From Staphylococcus shinii (GTDB lineage: Bacteria; Bacillota; Bacilli; Staphylococcales; Staphylococcaceae): a stretch of DNA of 64,000 nucleotides. Shown here one piece after another: positions 1 through 64,000 of the stretch (positions within the stretch are counted from its first letter, which is position 1; every line of letters begins with the position of its first letter). Position numbers and translations under genes: made by a program. Location: the NCBI RefSeq assembly GCF_017583065.1, contig NZ_JAGEVL010000001.1, forward strand, positions 434,001-498,000, given 5' to 3'. A model generated the notes under the pieces. The model saw nothing but the letters and a program-made list of their open reading frames with translations, was not told the DNA's origin and did not search any database.

Positions 1-2
1 AG

Positions 3-37
3 GGCGTATCCGTATATAAAAAATGGATACGCCTTTT
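3..37 (+). terminator. Rho-independent terminator at the left edge
   Basis: GGCGTATCC and GGATACGCC form a perfect 9-bp stem followed by TTTT. It would end plus-strand transcription of a gene lying left of the window. Confidence 0.7.
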
Positions 38-125
38 CCTATAACAAATTATTTTTGACGTAGAACGACTATATCTGAGAATACGCTTATAACCAGATAT
101 TTTACTACTTTATCTACTACTCCAT

Positions 126-157
126 AAAAAAAACCGAGACATCTACTTATGTCCCGG
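126..157 (-). terminator. Terminator of the acyP-xpaC-telA group
   Basis: Read on the minus strand, CCGGGACAT and ATGTCTCGG pair around a short loop and are followed by a run of eight T. It lies about 40 bases past the telA-like stop codon, so it closes that transcription unit. Confidence 0.75.
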
Positions 158-196
158 AGTCATTTCTCAAAATAACTACTTAATTAAATGTAGAAA

Positions 197-1327
197 CTAT
201 TTATTTTGTTTCATATCTAAAAGTTGATTTTGTAATTCAGATTCTAATTGATTTAATTCAGATTCAGCTTGTTTACGTTTATTACGACCTTGTTCTTGAA
301 TCTGTAGTGTTTGTTCTATTGTTTCAATAATATCATTTTGTGTTGTTTTTAGAGTCTCAATATCAACGACGCCACGTTCATTTTCAGTAGCAGTATCTAG
401 AGCATTTTGTTTCAATAGTTCAGAGTTTTTTAATAATAAATCATTTGTCGTATCAGTAACGGCTTTTTGAGCTGATACTGCATTTCGTTGTCTCATTAAA
501 GTTAATGCAATTGACATTTGATTTTTCCACAATGGAATACTTGTAAGAATCGAACTTTGTATTTTTTCTGCTAATGCTTGGTTAACATTTTGAATCATAC
601 GTATTTGAGGAGCCGTTTGTATAGCAATTTGCCTAGATAGTTGTAAATCATAAATACGCTTGTCTAATCGATCGATAAATTGTTCCATATCCGATGCAGC
701 TTGAACATCCATTTGATTACCTGTTGATTTTGCCTGCGCTCTTAATTTAGGCACTTCCTCTTGTTGCAGATCATGCTGTTTCTTTTTTGCTGCTTCTATA
801 TACAGTGATAATTCATCAAAATAGTCTTTATTCATATTATATAATTCATCTAGCATATCTACATCTTTTACTAAGTTATTTTTATGCTTATCTAACTCAA
901 TTGATATACGATCTATTTGCGAGCCAACCGATTGCATCTTTGAAAAAACTTCATTTACAGAGGCTTTTGTCCTTCTAAATAGACGTTTTAATTTTGATTG
1001 GTTTTCTGAATTTAGCTCGTCAGGGTTTACTGATTTCAGTTTACTCATTAGCCCATTCAATGATTCACCGACTGGTCCAACGTCAGTTGTTTTAACTTCA
1101 TTTAATATACGATGTGAGAATTGGGACATATGAGATTGTGCTTCTGTACCATAATTTAATAAAGCATCATGATCCATTGGTTTTATTTTTTCGCTTAATT
1201 CATTAATCTTTTGTTGATCCTTTTGATTATATTGCCTAGAATTTACGACTTCAGATTCACTTGTAGAATTTTCTTCTATATATTTGTCTAATGGATGTGA
1301 ATTTATATAGTCTTGTTCTCTTGCCAT
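197..1327 (-). CDS. TelA family (toxic anion resistance) protein
   Basis: A 376-residue, highly charged, almost wholly alpha-helical cytoplasmic protein of the TelA/KlaA family. The family name comes from tellurite resistance. In Firmicutes its real role is unclear and is thought to involve envelope stress. The sequence shows long amphipathic coiled-coil stretches (around residues 75-250 and 300-376) and no membrane segment or signal peptide. I start at ATG 1327 rather than the ATG 15 bases upstream, because GGAGAG lies 7 bases before 1327. It follows xpaC by about 30 bases, and XpaC and TelA are habitual partners. The family call is firm, the function is not. Confidence 0.85.
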   Translation of the reverse strand: MAREQDYINSHPLDKYIEENSTSESEVVNSRQYNQKDQQKINELSEKIKPMDHDALLNYGTEAQSHMSQFSHRILNEVKTTDVGPVGESLNGLMSKLKSVNPDELNSENQSKLKRLFRRTKASVNEVFSKMQSVGSQIDRISIELDKHKNNLVKDVDMLDELYNMNKDYFDELSLYIEAAKKKQHDLQQEEVPKLRAQAKSTGNQMDVQAASDMEQFIDRLDKRIYDLQLSRQIAIQTAPQIRMIQNVNQALAEKIQSSILTSIPLWKNQMSIALTLMRQRNAVSAQKAVTDTTNDLLLKNSELLKQNALDTATENERGVVDIETLKTTQNDIIETIEQTLQIQEQGRNKRKQAESELNQLESELQNQLLDMKQNK

Positions 1328-1357
1328 AAAATCTCTCTCCATTCTTATTGTGATTTA

Positions 1358-1981
1358 CTATTTTTTATTTCGGCTTTGTTCTATCTTGTTTAGTTCCATC
1401 TCTATATCTAACTTACTATAATCCTCGTCATTAATTCTTCTTAAATCAGCTACTAATGTCCTTTTCACTTCATCCAAAGTAATTCTTGTTTGTTCTAATT
1501 TTTGTTTTTCTTCTTTACTTTTCTTAGGTGATTTAGATAATCTTGTATATGCTTCAATTAAATTTAATGCATTATCAATATGTGAATAAAAGAAACTTTC
1601 GACTTTAAAAAATGAACTTGGTTGCTGTTTAACTGCATAAAATATAGCTCGAGATATCCGATAAATTTCATTTACTTGCCTAAAGTCTTTGATAGATCTG
1701 ACATTGACAAATGATTTAAATATACGTCTAATTTTATCTTGAGCATTATTCAATTGACCATTGACAAAGTGATAATCTCGACGAGTTAAACCAATTTCTT
1801 TTAAATATTTTCTAGAAGTTAAACGTTGAGTAGGGAAGTAAAACGTTATAAATGTTGCTACAGAAATCAACAAATCAAAAATAAAATAAATATCTAAGGC
1901 AAATATACTAACAAACCATGCGATAACTGCTGCTGGTAAAGCAATAATTGTCCCGAAAATACGAGAAATATTATATCTCAA
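1358..1981 (-). CDS. xpaC: XpaC family membrane protein
   Basis: A 207-residue protein of the XpaC family (5-bromo-4-chloroindolyl phosphate hydrolysis protein). That name comes from an indicator phenotype, and no catalytic motif is evident. Two hydrophobic segments (about residues 8-27 and 32-50) anchor it in the membrane. The remainder is a basic helical cytoplasmic domain containing a run of phenylalanines near residue 120. It sits between acyP and the telA-like gene on the same strand with short gaps, so all three are probably co-transcribed. The XpaC-TelA pairing suggests joint action at the membrane, which is inference. Confidence 0.8.
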   Translation of the reverse strand: MRYNISRIFGTIIALPAAVIAWFVSIFALDIYFIFDLLISVATFITFYFPTQRLTSRKYLKEIGLTRRDYHFVNGQLNNAQDKIRRIFKSFVNVRSIKDFRQVNEIYRISRAIFYAVKQQPSSFFKVESFFYSHIDNALNLIEAYTRLSKSPKKSKEEKQKLEQTRITLDEVKRTLVADLRRINDEDYSKLDIEMELNKIEQSRNKK

Positions 1982-1994
1982 ACTTCATCTTCCT

Positions 1995-2264
1995 TTATAT
2001 AGTTTTAAAATCTTTCAATGATTGCTCAATTTCTATCTCTTCAGTAGTAAAGTCTTCAACATGAGATGCTGGGGAAGCACCTTCAGTAACTGCGTTAATA
2101 AATTGTGTTAAAGATTGCTCATCACCTTGAGCATATATATCAACGTAATTATCTACATTTTCAACGGTACCAACAATATGATATTGTTGCGCTATCTTTT
2201 GGGTATAATAACGAAAACCTACACCTTGTACCATCCCAAATACTTTAATGTGTTTGCGTTTCAT
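1995..2264 (-). CDS. acyP: Acylphosphatase
   Basis: An 89-residue acylphosphatase that hydrolyses the carboxyl-phosphate bond of acylphosphates such as acetyl phosphate. The signature VFGMVQGVGFRYY at residues 8-20 contains catalytic Arg18, and Asn36 (in GTVENVDN) is the second catalytic residue. The usual GxVxNxxDGxVE motif is changed here to NVDNYVDI, so the common glycine after Asp is Asn, but both catalytic residues are kept. Length is normal for the family. It is first of three minus-strand genes, with a GAGGTGATTTT ribosome site just before the ATG. Confidence 0.93.
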   Translation of the reverse strand: MKRKHIKVFGMVQGVGFRYYTQKIAQQYHIVGTVENVDNYVDIYAQGDEQSLTQFINAVTEGASPASHVEDFTTEEIEIEQSLKDFKTI

Positions 2265-2623
2265 AAAATCACCTCTTAATTAACATTATACGAAATTTAA
2301 CGCTACAAAACTAATATTTAAGTTTATAAATTGATAGTCTATCGGCCAAAAGTATGAGCCAGATAACTTGATTTTGTATCTTAACTCGTTAAAATATTAC
2401 ACATAGGCAAAAATTGTACGTCTCTAAATCAAAGTATGAACGTCTATATTTAGTTTTATTTATATCTATTTATAAACATGGGGGATTTAATTTAGAGTAT
2501 ATGTGTGATCGAAATACATACATAAGTATAAGCACTTTGTTCTATAGGTCTAAATAGCGAGGTGCGAAATTAGTTACGCCAAAAAAGTGATTTAGACTAT
2601 ATATGAAAGGGTGAAGATTTATA
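2265..2623. other. Spacer between divergent acyP and DUF1033 genes
   Basis: About 360 bases of AT-rich DNA between two divergent genes. It must hold both promoters, but I see no convincing -35/-10 pair, long hairpin or conserved RNA motif. Confidence 0.5.
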
Positions 2624-2932
2624 ATGTGGACAGTTGCAAAAATTCGAGCTGATTATGAAGGCTGGTGGTTATTTAGTGACTGGACTGATCATATTGTAGA
2701 ACAGTATGACTTCGAGACTTACGACGAAATGTTAAAATTTTATACATCATTAATTTTAAAGAGCAAAAATACGTTTGATAATTATTTAGTTGGAAAACAT
2801 AATATTCATGCTTTTTATAACAATTGCGAATTAGGATTTTGTGAAGATTGCGATGAAGATTTACAAATATTCTATAGTTTTATAGTTTTAAATAAAAATG
2901 AAGTTTATTTTAATTTACCTATAATTGAATAA
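2624..2932 (+). CDS. DUF1033 family protein
   Basis: A 102-residue acidic protein of the DUF1033 family found in Firmicutes. It begins MWTVAKIRADYEGWW, rich in aromatic residues, and has three cysteines in NNCELGFCEDCDED (about residues 67-80) that could bind metal or form a disulfide. This is a suggestion only. There is no signal peptide or membrane span. The ribosome site GAAAGGGTGAAG lies about 10 bases before ATG. It is followed by cspA, which has its own promoter. Function is unknown. Confidence 0.8.
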   Translation: MWTVAKIRADYEGWWLFSDWTDHIVEQYDFETYDEMLKFYTSLILKSKNTFDNYLVGKHNIHAFYNNCELGFCEDCDEDLQIFYSFIVLNKNEVYFNLPIIE

Positions 2933-2952
2933 ACAATTAATTAACGTTTGCC

Positions 2953-2981
2953 TTGCAATTCAACTGAAAATATCCTATAAT
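2953..2981 (+). promoter_or_regulatory. cspA promoter
   Basis: TTGCAA (2953-2958), 17 bases, then TATAAT (2976-2981). Transcription should start near 2988, giving an untranslated leader of about 127 bases before the cspA ATG. Confidence 0.75.
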
Positions 2982-3061
2982 ATTAGTCAAGCAATTGTTT
3001 TATTCCATATTGCAAAGAATATTGTACTAACAGGCTTATACTGTTTCATTGTATTTTTTGT

Positions 3062-3082
3062 AATATGCGAATAACGCATATT
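3062..3082 (+). promoter_or_regulatory. Hairpin in the cspA leader
   Basis: AATATGCG and CGCATATT are a perfect 8-base inverted repeat with loop AATAA, ending 18 bases before the GGAGG ribosome site. Long structured leaders control cold-shock genes by temperature-dependent translation. That this hairpin does so is inference. Confidence 0.45.
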
Positions 3083-3114
3083 GAATGAATATTAGTCTTG
3101 GAGGTTTCACATTT

Positions 3115-3315
3115 ATGAAACAAGGTACAGTAAAATGGTTTAACGCTGAAAAAGGATTTGGTTTTATCGAAGTTGAAGGAGAAAACGACGTATTCGTACA
3201 CTTCTCAGCAATTAACCAAGAAGGTTACAAATCATTAGAAGAAGGTCAATCAGTTGAATTTGAAGTAGTTGAAGGCGACCGCGGTCCTCAAGCTGCAAAC
3301 GTTGTAAAACTATAA
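3115..3315 (+). CDS. cspA: Cold-shock protein CspA
   Basis: A 66-residue cold-shock-domain protein that binds single-stranded RNA and DNA and acts as an RNA chaperone. RNP1 (KGFGFIEV) and RNP2 (VFVHFS) lie near residues 16-23 and 30-35, and the length is standard. I start at ATG 3115, because TTGGAGG ends about 8 bases upstream. An in-frame ATG at 3085 would add ten residues not seen in cold-shock proteins. The gene has its own promoter, a long 5' leader and a strong terminator, so it is monocistronic. Confidence 0.96.
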
Positions 3316-3339
3316 TATAGATTGCAATATTGACTATTT

Positions 3340-3368
3340 AAAGAACCTTGTTAAAGGTTCTTTTTTTT
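3340..3368 (+). terminator. cspA terminator
   Basis: AAAGAACCTT and AAGGTTCTTT pair perfectly around GTTA and run into eight T. Confidence 0.85.
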
Positions 3369-3434
3369 ATAGTCGCGGTTATATTTAATTACGGTAGCTT
3401 AATTTATATTATTTCATACCAGTATATACTAAAT

Positions 3435-3483
3435 AAAAAGTGGTTCCATCAGCCTAAAGTAGGGGATAGAACCACTTTTTTTT
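3435..3483 (-). terminator. Terminator of the lysine operon
   Basis: AAAAAGTGGTTC and GAACCACTTTTT form a 12-bp stem a few bases past the lysA stop. A/T runs on both sides make it potentially bidirectional. Confidence 0.8.
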
Positions 3484-3486
3484 AAT

Positions 3487-4752
3487 TTATTTCGTATCAT
3501 TAATGATTAATTGACGTAATGATTGACGTTTAATAACTTCTCTAGCTTTACCGTCTTTCAAGAAAAATACAGAAGGCTTCTGCATTTGGTTATAGTTTGA
3601 AGCCATAGAATAATGATAAGCACCTGTAGATAAAACTGCTAAATAGTCACCACGTTTTACTGTACTAGGTAATTTTGCGTCCTTGATAATAATGTCGCCT
3701 GACTCACATAATTTTCCTGCAATCGTAACTGTTTCATCTTTAGGGTCATTTCTATTAACAAGTAGTGCTTCATATTGTGCATCGTATAATGATGTTCTAA
3801 TATGATCGCTCATACCTCCATCAATAGAAACGTACTTATTAACATTGGGGATTTCTTTAATTGTTCCAACTTCATATAAAGTGATACCAGCTTCACCGAC
3901 AATAGAACGCCCAGGCTCAATACCGATTTCTGGGATAGGGTAATTAGCTTGTTTAGCAATCGCTTTAACAGCAGCAGTAATTTCCTCAATGCCTTCTTCG
4001 ATAGGGAAGCTTACATCTCCTTCAACATATTTAATACTGAAGCCACCGCCAAGATTTATTAGCTCTACTTCGATATCATTTTCTTTCAACCATTGAACCA
4101 CAAGTTTTGTAGTCTCAATCATTGCTTCTGTACCTTCAATTTGCGAACCTACATGAAAATGAACACCTTTAAGTTTTAAGTGTTTTGAAGTTCTAACTTT
4201 CTGTACACCTTGAATAGCTAAACCATGCTTAATAGATAAACCGAATTTACTATCTTCTTGTCCTGTTTGTATAAATTCATGCGTATGTGCTTCAACACCT
4301 GGATTTAATCTAATAACTACATTGACTTCTTCACTTGCGTAACGGTCAATAAGATCAATTTCTTCCAATGAATCTATAACGATATAGCCAACTTTACTTT
4401 CTAAAGCATATCGAATTTCATGTTTCGTCTTATTATTTCCATGAAAGTGGATATGTTGGGGATCAAACCCAGCTTCTAAAGCCGTGTATAGTTCACCTTC
4501 AGAGACAACATCTAATTCAAGATTTTCTTCTTGGACCAATTTAACCATTTGTAAACAAGTAAATGCTTTAGATGCATATGAAACATTATAATTTAATCCA
4601 CTTTTTTTAAAAGCTTCATGAAAACGTCTCATTTGATTTCTAATTTGTACTTCATCATAGACAATTGTAGGCGTCCCAAAACTTTGCGCTATTGTTTTAA
4701 GACTTGTACCTCCCATTGTAAGTTCGCCACTATCATTATATTCTACTACCAT
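3487..4752 (-). CDS. lysA: Diaminopimelate decarboxylase
   Basis: A 421-residue PLP-dependent fold-III decarboxylase that turns meso-diaminopimelate into L-lysine, the last step of the pathway. The PLP lysine is Lys62 in VSYASKAF. The HVGSQ motif, the GGGF phosphate-binding motif and the C-terminal CESGD and GAY motifs are all present. It is the last gene of the operon, starts three bases past the alr stop, and is followed directly by a terminator. Expression should follow the lysine riboswitch upstream of lysC. Confidence 0.96.
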   Translation of the reverse strand: MVVEYNDSGELTMGGTSLKTIAQSFGTPTIVYDEVQIRNQMRRFHEAFKKSGLNYNVSYASKAFTCLQMVKLVQEENLELDVVSEGELYTALEAGFDPQHIHFHGNNKTKHEIRYALESKVGYIVIDSLEEIDLIDRYASEEVNVVIRLNPGVEAHTHEFIQTGQEDSKFGLSIKHGLAIQGVQKVRTSKHLKLKGVHFHVGSQIEGTEAMIETTKLVVQWLKENDIEVELINLGGGFSIKYVEGDVSFPIEEGIEEITAAVKAIAKQANYPIPEIGIEPGRSIVGEAGITLYEVGTIKEIPNVNKYVSIDGGMSDHIRTSLYDAQYEALLVNRNDPKDETVTIAGKLCESGDIIIKDAKLPSTVKRGDYLAVLSTGAYHYSMASNYNQMQKPSVFFLKDGKAREVIKRQSLRQLIINDTK

Positions 4753-4755
4753 AAT

Positions 4756-5829
4756 TTATCTATACTCCTTTATTAGTGAGTCGTGATTCATTGCACTAAG
4801 TTGCTCGGAATTGGCACCGACACCTTTAAACGTATATTCATCAACACGTATATCATTATTATATAATATAACTTCATCTCGTGCACTCACACTATCATCG
4901 ACTTCTACAAACATATGACTCATCATCAATGCACGTATAGGGAAACGTTTGCCGTTTATCATCGCTTCATGCTTCGCTCTGGATTTAAGAATACCATCAC
5001 CATAACCAATATCAACCACTGCTAGTTTAGTTTGGTCTCTTGTAGCTTCAAACGCAAAACTATAACCACAGTAATCACCTTGATTTACTTCTCTTACTTG
5101 AATAATATTGCCTTTAACCGTTAATGATTGTTGAATGACTGTTTCGTCTATCGTACTATACGGTCTTGATCCGTACAAAGCAATACCTACACGTGCATGT
5201 GTATGATTAGGAAATATACCTTCTTCTCTATAATAACTTGCGCTATTTTGAGCATGAATCATATCAAATTGGTAGTTTTCAGCTAATAAGGCTTCTACAA
5301 TATCTAACCACGCCTCACGTTCAATTTTATAGTCAGTCACATCAAATTCATCTGCATAACCAAAATGAGTCCACAAACCCACGATGTTCATTTTATTTGT
5401 ATTTTGGTTTTGCTCATGATGTGAAAGTAGTTCTTTAATTTCAGCTACCGTCTTCAAACCTGAACGATGTAATAAATTTTCATACTCCACATGTACTTGT
5501 ATATTATATAGTTCATTTAAATTCTCATAATAAAACGATAGGGAGGGTAAAGTCATTTGTATGTTATAAGCACGTACTTTATCAAATTCATAGACAGCAT
5601 TCATTAAAAATATAGTTGCATCAGGAGCAAGTTTACGAATCCGTATAGCTTCTCTTAATGAAGTCGTGCTAAATGTATTAATGCCTATCGCCAAAAATTG
5701 TGTCACTGCAAACTCTAATCCATAATGATATGCATTGTTTTTGACCACTGCCATCAATTGGTTGTCTTGTTTTACATTTTCAGCATTTTTTCGAAATTTT
5801 GCTGTATCTACAGACCAAATAGCTGTCAT
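4756..5829 (-). CDS. alr: Alanine racemase-like PLP enzyme of the lysine operon
   Basis: A 357-residue fold-III PLP enzyme of the alanine racemase family. The PLP lysine is Lys30 in [11 protein letters not shown]. The usual motif is AVVKANAYGHG, so Ala31 and the Gly-His pair are changed. The C-terminal part keeps [12 protein letters not shown], equivalent to the RxxMD substrate region but with Ser-His for the usual Asp-Gln. This second alanine racemase homologue sits inside the dap/lys operon in staphylococci. Its ATG overlaps the stop of the deacetylase gene by four bases, indicating coupling. Strict alanine racemase activity is uncertain, since several motif residues deviate. Confidence 0.82.
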
Positions 5830-6983
5830 TGTGCGCGCACCTCACTGTAAGATCTTAATATTTGTTCATAATAATCAGCAATCCTAATGAGCATGTGCTC
5901 ATTAAAATTTAAATTAGAGGTATGTAAACCTGTAACATAGCCTTTAGATTCATCACGTACACCTACAAAAACAAAATAGCTTGGTGCTAACTGGCTATAA
6001 AAACTAAAATCTTCACCAAATAAATATGGCGTAGGTTTATCAATTACTTCAAAATTCGCATTTCTCAAACCATTTTCTACATGTTTACGTAAATTTGAAT
6101 CATTATAAGTAGGTGGGTAACCTTCTTCAAATTTCACTTCACATTCAACATTGAATAATAATTTTACACTTTTGGCAATTTTAGCCATTTGCTGTTTGAC
6201 GATTTCTAAATCATTAACATCATAAGTACGAATAGTGCCTTCTAGATAGCCATGACTTGGAACAGTATTAATAGCTTCTCCAGCTTCAAAATGACCCATA
6301 TGGACGATATTTCGTTTCAAACCATTCAAATGATATTGTTGAATTTGACCAACTTGGCTTAGTACATGTTGCAATGCTTCTCCACAAGAATATCCTTGTT
6401 CTTTGTCTGCTACGTGACTTGATAAACCGTTTAAATAAAATCTATATTCTGTAGCGCTCGCAGTAATTTCTTCATCTCTAATTACAACGTGCCCTTCATT
6501 TTCAAATGGCATAACATGGACACCAAACACAGCTTCAATAGGGTAACGATTAAAAGCGCCGGCTCTAATTAATCGATTAGCGCCACCACCCGTTTCTTCA
6601 GCAGGCTGAAAGATAAATACAATATTTTGAGGAAGTTCGCCACAATCAGCTACAGCCTTACAACGTTTAACAAATAGCATTAACGCTGTGGTATGTCCAT
6701 CATGACCACATGCATGCATCACGTTGTCCGTTTTACTTTTAAAATCTATATCATTTTCTTCGAAGATTGGTAACGCGTCTATATCCGCGCGATAAGCAAT
6801 TGTGTGTTCGCCATTACCAGGTAAATACGCAATAACACCTGTATCAAGTGGTCTTTGATACTCGACTCCTAATTCATCTAAAAAGTTAGCAATATATTCA
6901 GTCGTTTCATACTCATGTAAACTCAATTCTGGATATTGATGCAAATAACGCCTATGTGTTGTAACAAATTCTAACTCATTCAT
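5826..6983 (-). CDS. N-acetyldiaminopimelate deacetylase (M20 amidohydrolase)
   Basis: A 385-residue M20/AmhX-type metallo-amidohydrolase. The metal motif HACGHDGH is at residues 90-97, and the catalytic glutamate pair is in QPAEETGGG. Its position after dapD, an N-acetyltransferase, makes it the enzyme that removes acetyl from N-acetyl-LL-diaminopimelate, the deacylation step of the acetylase branch. The start is ATG 6983, because AAGG lies 11 bases upstream, and a TTG at 6992 would abut the ribosome site. It is separated from dapD by a 275-base spacer with folded structure, unlike the tight spacing elsewhere in the operon. Confidence 0.88.
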
Positions 6984-7072
6984 CAAAATCAAATCCTTCT
7001 AGTTAAAGTTATATTTAGACTTTATTTAATTCACGAAAGTCTATTATGTATCATTTAATATTATAAAAATGA

Positions 7073-7166
7073 GGAGGTAAGACGACCTTATTATATATGA
7101 TGTCGCTACCACATATAATAAGTTGAGACATTATAATGAATTTTATATCGTCTCGTCTATACCTCC
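7073..7166 (-). promoter_or_regulatory. Large folded spacer between dapD and the deacetylase gene
   Basis: An outer stem pairs GGAGGTAAGACGA (7073-7085) with TCGTCTATACCTCC (7153-7166), with one bulged A. Inside, a second AT-rich stem pairs 7087-7099 with 7112-7122. There is no T run, so this is not a plain terminator. It could be an mRNA processing or stabilising structure within the lysine operon. Confidence 0.5.
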
Positions 7167-7258
7167 CAATTATCTATTTAAATATTCACTTAAAGTTACA
7201 ATTTAAATTTTACCTCTATGTAAATACGTAAGTGAATATATTTTGTTTTAATTAAGTA

Positions 7259-7978
7259 TTAATCATTTAATTTTCTTAACGCTGAAACGATTTCGCGTTT
7301 TGAATCCTCAACTTCGCTTGTTTGTTTAATGACTTTAGCAGGTGTACCAGCTACTACAGAGCCTTCAGGTACATCTTGTGTAACAATTGCGCCAGCCGCA
7401 ACAATAGAACCTTTACCAACGCGAACGCCTTCAAGAATTACCGCATTGGCACCAATTAGCACGTCGTCTTCAATAACTACAGGTGATGCGCTTGGTGGTT
7501 CTATTACTCCTGCTAATACTGCGCCAGCTCCAACGTGAACATTTTTACCAGTAGTAGCACGTCCACCAAGCGTTGCATTCATATCTACCATAGTACCTTC
7601 ACCAACTACAGCTCCGATATTAATTGTAGCGCCCATCATGATTACTGCACCATCTTCAATAATCGCTTGTTCGCGAATAAAAGCGCCAGGTTCAATTCGT
7701 GCATTAGTATTTGTTAAGTCTTTCAATGGAATTGCAGAGTTGCGACGATCCATTTCAACTTCTAATTCATCAATACTTGATTGGTTGCTTTCGTAAAATT
7801 GTTTCCATTCGTCAGCTTCACAAAAGATTACTTTTGAATCAGTTGAACCAAAAACTTTAAAATTTTGAGGGAAACTCACATTTTCAAAGTTTCCATTTGC
7901 ATACACTTTTAGTGGTGTAGATTTTTTTGCATCACTTATAAATTGGATAATTTCTTCTGCCGTTAAATGTTGTACCAT
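7259..7978 (-). CDS. dapD: Tetrahydrodipicolinate N-acetyltransferase
   Basis: A 239-residue acetyltransferase that acetylates tetrahydrodipicolinate in the acetylase branch of diaminopimelate synthesis. Residues from about 90 onward are hexapeptide repeats with I/V every six positions (for example [24 protein letters not shown]), forming a left-handed beta helix. The N-terminal domain is the usual alpha/beta cap of the family (also called DapH). It sits 22 bases after dapB. The transaminase of this branch and dapF are absent from the window and must lie elsewhere. Confidence 0.94.
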
Positions 7979-8000
7979 AATTAAATACGCTCCTTAAGGT

Positions 8001-10598
<2,598 letters not shown>

Positions 10599-10649
10599 AT
10601 ACAATACACTCCAATATTATTTTTTTAATAGTACTATAATTTTGAAAAT

Positions 10650-11852
10650 TCAGATATCAAAAATTTGATAAAGAGTTTGAACAGCACGTTCACCATTCAT
10701 AGCATCAATAACACATGAAATGCTAATTTCTGAAGTTGTTGTTTGATAAAATGATATATCATTTTCAATTAATGTTTTGAATGCTTTTGAAGCTACGCCC
10801 GACATGTCTCTCATGCCAGAACCAATTAAAGAGAGTTTAACGTAATCTTCGTTTATCTTAAAGTCTAACGCACTAAACGATTCTTTTAAAGACTCTAATA
10901 TCGTTGAAATTTGAATGGCATCTGTGTCTTTTATCGTAAATGACATTTGTAACCCTTCCAAATTAATGATTTGCGAGATCATATCAACATTAACGGAACC
11001 ATCTTCTAAATGATTAAATAATGCAGTTAATAATTTATTATCGGGTAGGGGATAACTAATTGTAACGTGCATCATATGTGTATCTAACGCAACGCCTGTA
11101 ACGGCTTTTCTTTCTAATATTTCAGTTTGGGGCATAATCCATGTTCCTTTCACATTTGATAAAGTTCTTCCTAAGTAAAGTGGGATACTATAATTGTTTG
11201 CCAATTCTACACTTCTTGTTTCAAGTACGCCTGCGCCTAAAGCACTCATCTCCATCATTTCTTCATATGAGACATAGTCTAAACGTTTTGCATTTTTGTA
11301 TAGCCTTGGATCTGTCGCATAAACGCCATCAACATCTGTATATATTTCGCACGCTGTGTTATTGCTAGCTGCTAACGCGACTGCTGTAGTATCCGATCCA
11401 CCACGACCTAGTGTAGTCACTTCAAAGTTATCATTTATACCTTGAAAACCTGCTATGACTAAAATGTCATTTTCAGTAAATGCTTGCTCGAATGTGTCAG
11501 GGTCAATTTCTGCTATGCGACTTTTTAAATGATGACCAACCGTTTTAATACCAGCTTGATAACCAGTCATTGCTTTAGCGTTAATTCCAATATCATTTAA
11601 AACCATCGATAAATAAGAAACCGTTTGTTGTTCTCCTGTAGTAAGTAAGAGAGCAAGTTCTTGGTCTTTAGGACTACTAGTTAAAGTAGAAACGTTTGCC
11701 ATTAGTTCATCTGTTGTTTTACCCATAGCACTTACAACCACAATTAATTGTTCACCTTGTTCAACTCTTAATCTAAGCATTTCAGCAATATTTTTAATTT
11801 TAGTAAAATCACTTACTGAAGAACCTCCAAATTTCAAAACACTTCTTTCCAA
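10650..11852 (-). CDS. lysC: Aspartokinase
   Basis: A 400-residue aspartate kinase, the first step of the aspartate pathway. KFGGSSV at residues 7-13 is the ATP motif, GRGGSDTTA is the second kinase motif, and two ACT domains fill the C-terminal third, the site of allosteric control in this family. The start codon is TTG at 11852, with AGGAGG nine bases upstream. No ATG fits in front of KFGGSS. It is the first gene of the operon, directly behind the lysine riboswitch, which should switch off all eight genes when lysine is plentiful. Confidence 0.95.
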   Translation of the reverse strand: MERSVLKFGGSSVSDFTKIKNIAEMLRLRVEQGEQLIVVVSAMGKTTDELMANVSTLTSSPKDQELALLLTTGEQQTVSYLSMVLNDIGINAKAMTGYQAGIKTVGHHLKSRIAEIDPDTFEQAFTENDILVIAGFQGINDNFEVTTLGRGGSDTTAVALAASNNTACEIYTDVDGVYATDPRLYKNAKRLDYVSYEEMMEMSALGAGVLETRSVELANNYSIPLYLGRTLSNVKGTWIMPQTEILERKAVTGVALDTHMMHVTISYPLPDNKLLTALFNHLEDGSVNVDMISQIINLEGLQMSFTIKDTDAIQISTILESLKESFSALDFKINEDYVKLSLIGSGMRDMSGVASKAFKTLIENDISFYQTTTSEISISCVIDAMNGERAVQTLYQIFDI

Positions 11853-11896
11853 TTTCTATATCCTCCTCAACGAATAGGGGAGAATCACAGTATTAT

Positions 11897-12140
11897 AAAA
11901 AAAGAACAAGTTCGGAATGCGAACCTGTTCTATAATATATATACAAGTGATGCACTCCATTATTTTAAAATAATGACAGACTCTTAGCTCTTAACCATAA
12001 AGTCCAACGTGTTATAAGCTGCTATTATAACTGTTTCGGCATCTCACCCTTTCAAAATTAGCTGCTAGCAGGCAGGTTCTTCTAATAATTACTAATGATT
12101 GATGCGCCTCATCAAAACCATATTTAATTTTTTGTTTATG
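11897..12140 (-). promoter_or_regulatory. Lysine riboswitch (L box) with terminator
   Basis: Minus-strand leader of lysC. The aptamer begins with TGATGAGGCGCATC near 12116 and closes with GGAGTGCATCA near 11950, and TGATG/CATCA forms the basal P1 stem. The aptamer carries the GAAAGGGTGAGATGCCGAA segment typical of L boxes. It is followed by a terminator with arms AGAACAGGTTCG and CGAACTTGTTCT (11903-11931) plus seven T. Lysine binding should favour termination, so the operon is expressed when lysine is scarce. Confidence 0.93.
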
Positions 12141-12146
12141 ATACAC

Positions 12147-12175
12147 ATTATACATAGGCATCCATATACTGTAAA
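12147..12175 (-). promoter_or_regulatory. Promoter of the lysine operon
   Basis: On the minus strand TTTACA (12170-12175), 17 bases, then TATAAT (12147-12152). Transcription would start near 12140, about 25 bases before the riboswitch aptamer. Confidence 0.75.
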
Positions 12176-12309
12176 CCGCTTTTACGAAGTTTTTTTAATT
12201 TACTGAAAAATCCAACACTTTATAAATTATTTTTGCAACTTATGTGTAAAAAGTATTGAGTATTAACTCAAATTTATTTTCACTTTTTAATAATCATAGC
12301 AAAAACAGC

Positions 12310-13140
12310 CTAAAATTCTTCATATACTGCTGGATCTTGTCCTTTTAATCTGCCGTCTTTTTGAGTTAAAGCATTTATTTTTTCTATATCATCATGCTCT
12401 AAAGTGAAATCAAAAACTTCTTTATTTTGAATTTGTCTAGCAATAGAAGTTGCTTTTGGAATAGGTACTACACCATTTTGAATATGCCATCTTAAAATAA
12501 TTTGAGGAATGGTTTTATCGTATTTTTCTGCTATCACTTCAATATCCTTATCATTTATAACTTCTGAAGCACGACCAAGAGGGCTCCATGCTTGCGTGAT
12601 AATTCCTTTTTCATTATGATAGCTAATCATATCTTGTTGATTAAAATAAGGATGTAATTCTATTTGGTTAACTGAGGGCAGGACGCCTGTTTCTTGTTCT
12701 AACGTTTCAATGTGTTCAGGCAAGAAATTACATACACCGATAGATTTAATTAGCCCAGCATTACGAGCATCAATCATAGCTTGCCAAGCCTCAATAAATT
12801 TACCATGTCTTGGATTTGGCCAATGTATTAAGTATAAATCGATATATTCCACATTCAAACGATAAATCGATTCTTGAATAGCAATCATTGCCGCATTGTA
12901 GTCTTGATAACGTCCAGGAAGTTTAGAAGTTACAATTATTTGGTCTCTTGAGACATGACTCTGTTCAATCGCTTTACCGACAGTGCCTTCATTCTCATAA
13001 TTGTATGCAGTATCTAATAAACGATAACCTTGATTTAACGCACTAACAATCGCATGCATTCCTGATACACCATTTAATTTATATGTGCCAAATCCTATTT
13101 GTGGTATTATCTTTCCATCAATCATATCTAAATTTTGCAT
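12310..13140 (-). CDS. Aldo/keto reductase
   Basis: A 276-residue NADPH-dependent oxidoreductase of the aldo/keto reductase family. The catalytic tetrad is present: Asp43, Tyr48, Lys73 and His106 (in LIHWPNP). The C-terminal IPKAT cofactor motif is kept. It resembles B. subtilis YtbE/YvgN-type enzymes that reduce methylglyoxal and similar aldehydes, but the real substrate cannot be read from sequence. The start is ATG 13140, since AGGAGG is nine bases before it. It stands alone between the lysine operon promoter and the ABC-F gene. Confidence 0.9.
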   Translation of the reverse strand: MQNLDMIDGKIIPQIGFGTYKLNGVSGMHAIVSALNQGYRLLDTAYNYENEGTVGKAIEQSHVSRDQIIVTSKLPGRYQDYNAAMIAIQESIYRLNVEYIDLYLIHWPNPRHGKFIEAWQAMIDARNAGLIKSIGVCNFLPEHIETLEQETGVLPSVNQIELHPYFNQQDMISYHNEKGIITQAWSPLGRASEVINDKDIEVIAEKYDKTIPQIILRWHIQNGVVPIPKATSIARQIQNKEVFDFTLEHDDIEKINALTQKDGRLKGQDPAVYEEF

Positions 13141-13256
13141 TTTCAAATTCCTCCTAGCTTAAACTTATAATGATTATATAATTCTTGAAAAGCATTTCAA
13201 AGTAATTGGCCCATACAACATTTGTTTTACAATCATCAAAAGGGGAGTAATAAAAA

Positions 13257-13288
13257 GTCTGCCAGATTATAATTATAACCCGGCAGAC
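13257..13288 (-). terminator. Terminator of the ABC-F gene
   Basis: GTCTGCC and GGCAGAC flank a partly self-complementary AT loop. On the minus strand the stem is followed by TTTTTA. It is about 45 bases past the ABC-F stop codon. Confidence 0.7.
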
Positions 13289-13331
13289 AAATATATTTTC
13301 ATATTTTTAATTATTATTTAACAATCGTTAA

Positions 13332-14936
13332 TTATTTTGTTAATACACCAGTTTCTTCTAAATAAGCTTGGTATGATATCTCTTTAGATACAGCTCCAGC
13401 TGGATTTAAGTCGATGACACGGTTTGCGATTGTATTAATAAATTCAAAGTCATAAGAAGTGAAAATAAGCGACCCTTTAAAGTTTTTCAAACCATCATTA
13501 ACAGCAGTAATACTTTCTAAATCTAAGTGGTTTGTAGGCTCATCAAGTAATAATACGTTTGCGCTTGATAACATCATTTTACTTAGCATACAACGTACTT
13601 TTTCTCCACCTGATAATACACTTGCTTTTTTCTTAACTTCTTCACCACTAAATAACATACGACCTAAGAAACCACGTAAGAACGTTTCAGTTTGCTCATC
13701 CTCAGGGGCGTATTGACGTAACCAATCGACAAGATTCATGTCTACACCTTCAAAGAATTCTGAGTTATCTTTAGGGAAGTAACTACGAGATGTAGTAACA
13801 CCCCATCTTACTGTACCTTCATCAGGTTCCATTTCTCCGGCTAGTATTTTCAGTAATGTTGATTTAGCAAATTCACTATCGCCAATTAACACAGCTTTAT
13901 CATTTGGATCCATAGTAAACGAAATGTTATCAAGAACTTTAACACCATCTATTGATTTTGATAGGTTTTCTACAAATAATAAATCATTACCAATTTCACG
14001 TTCCGGTGTGAATTTCACAAATGGGTAACGGCGAGAAGAAGGTTGAATATCATCGAGTTCAATTTTCTCTAATTGCTTTTTACGACTTGTCGCTTGTTTA
14101 GATTTAGAAGCGTTCGCAGAGAAACGCGCAACAAAGTCTTGTAACTCTTTAATTTTTTCTTCTTTTTTCTTATTTTGATCTTGAGCCATTTTCATAGCTA
14201 ATTCACTTGATTGATACCAGAAGTCATAGTTACCAACATAAACTTTAATCTTTCCATAATCTAAATCAGCAATATGTGTACATACATTATTTAAAAAGTG
14301 TCTATCATGTGATACAACGATAACAGTATTATCGAAATTAATAAGGAAATCTTCTAACCAACTGATAGCGGGAATATCTAGTCCGTTGGTAGGCTCATCT
14401 AATAATAGTACGTCTGGTTGACCAAAAAGACTCTGTGCTAATAATACTTTAACTTTTTGATTATTTTCTAATTCTGACATCTTCTTGTCTTGCAAGTCGG
14501 CTTTAATACCAAGACCAGAAAGTAGGGAACCGGCATCTGCCTCTGCATTCCAACCGTCCATTTCTGCGAATTCACCTTCAAGTTCAGCAGCTCTGATACC
14601 ATCTTCATCACTGAAATCTGGTTTCATATAAATTTCGTCTTTTTCTTTCATTACTTCATATAAACGTTCATGACCTTTAATAACAACATCTAACACACGT
14701 TCATCTTCAAAAGCGAAGTGATCTTGTTTTAATACTGCTAAACGTTCATTTTTACCCATTGAAACATGGCCAGTTTGAGCATCTAATTCACCTGATAAAA
14801 TCTTTAAGAACGTTGATTTACCAGCTCCATTTGCCCCAATCAAACCATAGCAATTGCCATCTGTAAACTTAATATTTACATCTTCGAATAATTTACGATC
14901 GCCAAATCGTAAACTTACATCAGTAACTTGTAACAT
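13332..14936 (-). CDS. ABC-F family ATPase (YkpA/YbiT-like)
   Basis: A 534-residue ABC-F protein with two ATP-binding domains on one chain and no membrane segment. The first Walker A is GANGAGKST and the second is degenerate (GDSEFAKST). Walker B regions read LLLDEPTNGLD and LLLDEPTNHLD. A charged interdomain linker (about residues 240-300) is the region that enters the ribosomal E site in this family. ABC-F proteins act on ribosomes rather than transport. The closest type is YkpA/YbiT, not a known antibiotic-protection subclass. The start is ATG 14936 with AAGGAG just upstream, so an upstream in-frame ATG at 14981 is rejected. It is divergent from cvfB. Confidence 0.9.
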   Translation of the reverse strand: MLQVTDVSLRFGDRKLFEDVNIKFTDGNCYGLIGANGAGKSTFLKILSGELDAQTGHVSMGKNERLAVLKQDHFAFEDERVLDVVIKGHERLYEVMKEKDEIYMKPDFSDEDGIRAAELEGEFAEMDGWNAEADAGSLLSGLGIKADLQDKKMSELENNQKVKVLLAQSLFGQPDVLLLDEPTNGLDIPAISWLEDFLINFDNTVIVVSHDRHFLNNVCTHIADLDYGKIKVYVGNYDFWYQSSELAMKMAQDQNKKKEEKIKELQDFVARFSANASKSKQATSRKKQLEKIELDDIQPSSRRYPFVKFTPEREIGNDLLFVENLSKSIDGVKVLDNISFTMDPNDKAVLIGDSEFAKSTLLKILAGEMEPDEGTVRWGVTTSRSYFPKDNSEFFEGVDMNLVDWLRQYAPEDEQTETFLRGFLGRMLFSGEEVKKKASVLSGGEKVRCMLSKMMLSSANVLLLDEPTNHLDLESITAVNDGLKNFKGSLIFTSYDFEFINTIANRVIDLNPAGAVSKEISYQAYLEETGVLTK

Positions 14937-15079
14937 GCATTTACTCCTTTTCGTTAATCTACCGGACAAATTATAACACACTTAGCTTGTACTTTCGACC
15001 ATTCTCGCTATACTGATGCTTGTTTCCTTATAGCATGTTATAATAAGAAAGAATAAATTTATGTACGAAGGAGAAAAGT

Positions 15080-15979
15080 ATGGCCCAAGATGAAAAAGAT
15101 ATAGTAGGTTCAATAGAATTTCTTGAAGTTGTTGGTATAGAAGGCTCAACATATCAATTAAGAGGACCAAATGGCGAAGACGTAAAACTAAACCAATCTG
15201 AAATTAACGAAGAAGATGAATTACAAATAGGAGAAGAATATAGTTTCTTCATCTATCCAAACAGATCAGGAGCATTATTTGCCACACAAAATATGCCTGA
15301 TATCACAACAGATAAGTATGCTTTTGTTAAAGTGATCAAAACAGACCGCGATGGCGCGCATGTAGATGTCGGTTTACCAAGAGAGGTATTAATTCCTTGG
15401 GTAGATTTACCAAAAGTAAAAGAAGTATGGCCAATACAAGGTGATGAGTTATTTGTTACTTTACGTGTGGACAGAGACAACAATATGTTTGCGCGTTTAG
15501 CAACTGAAACTATTGTCGAACAAATGTACACCCCTTCATTTGAAAATGAAAAACAAAACCAAGTTATCGAAGCTAGACCATATCGTCTATTAAGAATTGG
15601 TAGTTTCTTACTATCTAAAGATGGATATAAAATATTTGTTCATGAATCTGAACGTAAAGCAGAACCACGTCTTGGTGAAAATGTAAAAGTACGTATTATT
15701 GGCCAAAATGATAAAGGTGAATTAAACGGGTCATTTTTACCATTAGCTCACGAAAGACTGGATGATGATGGGCAACACATTTTTGATTTACTTGTAGAAT
15801 ATAACGGTGAACTACCATTTTCAGACAAATCAAGTCCAGAAGCCATTAAAGAGATTTTCAACATGAGCAAAGGATCATTTAAAAGAGCGATTGGTCACCT
15901 TTACAAAAACAAAATTATTAATATTGAAAGTGGTAAAATAGCATTAACTCAAAAGGGCTGGGACCGAGTAGAAAAATAG
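15080..15979 (+). CDS. cvfB: Conserved virulence factor B, S1-like RNA-binding protein
   Basis: A 299-residue cytoplasmic protein matching staphylococcal CvfB, known there to bind RNA and to affect agr-dependent virulence genes. It contains successive S1-like OB-fold domains in roughly the first 220 residues and a C-terminal winged helix (about 235-299) beginning LLVEYNGELPFSDKSSP. The ribosome site GAAGGAGAAAAGT precedes the ATG. It is divergent from the ABC-F gene and is followed by its own terminator. Confidence 0.92.
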   Translation: MAQDEKDIVGSIEFLEVVGIEGSTYQLRGPNGEDVKLNQSEINEEDELQIGEEYSFFIYPNRSGALFATQNMPDITTDKYAFVKVIKTDRDGAHVDVGLPREVLIPWVDLPKVKEVWPIQGDELFVTLRVDRDNNMFARLATETIVEQMYTPSFENEKQNQVIEARPYRLLRIGSFLLSKDGYKIFVHESERKAEPRLGENVKVRIIGQNDKGELNGSFLPLAHERLDDDGQHIFDLLVEYNGELPFSDKSSPEAIKEIFNMSKGSFKRAIGHLYKNKIINIESGKIALTQKGWDRVEK

Positions 15980-16082
15980 TCCACGAAGTTAAATGTAAAA
16001 ACTATATTCAACAATTACCTTGATAACACAGAACATAGAATATAATTAAATCAAATTATTCTTTATAAGAAGTACACCTTAT

Positions 16083-16125
16083 AACCTGAAAATACTACGG
16101 TAAAGTAGTTATTTTCAGGTTTTTT
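16083..16125 (+). terminator. cvfB terminator
   Basis: AACCTGAAAATA-CTAC pairs with GTAG-TTATTTTCAGGTT and is followed by a T run. It is about 100 bases past the cvfB stop. Confidence 0.8.
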
Positions 16126-16246
16126 AGCGTTTATATTACAAACCCTAAATTTTCGTAATATATCACTTACGCTAAAAACAGTGCTATCAAAGCATTTTTA
16201 GTACTAATGCATATTATCATATTCCAAATATAAACATTGTAAACGA

Positions 16247-16276
16247 TGTAAATGTTTTCTTAACGAAACATTTACA
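16247..16276 (+). promoter_or_regulatory. Candidate PhoP operator before pstS
   Basis: TGTAAATGTTT and AAACATTTACA are a perfect 11-base inverted repeat with an 8-base loop, and a further TGTAAA lies at 16238-16243. TTTACA-type hexamers about 11 bases apart are the known PhoP-box pattern of Firmicutes. The site is 97 bases before the pstS ATG. Phosphate-starvation control is inferred. Confidence 0.6.
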
Positions 16277-16372
16277 CTAACTATATTTGTATTTAATAAA
16301 TTGTGTGTAGTATAGGAACTGTAATAAATACATATAACTTTTGGGTTATTCACTTATTAGGAGGATGTTTCA

Positions 16373-17326
16373 ATGAAAAAATGGCAATTATTTGGTACTA
16401 CAGCAATCGGCGCTTCACTTTTATTAGGTGCTTGTGGTGGCGGTAACGCAGACTCAGGTAAAGGCGAAGGAGAAGTTAAGGGCGATGGCTCTTCTACAGT
16501 AGGTCCAATCATTGAAAAACTAAATGAAAAATTTGCTAAAGATAATTCAGATGTAACAGTTTCTTCTGGTACTTCAGGTACAGGTGGCGGCTTTGAGAAA
16601 TTCATAGCAGGGAATACTGATTTTTCAAACGCTTCTAGACCAATCAAAGATGAAGAAAAGAAAAAACTAGATGATAAAGGCATTAAATACGATGAATTCA
16701 AAATTGCTCAAGATGGTGTAACGATTACCGTAAACAAAGATAATGATTTCGTTGATGAACTTACAAAAGAACAACTTAAGAAAATCTACTCAGGCGAAGC
16801 AAAAACTTGGAAAGATGTTAATTCAGAATGGCCATCAAAAGAAATTAAAGCTTTCTCACCTGACCAATCACATGGTACTTACGACTTCTTTACTGAAGAA
16901 GTAATGGATAAAGGGGATATCAAGGCTGAGAAAAACGCTGATACAAACGTAATAGTACAATCAGTTCAAAACAATGAAAATGGTGTTGGTTACTTTGGTT
17001 ACAACTTCTACGAACAAAATAAAGATAAATTAAAAGAAGTTAAAGTTAAAGATGATGAAGGTAAAACTACCGAGCCAACTAAGAAAACAATCCAAGATGG
17101 TTCTTACGCTTTAAGTAGACCATTATACATTTACACAAATGAGAAAAAATTAAAAGATAATGAAGGATTCCAAGACTTTATGAAATTTGTACTTGAAGAC
17201 AAAGGTAAATCAGCTGAAGATGCAGGTTTCGTAGCATTACCTGAAAAAGATTACAAAGAACAACAAGATAAATTAAAAGATATTATTGGTAAAGAAAGCA
17301 AAGACAGCAAAAAAGAAGACAAATAA
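16373..17326 (+). CDS. pstS: Phosphate ABC transporter, phosphate-binding lipoprotein
   Basis: A 317-residue lipoprotein that captures phosphate outside the membrane for PstCAB. The signal peptide ends in lipobox LLGAC with lipidated Cys21. The phosphate-binding loops GDGSSTVGP (about 38-46) and [10 protein letters not shown] (about 63-72) are typical PstS motifs. AGGAGGATG lies just upstream of the start. A terminator hairpin after the gene and before pstC would make PstS more abundant than the permease subunits, as usual for binding proteins. Confidence 0.96.
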
Positions 17327-17347
17327 TTTTTAATTAAATCGATAAGG

Positions 17348-17422
17348 GTTGGGATTCTGGAATGGACACAAAGTAAACTTTGTACACTACTTTGTCATCA
17401 CACTTCCAGTCCCAACTTTTTT
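17348..17422 (+). terminator. Attenuating hairpin between pstS and pstC
   Basis: GTTGGGA-TT-CTGGAA pairs with TTCCAG-TCCCAAC, followed by six T. Smaller hairpins lie in the loop. It sits inside the operon, so it most likely gives partial termination and a high PstS to PstC ratio. Confidence 0.75.
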
Positions 17423-17458
17423 AAATAATTGGGAGTTTACAAGAAGGAAGGAATTCAC

Positions 17459-18388
17459 ATGGCGAATAATAACCTCTCCGTAAGTGAAATGATAGCAAAA
17501 AATAATGCTAAAAAGAATGGTACAAGCGATAAAATTGCACCAATCATTTTAGGCATTATTGCAGTTTTCTCTATTTTAGCAACAATTGGCATTATCGTAA
17601 CACTGTTAACAGAAACAATCACATTTTTCACACGCGTTTCATTAGCAGACTTTTTCCTTACAATGGAATGGAATCCATTTTCATCAACACCTAAATATGG
17701 TATCTGGGCGTTAATTTTAGGAACATTAAAAATTACAGCCATCGCTACCGTTGTTGCAGTACCACTTGGTTTAGGTGCAGCATTGTATTTAAGTGAATAT
17801 GCTTCACATAGAGCAAGAAGCATTATTAAACCAATATTAGAAATACTTTCCGGTATTCCGACAATCGTATTCGGTTTCTTCGCTTTAACTTTTGTTACAC
17901 CACTATTACGTTCTATATTCCCGGAATTAGGAAGTTTCAACTCTATCAGTCCAGGATTAGTCGTAGGGGTCATGATTATACCGTTAATCTCAAGCATGAG
18001 CGAAGATGCCATGTCTTCTGTTCCAAACAAAATGCGTGAAGGTGCTTTAGGTCTCGGCGCAACAAAATTCGAAGTCGCAACTAAAGTAGTATTACCAGCA
18101 GCTACATCAGGTATCATGGCATCAATTGTTTTAGCTATATCACGTGCTATAGGCGAAACAATGATTGTATCTCTTGCAGCCGGTAGTACACCAACTGCTT
18201 CATTGGATTTAACTGGTTCTATTCAAACAATGACTGGTTATATCGTACAAGTAGCTACAGGGGACGCAACATTTGGATCAGATATTTATTACAGTATATA
18301 CGCTGTAGGTTTCACGTTATTTATTTTCACTTTAATCATGAACTTATTATCACATTGGATCACAAAACGTTTCAGAGAGGAGTATTAA
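17459..18388 (+). CDS. pstC: Phosphate ABC transporter permease PstC
   Basis: A 309-residue inner-membrane permease with about six hydrophobic helices and the ABC permease EAA-type loop (around residues 195-215, EGALGLGATKFEVATKVV). It pairs with PstA to form the channel. The start is ATG 17459, because AAGGAAGGAATTCAC precedes it. An upstream ATG at 17429 lies inside the region after the terminator stem and lacks a ribosome site. One base separates it from pstA. Confidence 0.95.
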   Translation: MANNNLSVSEMIAKNNAKKNGTSDKIAPIILGIIAVFSILATIGIIVTLLTETITFFTRVSLADFFLTMEWNPFSSTPKYGIWALILGTLKITAIATVVAVPLGLGAALYLSEYASHRARSIIKPILEILSGIPTIVFGFFALTFVTPLLRSIFPELGSFNSISPGLVVGVMIIPLISSMSEDAMSSVPNKMREGALGLGATKFEVATKVVLPAATSGIMASIVLAISRAIGETMIVSLAAGSTPTASLDLTGSIQTMTGYIVQVATGDATFGSDIYYSIYAVGFTLFIFTLIMNLLSHWITKRFREEY

Positions 18389-18389
18389 T

Positions 18390-19304
18390 ATGGCTGAAAC
18401 AAACAATAGCAAAGTACTTGTCGATCAAAACACCGTTGAGAAAAAACTCTCTGGACGCTTATCCGTTAATAAAATTAATAAATGGGCATTTTTTGCTTGT
18501 ACGATGATCGGTTTACTTGTCTTAGCAGCATTAATCATAGATACACTCTTTAAAGGCGTAGGGCATCTGACACCATCATTTTTCACAAGCTTCTCATCCT
18601 CAACACCATCGATGGCAGGTATAAAAGGTGCCTTAATAGGAACAGTATGGTTGATGATTACAATCATCCCAATTTCTATTATTTTAGGTGTCGGAACTGC
18701 AATTTATTTAGAAGAATATGCTAAAGATAATGCATTTACAAATTTTATTAAAGTTAGTATTTCAAACTTAGCTGGTGTTCCATCAGTGGTATTCGGTTTA
18801 CTAGGTTTAACTATTTTTGTTCGAGGCATGGGTATCGAAGCTTTAGCGCTAAGTAATTCTATCTTAGCCGCTGCGCTGACAATGTCGTTGTTAATTCTGC
18901 CTGTAATTATTGTAGCTAGCCAAGAAGCTATAAGAGCAGTACCTAATTCAATTAGGGAAGCTTCATACGGGCTAGGTGGTAATAAATGGCAAACGATTCG
19001 TCGCATTGTATTGCCAGCAGCAATACCTGGTATATTAACAGGCTTTATACTTGCTCTATCTAGAGCATTAGGTGAAACTGCACCATTAATCCTCATCGGT
19101 ATACCAACTGTGTTGTTACAATTACCATCAAGTGTATTTGATCAGTTCCAAGCATTACCAATGGCAATCTACAACTGGGCTAAATTACCTCAGGCAGAAT
19201 TCCAAAACGTAGCTTCAGCGGGAATAATCGTATTACTAGTCATCTTATTATTGATGAACGCTATCGCAATATTCTTAAGAAATAAATACAGCAAAAAATA
19301 TTAA
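18390..19304 (+). CDS. pstA: Phosphate ABC transporter permease PstA
   Basis: A 304-residue permease with about six membrane helices and the cytoplasmic loop REASYGLGGNKWQTIRRIV that contacts PstB. It is the partner of PstC. The GAGAGGAG ribosome site lies within the last codons of pstC, so the two genes are tightly coupled. Confidence 0.95.
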   Translation: MAETNNSKVLVDQNTVEKKLSGRLSVNKINKWAFFACTMIGLLVLAALIIDTLFKGVGHLTPSFFTSFSSSTPSMAGIKGALIGTVWLMITIIPISIILGVGTAIYLEEYAKDNAFTNFIKVSISNLAGVPSVVFGLLGLTIFVRGMGIEALALSNSILAAALTMSLLILPVIIVASQEAIRAVPNSIREASYGLGGNKWQTIRRIVLPAAIPGILTGFILALSRALGETAPLILIGIPTVLLQLPSSVFDQFQALPMAIYNWAKLPQAEFQNVASAGIIVLLVILLLMNAIAIFLRNKYSKKY

Positions 19305-19411
19305 TTTAGTAATCGAATACAAGATTTTATCTAACTAGGCTATAAAAATGGGAATATGCTAACATTTTTTCGAAAATGTTAGCTCTTAGCCTTAAAAAAG
19401 GAGTTTTAATT

Positions 19412-20287
19412 ATGACTAACAAACAAATTAAAGATAGAAATGATGATTTACAATCACATACGAACCGTAATGACACACCTATAGCAACAATAGATCCAAA
19501 TGCATCAGATAATAAAATATCTGATACGCAAAAAAATATTGTGTATTCTACTAAAAACTTAGACTTATGGTATGGTGAAAACCATGCTTTAAAAAATATT
19601 AATCTCGATATTTTAGAAAATAATGTAACTGCTATTATCGGGCCTTCTGGTTGCGGTAAATCAACATATATCAAAGCATTAAACCGTATGGTAGAACTGG
19701 TACCATCTGTTAAAACAGCAGGAAAAATTTTATATCGTGATAATAATATTTTTGATGATAAATATTCTGTTGAAAAATTAAGAACAAATGTTGGTATGGT
19801 ATTCCAACAACCAAATCCATTCCCTAAATCAATTTATGATAATATCACATACGGCCCTAAAATTCATGGTATTAAAAATAAAAAAGTTTTAGATGAAATT
19901 GTAGAAAAATCATTACGTGGCGCAGCAATCTGGGATGAATTAAAAGATCGTTTAGATACAAACGCATACAGTTTATCAGGCGGACAGCAACAACGTGTTT
20001 GCATCGCTCGTACGTTAGCAATCGAACCAGATGTCATATTGATGGATGAGCCAACTTCTGCTTTAGATCCTATTTCTACATTAAAAGTTGAAGAACTAGT
20101 GCAAGAATTAAAAGAGAAATATTCGATTATTATTGTGACCCATAATATGCAACAAGCAGCTCGTGTCTCTGATAAAACTGCATTCTTCCTTAATGGCTAT
20201 GTAAATGAATACGATGATACTGACAAGATTTTCTCAAATCCTTCTGACAAACAAACAGAAGATTATATCTCTGGCAGATTCGGATAA
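19412..20287 (+). CDS. pstB: Phosphate ABC transporter ATPase
   Basis: A 291-residue ATPase that drives phosphate import. Walker A is GPSGCGKST, the signature is LSGGQQQR, and Walker B is [13 protein letters not shown] hydrophilic N-terminal extension of about 45 residues precedes the nucleotide-binding domain and is typical of the longer staphylococcal form. ATG 19412 is chosen because AAAAAAGGAG lies about 8 bases upstream. An in-frame start at 19376 lies upstream of that site. About 107 bases separate it from pstA. Confidence 0.95.
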
Positions 20288-20294
20288 TTTAAGT

Positions 20295-20945
20295 ATGGCG
20301 ATTATTAGACGCAAATATGAAGGCCAACTCGACGATTTAATCAAAGACTTACGTCGACTTGGTCTTCATGTATATCGTAATATTGAATATGCATTAACGT
20401 CATTAAGTGAAGAAGATCGTAATTATGCTAGACAAACTATAGCCAAAGATAAAGATATCAATGCGATTGAAACTGAAATTAACGAAAAAGTTATCATGCT
20501 TATAACTAAGCAACAACCCATTGCCAGCGATTTGCGTTTAATGATGGCAGCAATGAAAATTGCTTCTGATTTCGAACGTATCGGGGACAACTCAGCTAAC
20601 ATTGCTGAAATTAGACTTAGAGCTAAGATTATTGATAATTACGTCCTCACAAGACTTAATACAATGGGAAAACTCGCGCTTTTAATGTTAAAAGATTTAA
20701 ACGATGCTGTAAGAGACAATGATATTACTTTAATTAAAGAGATTATCGAAAGAGATGTAGATATTGACGATTTATATAGAAACATAGTCAATACGACTTA
20801 TTTAATAGATAATGATCCTTTTGTAGCTGGCCAAGCGCATTTAGCTGCAAGATATCTAGAACGTATAGGAGATCATATTACTAACATAGCTGAAAATATT
20901 TACTTTTTCATCACAGGAGATCGCTACGAATCGTATAATAAATAA
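20295..20945 (+). CDS. phoU: Phosphate signalling protein PhoU
   Basis: A 216-residue all-helical protein with two PhoU three-helix repeats. Each carries an acidic metal-binding stretch (ASDFERIGDNSANIAE near residue 90 and RYLERIGDHITNIAE near residue 193). PhoU links the Pst transporter to the PhoR sensor and damps phosphate uptake. ATG 20295 is seven bases past the pstB stop and has only a weak ribosome site, so translation is probably coupled to pstB. Confidence 0.94.
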   Translation: MAIIRRKYEGQLDDLIKDLRRLGLHVYRNIEYALTSLSEEDRNYARQTIAKDKDINAIETEINEKVIMLITKQQPIASDLRLMMAAMKIASDFERIGDNSANIAEIRLRAKIIDNYVLTRLNTMGKLALLMLKDLNDAVRDNDITLIKEIIERDVDIDDLYRNIVNTTYLIDNDPFVAGQAHLAARYLERIGDHITNIAENIYFFITGDRYESYNK

Positions 20946-20948
20946 AAT

Positions 20949-21003
20949 AAGGCTCAATAGTCGCAAAGTGTTAAATACTTATGCGACTATTGAGCCTTTT
21001 TAT
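20949..21003. terminator. Bidirectional terminator between phoU and pepF
   Basis: A perfect 17-bp stem, AAGGCTCAATAGTCGCA with TGCGACTATTGAGCCTT, is followed by T on the plus strand and by TTATTTTATT on the minus strand. It serves the convergent pst operon and pepF. Confidence 0.88.
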
Positions 21004-21018
21004 ATCATCCTACACACT

Positions 21019-22827
21019 TTAATCTTGCTCGATTTCATCTGTAAGTTTTTCTAATTCATCAACAAGGCTACCTATATAACCAATTGTTGATTTCAAAGGA
21101 GCGTCTGTACGAATATCAATACCAGCGATATCTGCGAGCGCTACGGGCGATTTACTACCACCAGCCTTCAACGTTTCTAACCAAGCATCGACTGCAGGTT
21201 GTCCTTCATTTTTAATGCGTTGAGACATAACTGTACCAATTGTTAAGCCGGCAGAATACGTATAAGAATATAATCCCATATAATAGTGGGGTTGTCTCAT
21301 CCATGTCAACTCTGTACCTTCTGTTAATTTGACACTATCACCAAAGAATTGGCCATATACATCTAACATAATTTGATTGAGTACAGGAGCCGTTAATGAT
21401 TCTCCATTATCCACTTTATTATAGACTTCACGTTGATAAGCTGCTTCTAATAAATGTGTAACCATATTATGATAATAAGTTCTTGAAACAATCGAACCTA
21501 TTACCCAACGTTTAAATTTAAGATTATCACTATTTTTGAACAGATAATTAGACATAAGCATTTCATTCATTGTTGACGGTGCTTCAACAAAATACATCGA
21601 AGCTTCTGATTCTAAATAATTTTGGTGATTCTGTGCCAAAGTAAAGTGACCAGCATGGCCAAGCTCATGTGCTAGAACAAAGGTTTCAGTCATTTTACCT
21701 GTCCACGAAATAAAGATATACGAATGTGATGCATAAGGACTTGCACAAAATGCACCAGTATCTTTACCTTTATTTTGAGCAAAATCTATCCATCTATCAT
21801 GGTACGCAGATTCAACCATTTTTAAGTAATCTTTTCCCAATACTTCTAAAGCACCATAAATATATTGCTTAGATTCTTCAATTGAAATTTCTGGTTCGTA
21901 ATTTGGATCAATAGATACTTTTAAATCTTCAAATCCCATAATTTCTAGGCCGTGAACACGTTTGATTAACTTAGCATATTTTTGCATTATTGGTGCCAAA
22001 TCACTCATAATTACATCAATTTGACGATTAAACATATCACGTGTTACTTCTTGATCCTGTAACAAATAATCAATAACGGAATCATAGCCTCTTAAATCAG
22101 CTTCTATTTTCTCTTGCTGAACTTGCATATTGTATGTAGCAGCAGTAGTATGTTGATATTTACGTAATGCATCGCTGAAATACTTGAAACTTGTCTTTCT
22201 AAATGTTGCATCAGGATTATCTTCGTACTCATTTTCAAATGTTGCATAATCTAAAGGATAAATATGATTATTATGCTTAAAAGGTTCAAAGTTTATGTCC
22301 AACATTTTAGTAGTACCATACAATTCATAAGCACTATCAAAAGTGGGGGACAAACTTGCTAATACCTTTTCTACTTCTGGTGATAATTCATATGCTTTTT
22401 TAGATTTAACTTTAGTAAGAAAATGAGGGTATTTCGACGTATTAATTAGTTCATTTAAATCTTGTTCGGGTAATGCTATAATCTCCGAGATTACGAATGA
22501 TAACTCACTTGCAATTTTGCCATAAGATGTAGATAATTTCGCGCTAAGCGTCTGTGATTGTTCATTGGCTGTATCTACACTTAAGCGTAATTCTGCATAA
22601 TTAGCCATTCTGTCTAATTGAATTAATATTTCAGAATAGTCATCTAAAGCTTGTTCAATTATTTGTATATCATTCATTTGATTAATATATTGCACATTAA
22701 ATGCTTTAGCGGACTCAATTGTATCTGTTAAATTTTGATAAAATGCTTCATCTGAGATAAATAAATCTGAAATATCCCAAGTTTCTTCTAATGGCACTTC
22801 TTTTCTGAATGGTAATGTTTCAGTCAT
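21019..22827 (-). CDS. pepF: Oligoendopeptidase F
   Basis: A 602-residue cytoplasmic zinc endopeptidase of family M3B that cuts medium-length peptides. The HELGHAGH zinc motif lies near residue 385. The third ligand is the glutamate about 25 residues later, in YFVEAPSTMNE. The N-terminal helical domain is complete and the length is normal. AGGAGTGATTCA precedes the ATG. It is convergent with phoU, with which it shares a terminator. Confidence 0.94.
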   Translation of the reverse strand: MTETLPFRKEVPLEETWDISDLFISDEAFYQNLTDTIESAKAFNVQYINQMNDIQIIEQALDDYSEILIQLDRMANYAELRLSVDTANEQSQTLSAKLSTSYGKIASELSFVISEIIALPEQDLNELINTSKYPHFLTKVKSKKAYELSPEVEKVLASLSPTFDSAYELYGTTKMLDINFEPFKHNNHIYPLDYATFENEYEDNPDATFRKTSFKYFSDALRKYQHTTAATYNMQVQQEKIEADLRGYDSVIDYLLQDQEVTRDMFNRQIDVIMSDLAPIMQKYAKLIKRVHGLEIMGFEDLKVSIDPNYEPEISIEESKQYIYGALEVLGKDYLKMVESAYHDRWIDFAQNKGKDTGAFCASPYASHSYIFISWTGKMTETFVLAHELGHAGHFTLAQNHQNYLESEASMYFVEAPSTMNEMLMSNYLFKNSDNLKFKRWVIGSIVSRTYYHNMVTHLLEAAYQREVYNKVDNGESLTAPVLNQIMLDVYGQFFGDSVKLTEGTELTWMRQPHYYMGLYSYTYSAGLTIGTVMSQRIKNEGQPAVDAWLETLKAGGSKSPVALADIAGIDIRTDAPLKSTIGYIGSLVDELEKLTDEIEQD

Positions 22828-23070
22828 TGAATCACTCCTAAATTTTATTAATATTCACAGTTTATTATACATGAAACTCCCATAAGAAATACAACTGTAA
22901 GTTTAATAAAATTCTAAGAAGGGAAGAGTGGTAGAATAGTTTGACGACAGAAGAATGCGTAGATATTATTAGATTATACTCCCATAGCATGACACTATTT
23001 ATATGAAAGTATAGTACAATTAAATTAATACTACTTAAAACCAAGTTTTCAAATATAAGGAGTGCAACAT

Positions 23071-23421
23071 ATGACAATTTTTGATATGCCTAATTTTTTA
23101 TGGATTACAATTGTTGCAGTTATAGTCGTGACTGTTTTTTGTAATCTCGTATTAAATAAATGGTTTGCTACAGCTGTACTCACATTTATAGTATTAGCAA
23201 TAGTAGCCTTTTTAATTCCTAATTTCCAAGACATTACATATGAGCCTTTACTTGGATTTGCAGCGTTTATGGCTGTACTAAGTTTAATCATCAGCTTCTT
23301 GGTGTGGTATTCTACAAGAAATTGGAGACGTAAACGTAGAGAGAAAAAAGCGAAAAAAGCGATTCGTAAACGTGGGGGGATACCACAAGACGAAATTGAA
23401 AATTACAGAGAAAAAAGATAA
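23071..23421 (+). CDS. Small membrane protein, function unknown
   Basis: A 116-residue protein with three hydrophobic segments (about residues 8-27, 32-50 and 60-80) and a strongly basic tail (RNWRRKRREKKAKKAIRKR). Such a tail would lie in the cytoplasm and could bind acidic lipid or nucleic acid. ATAAGGAGTGCAAC precedes ATG 23071, which I prefer over a GTG nine bases upstream inside that ribosome site. It is single, divergent from pepF and followed by a good terminator. I do not recognise a named family. Confidence 0.8.
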   Translation: MTIFDMPNFLWITIVAVIVVTVFCNLVLNKWFATAVLTFIVLAIVAFLIPNFQDITYEPLLGFAAFMAVLSLIISFLVWYSTRNWRRKRREKKAKKAIRKRGGIPQDEIENYREKR

Positions 23422-23425
23422 GTAT

Positions 23426-23472
23426 AACAAAGAGGAATTGTAGCGATTTACGTTACAATTCCTCTTTGTTAT
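23426..23472. terminator. Bidirectional terminator
   Basis: AACAAAGAGGAATTGTA and TACAATTCCTCTTTGTT form a perfect 17-bp stem between two convergent genes. Confidence 0.8.
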
Positions 23473-23499
23473 TATCACTAAATAGGTTAGTGGTGGGGG

Positions 23500-24507
23500 T
23501 TATTTGTAAGCATTCTGTATCTGCTTAAGTTGATCAATAGTTAAACCGATGCCACCTTCACCGAAAAACCAACTATTTGCTTCAAATAGTGTAACATCAT
23601 CATTTTTAATTGCTTTGGAATTTTTTATAACATCATTTTGTAACGATTGTGGTATCGTTTTACTTTGTCCATTAGCTTTTTTTGTTCTATCAATAACAAA
23701 TAATTTATCAGGATTAATTTCATTTAAGTATTCATTAGAAATAAGTATACCACTTGAGTTTGCTTTCATTTGTTTATCAGCATGCTTAATTCCTAAATCT
23801 TGGTTTAAGAAACCTCCAAATCTACCAGTAGAACCATATGTTTTTAACCCTTTATCATCAACGTTTAAAAACAAGACTGATTCATCGCCAATTCGTTTTT
23901 TGGTTTCAGCAACTTTGTCATCTAGTTGTGTAACTAATTTCTTTACCTCTTTTTGCTTTTCGAAAATCTTACCAATATTTTTAGTATTATTCTTAATAGA
24001 AGCTATGTAATCATCATTTTGCGGACTTATAAAAACAATTTTAGCATTTGGAGCAGCTTTCTTCATTTCTTCCAAAGTTTTAGTATGCGCTTGTCTAAAA
24101 GAAGCAAAAATAACATCTGGTTTAGACTTTGCTAACTCATCATAATTAGGTTGTCCAGGATTCCCAAGATTTTTATATTTACTATTCTTAAATGATTTTA
24201 GTCTATCTGGTAAAAATGAAGCTCCTTGTCCCTTAGCAATAGCAACTATATGATTTTCTAATTTTAATTGTTGCATTACATCTAACGCGCCATAATCCAT
24301 TACTACAACTCGTTTAGGATTTACAGGAACCTCTACAACTTCATGTTTCATTTCGCCTCTATTATGATCTTTATTTTTATCTTTAAACTCATAAGAAGTT
24401 TTAATTTTAACAGTTTGTTTTGTTTCTTTGTCACTGTGAGCATTACTACAAGCACCTAAAAATAAAAAACAAAAAGTTGTTAGCGTAATTAATATAAATT
24501 TATTCAC
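23500..24507 (-). CDS. Siderophore/iron-binding lipoprotein of an ABC importer
   Basis: A 335-residue lipoprotein (lipobox FLGAC, Cys20) of the FepB/FecB class-III binding-protein family. The mature part has the two-lobe pattern: VVMDYGALDVMQQL near residue 70, then NYDELAKSKPDVIFAS, and a C-terminal lobe with LFLNVDDKGLKTYG. It should capture a ferric siderophore or citrate outside the membrane. No permease or ATPase gene is beside it, so it must use a shared permease coded elsewhere. A Fur-like palindrome about 40 bases upstream indicates iron repression. The exact ligand is unknown. Confidence 0.86.
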   Translation of the reverse strand: MNKFILITLTTFCFLFLGACSNAHSDKETKQTVKIKTSYEFKDKNKDHNRGEMKHEVVEVPVNPKRVVVMDYGALDVMQQLKLENHIVAIAKGQGASFLPDRLKSFKNSKYKNLGNPGQPNYDELAKSKPDVIFASFRQAHTKTLEEMKKAAPNAKIVFISPQNDDYIASIKNNTKNIGKIFEKQKEVKKLVTQLDDKVAETKKRIGDESVLFLNVDDKGLKTYGSTGRFGGFLNQDLGIKHADKQMKANSSGILISNEYLNEINPDKLFVIDRTKKANGQSKTIPQSLQNDVIKNSKAIKNDDVTLFEANSWFFGEGGIGLTIDQLKQIQNAYK

Positions 24508-24547
24508 GTGAAAATCCTCCTTTAATCTAGTAGTTAATTATATATTA

Positions 24548-24566
24548 ATTGAAAACTATTATCAAT
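24548..24566 (-). promoter_or_regulatory. Fur box
   Basis: ATTGAAAACTATTATCAAT agrees at 16 of 19 positions with the palindromic Gram-positive Fur consensus (ATTGATAATCATTATCAAT). It lies directly upstream of the iron-binding lipoprotein gene. Confidence 0.7.
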
Positions 24567-25420
<854 letters not shown>

Positions 25421-25472
25421 TTTGTTTTATTTGGGTATATATTATTTAGTAAAAACTTTAGGAGTGAGATTT

Positions 25473-25994
25473 ATGCAACAATCTTCAAATATTAAATGGT
25501 CCAGTTTAGCCATTGGCGTCATTTTTCTTATTATTGGCGTGTTTATCATAAGTTTTCCAGAAGAAAACTTATTTACTATAACATGGTTAATTGGTTTATT
25601 ATTTATAATTAATGGGTTTTTAGAAATATTCGTAAGACAAGTAATCAAAAATGCAACACAGCAAAGATCTACATTGCTAATCTTACTTGGAATTATTAAT
25701 ATTATCCTTGGTTTATTAATTCTGTTTAATGTAGTAACAAGTACGACTTTTATTGTTTATTTATTTGCAATTTGGTTTATTATTAACGCAGTTTTCAATA
25801 TTTTTAATGTAACGCCTGTAGAAAAATCAAATAAAAGCTTTCATTTAATTTCAATTCTTCTAAATATTGTAGCTATCATATTTGGTATTATATTACTGTT
25901 TAACCCACTCATAGCAGCATTTATTATTGCAATATTTATAAGTGCAGTATTCTTTATTATAGGTATCACTTATATTATAGATGCATTATATTAG
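25473..25994 (+). CDS. DUF308 (HdeD-like) membrane protein
   Basis: A 173-residue polytopic protein with about six short hydrophobic helices arranged as paired repeats, matching the DUF308/HdeD family. In enterobacteria HdeD relates to acid resistance. The role in staphylococci is unknown. ATG 25473 follows TAGGAGTGAGATTT. An in-frame start at 25422 would add 17 residues upstream of this ribosome site and is rejected. It is flanked by the empty spacer and two consecutive terminators, so it is monocistronic. Confidence 0.82.
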   Translation: MQQSSNIKWSSLAIGVIFLIIGVFIISFPEENLFTITWLIGLLFIINGFLEIFVRQVIKNATQQRSTLLILLGIINIILGLLILFNVVTSTTFIVYLFAIWFIINAVFNIFNVTPVEKSNKSFHLISILLNIVAIIFGIILLFNPLIAAFIIAIFISAVFFIIGITYIIDALY

Positions 25995-25997
25995 TCA

Positions 25998-26039
25998 TTT
26001 TTTCTCACTCTAAAAACTATTATTTAGAGTGAGAAAAAA
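25998..26039 (+). terminator. Terminator after the DUF308 gene
   Basis: TTTTCTCACTCTAAA and TTTAGAGTGAGAAAA pair around a short AT loop within 40 bases of the stop codon. The trailing bases are A rather than T on the plus strand, so it may act better in the other direction. Confidence 0.55.
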
Positions 26040-26050
26040 TTTGTAATCAA

Positions 26051-26083
26051 AAACACACTAAAACAGAGTGTTTTAGTGTGTTT
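26051..26083. terminator. Second hairpin after the DUF308 gene
   Basis: A perfect 15-bp stem, AAACACACTAAAACA with TGTTTTAGTGTGTTT, with loop GAG. There is no strong T run. The stem is long enough to protect or end a transcript. Confidence 0.5.
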
Positions 26084-26278
26084 CAAAATATTAATTCAAA
26101 ATAATATAATAACTATTTTTACTATAAAATCATTTATATGCATAGATATTGAAATTGTTTTACCCTATGCTATACTAAAATACGTGGAGTACAACCAGAA
26201 ATATACTTCTAAGATTATTCCACATTATAGTTCACTGTTATATTGGAATGCCATCCTAATATAACCAATTTCAGAACG

Positions 26279-26327
26279 AAAGAAAGCATACTGATTAGGG
26301 CTTACATCATCAGCATGCTTTCTTTTT
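26279..26327 (-). terminator. Terminator of femAB
   Basis: Arms AGAAAGCAT and ATGCTTTCT, extended by CTGAT and ATCAG with a mismatch, lie just past the femB stop. The minus-strand tail reads TTTCTTTC. Confidence 0.7.
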
Positions 26328-26329
26328 TA

Positions 26330-27589
26330 TTATTTTCTTATCTTTTTTCTTAAATTATTCAGTGTATTAAACAACCAATATTTCGATTTCTTGATTGGTT
26401 TGTAAAAATCACCGATTAATTCTTCAATTTGTACATTAAAACCACGTTTAAAGCGATAAACACCATAATCCTCGCTATTTTCAGTAAAATCGCCTGATAG
26501 TCCATAAAAATTATAACGTCCATATCCATGATCAAAACAATAATTCAACATAAACCAGTGCATCATATAAGGTCCCATGTATTGGTTATATTTTTCTGAA
26601 GAACCACCTGAGAAATAATTTACTTCATACGCATTTGCAAAGTATACACCAGCAGCTAGATTCAATATTGCCCCATCAGTTAATCTTAATTCACTTGCAT
26701 GAAGCAATTCCTTTTTATCATGATTAATTTGCTTGTCTAACTCTGTAATTTTCTTTAGTTGCTTGTCTGATTTGTTTTCATTTTGCATCATTTGGTCTCT
26801 ACGTGCTTCTTTTTCATTAATACCCTCTTGCGTACTATTGATATATTCATCTAAATCAATATATGCCAATGGTACTAATGCTTTATCGCCATAATTATCG
26901 ATAAAATTATAAAAATATTCATCTGTTTTTGAGACAAATCCAGCACGTTCTTCGGTTTCGCGATAAAGTTCTAAGAACGTTCCAAATTCTTCTCTTGGTA
27001 ATAATCTTACTTTCACACCGTAATTAATCGCTTTATTAATGTTTCGCTTACGTTGGCTATCGAATTGTTTTTTTAATGAAGCTGGCGTTTCACCATCAAG
27101 ATTTAATACACCCATCCATCTCACTTGACTTGATGTATCGTATTCCGTTGTAAAACCATGATGTGTATAATTATGAGCTTTAAATAAATTTACTAACGCA
27201 TCATTTTTATCTTCATTCGGTAAAGGATTAATATCTTTATCATAAATTTGATAAATCCAATATGGATCCATTTTTACATACAAGCAATTATGCTGTTGCA
27301 AATATGTATCTAATTCTCGCAAATAGAAATCTACTAAACCTAAATCATTGTAATCCATCACCGGTCCGCGATTTGAATAATAAACATAGCTTCCCATTGT
27401 AGGGATTTTAGAGAAAAGACTAGCAGCAATAACTTGATTGTCGTCATCTTTTAAGCCTAATAAAACAACTTGAAATCCATCTTCTTCTCTTGTCGCAATA
27501 TTTTCTTTCACTTGAAAGTAATGACTCTCTAGTGCTGGATTCTGTACAAAATTGTCATATTCTTTGACAGTTAACTCTGTAAATTTCAT
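26330..27589 (-). CDS. femB: FemB, aminoacyltransferase for glycines 4-5 of the bridge
   Basis: A 419-residue FemABX transferase that adds the last two glycines of the peptidoglycan interpeptide bridge, using glycyl-tRNA and lipid II as substrates. Two GNAT-like subdomains are interrupted by a seryl-tRNA-synthetase-like helical arm (about residues 240-300, rich in K/E/Q, with KSDKQLKKI). The motif [19 protein letters not shown] and the conserved end [19 protein letters not shown] match staphylococcal FemB. It is 28 bases after femA. Cytoplasmic, acting at the membrane face. Confidence 0.97.
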
Positions 27590-27617
27590 TCTAGCTTAGT
27601 TCCCTTCTTTTAAATGT

Positions 27618-28880
27618 TTATTTCTTTTTATCTTTAATTTTCTTTAATGTCGTATAAATTTTGTACATTGGTTTATTGATTGGTTTAATAAAATCACCAA
27701 CATATTCTACTACCTCTGCATTAAATCCTTTTTTGAATTTCACTACACCAGCATCTTCTGCATCTTCTGTGAAATGACCACTAATGCCATAAAAATTATA
27801 CCTATCAATATTATGGTCGATAGCATAGTTAATCATTTTCCATTGAATGGCATAACTACCAGCAAAATGCCTAAACTCGTTTGACGTTCCCCCTGCATAA
27901 TACACAACTTCATAAGGATTAACGATGAAATATGCTGCTGAGATTGGTAGTTCATTACCATGTTTCTCTTGTAAAGCTTTAGCTTCATCAATTTTTTGTT
28001 GATTCGCTATAAGTTGTTGCTCTAGATTATCTTTTTTATTATACGCCTTTTTATTTTCAGGTCTTTTCTCGATATCCTTTACAGCTTTATTGATATCTTT
28101 GCTTAATACCTCACGTTCAGCTTGCAATTCTTCAATATATTCATCGAAATCCATATAAGCTAAAGGTACTAGCACACGATTTTTATAGTATCTTAATCTA
28201 TTATAGTAAAAATCATCGTCTCTATCGTCAAAATCTTTAGTTTCTGATGTATCTTCCATAAATGAGCGGAAAATTGGCAACTCATCTTCCCCTAAGAATC
28301 TAACTTTCACGCCATTTTTTTGTACTTTTTTAGTATTTCGTTTACGTAAACTATCCATACCGTTTAGTACATCTTTAGCAGTTTTACCTGCTAAGTCCAG
28401 TACAGAGTGAAATCTAATTTGGATAATTGAATCGAAACCTGTTAAAAAACCTTGATGCTTGTATCCAAGTTGTTTCATTTTATCGAAAATCCAATCATGG
28501 CCTGCATTTTCCAATACTTCACCATCATGATTACGATATTGATAAGCTAAATAAGGGTCAACTCTTAAATAAAGCGCATTATGTTTTTTTACATATTTTG
28601 ATAATTCATTGAAAAAATAATGTACTAACTCTTTATTTTCAAAATCTATAACTGGCCCTCTATTAGTGTAAAAATATTTAAAGAATTTCATTACTGGTAC
28701 CGCAGTTAATAAGCAAGCTGCGATAACTTCGTTTTCATTATTTTTTATGCCTACTAAATGTGTTTCAGTACTTTCTGCAATTTTTAATTCATAATTACCT
28801 ACCATTTGTGTAAAATGACTATTTGGCATTTTATCTGTAAATGCACCAAACTCTTTTGCAGTTAAATTCGTAAATTTCAT
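27618..28880 (-). CDS. femA: FemA, aminoacyltransferase for glycines 2-3 of the bridge
   Basis: A 420-residue FemABX transferase adding glycines 2 and 3 to the bridge begun by FmhB/FemX. It has two GNAT-like subdomains and a coiled-coil arm around residues 245-310 (EREVLSKDINKAVKDIEKR). The motif DSLRKRNTKKVQKNGVKVR and the end FKKGFNAEVVEYVGDFIKP match FemA of staphylococci closely. It is the first gene of the femA-femB pair, which is a genus-level marker. Loss of function in S. aureus shortens the bridge and restores beta-lactam sensitivity (known). Confidence 0.97.
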   Translation of the reverse strand: MKFTNLTAKEFGAFTDKMPNSHFTQMVGNYELKIAESTETHLVGIKNNENEVIAACLLTAVPVMKFFKYFYTNRGPVIDFENKELVHYFFNELSKYVKKHNALYLRVDPYLAYQYRNHDGEVLENAGHDWIFDKMKQLGYKHQGFLTGFDSIIQIRFHSVLDLAGKTAKDVLNGMDSLRKRNTKKVQKNGVKVRFLGEDELPIFRSFMEDTSETKDFDDRDDDFYYNRLRYYKNRVLVPLAYMDFDEYIEELQAEREVLSKDINKAVKDIEKRPENKKAYNKKDNLEQQLIANQQKIDEAKALQEKHGNELPISAAYFIVNPYEVVYYAGGTSNEFRHFAGSYAIQWKMINYAIDHNIDRYNFYGISGHFTEDAEDAGVVKFKKGFNAEVVEYVGDFIKPINKPMYKIYTTLKKIKDKKK

Positions 28881-29270
28881 TTTTGTATACTCCTAATTGT
28901 CTATAATTCTTTTTCGAGTTAAACTTCAATCTTAATTATTATACAATATTCATTCATAAAACAAAATCAAAACCCTGTTCATAAAGCTTTATATTCATTG
29001 TCTGTCTTACAATTATTATCGTTACTTCTATTCTAACAAAGTATTTCCATTTAATCTTTCATCAGCATTAGTTTAATTATTAAAAAGTATTATAATATTC
29101 ATTTACTTACTAAACAACATCTTATAACAATAGGATGGTGAAATGATATTTCAGCTTTATATTAAGCTATTAAGATAAGTAATCATACATAAACTGCTTT
29201 AATTCAGCCTTCTTCAACTATGATTAACTTCAAATGTTATTGTCTGTTTTGTTATTTCTTAAAATATAAT
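28881..29270. other. Spacer before femA
   Basis: About 390 bases of AT-rich DNA upstream of femA, which must hold its promoter. I see no credible gene in it. Confidence 0.5.
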
Positions 29271-29306
29271 AAAAACTGGGAAACTTAATAAGTCTCCCAG
29301 TTTTTT
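29271..29306 (-). terminator. Terminator of the DJ-1/PfpI gene
   Basis: AAAAACTGGGA and TCCCAGTTTTT form an 11-bp stem. The A/T runs suit termination on either strand. Confidence 0.75.
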
Positions 29307-29344
29307 ATTAGTGCAAATAAATAACTAATTCATTATCATTGTGT

Positions 29345-30004
29345 TTATTTTAATGCGTCTCGTAGTGCTTTACCGATAGCAACACTTGATTGTGGGTTTT
29401 GGCCAGTGATAAATTGACTATCTGTTTCTACATGCTCGCTAAAGTTTTCTTTAGTTATGAATTTAGCGCCTTGATTTTCTAATTCTGTTTGAGTTAAGAA
29501 TGGCACTTTATTTTCTAAGCCCATTGCACGTTCTTCTTCATCTGTAAACGAAGTAAGCGTAACCCCGTTAACTAAGAAATTACCTTGTTTATCTTTGGCA
29601 CCAACAAATGCACTTGGCCCATGACACACTGATGAAATGATTTTATCTTCGTCTTTAAAATCAGCTAATATCGATGATAATTGTTGATTGTGTGCATAAT
29701 CAAATACCGTGCCGTGACCACCAGGTAAATATACAGCGTCATATTGAGCTACGTCTATTTCTGCAATGCTTGGCACATCTTTAATTTTTGCTACAAATTC
29801 TGCATACTTATCTAATTCATTATTCTGTGTTGAATTTGGATCTAATGGAACAGCTCCACCTTCAATAGAAGTTAAATCTACAGCAATGTCTGCTTCAGTT
29901 AATATATTATAAGGCTCGCTCGCCTCTTCTAACCATAATCCTGTTGGTGTTCCATCATCATATTGGTCTCTACTTGTTAGTATGAATAAAACTTTTTTGC
30001 TCAT
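29345..30004 (-). CDS. DJ-1/PfpI family protein (Hsp31/HchA-like)
   Basis: A 219-residue type 1 glutamine-amidotransferase-like protein. The nucleophile elbow SSVCHGPSA holds Cys127 and His128, and Glu26 in WLEEASEPY supplies the acidic residue. This triad is that of Hsp31-type glyoxalase III/chaperone proteins, which detoxify methylglyoxal or protect against carbonyl stress. The sequence looks catalytically complete. It lacks the extra N-terminal part of E. coli HchA. It is transcribed alone between femA and the trp operon. Confidence 0.86.
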   Translation of the reverse strand: MSKKVLFILTSRDQYDDGTPTGLWLEEASEPYNILTEADIAVDLTSIEGGAVPLDPNSTQNNELDKYAEFVAKIKDVPSIAEIDVAQYDAVYLPGGHGTVFDYAHNQQLSSILADFKDEDKIISSVCHGPSAFVGAKDKQGNFLVNGVTLTSFTDEEERAMGLENKVPFLTQTELENQGAKFITKENFSEHVETDSQFITGQNPQSSVAIGKALRDALK

Positions 30005-30120
30005 TTTATATCACCTCTTCATAAAATAAGAATTATCTTTGATAAAATATATACCAATAATCCTCTGATAATCTGTTACCCTTATTTTAACAAAATTATA
30101 CATAAAATTATTGTGGAATT

Positions 30121-30849
30121 TTATTGATTAAGTGCATTTCTTATAGATTTTAAGTAATTCAACATATTTTTTTCACTATCATTTTCAAATCGTTTAACAA
30201 TTTCGCTACCTATAACTACACCATCTGACGCCTCTGTAATATCTTTAACATGTTCAGGTGTTCGTATACCAAACCCAGCAACTACGGGCACCTTAGATTT
30301 AGATTTTATTTTTTTTATTCTATCTTTTAAATCTGGATGAAACTTACCATTTTCACCCGTTGTAGCATTCATCGTTACAGTATAAATAAAACCTTCTGCT
30401 TCTTTAGCGATTTGATTACTTCGAGATTCAGATGTTGTCATAGCGATTAATGAGATGACTTTTGTTTGTCTTTGTGGGTGTCGTGCTTTAAATTGTTGCA
30501 CTAATTCATGTGGTAAATCTGGTATAATTAATCCATAAACACCCGCACGCGCACATGCTTGTAAAAAGTCTGCCTCACCATAATAGTTGATGATATTATA
30601 ATATGTCATTAACACATAATCACTTTCGATTTCATTACGATGTTCTGTGAGTTGATCCAAAATAAATTGTATATTTACTCCTTCTTGGATTGCTTTGCTA
30701 CCAGCATCCATAATCACTGGCCCGTCAGCAACTGGATCTGAAAAAGGGACACCCACTTCAATAATATCTGCACCGACATTACTCAGTGTTTTTACATTTT
30801 CAATAAAATGCTTATTTCCCATTACATATGGTATAAATAATTTATGCAT
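30121..30849 (-). CDS. trpA: Tryptophan synthase alpha chain
   Basis: A 242-residue TIM barrel that cleaves indole-3-glycerol phosphate and passes indole to TrpB. Catalytic Glu is in [18 protein letters not shown], with its Asp in LIIPDLPHE. The C-terminal phosphate loop is [13 protein letters not shown] 30849 has GGAAGGTG seven bases upstream. A GTG nine bases earlier overlaps that site and is rejected. The start overlaps the end of trpB by eight bases. It is the last gene of the operon. Confidence 0.95.
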
Positions 30850-32056
30850 GTGTGTCACCTTCCTGTTTCATATAATTTCTAATCGTTTCCATATCTTTAT
30901 CACCGCGACCTGATACTGTAACAACAAGGATTTCATCTGAGTCCATAGTTGGTGCTAAAGTTTCAACATAACTTAAAGCATGCGCACTTTCAATAGCAGG
31001 AATAATACCTTCAGCTTTAGTGAATCTAACAAGTGCATCCATTGCCTGTTTATCACTTGCAGTTGCATACTTCACTCTGCCGATATCATGATAATACGAA
31101 TGTTCAGGGCCCACGCCAGGATAATCTAATCCAGCTGAAATAGAGTGCGCTAATTCAATTTGACCATGCTCATCTTGAATCAGATACATCTTCGTACCAT
31201 GTAACACGCCTTCTTTACCTTTATTTATTGCTAATGCATGTTTGTCAGACTCAAAACCTTCACCAGCTGCTTCGACGCCATATAACTTCACATCATCTTC
31301 TACGAATGGGTAAAACGTTCCAATTGCATTTGATCCCCCGCCAACGCAAGCAACAATGGCATCAGGCAAGCGCCCTTCAATCTCTTGTACTTGTGATTTA
31401 ATCTCAGTACCTATAATTTTTTGGAAATCTCTTACAATAGTAGGAAATGGATCTGGGCCTAAGGCAGAACCTAATAAATAATGCGTATCTTCTACATGAC
31501 TAACCCAATATTGTAATGCCTTGTTCACTGCATCCGACAGCGTTCCTTGACCTTCTGTTACTGGTTCTACTTTGGCACCTAATAATTCCATGCGAAAAAC
31601 ATTTAATGATTGTCTTTTAATATCTTCTTCACCCATAAATACAACAAGCTCCATATCAAACAACGCCGCTACCGTTGCACTAGCCACGCCATGTTGACCT
31701 GCACCTGTTTCAGCAACTAGTTTGTTTTTTCCCATACGTTTAGCCAACAACGCTTGCCCAAGTGCATTATTAATTTTATGTGCACCAGTATGGTTTAAGT
31801 CTTCACGTTTCAAGTAAATTTTGGCACCACCTAATGATTCTGAGTATGACTTAGCATAAGTCAATGGTGTTTCACGGCCTACATAATCTTTTAAATAACC
31901 ATCAAGTTCTTCTTGGAATTTAGGATCTTCTTTTGCTTCTTGATAAGCTTTTTTAAGTTCTTGTACTGCCGGCATTAAAGTTTCCGGTACATACTGCCCC
32001 CCATAATTACCAAAGAAACCAAATTCATCTACTTCTGTTTGAATGTTTTTAACCAT
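30842..32056 (-). CDS. trpB: Tryptophan synthase beta chain
   Basis: A 404-residue PLP enzyme joining indole and serine to tryptophan. The PLP lysine lies in [13 protein letters not shown], and the phosphate loop is [21 protein letters not shown] is the typical N terminus. It starts two bases past the trpF stop and works as a complex with TrpA. Confidence 0.96.
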
Positions 32057-32058
32057 AA

Positions 32059-32688
32059 TTAATTAGCTCCTTTTACTAGTTCTATTATTGATTGCATTTT
32101 ACATATATCTTTATCGTTATTTGTTTCTATGCCACTAGCAATATCATAACCACCATGTTGCAGCGATAGTTTTTCAATCTTTTGGATATTTTCATAATTG
32201 ATCCCACCTGCAATCAAATAATCAATATCTCTAATAACTTCCAACATTTTCCAATCATACACTTTACCTGTACCACCATAATTTTGTGATGGTGTGTCTA
32301 TAATAAATTGGTCTATTACATATTTATAATATTCAATTGCTGTCAGTAATGATGCACTATCTTGAGCTGGCAAAGCTTTAATAATTTTTATATCTTTATC
32401 TTTTTGTCTTATATACGAAATGGTAGACAATGGTTCCTCACCGTGCAATTGAATTGATGTGATACCAGTTTCTTCTATTAAACTATCTATCACCTTATAT
32501 TCAGGATTCACCAAGATAACGACTTTTTCTTTATCTTCAGGGATAATATCTGTAAATTGCTTAATAGTTTGGATATCAACAAATCGCTTACTTTTGGAAA
32601 AATGAATAAACCCTATAGCATCGATGTCCATATCTTTTGCTTTTTTCACATCAGCTAATTGACGAAAACCACAAAATTTCAACTTCAT
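32059..32688 (-). CDS. trpF: Phosphoribosylanthranilate isomerase
   Basis: A 209-residue TIM barrel catalysing the Amadori rearrangement in tryptophan synthesis. The catalytic Cys is in KFCGFR at the N terminus and Asp is in [15 protein letters not shown]. Its ATG overlaps the trpC stop by four bases. Confidence 0.94.
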
Positions 32689-33467
32689 TTCTTCACCTTA
32701 TTTAATTTTAATCCTGGTAAAAACTGGCTCAAATCATCACATTTCATTAACGATTCACCAATCAATAAACCATCAATACCAGAATCTACTATATTAGCTA
32801 CATCTTGTTCATCACGAATGCCACTTTCTGAAATATAATAATAACCATCTTTTTTATTTTCTAAAATTTCATTAGTATGCAAAACATCTGTGACAAACCT
32901 TTTTAAGTCTCGGTTATTTACGCCAATAATCTGTGGATTCAATTGATAAGCACGTGATAACTCTTCTTTATCATGCACCTCAACAAGTACTTCTAAGTTT
33001 AATGACGTTGCATATTGATATAACTCTTTTAATTGCTGATCGGTTAAGACATTGACAATCAATAGAATAATTGAAGCGCCTGCTTTTTTAGCTACATCTA
33101 TTTGTACTTTATCTACGACAAAGTCTTTGCATAATACTGGTAAGTCAGTTTGCGTAGTCAAGGATTGTAAACGTTCATAGCTACCACCAAAATACTGCTC
33201 ATCAGTTAATATTGATACTGCGTTTGCTCCGTTTACTTCATAATCTTTAACTTGCTGCACTAAATCTCTACCAGGTAATTCATTTAATGTTGGGCTTTTA
33301 GATTTAATTTCTGCAATAACTGCTAAACGATTCGATTCATCTATTTGTGCTTTAAATGTAGTTTTATGTGAAATATCTACATCATCAAGTGTTTTTAATT
33401 TTTCTTCATAATAGCCCTGTTTGAGCAAATCCTTTTTATATAATACGATTTCATCCAATATAGTCAT
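32685..33467 (-). CDS. trpC: Indole-3-glycerol phosphate synthase
   Basis: A 260-residue TIM barrel closing the indole ring. [11 protein letters not shown] holds the catalytic Glu and Lys, CKDFVVD the second Lys, and GVNNRDL and SESGI are conserved. It overlaps the end of trpD by 17 bases. Confidence 0.95.
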
Positions 33468-34467
33468 ACGTTTTTCCTCCCATTTTGTTATATTGTGCTA
33501 ATGCTTCACCTTTATCAATCAATTTCTGTGCTTTACTTACACCTTCTTGAATTGTAGTCACTTGCTCAGATACATATAATGCAATACCAGCATTCAATAC
33601 AACGACATCTCTTTTGGCACTACGATCTGTTCCATTTAAAATATTTTTAGTGATTTCTAAATTTTCAGCTGGTGTACCACCGATTAGATCTTCATTTGGC
33701 GCATAATCTAACCCAACATCGTTAGCATTTAAAGTGTATGTTTTAACACTCTCATTTGCGTTCACTTCATATATAATATTGTCTCCAGACAAGGTAGCTT
33801 CATCCATACCGTTCGCCCCATACACTACAATTGCTTTTTTGCGTCCTAAATCTGCTAACGTTTGAGCAATCTTGTCTAGTTTTGAAGTTTCATAGACACC
33901 CATAACTTGATAATCTAATTTAAAAGGATTTATCATCGGTCCTGTTATATTAAAAATTGTTGGATTGCTCATATGTTTTCTTATAGGTTGTATTTGCTTC
34001 ATAATTGGATACGTTTCTGTCGCGCTCAAAAACGCTAAACCTGTATCGTCCAATTGGCTAGGTGTCTGTCCTACAGAAGTCGTTTGAATTTGCATAGCAT
34101 TTAGTAAATCTGTACTACCTGATGATGATGTAACACTTTTATTACCATGTTTAATAACTGGAACATTGGCACTCGCAATTATAAAAGAGACAGTAGTTGA
34201 AATATTGAAGCTATTAGATTTATCTCCACCAGTACCGCACACACACATACTATTTGGATAGTAAGGCTGTTGATCATACATAGAATGAATCAAACTTTTA
34301 ACAATGTATGTTAACTCTTCCTGTGTGATATTCTTTTCTGAAAATGAAGCTAAGTATTCTATTTTCACTTCATCTTTCACATCTTCAGAAAGAAGTAACT
34401 CGATAAACGCATTCATTTGTTGTTGATTTAATGGTTTATATTGTTTGAGTAATGCTTGTAATTCCAT
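33451..34467 (-). CDS. trpD: Anthranilate phosphoribosyltransferase
   Basis: A 338-residue transferase adding phosphoribosyl to anthranilate. The PRPP motif is [15 protein letters not shown], and [17 protein letters not shown] is the second signature. ATG 34467 is preferred over a TTG at 34476, as AGGAGG lies nine bases before the ATG. It overlaps the end of trpG by about 30 bases, so it is read through coupling. Confidence 0.95.
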
Positions 34468-35032
34468 GCTTTCCAACCTCCTCTACTATATTTAAAAAGT
34501 TTTTAATAATTTGTTCTCCAAATTCAGTTGCGAATGATTCAGGGTGATATTGAATACCATAATGTAATAACTGCATATGTTCGAATGATTGAATACAATC
34601 TTTCGTTTTTGCTGTAATCGATAAAGATTCAGGCATCGTCTGTGGGTTGCTAATAAGTGAATGATATCTCATTATTTCAGAATATTCTGGAATATCAGTA
34701 TATAACTTTGTTTCTTTTATAATTTGCATTTGATCTTTTTTACCATGCATAATATTTTCACTTTGAATTACATCACCCTGATGATAACAAGTTAACGCTT
34801 GTGCACCTAAGCACACACCTAATATAGGTTTGTTTTCATAGTGCTTAATAATATTTATTAGATTATCCGTATCTAATGGATGACCCGGCCCAGGCGATAT
34901 CACTATACCATCAACATTCAAATTATAAATACTTGGATCATCTGGATACTTAATAATCACTTCTTTATGCTGGGCTATCATATCCACTAAGTTATAAGTA
35001 AAAGAATCATAGTTATCGACAATTAATATCAT
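34436..35032 (-). CDS. trpG: Anthranilate synthase, glutamine amidotransferase subunit
   Basis: A 198-residue class I amidotransferase feeding ammonia to TrpE. The oxyanion motif is ISPGPGHP, the nucleophile is in GVCLGAQAL, and the His-Glu pair is in YHPESFATE. Here the usual GVCLGHQ is GVCLGAQ. The four-base overlap with trpE indicates coupling for a 1:1 complex. Confidence 0.94.
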
Positions 35033-36435
35033 GGTGATACCTCCAATAAACTTTTTGCTTTCAGTTTCGTTTCTTCCAGCTCTTTTTCAGGTACAGAGTC
35101 ATATACTACACCACAGCCTGCTTGAACATTCACATGTGTTTCATCAATCATCATTGTTCTTATTGCTAATGCAAAATCTAAATCATGATTACAATTAATA
35201 TAGCCAATACCACCACTATAAACGCCACGCTTATATGGTTGTGATTCATAGATGCGTTGGATTGCTCTGAGTTTTGGTGCTCCCGACACTGTGCCTGTAG
35301 GTAATAAACTTGCAATTACAGTCATTGGTGAATAATTATTTTTTAATTTACCAGTTACTTCACTCACAATGTGCATTACATGTTCATAGCGTTCGATTGT
35401 CATTAGTTTTTGAATTTTTGATGTGCCTGTCTGACTTACTCTATGAATGTCATTTCTTCCTAAATCAACTAGCATGCTATGCTCACTTAATTCTTTATCA
35501 TCATTTTTTAACTGCGCTTCATTTAATTGATCTTCATCTTCGGTAGCGCCTCTTTTAATTGTTCCAGCAATTGGATTAGTGATTACAGTTTCACCATGTA
35601 CCTTTACAAAACTCTCAGGCGAACTTCCGACAATGATAGGTTGATCCATATTCATATAATACATATACGGACTTGGATTTTGCCGTTTTAAATTTTGATA
35701 TAGCTGATACGATAATGGTTGTAGTTGTTGACCAAAAAAGTGTTCATAGCTATAAATAATTGATGGTACAACTTGGAACATGTCGCCTTGTTGAATAAGT
35801 GTTTTCATATGTTCAACCGTTTCAATAAATTGCGTTGGTTGCATATTGGATTTTATGTCCTTATCTATTGAAAGATGTTCAATTTGTGTTGTATAAATTT
35901 TAATTTGTTGCAACTCTGCCACACGACGTTGCACACGTTCTTGTAATTGTGAGTCATTATCATTAGAAAATAAGTTTGTCGCTATAACATATAAATGTTC
36001 TTTATAATGATCAAAAATATAAACATCCTCTACCATATGAAATTTCGTATCGTGTTGTGGGTGGTCTGCTAATTCAATTTGCTTTAATACCGGAAATTCA
36101 TGTCTTACTAAATCAAAACTACATGATCCAACAAATCCGGAGATAAATGGTAACTGTGCCAATATTTCGTTATCTATCGCCGTTTTGTATTGATCAATAA
36201 GTTCCTTCATCTTGTCATATGGTTGGTTACGTTCTATGTTTATTCCATTCGGTGTGTCTACAGTCATTGCATCATTGTCCAAAGTAATAGATCCATACGT
36301 GTCGAAAATGACAATAGAATAACGCCCTTTTAATTGAGATTGATCTGAACTTTCTAGAATTATTTTATTATTTCTTAATCTTGCTAGAGCTTCCGGGGTA
36401 ACTTCAGCATTTAATTTTTGATATTGTACTTTCAT
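35029..36435 (-). CDS. trpE: Anthranilate synthase component I
   Basis: A 468-residue chorismate-using enzyme, the first committed step to tryptophan. The C-terminal catalytic domain contains NPIAGTIKRGA, MLVDLGRNDI and GAPKLRAIQRI. The N-terminal region holds the tryptophan feedback site in this family, where the LLESS motif appears here as ILESSDQS. AAGGAGGAAAGT precedes the ATG. It is first of seven genes and lies directly behind two T-box leaders. Confidence 0.95.
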   Translation of the reverse strand: MKVQYQKLNAEVTPEALARLRNNKIILESSDQSQLKGRYSIVIFDTYGSITLDNDAMTVDTPNGINIERNQPYDKMKELIDQYKTAIDNEILAQLPFISGFVGSCSFDLVRHEFPVLKQIELADHPQHDTKFHMVEDVYIFDHYKEHLYVIATNLFSNDNDSQLQERVQRRVAELQQIKIYTTQIEHLSIDKDIKSNMQPTQFIETVEHMKTLIQQGDMFQVVPSIIYSYEHFFGQQLQPLSYQLYQNLKRQNPSPYMYYMNMDQPIIVGSSPESFVKVHGETVITNPIAGTIKRGATEDEDQLNEAQLKNDDKELSEHSMLVDLGRNDIHRVSQTGTSKIQKLMTIERYEHVMHIVSEVTGKLKNNYSPMTVIASLLPTGTVSGAPKLRAIQRIYESQPYKRGVYSGGIGYINCNHDLDFALAIRTMMIDETHVNVQAGCGVVYDSVPEKELEETKLKAKSLLEVSP

Positions 36436-36452
36436 ATTACTTTCCTCCTTAT

Positions 36453-36690
36453 AAAAAAATCAGCATCCTTAAACAATGTTCAAGGACGCTGACGCGCGGT
36501 ACCACCTAAAATTAGTAGATAATCTAGTTTCTTAAAAACCATCTACTCTCTCTTTGTTATATTCATTTGTAATCCAACAAAACCCAATTTCAGTATATGT
36601 AGGTGTTAGTTCGCATCAACCACTAACTTTCTGTAACTACCTAATCATCACTTACTTCATTTTGTCTTCCAATTTAGTTCAATTTTAGTA
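36453..36690 (-). promoter_or_regulatory. T-box leader, trpE-proximal
   Basis: The minus strand carries GGTGGTACCGCG (36495-36506), the T-box antiterminator sequence that base-pairs with uncharged tRNA. The competing terminator is TCAGCGTCCTT with AAGGATGCTGA (36460-36492) plus seven T. Upstream, GAAATTGGGTT places a likely UGG tryptophan specifier at 36584-36586. Uncharged tRNA-Trp should allow read-through into trpE. Confidence 0.9.
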
Positions 36691-36915
36691 TAAAAAAACA
36701 CCACGGTAACGCATACTGTAAGGACGCGTTACCGTGGTGCCACCTTAGTTAACAAATTCATTGTTCACTTTAATTGCTATTTAATTTTCATTTAAAAGCC
36801 CAATTCACAATATATGCAGTGCTAATTTCCATCAACCATTAGCTTTCTTATTGCTACATCACATATTTGCTACTTTATCTTTCAAATGGCAACTTTTGTT
36901 GCGATAAGTAATTAA
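36691..36915 (-). promoter_or_regulatory. T-box leader, distal copy in tandem
   Basis: A second complete T-box element upstream of the first. GGTGGCACCACG lies at 36733-36744. The terminator is a perfect 14-bp stem, CACCACGGTAACGC with GCGTTACCGTGGTG (36699-36739), with seven T. A UGG specifier candidate sits at 36800-36802 in GTGAATTGGGC. Both copies share GGTTGATG and TTAGCAC/TAACAC segments, which suggests duplication. Confidence 0.88.
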
Positions 36916-36920
36916 GTAAA

Positions 36921-36949
36921 ATCCTACTAGTATAAATCGAATTTGTCAA
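36921..36949 (-). promoter_or_regulatory. Promoter of the trp operon
   Basis: On the minus strand TTGACA (36944-36949), 17 bases, then TAGGAT (36921-36926). It lies just before the distal T box, so one transcript should pass both T boxes. Confidence 0.65.
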
Positions 36950-37027
36950 CATTTAAATTTAATTTGTGAATTTTACTGTCGTTTTCCACGGTATATCAGT
37001 TGCTGAAAAACTTTGTATTTACACTTT

Positions 37028-37240
37028 TTATCGTAATCTATCTTCGTTATTTTGATATTTTTCATAATTATCTTTCGGTGCTACTTTTTTAATAATATTT
37101 GCACCTATTGCAAATAAAAACAAGAATATAATTGGATGATATGGTATCTTATGATTTGCAAATGTTACATAAGCAGCATATAGCGATACTAAAAGCCAAA
37201 ATATAGTAAATAATACAGCTCTCAAACTCGGTTTTTTCAT
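37028..37240 (-). CDS. Small two-helix membrane protein
   Basis: A 70-residue protein with two hydrophobic helices (about residues 8-28 and 36-52) and a charged tail (PKDNYEKYQNNEDRLR). GGGAG lies about 12 bases before the ATG. I recognise no family. It opens the variable stretch between trpE and the M42 peptidase gene. Confidence 0.65.
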   Translation of the reverse strand: MKKPSLRAVLFTIFWLLVSLYAAYVTFANHKIPYHPIIFLFLFAIGANIIKKVAPKDNYEKYQNNEDRLR

Positions 37241-37473
37241 AGTTTATAATCTCCCAAATTTTATTTGCTTTTTTAAAACAAAATTTCAATTATATTTTGT
37301 TTTAGTTAGTCACTCTCTATTTTAAAACTATCACAGCAAGATGCAATAGCTAAAGTGAAAATTGTGGTTAGATGGTGTGAAAGACAAATTTAAAATTAGC
37401 AAGCTAGAATGTGTTTTCACTTACTTTCTCTTTGTATTAAACAATAATTGGCATCATTTCTTTCATTGTATCT

Positions 37474-37944
37474 TTAAATAAATTTCCTCATAGATACAAT
37501 ATGTAATGACTCATTATTCGGCTTATCAATAGTATAATCATCGTATATAAAGTAACCGCTATCTTTATAAATTTTAATATTCTTTTTAATATTCATACGA
37601 ACTTTACATATAATTTCTGATACATCATTACTTTTAGCATATGTTTCTAGTGACTTTAATAGGTTCTTTCCTACGCCTTGTCCTTGACATATAGGATCTA
37701 CAGATAGGCGATAAAAATTCATTTGATAATTATCTATTTTAAATCTAGCCATTGCCACTGGTTCATCTGACTCATATGCGATTAAAGCTTTTTCTCCTTC
37801 TTGCGATAAGGCTTTAGTAATACCGTTTTCTGTTTCCTCTAAAGCGCTAGATGGGATTATATCATTTTTGTATTCTGAAAACGCTCTAATCATCAACTTG
37901 TGAATTATAGGTGCATCAGAAATTATTGCTTGCTTAAAATGCAT
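37474..37944 (-). CDS. GNAT family N-acetyltransferase
   Basis: A 156-residue GNAT protein. The acetyl-CoA motif A is VDPICQGQGVGKNLLKSL near residues 89-106, with the typical Q/RxxGxG/A pattern (QGQGVG). Early motifs around PVAMARFKI also fit. The substrate cannot be inferred. GAGAGGATG precedes the start. It lies next to the truncated lysE copy in the accessory region. Confidence 0.85.
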   Translation of the reverse strand: MHFKQAIISDAPIIHKLMIRAFSEYKNDIIPSSALEETENGITKALSQEGEKALIAYESDEPVAMARFKIDNYQMNFYRLSVDPICQGQGVGKNLLKSLETYAKSNDVSEIICKVRMNIKKNIKIYKDSGYFIYDDYTIDKPNNESLHIVSMRKFI

Positions 37945-38019
37945 CTTTATTCATCCTCTCTTTGCTTAGAAACTGTTATAAACAATTGGATTCATATTCT
38001 TAATTAAAAAAACTACAAA

Positions 38020-38290
38020 TTAAAGCATATGCTTTATCTCTCCAATAAATAAAAGAGCGAAGTATAGGCTAAAACCAATAAGTAAAAAACCTGCAACTAT
38101 AGATATCCATTTAGTAAATGTATGATTCACAAATTTTCGCGTATAGCTAATTATTCCCATTAATATAATGTCATGAATCAATATTCCAAATAATATACCG
38201 GAAGCTACCAATAGAAATTGATATCCACTCACATTATTAATTGCTGTGGTAAGGGCAGTGCCAAATACTCCAATCCAAAACACTATATTT
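38020..38290 (-). pseudogene. Truncated LysE family exporter
   Basis: Only the last 87 or so codons of a LysE-type amino-acid exporter remain, from MFWIGVFGTALTTAI to the C terminus. They match the C-terminal part of the intact lysE-like gene at 41986-42624. Homology stops abruptly at 38290. The first 60 coding-strand bases next to the break are identical to the intact copy, while the rest is only about 80-85 percent identical by eye. It lacks the N-terminal helices and cannot form a full transporter. Confidence 0.85.
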
Positions 38291-38828
38291 TATTTAAAAT
38301 AATTCAATAACTACAACGTTTGCAAGTTAAACAATTTGATGTATTTTATGATAGTTTCATTACAACATTTATTTTCATTAAACAATGAATTGTATATATC
38401 CGAAAAAATTGCAAACTTTTTTGTCTAACTCCTTTTATTATTTACAATATAATCAAACAACAAACTTTATAATATTTAAATTATTCAATCCTTTTTTAAA
38501 TAATCTAACTCTAGTGAAATATTATTCCACTAATTTCATCTATTTAATTTGTATTGGGCAATTTTTTTAAAAACATTATTTTTCAAGCACAACAAACAAA
38601 ATAATTTTATCAATTGTGCAAATTTTATATTAAATACTTATATTGTTTGCTAATATGAATACATACTTTATTTTATTCTTACTGGGAAGCTGAATTTTAT
38701 TAAATTCATTAGAATAAATATAGAACATGAATGTTTTGATAATTCATCTCAAAATATAAAGGAGGTTAATATAGAAGAAATATTTCTATAAAGTAAATGT
38801 AATGATGGTTAATTAGAAATTCTACAAG
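38291..38828. other. AT-rich spacer beside the truncated lysE
   Basis: About 540 bases, extremely AT-rich, with no supported gene. A short plus-strand frame around 38385-38570 lacks a ribosome site. A strong AAAGGAGGT at 38758-38766 is followed by no usable start codon. Confidence 0.5.
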
Positions 38829-38849
38829 GCAATACTTAGAAAGTATTGC
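38829..38849 (+). promoter_or_regulatory. Hairpin in the leader of the glycosyltransferase gene
   Basis: GCAATACTT and AAGTATTGC form a perfect 9-bp stem with loop AGA, about 120 bases before the gene. There is no T run. It may be a leader structure or a relic. Confidence 0.35.
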
Positions 38850-38970
38850 TCACTATTATTAAAGGGAAATTAAAGCCTCAAATCGAAGTATTATGTTAAA
38901 TTTTACATTGTTCATAATATAAAATTGTTGTGATTAAACGGGGCTCTTATTATTTAAGGAGTTTAAAATA

Positions 38971-40473
38971 ATGATATACACAGTTACTAGTACACTTCCT
39001 CCAGTACACGGCGGAAGAACAAAATCTTTATTGGGAAGAACAAAATTTTTAGATAAAGAATTAGGTGTTCCTTCTACAATTTTAACTACCAATTACAATC
39101 CTAATTATAATGATGTATATGAATCATTTTTAAAAGAAGAGAAAGTCACTAAAAACATAAAATATGAAAACATATACGACTGGTTAGCAAATTATAAGTT
39201 ACTAACATCACCTCGAAGCAAAATACTAAAGAAAACCAAATATATAGAAACACCACTTGAAATGCACGATTTAAAATATAAGTTTGGGAAAACTAATAAT
39301 ATTGTACGTTACTACGATAGTGACGATTCATATGTTTTATATAGAAGATATTTTAAAGACAGTAATATATTAGAGTTTGAAGACTTTATGTCTCCTATTA
39401 GTAAGAAAAGAATTCAGCGTTGGCAATATAACAATTATGGAGTATTACATAAAAAAATCTACTACTCTCCTAATAGTTATAAAAAAATTGCCGAAGAATT
39501 TTTTGATGCAAATGAAATGATTTATTGTAAGAAATTCTTTGAAGATAATGATGCTAACAATATAATTCAAATACAAACATATAAAGATTATTGGCCACAC
39601 AAAACATTTAAAACTGAAAAACAATTATTCCAGTATTATTTTGATAACAAATTCAGTGAAAATGATACAGTGTTTTGTGATGCTAGATTACTTGATAAAC
39701 CATTACTCAACAAAAAAATCAACACTAAGAATATACTTGTTTTCCACAGTAGTCACATGAATGCTGATAAGGTTGAACAATCCTATAAATTTGCACTAGA
39801 AAACCATCATAAAGTATCTAAATATTTACTTTTAACTAATAAACAAAAAAATGATATACAAAACGTTAGCAATATTAGCTCAGATAAAATTTCTGTAATA
39901 CCCCACTTTATAAACTCTAATCCATATTCTAATAATGTAGTGAAAGAAGATAGGTTTGTGTTTATAGGAAGAATTGCTGAAGAGAAACAAATTGATCATA
40001 TACTAAAAGCATATTCTAAGTTTTTAGAAAGTGGTTACAATACTTCATTGGATATTTATGGACGAGGAGAATTTGGTCAAGTTTCAGTAATTGAGAATTT
40101 GATATTCGATCTTGGCATCCAAAACAAGGTGCATATTCATGGTTTTACAAATGATCCTACATCTAAATTTCAAAAATCTAAAGCTTCACTGTTAACTAGC
40201 TCCTTTGAAGGATTCGGCCTGTCTGTAATGGAAAGTATAAATGTGGGGTGCCCTGTCATTTCATACGATGTAAAGTACGGACCCTCTGAAATAATTGATC
40301 ATGGTAAAAATGGCTACCTTGTAGAAAAAAACAATATAGAACAATTAACTAAATATATGATAGATATTATTGAAAATCCATTAACCAATGTTAAAACGAA
40401 ACCTGAATTAACTTTTGATAGCGCCAAAAATAATTATAAACAATTGTTTAATTCAATAGGCTATAACTTTTAA
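38971..40473 (+). CDS. GT4 glycosyltransferase resembling TarM (wall teichoic acid GlcNAc transferase)
   Basis: A 500-residue cytoplasmic glycosyltransferase. The N-terminal domain starts with GGRTKSLLGRTKFL, as in the Glyco_trans_A_1/DUF1975 proteins TarM and GtfA. The C-terminal GT4 domain has GRIAEEKQIDHIL (from residue 333), the E-x7-E motif in EGFGLSVMES (residue 413 on), DVKYGPSEII and GKNGYLVE. The last motifs match S. aureus TarM, which adds alpha-GlcNAc to ribitol-phosphate teichoic acid (known). AAGGAG lies about 10 bases before ATG. No gtfB partner is adjacent, which favours TarM over GtfA. It is flanked by a truncated lysE and an IS relic, suggesting acquisition. The acceptor is inferred. 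Confidence 0.78.
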   Translation: MIYTVTSTLPPVHGGRTKSLLGRTKFLDKELGVPSTILTTNYNPNYNDVYESFLKEEKVTKNIKYENIYDWLANYKLLTSPRSKILKKTKYIETPLEMHDLKYKFGKTNNIVRYYDSDDSYVLYRRYFKDSNILEFEDFMSPISKKRIQRWQYNNYGVLHKKIYYSPNSYKKIAEEFFDANEMIYCKKFFEDNDANNIIQIQTYKDYWPHKTFKTEKQLFQYYFDNKFSENDTVFCDARLLDKPLLNKKINTKNILVFHSSHMNADKVEQSYKFALENHHKVSKYLLLTNKQKNDIQNVSNISSDKISVIPHFINSNPYSNNVVKEDRFVFIGRIAEEKQIDHILKAYSKFLESGYNTSLDIYGRGEFGQVSVIENLIFDLGIQNKVHIHGFTNDPTSKFQKSKASLLTSSFEGFGLSVMESINVGCPVISYDVKYGPSEIIDHGKNGYLVEKNNIEQLTKYMIDIIENPLTNVKTKPELTFDSAKNNYKQLFNSIGYNF

Positions 40474-40693
40474 ATTTATAGTAAGATTGTACTTATATAA
40501 TGATCCTTAGAAAAATTGAGGTTGATACTAAGTAAGTTTAAGATATCTTTAATAAGAAACTCATATTTTAACAAATCATTTCTACTTAATATAAACCATT
40601 ATTTCTAAATTTTACCCTTAAGATATAATTAAAGACCACCACCTATATGGCGCTGAACCCTTAGAATGGGAATTTAATAAAAACACAATGGTT

Positions 40694-41194
40694 CTAGGCT
40701 GCTAATTCCCTATATTTTATAGGGGATAAGTATCCTAGTTTTTGTTGAATTCGATTATTATTATAGTTTTTAATGTAATTTTCGACAATATCTATTACAA
40801 TTTGGTTAGAGCTATTGAGCTCATTGTTTATGTAGAAAGTTTCACACTTTAGCGAGGAATGGAAATTTTCTATCGGGGCGTTATCAGCTGGTGTTCCCTT
40901 TCGGGACATACTTCTGATAATGCCTTTTTCTTTGCATAATTGATAGTAAGAATAGGATGTGTAAACACTGTCTTGGTCACTATGTAGTATGCAATTCTCA
41001 GGCATATCTATTTGATTCAATGTATCATTTACTAAGCTTTGACCCTGTTTGTTATCTATTTTATACGCCACAATTTCTCCGTTATAAACATCCAAAATTA
41101 AAGATAAATACAACATAGAGTTGCCGAAAGGTAAATAAGTAATATCAGTTGTTAATACTTCCATTGGTTGGTTAGCTTTAAACTGTCTTTGCAA
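40694..41194 (-). pseudogene. IS3-family transposase, catalytic (rve) part
   Basis: A 166-codon fragment holding the retroviral-integrase-like core. The DDE residues appear in TTDITYLPF, LHSDQDSVY and PIENFHSSLK. The N-terminal DNA-binding half is in another frame upstream (41264-41536). It continues to the C-terminal LGYLSPIKYRELAA end. An intact transposase would read through both parts. Confidence 0.85.
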
Positions 41195-41263
41195 TAAATT
41201 ATTTGTTTTATAATAAGGTTTACCAATTTTTTAGATTTTTTAGGTCTAACTCGGCAGTTCAGA

Positions 41264-41536
41264 TTATTTCTCCCTCATGATTCTCTGAACGCTTTTATGA
41301 TTAACTGGTACTGTAGACAATTGATTAATTAAAACTGTAATTTTTCGATAACCGTAGGTGAAATTATTTTCTTCACATATTTCAATAACCTTTTGAGTCA
41401 CTTTATCTTTTTCATTGTTCTTATATTTCCATCTATAGTATGTCGATTTAGGTATTTCTAAAACATCAAGTATCATTTTGATTGAATACTTATACTTTAA
41501 TTGATCAACTAATTCTACAATTACTTTTGGTACCAC
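41264..41536 (-). pseudogene. IS3-family transposase, N-terminal HTH part
   Basis: A 90-codon fragment with the HTH_21 region typical of orfB (IPKSTYYRWKYKN, TYGYRKITVLIN, NHKSVQRIMREK). Beyond MREK the frame hits stops. The expected sequence leading to KPYYKTNNLLQRQ continues in a shifted frame, so a small indel broke the gene. The orfA relic with MKVMSYSIETKYK begins at 41829 and breaks after about 25 codons. Confidence 0.82.
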
Positions 41537-41985
41537 TTCCTTTCCAATTCCTTGTACTTTTTTAATATCTAATTCAATATCTTTTTCTTATTATCTAACT
41601 TTAATTGTTCTACTTCTGATAATTCTTTCACTCCTTTGCCATAAGCATATTGCTTGCCTCTTTGTTGGTAAAATCTATAAGTTTCACCATTTCGATACCA
41701 TCGCCACCAAGTTTTACCTGTGTGTTGTTTTGATATTTAATGCTTCCATAATTTTTTTACAGTATATTCAGCTTCTTTCATTTCAATAGTTTTATATTTT
41801 GTTTCTATTGAATAAGACATTACTTTCATAGAAAAAACACCTACGTATGATTCATTTTAAATGAATTCAACGAAAGTGTTTTTATTTCATTCCCACTATT
41901 TGGGGTCAGTTCAATATAAGGCGTGGTCTTTTTGTCTAAGTTGTACCAATAAATTATCTGAATGAGAGATTCACCTATATTTGTA

Positions 41986-42624
41986 CTAAATTAAATGTTT
42001 CACTTCACCTATAAATAAATAACCGAAGTAAAGACCGAATGCTATAAGCAAAAATCCAGCTATAATTGATGTCCATTTAGTAAAAGTGTGATTAACAAAT
42101 TTACGTGTATAACTAATAATTCCCATTAATATAACATCGTGAATCAATATTCCGAACAAAATTCCTGAAGCTACTAATAAAAACTGATATCCACTTACAT
42201 TATTAATTGCTGTGGTAAGGGCAGTGCCAAATACTCCAATCCAAAACACTATATTTGATGGAGTAACAGCCATCATAATCCCTCTACCATATGATTTAAA
42301 TAATGATTTCTTTCTTAAATTTGTATTCGATATTTCTAATGGCTGTTTTGCTTCTTTTATGCTCTCTATTCCTATATATAATAAAAATAAAAAACCTATA
42401 AGCCACATTACTGTTTCTACTGCTGGGAGTATTAATATTTCTGAAAAACCAAAATAAATTATTAGTATCATAATCAAGTCTACTGTCATACCACCTATAC
42501 CAACAAACCAACCATGAAAAAAGCCGTTTTTCAATCCTTGCTTAGACATTTCAATCGTCATAGTTCCAGCTGGTAAGGATAAGGTTATTCCTAAAATCAT
42601 GTAAGATATAAAAAGTGATATCAT
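41986..42624 (-). CDS. LysE family amino-acid exporter
   Basis: A 212-residue membrane protein with about six hydrophobic helices and the LysE/RhtB N-terminal pattern (LSLPAGTMTIEMSKQGLKNGFFHGWFVGIGG). Family members export amino acids or related compounds. The substrate is unknown. ATG 42624 is preferred to a TTG nine bases upstream, because GGGG lies about 10 bases before the ATG. The IS relic is directly downstream, and a truncated copy of the gene lies at 38020-38290. Confidence 0.87.
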   Translation of the reverse strand: MISLFISYMILGITLSLPAGTMTIEMSKQGLKNGFFHGWFVGIGGMTVDLIMILIIYFGFSEILILPAVETVMWLIGFLFLLYIGIESIKEAKQPLEISNTNLRKKSLFKSYGRGIMMAVTPSNIVFWIGVFGTALTTAINNVSGYQFLLVASGILFGILIHDVILMGIISYTRKFVNHTFTKWTSIIAGFLLIAFGLYFGYLFIGEVKHLI

Positions 42625-42633
42625 ATTTGGCAA

Positions 42634-43040
42634 AACCCCTTTATTACACTTGTATGTACGCTTTATTTACTTTTCCAATACTGTTATTACCTCAAATGAC
42701 ATATTGATTTTAGTTTTTCTATGTATAATTAAAAGGAATATTTTGTCATAGGCACCCTAAATGACAGATTTTTCAGTTTATTATACGCATATGTTTTAGG
42801 TAACTTTAAAACCAACCAGTAAACATCACGCCTAAATAATTGTATCACTAAATCTTTCGATTGCAATTAATTTTTATACGATTATACGTATAAAAATTAA
42901 TGAATTCAGTCGGAGATTTTAAGGATTTAAAATGGAAGTATTTAATAAATAGACAAGACTGTATCCATATAAAATCATTAGAAGCTTTTATTAATGTGGT
43001 GAAAAATGATTTATGAATATAATATTAAAAATTAGTTCTA
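42634..43040. other. Spacer between lysE and the broken MFS gene
   Basis: About 400 bases. It holds the likely lysE promoter (ATGACA, 16 bases, TATACA on the minus strand near 42725-42750). Two related TGTCATTT(A/G)(G/A)GGT segments flank this promoter, and a perfect palindrome lies at 42866-42901. A six-codon ATG frame after AAGGATTTAAA near 42930 ends at once and is not a gene. Confidence 0.5.
42866..42901. repeat. Perfect 15-bp inverted repeat
   Basis: ATTAATTTTTATACG and CGTATAAAAATTAAT are exact reverse complements around ATTATA. There is no clear terminator geometry, so an operator for a dimeric repressor is the likelier role. No regulator gene of that type is adjacent. Confidence 0.6.
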
Positions 43041-44210
43041 TTAATAATTTTCCTCCTTTTTAAATGTAAACTTTTCTTTTTCTTTAAAGATGTTTACCAA
43101 TTGTATGCATGCTCCTAACATAACAAAAGTGAATGCACAATAAATTAAAGCATTCACTTTTACTCCCTGTGATAACAATACTCCGCCTAATGCAGCACCG
43201 ATAGCACTACCTAAATAGTTCACAGAACTGTTTAATGCTACAGCTGTACTTCCGTTATGTAAATGTTTTTGTAATAAAATATGTTGTTGTGGAGCTTGTG
43301 TTGCCCATCCTGTTCCCCCCACAGTAAGAATGGTAACAGTCCTAAAACAGGAATTTTTATTAGTCTTAGTATTATTACAATGCTCACACCTAAAACACAA
43401 AGTATAATCAACATTAGTATCTTAGTATTTTTAAATTTATCGATAATCAACCCTATGCCAAAACTACCAATCAATCCCCATACACCCCAAATAGTTAAGA
43501 AAATTGTGATATTTTCCGACTCAAGTATTTCACTAATGACTTGTGAAAGATAAGTGTATAAACCTAGACTCGCAATTGCAGCACATACAGTAACAGATAT
43601 TACACTGATTACCTTTATGTCTGTAAAAAGAGAAAATCTCTCTTTTAAGTTAGGCGATGCTGGCATTTTAAAGTTTGGAAGCAAAGTATAAATACTTATA
43701 AGTGATGCGATGCTTACAAAGGTAATTATTCCAATTGCAAATCTCCAACTTTTAAGATTGGACACTTGTAATCCTAACGGAACGCCAATGACCGCACCAA
43801 TGCTCATACCCCCAACTATAAATGATAAAGTTTTACCTTTATCTTTATAATCCACTAAATAACTACCTGAACTTACAGCTATTGGTGAGAAAAGACCAGC
43901 TGATAAACCTGCTAAACTTCTTGATAACATATATATTGAATAGTTAGTTGATATCATAGTAATTACATTGGATGTCGCAAATGTTATTAAAGCAATTAAT
44001 AATATTTTTTTCACTGAATATTTTGCTAAAATTGTTGAAAAAAATTGGTGCAGATAAGGCAAAAAACAACGTAAATACAGTTACTCCTTGTCCTATTTCT
44101 TCACCACTCTTATTAAAACTTTTCGCCATATCAGGTATTAAACCTGCTACGATATATGTATCCATGCCTAATGCAAACATGCCTAGTGCTAAAACCCATA
44201 TTTTCTTCAT
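43041..44210 (-). pseudogene. MFS efflux transporter broken at two homopolymers
   Basis: Three consecutive frames together give one 12-helix major facilitator of the DHA1/AraJ type, about 390 residues. The N-terminal piece starts MKKIWVLALGMFALGMDTYIVAG. The frame breaks at a T7 run (44038-44044) and again at a G6 run (43315-43320, minus sense). Adding one T and one G restores a continuous protein with PIFFSTILAK and LLWGGTGWATQA. The gene is divergent from a LysR regulator, a common drug/metabolite exporter arrangement. Sequencing error or phase variation are alternatives to decay. Confidence 0.8.
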
Positions 44211-44372
44211 AATTTATCCACCCTATTTTAAGATTTTATTTAAGTTATTTAGTTTAAAAGCATTTCCCAAAATCATTATTTTGATATTTTCAGTGTAGTA
44301 TTATATTGTTTTTAGAGGAATAATGATTGTATTAAGAGTGGATTAAAGAAAAAGTTAATAGGGAGTAGATTT

Positions 44373-45230
44373 ATGAACATAGATTATATAGAAGACTTTA
44401 TTAAAGTCGCAGAATTTCAAAGTATCAACCATGCTTCTAGTATACTTAACATTAGTACACCAGCTCTTAGCAAGAGAATAAAGCATATAGAAAATTATTT
44501 TGGCTGCGATTTATTTTATAGAACTTCACGTGGCATTTTTTTAACCGATAAGGGAAAGATAGTTTTAAAAAAATTAACTGAAATCAAGTCGCATTTAGAA
44601 AAGTTAAAAATACAAATAACAGATCCAATAAATATACAATTGAGAATTGGTTTGTTACCAAGTTTTTCATTATACAAGTTAGATAATTTTCATAAAAATG
44701 TATTAAGTGAAAATTCAATTGTAAAAATTGAAAATAATACACAAATATTACTAAAGCATCTTCACAATGGAGATATAGATGTATTAATTGGAGACATCTC
44801 CTCTACGACTGCCAATCATCTATTTACAAAACCTTTATACATCAAAAAATATATGATTGCTTTTTCAAACGACAATGTTTTAAGTAAATTAGATTGTATC
44901 AATACATCGCATCTAAAAGAGTATAAAGTTTTTTTACTTAGTCCACCCTGTGACACTTTAACATTTGTGAGAAAAAACTTTTCCGAACTACAATTAGATA
45001 TTGAGCACAAACCAAACTTAGAATCATTGTTTGCTAGTGTGAAAACTAACCAAGGTGTTACTATTATCCCTCAGTCGTTAACAACAAGACTAGATAGTAT
45101 GGATATAAATTATCGACCCTTAGAGGGTTATGACCGAGCGATAGGATTAATAGCCTATAAAGAAGAATTAATTGATAATGTCTTTAAATTTCTAGGAAAA
45201 TATGATATTAGTCGTTTTGAAACAATATAA
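44373..45230 (+). CDS. LysR family transcriptional regulator
   Basis: A 285-residue LysR-type regulator. The winged HTH is at the N terminus (FIKVAEFQSINHASSILNISTPALSKRIKHIE, broken here by the usual LysR spacing, roughly residues 9-40). It is followed by the effector domain with GLLPSF and DVLIGDISS. It is divergent from the broken MFS gene and presumably controls it. The 160-base gap between them should hold the shared operator. AATAGGGAGTAG precedes the ATG. Confidence 0.88.
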   Translation: MNIDYIEDFIKVAEFQSINHASSILNISTPALSKRIKHIENYFGCDLFYRTSRGIFLTDKGKIVLKKLTEIKSHLEKLKIQITDPINIQLRIGLLPSFSLYKLDNFHKNVLSENSIVKIENNTQILLKHLHNGDIDVLIGDISSTTANHLFTKPLYIKKYMIAFSNDNVLSKLDCINTSHLKEYKVFLLSPPCDTLTFVRKNFSELQLDIEHKPNLESLFASVKTNQGVTIIPQSLTTRLDSMDINYRPLEGYDRAIGLIAYKEELIDNVFKFLGKYDISRFETI

Positions 45231-45487
45231 AAATAATGGTACCGTTTTATATTGCTAAAAACGAAAGTTAAATAAAGAATATATTAAAAAAGACAATGTA
45301 GATTTGTAACTTTCGCATTCAAAGTTATTCGAATTGTTAGTATATATGGGTACTTCTGATCCAGTTGGTGTTTAAATATATTAATTGATAGGAAATTGCC
45401 TATGTCGATAAACAGTCCTCAAAGATACCATTACCGAAGAATGTAAATTGACAAAGTTATAAATCATTATTAATGAGGTGTTTTTAT

Positions 45488-45664
45488 ATGACTAAAGTCT
45501 CAAACATATTATTAACGGCAGTTTTATGTACTATATATGCCCTAGTAATAATATTTCTAGTTTCAAATAATACTTTAAGTACAATACTTTTGCCTGCAGG
45601 TTTATTTATAATAATTTATGGCATTAGTAAACTTGAACAGAAATTAACAGAAAATGATAAGTAG
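45488..45664 (+). CDS. Small membrane protein
   Basis: A 58-residue protein with two hydrophobic helices (about 8-27 and 32-47) and a charged tail (LEQKLTENDK). AATGAGGTG lies about 10 bases before ATG 45488, and an in-frame ATG at 45473 overlaps that ribosome site. Unknown function, not seen as a family member. Confidence 0.6.
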   Translation: MTKVSNILLTAVLCTIYALVIIFLVSNNTLSTILLPAGLFIIIYGISKLEQKLTENDK

Positions 45665-45798
45665 GTTTAAAAAAATGGTGATTAGAAAGAAGTTGAATTT
45701 TTATTCATCAACTTGTCAAAAGTATTTATACTCGTATTTTCACAGATAATATAATAATATAGTCTCCTATCTCTCAGACGTTAATTTGACCTAAAGAA

Positions 45799-45905
45799 AT
45801 GGTACAGAAAGTAAAAGACTTTCTTGTTCACACCATGACCACAGCAACAAGTGATTAAATTTTACTGTATTTCTTTAGTGGCTTCGCAAACGTGACAGTA
45901 AGTAA
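45799..45905 (+). pseudogene. Decayed Fst-type (type I) toxin gene
   Basis: The frame opens ATG at 45799 and reads MVQKVKDFLVHTMTTATSD, then stops. In another frame the end WLRKRDSK, typical of Fst-like staphylococcal toxins, is visible at 45879-45905. The 5' leader CCTATCTCTCAG and the following hairpin with AAAACCCCTCACTA/TAGTGAGGGGTTTT (45927-45961) parallel the intact locus at 53221. The toxin is frame-broken. Confidence 0.65.
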
Positions 45906-45926
45906 AATAGACGGACAAGTTACACA

Positions 45927-45961
45927 AAAACCCCTCACTACTGAGAATAGTGAGGGGTTTT
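45927..45961. terminator. Bidirectional terminator of the decayed toxin locus
   Basis: AAAACCCCTCACTA and TAGTGAGGGGTTTT form a perfect 14-bp stem. It is related in form to the terminator at 53344-53377. Confidence 0.75.
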
Positions 45962-46126
45962 GTACATCAAATTCAGATATTGATGCTAAATATATTATAG
46001 TATCGCGAGAAACTAGCATGCAAAGTGCTTATTTTATGAAATATATTTGTTTGTTAATCATATTAATAAATGAATTTCACATCATTTGTACGTATGTTTA
46101 TAACCACTTATTACTCATATTTCAAA

Positions 46127-46424
46127 TTAATTTAAGCCTTTTCCTTCCATCTTATCTAGTTCTTTTTCCATTTTTTTCTTCTTATCTTTTTGTGCGCTAT
46201 CCCATTGGCCAAATAGAAACAACAATCCTATAACGCCAAATATTATAGCTCCCCATATATTTAACCCCAGCTTTTCTGTTAAATACAAATAAATGAGAAC
46301 GATTACAAATATAACAGGCACAATCGCCCCCCACTATTTTATTTCCTGTTCTAGATAAAAAATATTGAATTGCCAATAACACCGCATAAAATATTGCTGG
46401 TGATAATGTTGATAAAATATTCAA
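46127..46424 (-). pseudogene. Small membrane protein frameshifted at a G6 run
   Basis: The upstream frame (from ATG 46424, MNILSTLSPAIFYAVLLAIQ) and the downstream frame (ending MEKELDKMEGKGLN) join into one protein of about 98 residues with three hydrophobic helices if one G is removed from the G6 run at 46327-46332 (minus sense). The join reads NKIVGAIVPVIFVIVL. It could be a true pseudogene, a phase-variable gene or a base-calling error. Function unknown. Confidence 0.65.
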
Positions 46425-46490
46425 GACAAATCATGCTCCTTACTATTTAAAAAATACAAAGTAATCTTTAATATAATCTAGGTTAATAAC

Positions 46491-47213
46491 TTACTTATAT
46501 TCTTCTATGAGTTTCATAACAAGACTTTTTATATCGTCATTATAAATTTCAACGTCATCTATTTGATAACCTTCTAAATCATTTTCAGAAGTTAACCAAA
46601 TTGGTTTCATACCTGCAGATAATGATCCTAATACATCGTTATGAAGTGAATCACCTATAAACAACGTATTTTCAACTGATACTTTAAAAGCCTTAGCGAC
46701 ATATTGAAATGATTTTTTATCAGGCTTTTCAATATTTATTTCTTCTGAAATATAAACGTTTCCATCAAATGTTTTTTCAAAATCTAGCCGCCTTATTTTT
46801 TCTCTTTGTTCCAAAATTTTACCATTTGTTAGAATACCTATTTTCTTATAGTTTTTTAAAATGTTAAGTAGTTCAATAAGTTCATAATCCGGTGTTATAT
46901 AAGATAATATATAATTAAAAAATGTTGCGAAGTACTTTTTAGCTTCTTCGTAACTAATATTGATATTAAATGTTTCCAAAGTTTTTATTAACCTTAAATA
47001 CCGTAGTTGATCTAAAGTGATTTGGCCAGAATCATGCTGTACCCAATAGTATTCATCATAGTATATCAACATGCGATTAAATTCTTCGTATTCAAGATTT
47101 TTAGTATAGTCAAATTCTTTAAATACTTCTTTATTAGCATTATTCCAATATTTATTAAATGAATATAGTGTATTATCTAAATCAAATAAAATTAATTCAA
47201 TTTCATTATTCAT
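46491..47213 (-). CDS. HAD family hydrolase (YjjG-like phosphatase)
   Basis: A 240-residue HAD phosphatase. Motif I is LFDLDNTLYS (Asp11, Asp13), motif II is ILTNGK, motif III is the Lys in KPDKKSF, and motif IV is FIGDSLHNDVLGS. A helical C1 cap lies between motifs I and II. Members include the nucleotidase YjjG and other small-molecule phosphatases. The substrate is not deducible. AGGTGGAAGG precedes the ATG. Confidence 0.87.
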   Translation of the reverse strand: MNNEIELILFDLDNTLYSFNKYWNNANKEVFKEFDYTKNLEYEEFNRMLIYYDEYYWVQHDSGQITLDQLRYLRLIKTLETFNINISYEEAKKYFATFFNYILSYITPDYELIELLNILKNYKKIGILTNGKILEQREKIRRLDFEKTFDGNVYISEEINIEKPDKKSFQYVAKAFKVSVENTLFIGDSLHNDVLGSLSAGMKPIWLTSENDLEGYQIDDVEIYNDDIKSLVMKLIEEYK

Positions 47214-47400
47214 CCTTCCACCTCAATAATACAATTTATATTAGTATTTTATTTAATATTACCTTTAGACATATAATTCATTTCCTTAATATTCTACTGA
47301 TAAAATTCACTATATTAACGTATGTTCAAACTATATTTTCCAACATCTATCGCTATATACAAACTGCTCAGGTTACAGTTCTCTTCGAAACATATCTAAA

Positions 47401-48447
47401 TTATTGTATGTGTGATTGTATAGGGGCTAAACAATATGCATGAAGTAATGCTTGGGTTGCTTTTAACGAATCTATATGCGTACGCTCTAGTGCATGTGAA
47501 GATTCAATACCTGCACCAAATAAGCCATGTCTGATATCAGCGCCTGCCTTTAATGCTGCAGAGGCATCCGAACTATAATACGGATAAATATCTACTTTAT
47601 AAGGGATGTTGTTAAGTTGGCATAAATTAACTAGTTGTTCACGTAACGCTTTATGATAAGGGCCTGATGCATCTTTCGCACAAATTGATACTGTATATTC
47701 ATCAGATGTTTGGCCATCACCCAACGCTCCCATATCAAAAGCTATAAAATCAACAATTTTTGGTGAAATTGAAGCATTTGCCCCATAACCAATTTCTTCA
47801 TTGTTTGAAATATAGAATTGTGTCGTATGAGGTAGTGTTAAGTTTTCATTATTAATTGTTTTTAAAAACTCTAAAATCATTGCCACACTAGCCTTATCAT
47901 CTAAATGACGTGATTTTATAAACCCTGATGATGTGATTTGAGTCCTTGGATCAAAACTTATAAAGTCTCCTACATCTATACCTAGACTTTCAGTGTCTTT
48001 TTTTGACATCACTTTTTCATCTAATCTAACTTCCATGTGTTCAACATTTCTTGGTATATCGTCATTATTACGATACACATGGACACTCGTCTCATGTAAA
48101 CAGATAGTACCAGTATAAGTTTGTCCTGACGAAGTTTCTATTTCACAATATTCTCCTTCAATTGCGTTATAACTAAAGCCACCAATCAAGTCCAAGGCTA
48201 ATCTTCCATCTTCTTTAATTTCTTTTACCATAGCACCAAGCGTATCAACATGTGCAGTGATACATTTTTGGGCTTCATCGTTCTCACCTTTCACAGTGAT
48301 CAGCAATGCCCCTTTGTTCGTTAGCATTGTTGTATAACCTAAATGGTCAACTTCGTTTTTAACGTAATTAATTGCCTTGTCTGCGTGTCCTGATGGGCTA
48401 TTAATTTCTGTTAATGCTTGAATTGTGGTGAAAATTGATTCAGTCAT
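47401..48447 (-). CDS. M42 family metallopeptidase (glutamyl aminopeptidase-like)
   Basis: A 348-residue cocatalytic metallo-aminopeptidase, usually a large homo-oligomer in the cytoplasm. Metal and catalytic motifs are AHVDTLG, LDDKASVA, NNEEIGYG, DMGALGDG and SSHALERTH. It resembles the FrvX/YsdC type, so peptides are the likely substrate. ATG 48447 is chosen because AGGAGGGGATTGC precedes it. The frame extends ten codons further upstream without a ribosome site. Confidence 0.9.
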   Translation of the reverse strand: MTESIFTTIQALTEINSPSGHADKAINYVKNEVDHLGYTTMLTNKGALLITVKGENDEAQKCITAHVDTLGAMVKEIKEDGRLALDLIGGFSYNAIEGEYCEIETSSGQTYTGTICLHETSVHVYRNNDDIPRNVEHMEVRLDEKVMSKKDTESLGIDVGDFISFDPRTQITSSGFIKSRHLDDKASVAMILEFLKTINNENLTLPHTTQFYISNNEEIGYGANASISPKIVDFIAFDMGALGDGQTSDEYTVSICAKDASGPYHKALREQLVNLCQLNNIPYKVDIYPYYSSDASAALKAGADIRHGLFGAGIESSHALERTHIDSLKATQALLHAYCLAPIQSHIQ

Positions 48448-48566
48448 GCAATCCCCTCCTAATATATATATGTCCATTTTAACTTTTATCTTCGAAAATT
48501 GGTATAATTGTACAAAAATCCTTAACAGTTATAATTAAAATCAACTTGTTTAATTCTTAACTAAAT

Positions 48567-49493
48567 TTAGTATCCTTTACTGAAATCAACTTGATTAGAT
48601 ACTGATTCATTATTTTCTAATTTTTTCAATGTGTTACAAAAACACGATATGGCATCATCTATATCTGTTAATGCTGAAATATGGGGTGTAACCGTAACAT
48701 CTTCTCTTTGCCATAACTCAGAATTCTCTGTTAATGGTTCTGACTCAAAGACATCTAATACAGCATGTCTTAACTTTCCCTCATTTAAAGCATCTAGTAA
48801 TTGGTCAGTATCAACTACTTTCCCTCTACCTACGTTTATAAAATAAGCATCGTTTAAATAATTAAAGAAATGTTGGTTTAATAGTTTTTCTGTATTTTGT
48901 GTTAGTGGCAAGGTACTAATTATATAATTTGAATGTTTAAGTATTGTATGAGCATTTTCTATATTACTTATTTGATTAAAATATGCTTTATCTTGGCCAC
49001 TATTTGAAATGCCATTTACAGTTGCTCCAAATGTTGAGAATACTTCGGCAATCTTTTGACCAATTTCACCTGTACCTAGTATTGTTATAATTTGATCTTT
49101 CAATGAAGCTGGTGATTTAACAGACCAAACTTTAGCTTTTTGCTGTGCTTTGAATCGAGAGTGATATTGTAAATCAGCTAATATATAACTCAAGCAATAC
49201 TCACTCATTTTTTCTCCAAAATCACTGATTGTTCTAGTTAACAAAGTATTATCCCAACCAGAAATAGCTAAATAATTATTCACGCCTGCGTTAAATGTGT
49301 GCGCCCATTTGACTTTAGAAGGTTCAAAGTTTTCATGCGGAGCAAACCCTACATATGTATCTGCCCAATTCATATCTTCTTGTGAAATAATCTCGGTCGA
49401 TTTAAAACGTAAATTATACTGCTCTAGCTGTTTCAAAAATGGATAAAAATCAGATTGATATGAACCTGCAATTAAAATGTTTTTTATTTTCAA
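48567..49493 (-). CDS. D-2-hydroxyacid dehydrogenase
   Basis: A 308-residue NAD(P)-dependent dehydrogenase of the D-isomer-specific family, of the GhrA/SerA type. The Rossmann motif is LGTGEIGQKIAEVF. The catalytic Arg, Glu and His are in INVGRGKVV, VFESEPL and TPHISALTD. The first domain is short and divergent. It could reduce glyoxylate, hydroxypyruvate or a branched 2-oxo acid. Nothing in the neighbourhood fixes the substrate. Confidence 0.86.
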   Translation of the reverse strand: MKIKNILIAGSYQSDFYPFLKQLEQYNLRFKSTEIISQEDMNWADTYVGFAPHENFEPSKVKWAHTFNAGVNNYLAISGWDNTLLTRTISDFGEKMSEYCLSYILADLQYHSRFKAQQKAKVWSVKSPASLKDQIITILGTGEIGQKIAEVFSTFGATVNGISNSGQDKAYFNQISNIENAHTILKHSNYIISTLPLTQNTEKLLNQHFFNYLNDAYFINVGRGKVVDTDQLLDALNEGKLRHAVLDVFESEPLTENSELWQREDVTVTPHISALTDIDDAISCFCNTLKKLENNESVSNQVDFSKGY

Positions 49494-49845
49494 AATTTAC
49501 ACTCCCTTTATTTTTTGAAGATCATTATAAATCGCCTTATTTTAAAAATTATCACTATGCTTATCATATATTACGTTGTTCATTGTTTACTTTCTCTTAC
49601 TTTAGCATAATTCTATTTGATTTATGTTCTTATGTTTCACATATTCATTTCTAATCTATTTATTTTAGGTAATATTTCATATTGTCAGCTCTAATAATTC
49701 ATTTTCAATAAAATTATCACTACGATTTTAAAGTTGTTAAAATATAATTAGTGATTAGGCAAAAATTTCATCACGTATTGCGTATTAGTAATACCTACTA
49801 TACAATATTACTATTCTGAAAATTTTGATAGAGGTGATTCGCTTA
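49494..49845. other. Divergent spacer before tyrA
   Basis: About 350 bases of AT-rich DNA between divergent genes. I see no RNA gene, T box or terminator. tyrA may use a simple promoter within it. Confidence 0.45.
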
Positions 49846-50937
49846 ATGAAACAAATACTTTTCGTTGGCCTAGGCCTAATCGGCGGCAGTCTAGCGAGTA
49901 ATTTAAGATACTATCATAATGATATAGAAATTACAGCATTTGATGCTGATACATCTCAATTAGATAAAGCTTTATCTATTGGTATCATTGATTTTCAATC
50001 GACAGACTATAAATCAAGCGTCGAAAATGCAGATATCATTATATATGCAACACCCGTACAACAAACAATAAAATACTTACAAGAATTACCAAGCTATCAA
50101 TTAAAGAAAAATGTTATTATCACAGATACTGGTAGTACAAAATCAACGATTCAACAGTATGAACAATTTCTTTTAAAATACGGTATTCACCTTATTGGTG
50201 GCCATCCAATGGCTGGTAGTCATAAATCTGGTGTATTAAATGCAAAAAAACATCTGTTTGAAAATGCTTTTTATATACTCGTGCATAATGAACCAGCTAA
50301 TGATCTAGCTTTTGAAGAAATCCAAGATCTATTAAAAACAACTGATGCTAAATTCATTTCAACAACTGCAGAAGAACATGATTTTGTAACTGGTATCGTT
50401 AGTCACGTCCCTCATATTATCGCTTCAAGTTTGGTTCATTTAAATGCTCAACATGTAGGTGATTCTGCTTTAGTGAAAACATTGGCTGCGGGTGGTTTTA
50501 GAGATATCACTAGAATTGCAAGCAGTAACCCAATTATGTGGCGTGATATTACAGTTGAGAATAAAGACACTATATTAAGCATCCTAAAGGAATGGAAAGA
50601 TCAAATGGGTGATGTTATATCGTTAATTGAGCGTAATAATGCTGAAGACCTCCACGCTTTCTTTAATGATGCTAAAATTTATCGTGATGAACTTCCCCTT
50701 AAACAACAAGGAGCGCTTTCCGTGGAGTATGATCTATATGTCGATATTCCGGATAAACCAGGTATGATTAGCAAAGTGACAAACATTCTGAGTTTACATA
50801 ATATTTCTATAAGCAACCTTAGAATTTTAGAAGTTCGCGAAGATATATACGGTGCATTGCGCATTAGTTTTAAAAACCCTGAGGATCGTAAAGCTGGTGC
50901 TGAGGCACTCAATGATTTTGATACTTATATTGATTAA
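49846..50937 (+). CDS. tyrA: Prephenate dehydrogenase
   Basis: A 363-residue enzyme that oxidatively decarboxylates prephenate to 4-hydroxyphenylpyruvate for tyrosine. The NAD motif is [10 protein letters not shown] near the N terminus. The active-site histidine is in [14 protein letters not shown], and a helical dimer domain follows. A C-terminal ACT domain (about residues 295-363, [21 protein letters not shown]) implies amino-acid feedback. ATG 49846 is chosen because AGAGGTGA lies about 8 bases upstream. It has its own terminator. Confidence 0.95.
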
Positions 50938-50953
50938 TATATGAAATTTTATA

Positions 50954-51005
50954 AGTGGGAGTATGAAATCATTTTTGATAAATTGGATTTCATACTCCCA
51001 CTAAT
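50954..51005 (+). terminator. tyrA terminator
   Basis: AGTGGGAGTATGAAATC and GATTTCATACTCCCACT form a perfect 17-bp stem, 16 bases past the stop codon. Confidence 0.8.
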
Positions 51006-51050
51006 TTAATAGTTTAAACAGCGGTTTTTATGTTTATCTGAGTTATTGCT

Positions 51051-51160
51051 CATGCATAAGCCCCCAGTAGAATTTTTCTTGGAATACAAGCGTTTCTACG
51101 CTTATATAAGAATTACTAATTTTCATGACATGAAAAAGTAGTTCTATAGAGAAGTAGAAC
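51051..51160 (+). repeat. Structured intergenic repeat, copy C
   Basis: Begins with TCATGCATAAG like copies A and B. Hairpin 1 is ATACAAGCG/CGCTTATAT-like (about 51084-51107). Hairpin 2 pairs AGAATTACT with AGTAGTTCT and TTTTCATG with CATGAAAA (51109-51145). The end ATAGAGAAGTAGAAC matches copy B. The arms differ in sequence from the other copies but keep pairing, so structure seems conserved. Confidence 0.55.
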
Positions 51161-51161
51161 T

Positions 51162-52424
51162 TTACATTTTATGCCCTGCCATAAGACCAAGACGACCATG
51201 TTTTGTACCTGCCTCTGTATATGATACTGCTTTAGATACAATTCCTCGTCCAAATTTTCGATGTAACGCATCTATGGTTTTAGCTAGCTTTTCATTTCTT
51301 TTTCTTTCATACTCATCAATGAATAAATTCAATTGTCTGTCTTTCTCATCGATAAACTGGGTTAATGAAATACTTACTGTACGGAATAATGCATGATGGT
51401 CACATAATTTATCGGCAAAACGCTCAACTACTTTATACATATTATCTTCAAGATTTGTTGGATCTTCTAACGTATATTGTTTACTTATACTTCCTTCATC
51501 ACTATATCCAAATGAAAAATGAATCGTCTTAGCCAATTGATTTCTCCCTCGAACGCGGCTAGCGACATCCTCAATCAATTCGCGCATAACTACTTTGGCT
51601 TCGCTGTAGCGATAATCTCTCATGAGTATTTGACTCTTACAAATAGATGGATTCATCACTTTATATTTATCTCTTACTCTACTTTGGTCAATACCATTTG
51701 CATGTAAATGTAAATCGATACCAATGACACCTAAGTCTCGTTTTAAATACGCGTGTGGATAATGTGCTAGATCACCAACAGTAAAAATTCCTCTTTTATT
51801 CAATTTAGCTTCTGTTCTTCTACTAATCCCCCAAAATTTGCTGAGCGGTTGAATTGGCCAAAGCTTTTTAGGTACATCTTGATAACGCCATTCTGCAATT
51901 AAACTATCGTTATGTTTGGCTTCTATATCCATTGCAATTTTACTCAACAACATATTTGAACCTATACCGATTGAACAATTAATACCTGTTGCTTCTTTAA
52001 TTTCCATTTGTAATTTTTGACAGAATGAAGGCACCGTACTACTAAATCTATGATAGCTATTCGTAACATCCATAAAAAATTCATCTATACTATATTGATG
52101 CAAGTCTTCTGGTGCAATATATTGCAATGCAATTTTTGATATTGCTATAGAAACTTCCAAATATTTTCGCATACTTGGATTAATTATATAAATATCGTTT
52201 CTATGTGGTATTTCAAATAATCTAGATCCAGTTTTGATACCTAATGCTTTTAGTGGTCCTGTGGCAGCTAACACAACTGAGCCTTGTCTTTTAGTATCAG
52301 CAACCACTGCTAATTTTTCAGTCATAGGGTCTAATCCCTTTTGAATACAAGATACACTCGCAAAAAAACTCTTTTGATCTATACACAATACATCTCTTTC
52401 TTCTACTAGATTATAATCATACAT
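51162..52424 (-). CDS. uvrX: Y-family DNA polymerase (UvrX/ImpB-MucB-SamB type)
   Basis: A 420-residue translesion polymerase related to B. subtilis UvrX/YqjW. The palm motif LCIDQKSFFASV replaces the usual DMxxFFA, and the catalytic pair is in YSIDEFFMDV. Fingers, thumb and little-finger regions are present, without a clear beta-clamp tail at the end. ATG 52424 follows GGGAGGTTGTTTGAT. A TTG at 52433 is too close to that site. Two LexA boxes upstream show SOS induction. It would permit mutagenic bypass under DNA damage. Confidence 0.9.
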   Translation of the reverse strand: MYDYNLVEERDVLCIDQKSFFASVSCIQKGLDPMTEKLAVVADTKRQGSVVLAATGPLKALGIKTGSRLFEIPHRNDIYIINPSMRKYLEVSIAISKIALQYIAPEDLHQYSIDEFFMDVTNSYHRFSSTVPSFCQKLQMEIKEATGINCSIGIGSNMLLSKIAMDIEAKHNDSLIAEWRYQDVPKKLWPIQPLSKFWGISRRTEAKLNKRGIFTVGDLAHYPHAYLKRDLGVIGIDLHLHANGIDQSRVRDKYKVMNPSICKSQILMRDYRYSEAKVVMRELIEDVASRVRGRNQLAKTIHFSFGYSDEGSISKQYTLEDPTNLEDNMYKVVERFADKLCDHHALFRTVSISLTQFIDEKDRQLNLFIDEYERKRNEKLAKTIDALHRKFGRGIVSKAVSYTEAGTKHGRLGLMAGHKM

Positions 52425-52460
52425 ATCAAACAACCTCCCTCAATTAACTCTATTATATAC

Positions 52461-52501
52461 GAACACTTGTTCTTAATCAACAACAATAAGAACAAGTGTT
52501 C
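52461..52501 (-). promoter_or_regulatory. Twin LexA (SOS) boxes in inverted arrangement
   Basis: GAACACTTGTTC (52461-52472) and GAACAAGTGTTC (52490-52501) both fit the Gram-positive SOS consensus GAAC-N4-GTTC. They are reverse complements of each other, and the match extends to 15 bases on each arm. They lie 37 bases before the uvrX start and 74 bases before the tautomerase gene, so LexA could control both directions. Confidence 0.85.
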
Positions 52502-52574
52502 TATATATCTTATTTTATAATTTTTAGAATTTTCGTGATATAATATCTTTAAATTAGTTTAGGAGGAATTACAT

Positions 52575-52760
52575 ATGCCAATCGTAAATGTGAAATTATT
52601 AGAAGGTCGTTCAGATGAACAACTCAAAAACTTAGTAAGTGAAGTAACAAATGCAGTTGAAAAAACAACTGGTGCTAATAAAGAGGCAATCCAAGTAGTT
52701 ATAGAAGAAATGAAGTCATCACATTATGGGGTTGCTGGAGTTAGAAAATCTGACCAGTAG
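52575..52760 (+). CDS. 4-oxalocrotonate tautomerase family protein
   Basis: A 61-residue tautomerase. After loss of Met, Pro1 is the catalytic base (MPIVNVKLLEGR). Arg11-type and Arg39-type positions are only partly kept. It forms hexamers in this family. The natural substrate in staphylococci is not known. TAGGAGGAATTACAT precedes the ATG. It lies divergently to uvrX behind the shared SOS boxes. Confidence 0.92.
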   Translation: MPIVNVKLLEGRSDEQLKNLVSEVTNAVEKTTGANKEAIQVVIEEMKSSHYGVAGVRKSDQ

Positions 52761-52900
52761 TATAAACCGTTCTATTACTAGAATATGGCTTTACCTTGTC
52801 TAAAAGTAAAAATTTTACAATAAAAAGCGCGAGACAGAAATCTAATTTATTTAAAATTATTTCGCCTTCTCATCTCTAGAGATAAAAGCTTTCCCTGAAC

Positions 52901-53010
52901 TCATGCATAAGTCCCACTAGCTCTTAAAAAGCGGAACACCTGAGTAAGTACTCAGGTGTAAGAACCACTAACTTAATAAATTAAGTGTGTTTCTTCAGAT
53001 AAGTGGGGTT
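52901..53010 (+). repeat. Structured intergenic repeat, copy A
   Basis: Starts TCATGCATAAGTCCCACT. Outer stem AAGTCCCACT with AGTGGGGTT (wobble pairs). Hairpin 1 is ACACCTGAGTA/TACTCAGGTGT (52936-52959), a perfect 11-bp stem. Hairpin 2 spans 52961-52994 with ACTTAAT/ATTAAGT at its top. It is followed 20 bases on by copy B. Confidence 0.7.
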
Positions 53011-53031
53011 AATGATTACTTGAGCTAAAGC

Positions 53032-53140
53032 TCATGCATAAGTCCCACTAACTCAATAGCGGAACACCTGAGTAAATACTCATGTGTAATAACCACTAAC
53101 TTAATAAATTAAGAGTGGTTATTTAGAGAAGTGAGACTTT
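53032..53140 (+). repeat. Structured intergenic repeat, copy B
   Basis: Same layout as copy A. Outer stem AAGTCCCACT (53040-53049) with AGTGAGACTT (53130-53139). Hairpin 1 is ACACCTGAGTA/TACTCATGTGT with one mismatch. Hairpin 2 is AATAACCACT/AGTGGTTATT topped by ACTTAAT/ATTAAG. It ends just before the promoter of the toxin-antitoxin locus. Confidence 0.7.
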
Positions 53141-53220
53141 ATTGTATATATACAGATGATATAATAATTAAGTCGCCTATCTCTCAGGCGTCAATTCGAC
53201 GTAGAGAGGAGGTGTATTAT

Positions 53221-53313
53221 TTGTTAATCTTTTTCGTTCACATCATCGCGCCAGTCATCAGTGGCTGCGCCATCGCATATTTTACTTACTGGCTAAGTAA
53301 ACGCGATAGATAA
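53221..53313 (+). CDS. Fst-family type I toxin (small membrane peptide)
   Basis: A 30-residue peptide starting at TTG 53221, with GAGAGGAGGTG about 7 bases upstream. It has one hydrophobic helix (FFVHIIAPVISGCAIAYF) and the basic tail YWLSKRDR, the classic pattern of Fst/holin-like toxins of the pAD1 par type, which insert in the membrane. The leader folds CGCCT with AGGCG, and the loop CTCTC is complementary to GAGAG just before the ribosome site, as expected for translational masking. The -10 element TATAAT is at 53160-53165. The antitoxin RNA lies on the other strand. Confidence 0.82.
   Translation: MLIFFVHIIAPVISGCAIAYFTYWLSKRDR
53222..53238 (+). repeat. Direct repeat, toxin-start copy
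   Basis: TGTTAATCTTTTTCGTT, identical to 53388-53404. In par loci such repeats flank the shared terminator and let the antitoxin RNA pair with the toxin translation start. Confidence 0.85.
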
Positions 53314-53343
53314 TTAAAAGGCGACAATAGCCAACACCAAAAA

Positions 53344-53377
53344 AATCCCCCTCACTATGACAGTAGCGAGGGGGATT
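53344..53377. terminator. Shared bidirectional terminator of the toxin-antitoxin locus
   Basis: AATCCCCCTCACTA and TAGCGAGGGGGATT pair with one mismatch around TGACAG, with A-rich DNA on the left for the minus-strand T run. It ends both convergent RNAs. Confidence 0.85.
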
Positions 53378-53387
53378 GGTGTATTAA

Positions 53388-53404
53388 TGTTAATCTTTTT
53401 CGTT
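53388..53404 (+). repeat. Direct repeat, antitoxin copy
   Basis: Second exact copy of TGTTAATCTTTTTCGTT. It supplies the 5' end of the antisense RNA. Confidence 0.85.
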
Positions 53405-53410
53405 AAATAT

Positions 53411-53440
53411 ATTATAACATCATACTGAGTAATAATGCAA
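53411..53440 (-). promoter_or_regulatory. Promoter of the antitoxin RNA
   Basis: TTGCAT and TATAAT with an 18-base gap on the minus strand. The consensus -10 fits the strong constitutive antitoxin expression expected in this class. Confidence 0.7.
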
Positions 53441-53555
53441 AAAAATTCACCAGTTCTATACTTCTTACTAGGCATCTTTTAATCGGACAGAGACTAATGA
53501 AATATGATAAAAGTGCTGCATTACTTCTTTGTTTCAAACTTATATAACAACAAAA

Positions 53556-54536
53556 CTATTCATCTAAGAATTTCTTAACTTCTTCTTTGTTTTTCGCTTT
53601 ATCAATTTCTAAAGCACTACCATCTGTTGGTGATTGAATATCTTGATACGTCCCCTTAATTGGTAAGGTTATAGAATCTACATTTTTATCACCACGAATA
53701 CCGAAGTTTAATCCTGACTGCACCAATGCAGAATCTGGCATATTAGTATTTAAGTAACCTCTTAAAATACCTGCAACTCTTGGTAACTTGAGCAGTGAGT
53801 CTACGCTCACAAGTTCTTCTTTTAAAGACTGCATTACTTGTTGTTGTCTACGAACGCGTCCAAAATCTCCTTCAGCGTCATGTCTAAATCTCGCATATCC
53901 TAAGAGCTCTTTACCATTTAAACGATGATGACCTTTTTTCAACGATACACCGATATTTTTCGACATATCTTTTTCAACATCAATTGGCACACCATTCGGT
54001 TCTAGTTCATCTATCATTTTTTCAAAACCAGTAAAATCTAAAACAGCGTAATATTCAGGATCAATCCCTAAATTTTTCTTCAACGTTTGTCTCAATAATT
54101 CTGGTCCACCGATAGAGTATGCAGAGTTAATCTTATGTTGACCACTTCCTGGTATGTCAGCATAGATATCACGCATTACAGATACCATCTTCATTTTTTT
54201 ATTAATATAATCGTATTGAGCAATCATGATAGAATCTGTTCTAGAAATTCCTCCATCTTCGGCATCTGCTCCTAAAACCATTACCGTAATCTTACCGTCA
54301 TTTTTAGCGGCACCATTAAATTTCTCTTGTTTTAATGTTTTACCGTGGTCTTTAGCATAATTGATTCCGGAATTATAACCATGCACAGCATAACCTACGA
54401 TGATTGCTAAAATTACAATAAAAATCAAAATGATTATTGGTAATTTCCTAATCCGCTTCTTTTTAACCCTACGCATAGGCGCTTCTTTAGTGTTATTGCT
54501 TGAGTTTGTATTACTTCTTTGTTTGTCTTCATTCAT
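53556..54536 (-). CDS. msrR: LytR-CpsA-Psr family protein MsrR
   Basis: A 326-residue membrane-anchored enzyme. A short cytoplasmic N terminus is followed by one membrane helix (about residues 30-50) and an extracellular LCP domain with the conserved Arg-rich patch ([22 protein letters not shown]). LCP proteins transfer wall teichoic acid or capsule from lipid carrier to peptidoglycan. In S. aureus MsrR affects beta-lactam resistance and virulence (known). ATG 54536 follows AAGG by nine bases. A TTG at 54545 abuts the ribosome site. It is divergent from msrA, as in S. aureus. Confidence 0.93.
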
Positions 54537-54675
54537 TAGTATCAACCTTATATCTTCAAAATTGCACTGCTATGTACTATAATTAACATATATTAAAGTT
54601 ATATAAAAAGAGTATAAAAATCAAGTGATATCTTTATATATGGTACTAAGGTCTAATACGGAAAGGATGTTAAGC

Positions 54676-55191
54676 ATGAATATTAATAAAGCATACTTCG
54701 CTGGAGGTTGCTTTTGGTGTATGGTTAAACCTTTTGATACATTTGAAGGCATAGAAAAAGTAACTTCTGGTTATATGGGAGGACATGTAGATAATCCTTC
54801 ATATGAGCAAGTCAAAAGTGGTAATACCGGCCATTTGGAAACTGTTGAAATCGAATATGATGTCGCACTGTTTTCCTACAACAAATTATTAGAGATTTTC
54901 TTTTCTGTAATAGATCCATCTGATGAAGGCGGACAATTCCAAGATAGAGGTTCACAATACAAAACTGCTATTTTCTATACAAATGAAGATCAAAAAGAAC
55001 TGGCAGAAATTTATATTGAGAAATTAAAAGATACTATGGATAAAGACAAAGCGATTGCAACACAAATTCTACCCGCTTCTACATTTTATGAAGCAGAGGC
55101 TGAACATCAAGATTTTTACAAAAAGAACCCTGAACGTTATGCAAAAGAACAACAAGATCGTCAAAATTACGAAAAAGGATTAGACATCTAA
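54676..55191 (+). CDS. msrA: Peptide methionine sulfoxide reductase A
   Basis: A 171-residue reductase of methionine-S-sulfoxide. The catalytic motif GGCFWC gives Cys12 and a nearby Cys15. It corresponds by position to the msrA copy next to msrR in S. aureus rather than the msrA-msrB fusion or pair, since no msrB is adjacent. ATG 54676 follows AAAGGATGTTAAGC. Upstream in-frame starts from 54625 lack a ribosome site. Confidence 0.94.
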
Positions 55192-55300
55192 TTTGTCTCA
55201 GAATTTTTATCATTCTCTTTGGCAACAGCGGTTCAAAGTGACTATGATTCAATGTAAATGTGTTTTCCTAGTCAATGTGTTCCAACACCATAAATTATTT

Positions 55301-55335
55301 AAAGCCGGAGTAGTATTTGCTACATCCGGCTTTAT
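55301..55335. terminator. Terminator between msrA and rbsB
   Basis: AAAGCCGGA and TCCGGCTTT, with GTAG and CTAC pairing inside the stem, close the convergent msrA and rbs units. Confidence 0.8.
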
Positions 55336-55347
55336 TATAGGTTGTCG

Positions 55348-56262
55348 CTAATTTTGTTTTTTCATTTCTAATGGTATTTTGTTCTTCTTCTCTACTTTCT
55401 TACCATCAAATAAGTGCATTACTGTTTTAATACTTTCTTCCCCCATTAAACTTGGTTGTTGTGCCACAGTAGCATATAATTTATTATTTTCTACCGATTT
55501 GATTGCGTCCTCGTTACCATCAAATCCAATAACTTTGATATCCTTATTGCCAACCGCTTCTACAGCACCTAATGCCATTTCATCATTTTGTGCAAAAATA
55601 GCTTTGATATCTGGATGTGCTTGTATAATATTTTGCGTTACATTCAATCCCTCTGTTCTATTGAACTTAGCACTTTGTTTCGATACAACATCAAGTGATT
55701 TATCTGCTACATTATGAAATCCTTTACCACGTTCTCTCGTTGCGCTTGCACCAGGAATACCTTCCAATTCAGCAACTTTCGCATTTTCACCGAATTGCTC
55801 TACAATCAGTTGACCACCCATTTCCCCACCTTTAACATTGTCTGAGGCAATAAATGATGCAACTTCTCCTTTGGCAACCTCTCTATCCAAAGTAATTACT
55901 GGGATATTTTGATCATTTGCAATTTGTATACTACCTGAAATCGCATCTGAATCCGTTGGGTTAACAATAAGGTAGTCTACATTTTGTTGAATCAAATCAT
56001 CAATATCATTTGATTGTTTTGCTGCATCATCTTGTGCATCAGCAAATTTCACTTTAACTCCTTGCTTTTTAGCTTCATCCTCAATACCATCTTTTATTTT
56101 CACAAAGAAAGGATTATTTAACGTAGATATACTGACACCGATAACAACTTCAGATTTTTTCTTATTTGACTTATCATTGTTATTACTTTCTAATGGAGAT
56201 TCTAGTGAACATCCTGCTAAAAATATCAACATTGTGATAGCGCTAATAAATAACTTTTTCAT
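55348..56262 (-). CDS. rbsB: Ribose ABC transporter, substrate-binding lipoprotein
   Basis: A 304-residue lipoprotein (lipobox FLAGC, Cys18) of the periplasmic-binding-protein type I family. It binds ribose or a similar pentose outside the membrane. Sugar-binding residues are expected in LNNPFF near residue 52, LDREV near 122 and IFAQNDEMALGA near 222. The pattern matches RbsB closely. It is the last gene of the operon, 14 bases after rbsC, and is followed by a terminator. Confidence 0.92.
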   Translation of the reverse strand: MKKLFISAITMLIFLAGCSLESPLESNNNDKSNKKKSEVVIGVSISTLNNPFFVKIKDGIEDEAKKQGVKVKFADAQDDAAKQSNDIDDLIQQNVDYLIVNPTDSDAISGSIQIANDQNIPVITLDREVAKGEVASFIASDNVKGGEMGGQLIVEQFGENAKVAELEGIPGASATRERGKGFHNVADKSLDVVSKQSAKFNRTEGLNVTQNIIQAHPDIKAIFAQNDEMALGAVEAVGNKDIKVIGFDGNEDAIKSVENNKLYATVAQQPSLMGEESIKTVMHLFDGKKVEKKNKIPLEMKKQN

Positions 56263-56275
56263 TAAATTACCTCCC

Positions 56276-57220
56276 TTATGATTTATTCTTTCTATCTATT
56301 AGCACTGCAATAATAATTACAACACCTTTAACGACTTGTTGATAAAACGAAGATACACCCAATAGATTTAAACCATTGTTTAACACACCTATAATTAGCA
56401 CACCAATTAATGTACCGAGTATGCGCCCTTTACCACCTGTAAGCGAAGTACCACCAAGTACGACAGCTGCAATAGCATCCAATTCATATGACATGCCGGC
56501 TGTTGGTTGTGCAGAATTTAAACGAGATGTTAATATAGCTCCTGCCATCGCAGACATTAAACCAGCTAAACTATATATCATAACCTTCAACTTATTGACT
56601 TTAATGCCTGAGATAAATGCCGCTTTTTCATTACCACCCATAGCATAAGTCTGTCTACCAAACACCGTTTTATGTAAAATAATATATAAAATAATGAATG
56701 TGATAAACATGGTCACTGCTGGTACAGGTATACCTAAAAAATAGCCACGTCCGAATAATTGAAATGCATAACTACCATTTAAATTTGTAATCGGATTGCC
56801 ATCAGTGATAACAAGTGTGAGCCCCCTAAAAACGGTCATTGTTGCTAACGTTGCAATAAATGGTGCCATCTTACCTAAAGTGATTAAAATCCCATTAATC
56901 GCCCCTAAAATAGCTCCGAAGATACAACCTATTAACAACGCAACAATTGAGTCAACACCAGACACCATTAATATGGCAATCATCGCACTGGATAACGCAA
57001 GTGTGGACCCAACTGATAAATCTATCCCCCCTGTTAAAATAACAAATGTCATGCCAAATGCTATCAAACCGTTAATGGATACTTGTCTTAATAAATTAAA
57101 TAAATTGGATGGTTCTAAAAAAGCACTGTTTAATACGCTTATGATAATGACTAATAATATTAATCCGATAAACGGTATGATTTTTTCTAAATATGAAAAA
57201 GATAACTTAGATTGATTCAT
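56276..57220 (-). CDS. rbsC: Ribose ABC transporter permease
   Basis: A 314-residue permease with about ten hydrophobic helices. Family motifs are MTFVILTGGIDLSVGS (around 59-74), AGLMSAMAGAIL and VVLGGTSLTGGKGRILGTLIG. It forms the channel as a homodimer with RbsA. It overlaps the end of rbsA by 14 bases. Confidence 0.94.
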   Translation of the reverse strand: MNQSKLSFSYLEKIIPFIGLILLVIIISVLNSAFLEPSNLFNLLRQVSINGLIAFGMTFVILTGGIDLSVGSTLALSSAMIAILMVSGVDSIVALLIGCIFGAILGAINGILITLGKMAPFIATLATMTVFRGLTLVITDGNPITNLNGSYAFQLFGRGYFLGIPVPAVTMFITFIILYIILHKTVFGRQTYAMGGNEKAAFISGIKVNKLKVMIYSLAGLMSAMAGAILTSRLNSAQPTAGMSYELDAIAAVVLGGTSLTGGKGRILGTLIGVLIIGVLNNGLNLLGVSSFYQQVVKGVVIIIAVLIDRKNKS

Positions 57221-58697
57221 TTATTTTCCCTCCAGTAGCTAAAGTCATAATACGTTCTTCAGATAAAGATGCCTTATCTAATAACCCTGCAATATTTCCT
57301 TCATGTACAACAGCAACATTGTCACTCATGCCAATAACCTCAGGTAACTCTGATGAAATCATAATAATCGACATTCCTCGTTCAGTAAGTTCATTCATTA
57401 ATTGATATATTTCTCTTTTAGCACCTACATCAATTCCTCTAGTTGGCTCGTCTAAAATTAGCACACGTGGTGCTGTAGCTATCCATTTCGCTAACACTAC
57501 TTTTTGTTGGTTACCACCAGACAAATCTACACAAGCATCATCTTGTTTACCTTTAATATTTAATCGCTTAATCATTTGCTGCGTATATTGTTCCATTGAA
57601 CGCTGAGCAAGAAAGCCTGATTTTGAAAAGCTTTTTAACGCAGGTAACGATATATTCTCTAAAATAGAGTCTTGTAATACTAACCCTTCTTCTTTTCTAT
57701 TTTCAGTAATAAAAGCTAAACCATGTTGTATAGATTGGTTAGGGTTATTCATATAAATATTTTTACCATTTAACTCTACTTGCATAGTTCCTTTATCTAA
57801 ACCAAATAACACGCGCATAATCTCTGACCTGCCAGCACCCATTAACCCACTAAAACCTAAAATTTCTCCTTTATGCAATTCAAAGTGAACCGATTTTAAA
57901 TCATGTTCATTTGAATTCAAGTTATTCACAGATAGCACTAATTCACCTTGCTTATAATTTCTTTCAGGATATTGGTTATCTAAATCTCTACCTATCATCG
58001 CCTTAACGATTTGTGAATGTGTGGTAGATTCAGTAGCAGCAGTTAAAATAGAACGACCATCTCTCATTACAGTAATACGGTCAGAAATGCTGAAAATTTC
58101 TTCCATTCTATGTGAAATATAAACAAAAGATACGCCTTCACTTTTTAACTTTTTGATTTGTTCAAATAATACTTCGATTTCATTATTTGTTAATGCAGCA
58201 GTTGGCTCATCCATTATGATAACTTTAGCCTCTTGCATAAGTGCTTTGCTAATTTCTAACATTTGTTGCATTCCAACAGACAAATCCCCTGCTAATTGAT
58301 TTAAATCAATCGTAATATTCAATTTCTTAAATATCTCTTGTGCCTGTCGCTTCATAGCTTTATTATCAACAATGCCGAAAAATTTAGTTGCTTCTTTTCC
58401 TAAAAATAAATTTTCTAGTACCGTCAAATTGGGCCAAATATTCAATTCTTGTTGTATAAATGCGATGCCATGATTTTCGGCATCTTTAGTATTCTTAAAA
58501 TGGATTGGTTGTTCATTTTCTACTACTGTGCCACCATCCGCTTCATAGACACCTGTAAGAATTTTCATTAATGTACTTTTACCAGCACCATTTTCGCCCA
58601 TTAACGCATGGACCTCTGCATCAGCAATTTCAAAATCCACACCCAACATCACGTCGTTTTGTCCAAAGGATTTATATATTTGATCCATATTAATCAT
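57207..58697 (-). CDS. rbsA: Ribose ABC transporter ATPase (double domain)
   Basis: A 496-residue ATPase with two nucleotide-binding domains, as in RbsA/MglA. Walker A of the first is GENGAGKST. In the second it is the degenerate GLMGAGRSE typical of the family. Signatures are LSVGMQQ and LSGGNQQ, with DEPTAAL and DEPTRGID Walker B ends. It follows rbsD by 14 bases. Confidence 0.94.
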   Translation of the reverse strand: MINMDQIYKSFGQNDVMLGVDFEIADAEVHALMGENGAGKSTLMKILTGVYEADGGTVVENEQPIHFKNTKDAENHGIAFIQQELNIWPNLTVLENLFLGKEATKFFGIVDNKAMKRQAQEIFKKLNITIDLNQLAGDLSVGMQQMLEISKALMQEAKVIIMDEPTAALTNNEIEVLFEQIKKLKSEGVSFVYISHRMEEIFSISDRITVMRDGRSILTAATESTTHSQIVKAMIGRDLDNQYPERNYKQGELVLSVNNLNSNEHDLKSVHFELHKGEILGFSGLMGAGRSEIMRVLFGLDKGTMQVELNGKNIYMNNPNQSIQHGLAFITENRKEEGLVLQDSILENISLPALKSFSKSGFLAQRSMEQYTQQMIKRLNIKGKQDDACVDLSGGNQQKVVLAKWIATAPRVLILDEPTRGIDVGAKREIYQLMNELTERGMSIIMISSELPEVIGMSDNVAVVHEGNIAGLLDKASLSEERIMTLATGGKINESI

Positions 58698-58711
58698 TAT
58701 TAATCACTCCT

Positions 58712-59104
58712 TTAAAATAGAACGCCACTTTTTAATATTGCATTAGCATAAGGTTTAGCTTCACCAGTTCTTATAACAGCTTTAACTTGCGTGCTATCCA
58801 CTTTCAACTGTTCATGAGATTTAGTGTTAATATCGACATTTTCTGCCATCAATTGTATGTAGAGCTCATCGTTTTGCTTAATCATTTCATTAGCAATCGT
58901 TACTTGCTCTATTACCATATGATTTTTTATTAAGCGAAATACTTCTAAGAATGATGGTTTCCCAAATTCTAAGGCAAGGTCTATTTTCTTAACTTCCTGT
59001 GGTACTGGCAGACCACAATCAGCAATAATAATTTGATCTGTATGACCTAAATCACTTAGCACCTTTGAAATTTCACTATTTAAAATACCTGTTTTATACA
59101 TCAA
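58712..59104 (-). CDS. rbsD: D-ribose pyranase
   Basis: A 130-residue RbsD that interconverts pyranose and furanose forms of ribose so that ribokinase can use it. The N-terminal [20 protein letters not shown] contains the catalytic His and Asp pair, and the C-terminal [10 protein letters not shown] motif is present. It starts 39 bases after the rbsR stop. AAAGGAGTGGTTTG precedes the ATG. Confidence 0.94.
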
Positions 59105-59120
59105 ACCACTCCTTTATTTA

Positions 59121-59134
59121 TGTAACCCGTTACA
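59121..59134 (-). promoter_or_regulatory. LacI-type operator before rbsD
   Basis: TGTAACCCGTTACA is a palindrome with the central CG typical of LacI/RbsR-family operators, lying between rbsR and rbsD. A related TGTAACCGTTTTCA is found at 60126-60139 just upstream of rbsR. Both are likely RbsR sites. Confidence 0.6.
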
Positions 59135-59143
59135 TGTTACGCA

Positions 59144-60109
59144 TTAATGACGTGTACTCGATCTCTTTATTACGGAAATGGCTACTTTTTCTAGTTCGAC
59201 ATAATCTTGGCGATTATACAATTTAAGTAACTTTGACATTGCTAGCTCTCCTAAACGATAAGCCGACTGATCGATTGTACTAATTTGAGGAAATGTCATT
59301 GTTGAAAATGGTATATTATCATACCCTACAATTTGAACATCCTTTGGAATTTGTAAATTATGTTGTTGAAGTATACCCATCACTCTAATTGCTAACAAAT
59401 CATTACTACAGATAACGCTGTCTATGTTTTGTTTCCTAATTAAATTAATAAATGAACCTTCATCGTTTAAATCCTGAGCTGAATAAGTTCTATGGTTAAT
59501 ACGCTGTTCTTTAAAAATTGACATTATTCCTTCTACACGGTGTTCAAATGCATCAATAGTTAAATCTTCATGTACAACTAAGGCACGGTTACAGCCACCT
59601 TCAATCACTAATTCTGCTTGGCGTTGTCCTCCTTCATAATGATCAGTTGAAACACCCGTAATTTCATCATTAGTACGGTCGACAAATACAAAAGGCATAT
59701 GAATAGGTTCTAATATTTTCTCAATTATATTTTCGTTAAGTGCAGTAGTGATCATACCTGCGCAATTATGAGATATAAATGTTGTTAAATAGGCCTTTGC
59801 TTTTTCAGTATCATTATCACTGTTACCAATTAACACTTGATAGCCATGTTCAACAGCAACATCTTCAACGCCTCTTGCAATCAATGTAAAAAACGGATTA
59901 CTTATATCTGGTAATAGCAATCCAATCATTTTAGATTTCCTTTTATATAATGTCCTTGCTGCTTCATTTGGTTGGTAATTAAGCTCTGCAATTGCACGAT
60001 CAATTTGCAATCGTGTTTGCGCCTTAACATACCCCGTATTATTAATCGCTCTAGAAACGGTTGCAACTGAGCAGCCCGCTAATTGCGCTACATCTTTTAT
60101 CGTTGTCAG
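59144..60109 (-). CDS. rbsR: Ribose operon repressor RbsR (LacI family), CTG start
   Basis: A 321-residue LacI-family repressor when read from CTG at 60109. The complete HTH reads [19 protein letters not shown], then the hinge region ending [16 protein letters not shown], then a ribose-binding-protein-like effector domain with [14 protein letters not shown]. An in-frame TGA lies just before the CTG, and no ATG, GTG or TTG precedes the HTH. AAGGGGTGATTTGA gives a ribosome site six bases before CTG. A start at TTG 60010 would remove the HTH. Ribose should release it from the operators. rbsK is absent from the operon. Confidence 0.82.
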
Positions 60110-60552
60110 TCAAATCACCCCTTTTGTGTAACCGTTTTCATACTACCACATATTTCCACTATTTAATAGCATAATTGCATGATTAATTTATTAAATTATT
60201 TTTATTTAAAATAAAAACCTAGTTTTAATCTAAGTTATTTGTCACTAAAAAAGAAAATCATTTATATGAATTCATCACCTCAGAAAAGTAATAATACATA
60301 TAAATTTTAATAAGGAAATGCACGTATAATATGTTCATAATAAAGTGAATAAGATTTCAATACAGTATTGAAAGCGTTTTCTAATGATGATATATTTATA
60401 TTGTACCTTTAACAAAGGGGTAACGAGAAATTCAAATATAGTTAGAATCAAAATGATATTTAAAAAGGTAACAATTGTTAGTTTATTAAAGTAGTTAATG
60501 ACTTCTCCAAAGATTAACTACACAAACCATTAAGCACTATTAAACTCCTTAA
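60110..60552. other. Spacer between rbsR and mprF
   Basis: About 440 bases. It holds the TGTAACCG operator near 60126, a cre site at 60368-60382, and a plus-strand promoter-like pair TTGAAA (60369-) and TATATT 17 bases apart that overlaps the cre. A 12-codon frame (MIFKKVTIVSLL) near 60453 follows on the plus strand, too short to call a gene. Confidence 0.5.
60368..60382. promoter_or_regulatory. Catabolite responsive element (cre)
   Basis: TTGAAAGCGTTTTCT matches the CcpA cre consensus WTGNAARCGNWWWCA at all but the last base. It implies carbon-catabolite control of the rbs operon, or of a plus-strand transcript starting here. Confidence 0.65.
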
Positions 60553-60588
60553 AAAGCACCCCACATGCATATGACATGTGGGGTGCTT
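60553..60588 (-). terminator. mprF terminator
   Basis: AAGCACCCCACATG and CATGTGGGGTGCTT form a perfect 14-bp stem. On the minus strand it is followed by TTTTTAAGG. It is 12 bases past the mprF stop. Confidence 0.85.
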
Positions 60589-60599
60589 CATGTTGTAGT

Positions 60600-63125
60600 C
60601 TAACTATTTTTCCTAATGACCCGCATAACTTTTAACATACTGATCCATAATGAGTGGCGTTTACGATAAACGAGGAATCTTGGTTCCCATTTTGGATTAA
60701 ATTTCTCTTTATATCTTCTGAGACCTTGAAATCTGTATAGCCCATTGAAATGCTCAAATACACGGCCAGCGATTCTTTCACCATAAAAAGAATAAGGGAT
60801 TTGTCCAACATTAGATAATGTCGCCATTCCCATATTAAAATGCTCATAATTATTAGCTTTTGACCAAAGTAACATATTCAAATATAAACTATCCATTAAC
60901 GGTAACTCAATATTTGGTTTCCAACGTATTAAATCAACAGAAATAACACCATTATAATAAGTTGGCATCAATGTGCAGAAAGCAATAAGGGATTGATTAT
61001 TATCTTTTAACACGCCTATTGGGGCTTGAGATAGATAATGTTCATCAAAACTTCCAACAGAAAAATGCATTTCATTTTTGTCAGCTAACCATTCATCACT
61101 AATAACTTTTAAATCAGCAATCATTTGTTGTGAAAATGGTGGTTCCACCACTTCAAATGAATACCCCAAATCATCAAGTTTATTTAGCGTAGCTCGCAAC
61201 CCACGCTTTTTCTTCCCTGATGTTGTAAATGTCGTTAAATTTATAACAGCTTCTTCACCTAATTTAAAGAATTGGTTACCAAAACTATGATAGAGTGACA
61301 TATGTTTATCCGTTACTTGATAAAAAATAATATCATAACCTAAATATTCCGCTTCTTGATAAAATGCTTCTAATAAACTATAAAATGATTCTTTATTACC
61401 AATTGGATCACCTAAAATAATATACGTATTATTTTGATAACGATACATTACAAAAGCATCCTCGTTGTCATTTATAAAAAATTTCTTATCTCCACTGTAC
61501 ATTAAGTGACTTAAATAATTTCCATTATATTTATTAATAATCGACTCGCATGTAGTGATATTATCTCTACTATTTGATGATCTATATCTATATTCAAACC
61601 ACCATACAATAACGCCTACTATAATTGCTACTAATAAAATAGTAATCCAGAAATAATATCTCAAAATAGAAGTCAACATTTCAATATGATAAATATCTAA
61701 AGAATAGAACGTACTCTTAATTACAAGATGATTAATATAGAGTATTATTGCACCTGTAATAATACTTAATAATAACTTGGAATATCTAAACGGTCGTTTG
61801 ATAACCCGAGCCCGTTTATAAAACACAAGCAATAACACAAAGATCACTGTAAGCCAACTTAATAGTATAAATGATGCATAAGTATAAGCTGTTGCAATAA
61901 ATATAAACAATACAGAAATAATTGCGAATAGTATTGCACGTTTAGATAATTTATATACACCTATGACATTTAATAATAATAGCAAACAAGCACAAGTATG
62001 AATTGAAACAATAATATAATAGATATAGTGGTTTGGATCATATAATCCATCATAAATAATTGTTAAATTATTCAAAAAGAATACTAGACTCGTAAATAGC
62101 AATAAAAGTGCCATAGCAAAAGATGGTATACGTGCAATGATGTCCTTTTGATATGAGCCTAACAAAGACGTCATATCTTTTACTGGCACTAATATACGTG
62201 AACCTTCCCAGTAACGTTTGGCGGTACTACGGAATTCAAATGTAGATAAAATCAGTGCAATAAGCACAGGAAATAAATAATAAGCAAAACGATAAAGTAA
62301 TAAACCTAATACGATTGCTTCCTCATCAATATTTAATGCCTTCAAACCTAACAGTACAACTAAATCAAATGTACCAAATCCACCAGGAATAAAACTGATT
62401 AATCCCGATAATGCCGCTAGAATAAAAATCCCCATAAAAGTAGCAAAAGGTATTTGAACACCCACAATAGCCATTGCCATGTATAACACTAATGCTGCAA
62501 CAAACCATTCAACACCTGAAACAATTGTGCAATATACACCGAGCAATCTATGTGTTTTTTGTACAGGTTTTAATATAGTAAACACAACAAACATAGGTAA
62601 AAACAATGCTACCACATACATTAACCATTTAATCCATGGGTACGGTGTAAAAATATGTGAAATATCAAAGACATGAATAACTACTAATATGGAAAGTAAA
62701 CTCAAACCAGTTAACATTGAAACCAAAACAATAGAAATGGTATGTAGCAAAGCTTTTTTATCATCGGTTGTATTTTTATAAAATAAGAAACGTACACTCG
62801 CTCCTATAAATCCACCAAAGCCGACAACAGCATTCAAAGCATTGACTGTATAACCAATTCTAATCGTTTTAGGCAAACCAATTTTTAGCTTTAATGTTTT
62901 AGCTAAGATTACATCATACATTGAAAGCACTATAATAGACGCCCCACCACTAAGGAACAGCGCTACAAGCCAAAATCGGTTTATTTTACTAAAGGATTTT
63001 ATTGTTTCTTTAAGATTAATATGTGAGAGCTCTTTGTACAAAGTAATCACTACAATGGTAAATAACGTTAACGCAAATGCAATTTTTAATAAAGAAAATA
63101 ATTTACTTCTCAGTTCTTTTGACAT
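60600..63125 (-). CDS. mprF: Phosphatidylglycerol lysyltransferase MprF
   Basis: An 841-residue membrane protein that transfers lysine from lysyl-tRNA to phosphatidylglycerol and flips the product to the outer leaflet. The result is a less negative surface and resistance to cationic peptides and daptomycin. About 14 hydrophobic helices fill residues 10-510 (flippase plus part of the synthase), followed by the cytoplasmic GNAT-like DUF2156 domain from about 530 to 841 ([35 protein letters not shown]). Length equals that of the S. aureus protein. The ribosome site AAGCGAAGTG is weak. Confidence 0.96.
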
Positions 63126-63577
63126 CTTTTCACTTCGCTTTTAATAATCTAATCATTCCATAAAAATATAGCACAAGAACAAAACATAATAAATAATTTT
63201 TTTAATAATAATAACTAACAAAACTGTTAGACGTACTATTAGGTGTACTACTTGATTTTTACTGTAATAAATTAAACTCTAATAAATAAAATGAAATTTT
63301 TAATAATATAGTATTGCAGTACATAACTTGTATATATTGCAATAAGCTAACTCAGTATATTAGTAATATATAAATAAACGATTAAAGGGCGAGACAGAAA
63401 CCATATTTAAAAATTGATTTCATCGTCTCGCCCTTGATAGTTTTTATAATTGTAATCTATAAATGTTTATCACTTTGTAATTTAGTCGCACCGCTTCAGT
63501 TTGAACATTTAATGATATAAATGCGAAATAAAAATAGCATTTATTTTCAAAAAACAATGAACAAAACTTACAGTGGT
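63126..63577. other. Spacer between mprF and the AI-2E family gene
   Basis: About 450 bases with the mprF promoter region, an AT-rich stretch, and the hairpin at 63385-63435. No gene is supported. Confidence 0.5.
63385..63435 (-). terminator. Hairpin of the GAGACAGAAA type
   Basis: AAGGGCGAGAC and GTCTCGCCCTT form a perfect 11-bp stem with AGAAACC and GGTTTCAT-like pairing inside. It may close the minus-strand gene at 63578. A weaker relative with GCGAGACAGAAAT lies at 52827-52875. Confidence 0.65.
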
Positions 63578-64000
63578 TTAACGAATTTCTTCGTCTGTAG
63601 TAATTTCATATTCTCCAGCGTCTTCACCATAATACTTATTGTATCTACGTTTAAACATAGCGTATAAATGTGAAACCAACACTTTTAATATAGCATAAGC
63701 TGGGATACCTAAAATCACACCTACAATACCTAATAAGTTACCTGCACTTAATAAGATGAAAATAATTGTTAATGGGTGTATTTTAAGTGTTTTACCCATG
63801 ACATTAGGTGAAATTAGATGTCCTTCTATAAACTGAACAGCGGTCCAAACTACAATCAATTTCAATAGCATAATTGGGGAAGTGATTAACGCAATGATTA
63901 TTGCTGGTGATATCGCAATTGTAGGTCCTATGTATGGCACTACACTTGTAACAGCAGCAATTGATGCTAAAATCAAACTATAATCTAACCCGATAATGCT
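63578..64000 (-). CDS. AI-2E family (PerM/YtvI) transporter, 3' part
   Basis: At least 140 residues of a polytopic membrane protein of the AI-2E/PerM family (old DUF20). The frame runs off the right edge of the window without a start ([17 protein letters not shown] continues from outside). The typical motif [12 protein letters not shown] lies near the left of the segment, then [21 protein letters not shown] and [11 protein letters not shown], and a charged tail. Family members move small signals or sodium/protons. The role here is unknown. Confidence 0.85.

Follow-up and report, generated by a model that had tools for sequence, protein, structure and literature searches.

A mostly intergenic family of two-hairpin repeats in Staphylococcus, with stems that may be kept paired at the DNA level

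Purves et al. (PMC3532100) describe a STAR motif and a start signature, GTGGGACAGAAATGAT, and record S. saprophyticus ATCC 15305 as being without the motif; the conserved 5' region of STAR motifs is reported to recruit ribosomes (PMC13009471). The repeats described below, which occur in a 64-kb stretch of DNA (the window) and elsewhere in its own genome (G000; 3.02 Mb, 21 contigs), share with STAR an intergenic and clustered arrangement, tandem expansion, locus-specific variants, and, near some units, a motif resembling the start signature; they differ in being without the GC-rich 14-bp motif, in having a unit of 64-68 bp with two covarying hairpins, and in being abundant where STAR motifs are absent.

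EFAR inserts into stem-loops, and Efa-1 is probably the same element. The published account of Efa-1 of Enterococcus faecalis is of an adjacent, intergenic stem-loop pair (PMC2267715), and EFAR has been classed as a MITE (PMC3733652); the likeness to our family is one of description, two adjacent intergenic stem-loops, and matches to our covariance model (R1) were confined to Staphylococcus in the genomes searched. REP/BIME sequences and GTAG-tagged REPs are likewise short palindromic repeats that often lie near coding regions, and the GTAG REPs often supply the TAG stop codon of flanking ORFs (PMC3733652). The family differs from REP/RAYT systems in that G000 has no Y1 transposase gene (PF01797), and an IS200/RAYT partner was rejected on that ground. 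BOX elements of Streptococcus pneumoniae are modular, with a variable number of middle modules, folded, and over-represented between convergent genes (PMC3049150); the likeness is again one of description alone, and BOX differs in its boxA and boxC ends. Sta-1, Sta-3, and Sta-4 of S. aureus are families of repeated stem-loops, 99-136 bp long and labeled I in their source (PMC2267715), and, judged from the descriptions, one of them may overlap our family or STAR. No description of the family was found in the literature covered, which took in few subscription papers and, for PMC2267715, neither figures nor supplements. The family is real and of the REP/BOX/STAR kind, and it brings several scattered features of staphylococci under a single anatomy: repeats in S. 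xylosus, S. cohnii, and their relatives, STAR-adjacent units in other species, and an S. aureus typing marker.

Anatomy and distribution of the unit

The sequence TCATGCATAAG begins three stretches of the window, at 51051, 52901, and 53032, as a first-pass annotation of this DNA had noticed. All three out-fold dinucleotide shuffles on both strands, with z scores of -3.14, -3.55, and -6.18 for the RNA fold of the plus strand (all better than the shuffles) and of -5.21, -5.77, and -7.49 for the DNA fold of the minus strand, and z lies below -3 on either strand when read as RNA; a three-copy folded repeat in the window is more than chance. By its R1 matches, every copy consists of an outer unit with one full inner unit nested within it (Table 1). 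The architecture proposed in the annotation for all three copies, an outer stem enclosing two hairpins, is predicted at 52901 and 53032 but not at 51051, where the predicted fold has no outer stem and the outer arms match at AAG/CTT only. The differing but paired hairpin arms that it quoted are real if its copies A, B, and C are those at 52901, 53032, and 51051, although its coordinates were listed in another order.

The gene names tyrA and uvrX are those of the first-pass annotation, and the TTA at 51162-51164, in the resident unit's left-over 3' arm, is the stop codon of the minus-strand uvrX ORF. The other neighbors are genes that we take to be tautomerase-like and Fst-like, the latter name being backed by an Rfam fstAT match. 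A separate 25-bp inverted repeat follows tyrA at 50946-51010, with arms AAGTGGGAG...CTCCCACTAA that resemble the unit arms in reversed order, and the Fst-like type I toxin-antitoxin locus follows the third copy at 53221-53362 (minus strand).

Table 1. Positions of repeat features in the window and of orthologous sites with matched changes
Feature	Position	Strand	Basis
Outer (resident) unit of tyrA-uvrX copy: hairpin 1, linker, degenerate 5' arm of hairpin 2	51030..51079	+	R1, 23.9 bits
Inner full unit of tyrA-uvrX copy: hairpin 1 AAGCG/CGCTT, hairpin 2 AAGAATTACT/AGTAGTTCTA	51080..51150	+	R1, 54.0 bits
Left-over 3' arm of resident unit	51149..51164	+	Window sequence
GAGACAGAAATC...TTTCGCCTTCTC, like the STAR start signature GTGGGACAGAAATGAT	52831..52871	+	Window sequence; signature from extract of PMC3532100
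Outer unit of second copy, hairpin 1 weak	52887..52929	+	R1, 16.5 bits, E 0.12; predicted fold
Outer stem of second copy, CCCACT with AGTGGG	52913-52918 with 53002-53007	+	Predicted fold
Inner unit of second copy	52932..52999	+	R1, 44.9 bits, two positions unpaired
Outer unit of third copy: hairpin 1 TGAGC/GCTCA, 5' arm AAGTCCCACT	53012..53058	+	R1, 36.4 bits
Inner unit of third copy: hairpin 2 TAACCACT/AGTGGTTA	53060..53127	+	R1, 61.3 bits
Left-over outer 3' arm AGTGAGACTT, closing third copy	53130..53139	+	Window sequence; predicted fold
Matched-change site	C11:78513		Compared with G053 L295 and G083:1778583
Matched-change sites	C15:102005 and C17:74859		Orthologue comparison
Matched-change site, two pairs and rewritten apical stem	C15:318102		
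Matched-change site	G081 L306		Compared with G083:2220866

A pattern search of G000 that allowed one mismatch yielded 14 matches, and from these and the matches in other genomes a unit of 64-68 nt (typically about 68) emerged. It comprises a leader, A.GGA..AC; a small hairpin 1, often TGAGC/GCTCA; a fixed linker, TGCATAAG; and a larger hairpin 2 with arms that are variable yet paired. Hairpin 2 reads AAGNNNNACTAA-apical stem-AAGTN'N'N'N'CTTTA, its lower arms, AAGNNNNACT and AGTN'N'N'N'CTT, flanking an apical stem of variable sequence and an asymmetric bulge, with AA opposite A. In several genomes the units form head-to-tail arrays with a period mostly of 64-68 and, in a few, of 47, and the variable letters are common to the units of one array in the arrays inspected. 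One array of five units (L032, G077:C1:874352-877372) lies about 150-200 bp downstream of 23S-5S rRNA. A CRISPR was rejected because the sequences that separate the repeats of an array resemble one another, and a short in-frame ORF (ATG CAT AAG NNN NAC TAA) over linker and stem was rejected because it fails where the linker is without ATG, as well as at 51051. At L001, L002, L008, L034, L050, and L053 there is a longer interspersed repeat, estimated by eye at roughly 350 bp and with several copies close to contig ends, that encloses a unit whose loop is larger, and a right-hand module, a TGATTAAGGCTGGGACAATTAATTTGTCCCAGCC-like hairpin, follows several units (e.g., L065 and L075); this module and the start-signature hairpin suggest larger composite intergenic cassettes.

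The covariation in the double-hairpin unit is overwhelming. A MAFFT alignment (A1) of 26 of the 28 units with closely spaced paired arms, fitted to a 20-pair structure, has 95.1% of its cells paired and 69 double-change cells, compared with 18.3 in shuffles; its rows were chosen partly for paired lower arms, so that helix 2 pairing in A1 is circular and inflated, and the apical helix, which had no part in that choice, has double changes at five of five pairs. The covariance model R1 gave 188 matches with E up to 1e-4 in 88 of 197 loci. The best 150 of these (A2; 127 distinct rows) have 94.8% of cells paired, with 375 double-change cells versus 76.1 in shuffles and at most 88 in slid controls, in an alignment that was chosen by and fitted to R1 and so leans to the structure, with helix 2 pairing inflated, and against shuffles that ignore relatedness. 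Covariation extends to all three helices, which bears out the earlier claim of a repeat family with compensating changes. Certain unpaired letters are conserved as well, namely, G3 (118 of the 127 rows), C8 (124), T24 (122), G25 (125), A42 (126), and A43 (121), and T24 and G25 are linker positions.

The covariance search of staphylococcal genomes and the count of copies per genome that the first-pass annotation had proposed were both carried out. With E up to 1, R1 has 61 matches in G000; with E up to 0.001, it matches 51 of 84 Staphylococcus genomes, at least 978 times in all and up to 58 times in one genome, the high counts being lower bounds since up to 60 candidates were scored per genome. 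No match was found in 24 genomes from other genera of the family (47 candidates scored). In a class-wide search, 17 of 398 genomes matched, all from one (Staphylococcus) of 145 genera; this search was shallow, with 12 candidates scored per genome, and missed G033 and G049, which had one match each in the genus search. An exact 21-mer recovered 17 stretches, on contigs of S. ureilyticus, S. pseudoxylosus, S. xylosus, S. edaphicus, and S. cohnii, and plasmid and phage collections gave no match to window positions 52895-53145 at 1e-5. At the gathering cut-offs of Rfam (release 15), the window yields only a lysine riboswitch (Lysine; 11942-12120, minus strand), Listeria rli23 (40793-40890, plus strand), and fstAT, with nothing on the repeats, and five repeat-bearing loci yield rRNA matches only. 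At a relaxed threshold the repeats give Plastid-psbA-2 at 22.6-24.8 bits (cut-off, 55.8) and MicX at 17.9 bits (cut-off, 75). Nothing credible thus falls on the repeats at either threshold, and an Rfam identity was rejected, in agreement with the earlier failure to recognize a named RNA family.

Gene context and the level at which stems are matched

Genomic position was analyzed for 44 of the 61 matches in G000 (the rest, 13 close to contig ends and 4 that were weak, being set aside), 61 of 61 in G083, and 34 of 40 in G080, which form 34, 30, and 20 clusters, respectively, relative to ORFs of 70 aa or more that were called mechanically. In G000 and G083 together, 61 of 64 clusters lie outside such ORFs (the other three overlap one), as do all 20 in G080, against a background in twelve G083 blocks of 15.0% of 70-nt windows being ORF-poor. 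When one-strand clusters with a neighbor of at least 80 aa are counted, the gene on the 3' side faces the unit with its stop codon in 23 of 31 cases in G000 (p 0.011) and 20 of 27 in G083 (p 0.019), and the 5' side is even (17/32 and 13/27). Fisher's test of the 3' versus the 5' side gives p 0.12 for G000, 0.093 for G083, and 0.013 for the two pooled, the two genomes having loci in common. These figures are weak evidence for a preference of the unit's 3' end for a facing stop codon in G000 and G083. Of 43 facing genes, 16 have their ends no more than 20 nt from the unit, the CTTTA of the unit holding the stop codon in several; three nonfacing genes start within that distance, and the nearest facing gene on the 5' side lies 54 nt away.

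When the sites are read along the facing gene, part of them have the large hairpin starting at the stop codon or a little beyond it, and in an mRNA this hairpin would lie at the 3' end, where it could shield the transcript or delay the release of ribosomes. The family may accordingly be read as a structured RNA, transcribed from the facing gene and kept by selection as a folded 3'-untranslated region that serves as an exonuclease barrier, a terminator, or a protein site. This is the strongest of the alternatives that we weighed, and we consider it unlikely, if by no means negligibly so. It would account for the hairpins that begin at or near stop codons, for the conserved unpaired letters beside covarying helices, and for the folding scores of both strands read as RNA, but the stop-codon polarity is absent from G080 (4 of 11), and internal array units are mostly without the outer 3' arm: the full set of four outer pairs is seen in 72 of 87 single units of A2, in 8 of 14 terminal ones, and in 2 of 26 internal ones, whereas the inner set of four is complete in 81 of 87, 14 of 14, and 23 of 26, respectively, in a count that takes gaps as unpaired and in which terminal status depends on the units among the best 150. 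Nor do terminators favor it, as only one of six terminator-like matches in window 50900-53500 falls in a unit (52959-52936, minus strand) and shuffles average 1.0, and the units were rejected as terminators there.

The composition of the pairs also argues against selection on RNA. The 2,404 cells of A2 comprise 2,252 Watson-Crick pairs, 27 G.T, and 125 others, including 36 A.C, and G.T, at 1.2% of standard pairs, is not commoner than A.C (binomial p 0.31). Since G.T on one strand is A.C on the other, the balance of 27 and 36 gives no sign of wobble tolerance on either strand. The 19 tRNAs of G000, by contrast, have 26 G.T among 420 marked pairs (Fisher p 8e-9 versus the units), the marking covering standard pairs only and the control being a single RNA class; in the fixed stems of the 15 tRNAs that were parsed, there are 13 G.T and 1 A.C in 255 cells. 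Stem matching is therefore likely, as far as sequence comparison can indicate, to be kept at the DNA level rather than by RNA selection. The suggestion in the first-pass annotation of selection on structure is borne out as regards the pairing itself, but the scarcity of G.T and its balance with A.C point to DNA-level maintenance rather than to an RNA.

We suggest, as a mechanism, that one arm is copied onto the other by template switching during replication, which would leave the stems paired, and that copy number per site probably changes through tandem and nested duplication. The whole reading, of mostly intergenic two-hairpin DNA repeats of Staphylococcus with stems maintained by template switching and copy number altered by tandem and nested duplication, commands about half of our confidence. 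Its bolder component, that stems are rewritten and rematched by template switching in replication, with compensatory evolution in hundreds of copies without RNA selection, is offered tentatively, as somewhat more apt to be wrong than right. Matched (compensated) changes in place were found at five orthologous sites (Table 1); one-sided, uncompensated changes occur too, for example at C16:152034, G053 L292, G083:2204805, and one pair of G083:2220866. The asymmetric bulge holds its polarity in nearly all A2 rows, so that there is no sign of the loop inversions that certain template switches should produce. Template switching has been proposed as a source of multibase compensatory changes, and its role in maintaining short stems has been called less clear (PMC8794818). 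DNA-level maintenance is the most interesting and the least settled claim that we make about the family. If the template-switching reading is true, the family would be a natural multicopy test of template switching in the creation and maintenance of hairpins and a warning that covariation by itself does not prove a functional RNA.

History of the loci

The 3.6-kb tyrA-uvrX-tautomerase-fst stretch has a DNA match in 84 of 84 genomes, and all three protein genes occur together in 20 of 20 loci compared, with a tyrA-uvrX gap of 1.7-4.3 kb in some. Between tyrA and uvrX there is one unit in G081, G082, G083, and G053 (G082 equals G083 there), relative to which the inner unit at 51080-51150 in G000 is a nested extra; the unit is degenerate in G057 and G069, and G009, G034, G047, and G077 have none. 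Next to the tautomerase gene there is a single unit in G082 and in G083, there are two nested pairs in G000, and in G081 a truncated unit runs into the fst locus; G053 has neither the repeat nor most of the fst locus, the two having been lost together. On a wider scale, G083 has a cluster at the corresponding place for 17 of the 34 in G000. The 17 others include 11 that were sought there, of which 10 were aligned and C14:57204 was without a match in the blocks compared; at least 7 of the 10 hold a partial or degenerate unit by eye, R1 matches being present at two, and at C11:519831 the unit is absent from G083. The G000 and G083 loci compared thus look old and mostly inherited.

A MITE-like element that is currently mobile, with a transposase acting in trans, fits this history poorly, and we hold it to be quite improbable. 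Tens of copies per genome, the additional G000 unit at tyrA-uvrX, and the inverted pairs seen in 8 of 20 G080 and 11 of 30 G004 clusters are what such an element might leave, but half of the G000 clusters have their counterparts in place, the further sites in G083 show remnants rather than clean empty sites, and no target duplication was recognized by eye in the aligned sites. For the one family of transposases considered, Y1, the gene that G000 is without is present in 19 of 51 genomes with the repeat and in 13 of 33 without it. The mobile hairpin element envisaged in the first-pass annotation is thus upheld as to dispersal, which the copy number makes evident, but not as to present movement or, in G000, a Y1 transposase gene. 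Under the preferred reading of DNA repeats altered in place, some mobilizing activity may have spread the family in the past, and it would now be mostly inherited.

STAR neighbors and a typing marker

The STAR motif (14-bp, GC-rich, as TNTGTTGNGGCCC) has no exact match in G000, and at least one STAR motif was found in 28 of 84 genomes of the genus. A start signature upstream characterizes a minority of unit clusters: a signature-like motif lies within 260 nt upstream of 5 of 34 clusters in G000, 4 of 30 in G083, and 2 of 20 in G080, compared with 2 of 542, 0 of 476, and 0 of 354 background windows, respectively, and when one mismatch is allowed, the G000 and G083 clusters number 8 and 4 and the background windows 2 and 1. 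In G080 (L185 and L188) and G004 (L315 and L317), inverted unit pairs stand between the signature and a STAR sequence. Of the 30 unit clusters of G004, 14 have a STAR motif no more than 300 bp away (mean of 0.2 and maximum of 3 in 2,000 random placements), and a unit lies equally close to 14 of the 25 STAR loci listed, which cover 47 of the 49 motif positions. The first-pass annotation had allowed that likeness to STAR would tell against its view; the genome of the window has no STAR motif, whereas in other species many units are neighbors of one. That the unit is merely a STAR repeat under another look, as the shared neighborhoods and start signatures in G080 and G004 and the STAR-like array expansion and locus-specific variants (PMC3532100) might suggest, is scarcely credible, since TNTGTTGNGGCCC is absent from G000, G053, G081, G082, G083, and G025, which nonetheless have 30 to 58 R1 matches each, and the unit departs from STAR in sequence, period (64-68 bp), and fold.

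One array of the family coincides with a published marker. Primers for a 64-bp VNTR, Sa1291/SIRU13, are given in Table 1 of PMC2825195, where it is published as "intergenic," without a family or a fold in the extract available. Both primers match exactly on either side of a unit array of period 64 in G004, at one site (L112, L334, and L338), and at one site in G066 (L029 and L107); of ten VNTR primer pairs compared with the loci, SIRU13 alone matched both sides. The flanking of the array by SIRU13 primers suggests that G004 is S. aureus or a close relative. SIRU13 is built from these units and represents a single array of the family, distinct from the copies in the window. STAR can also occur without the unit, as in G042, which has 271 STAR motif matches and no R1 match.
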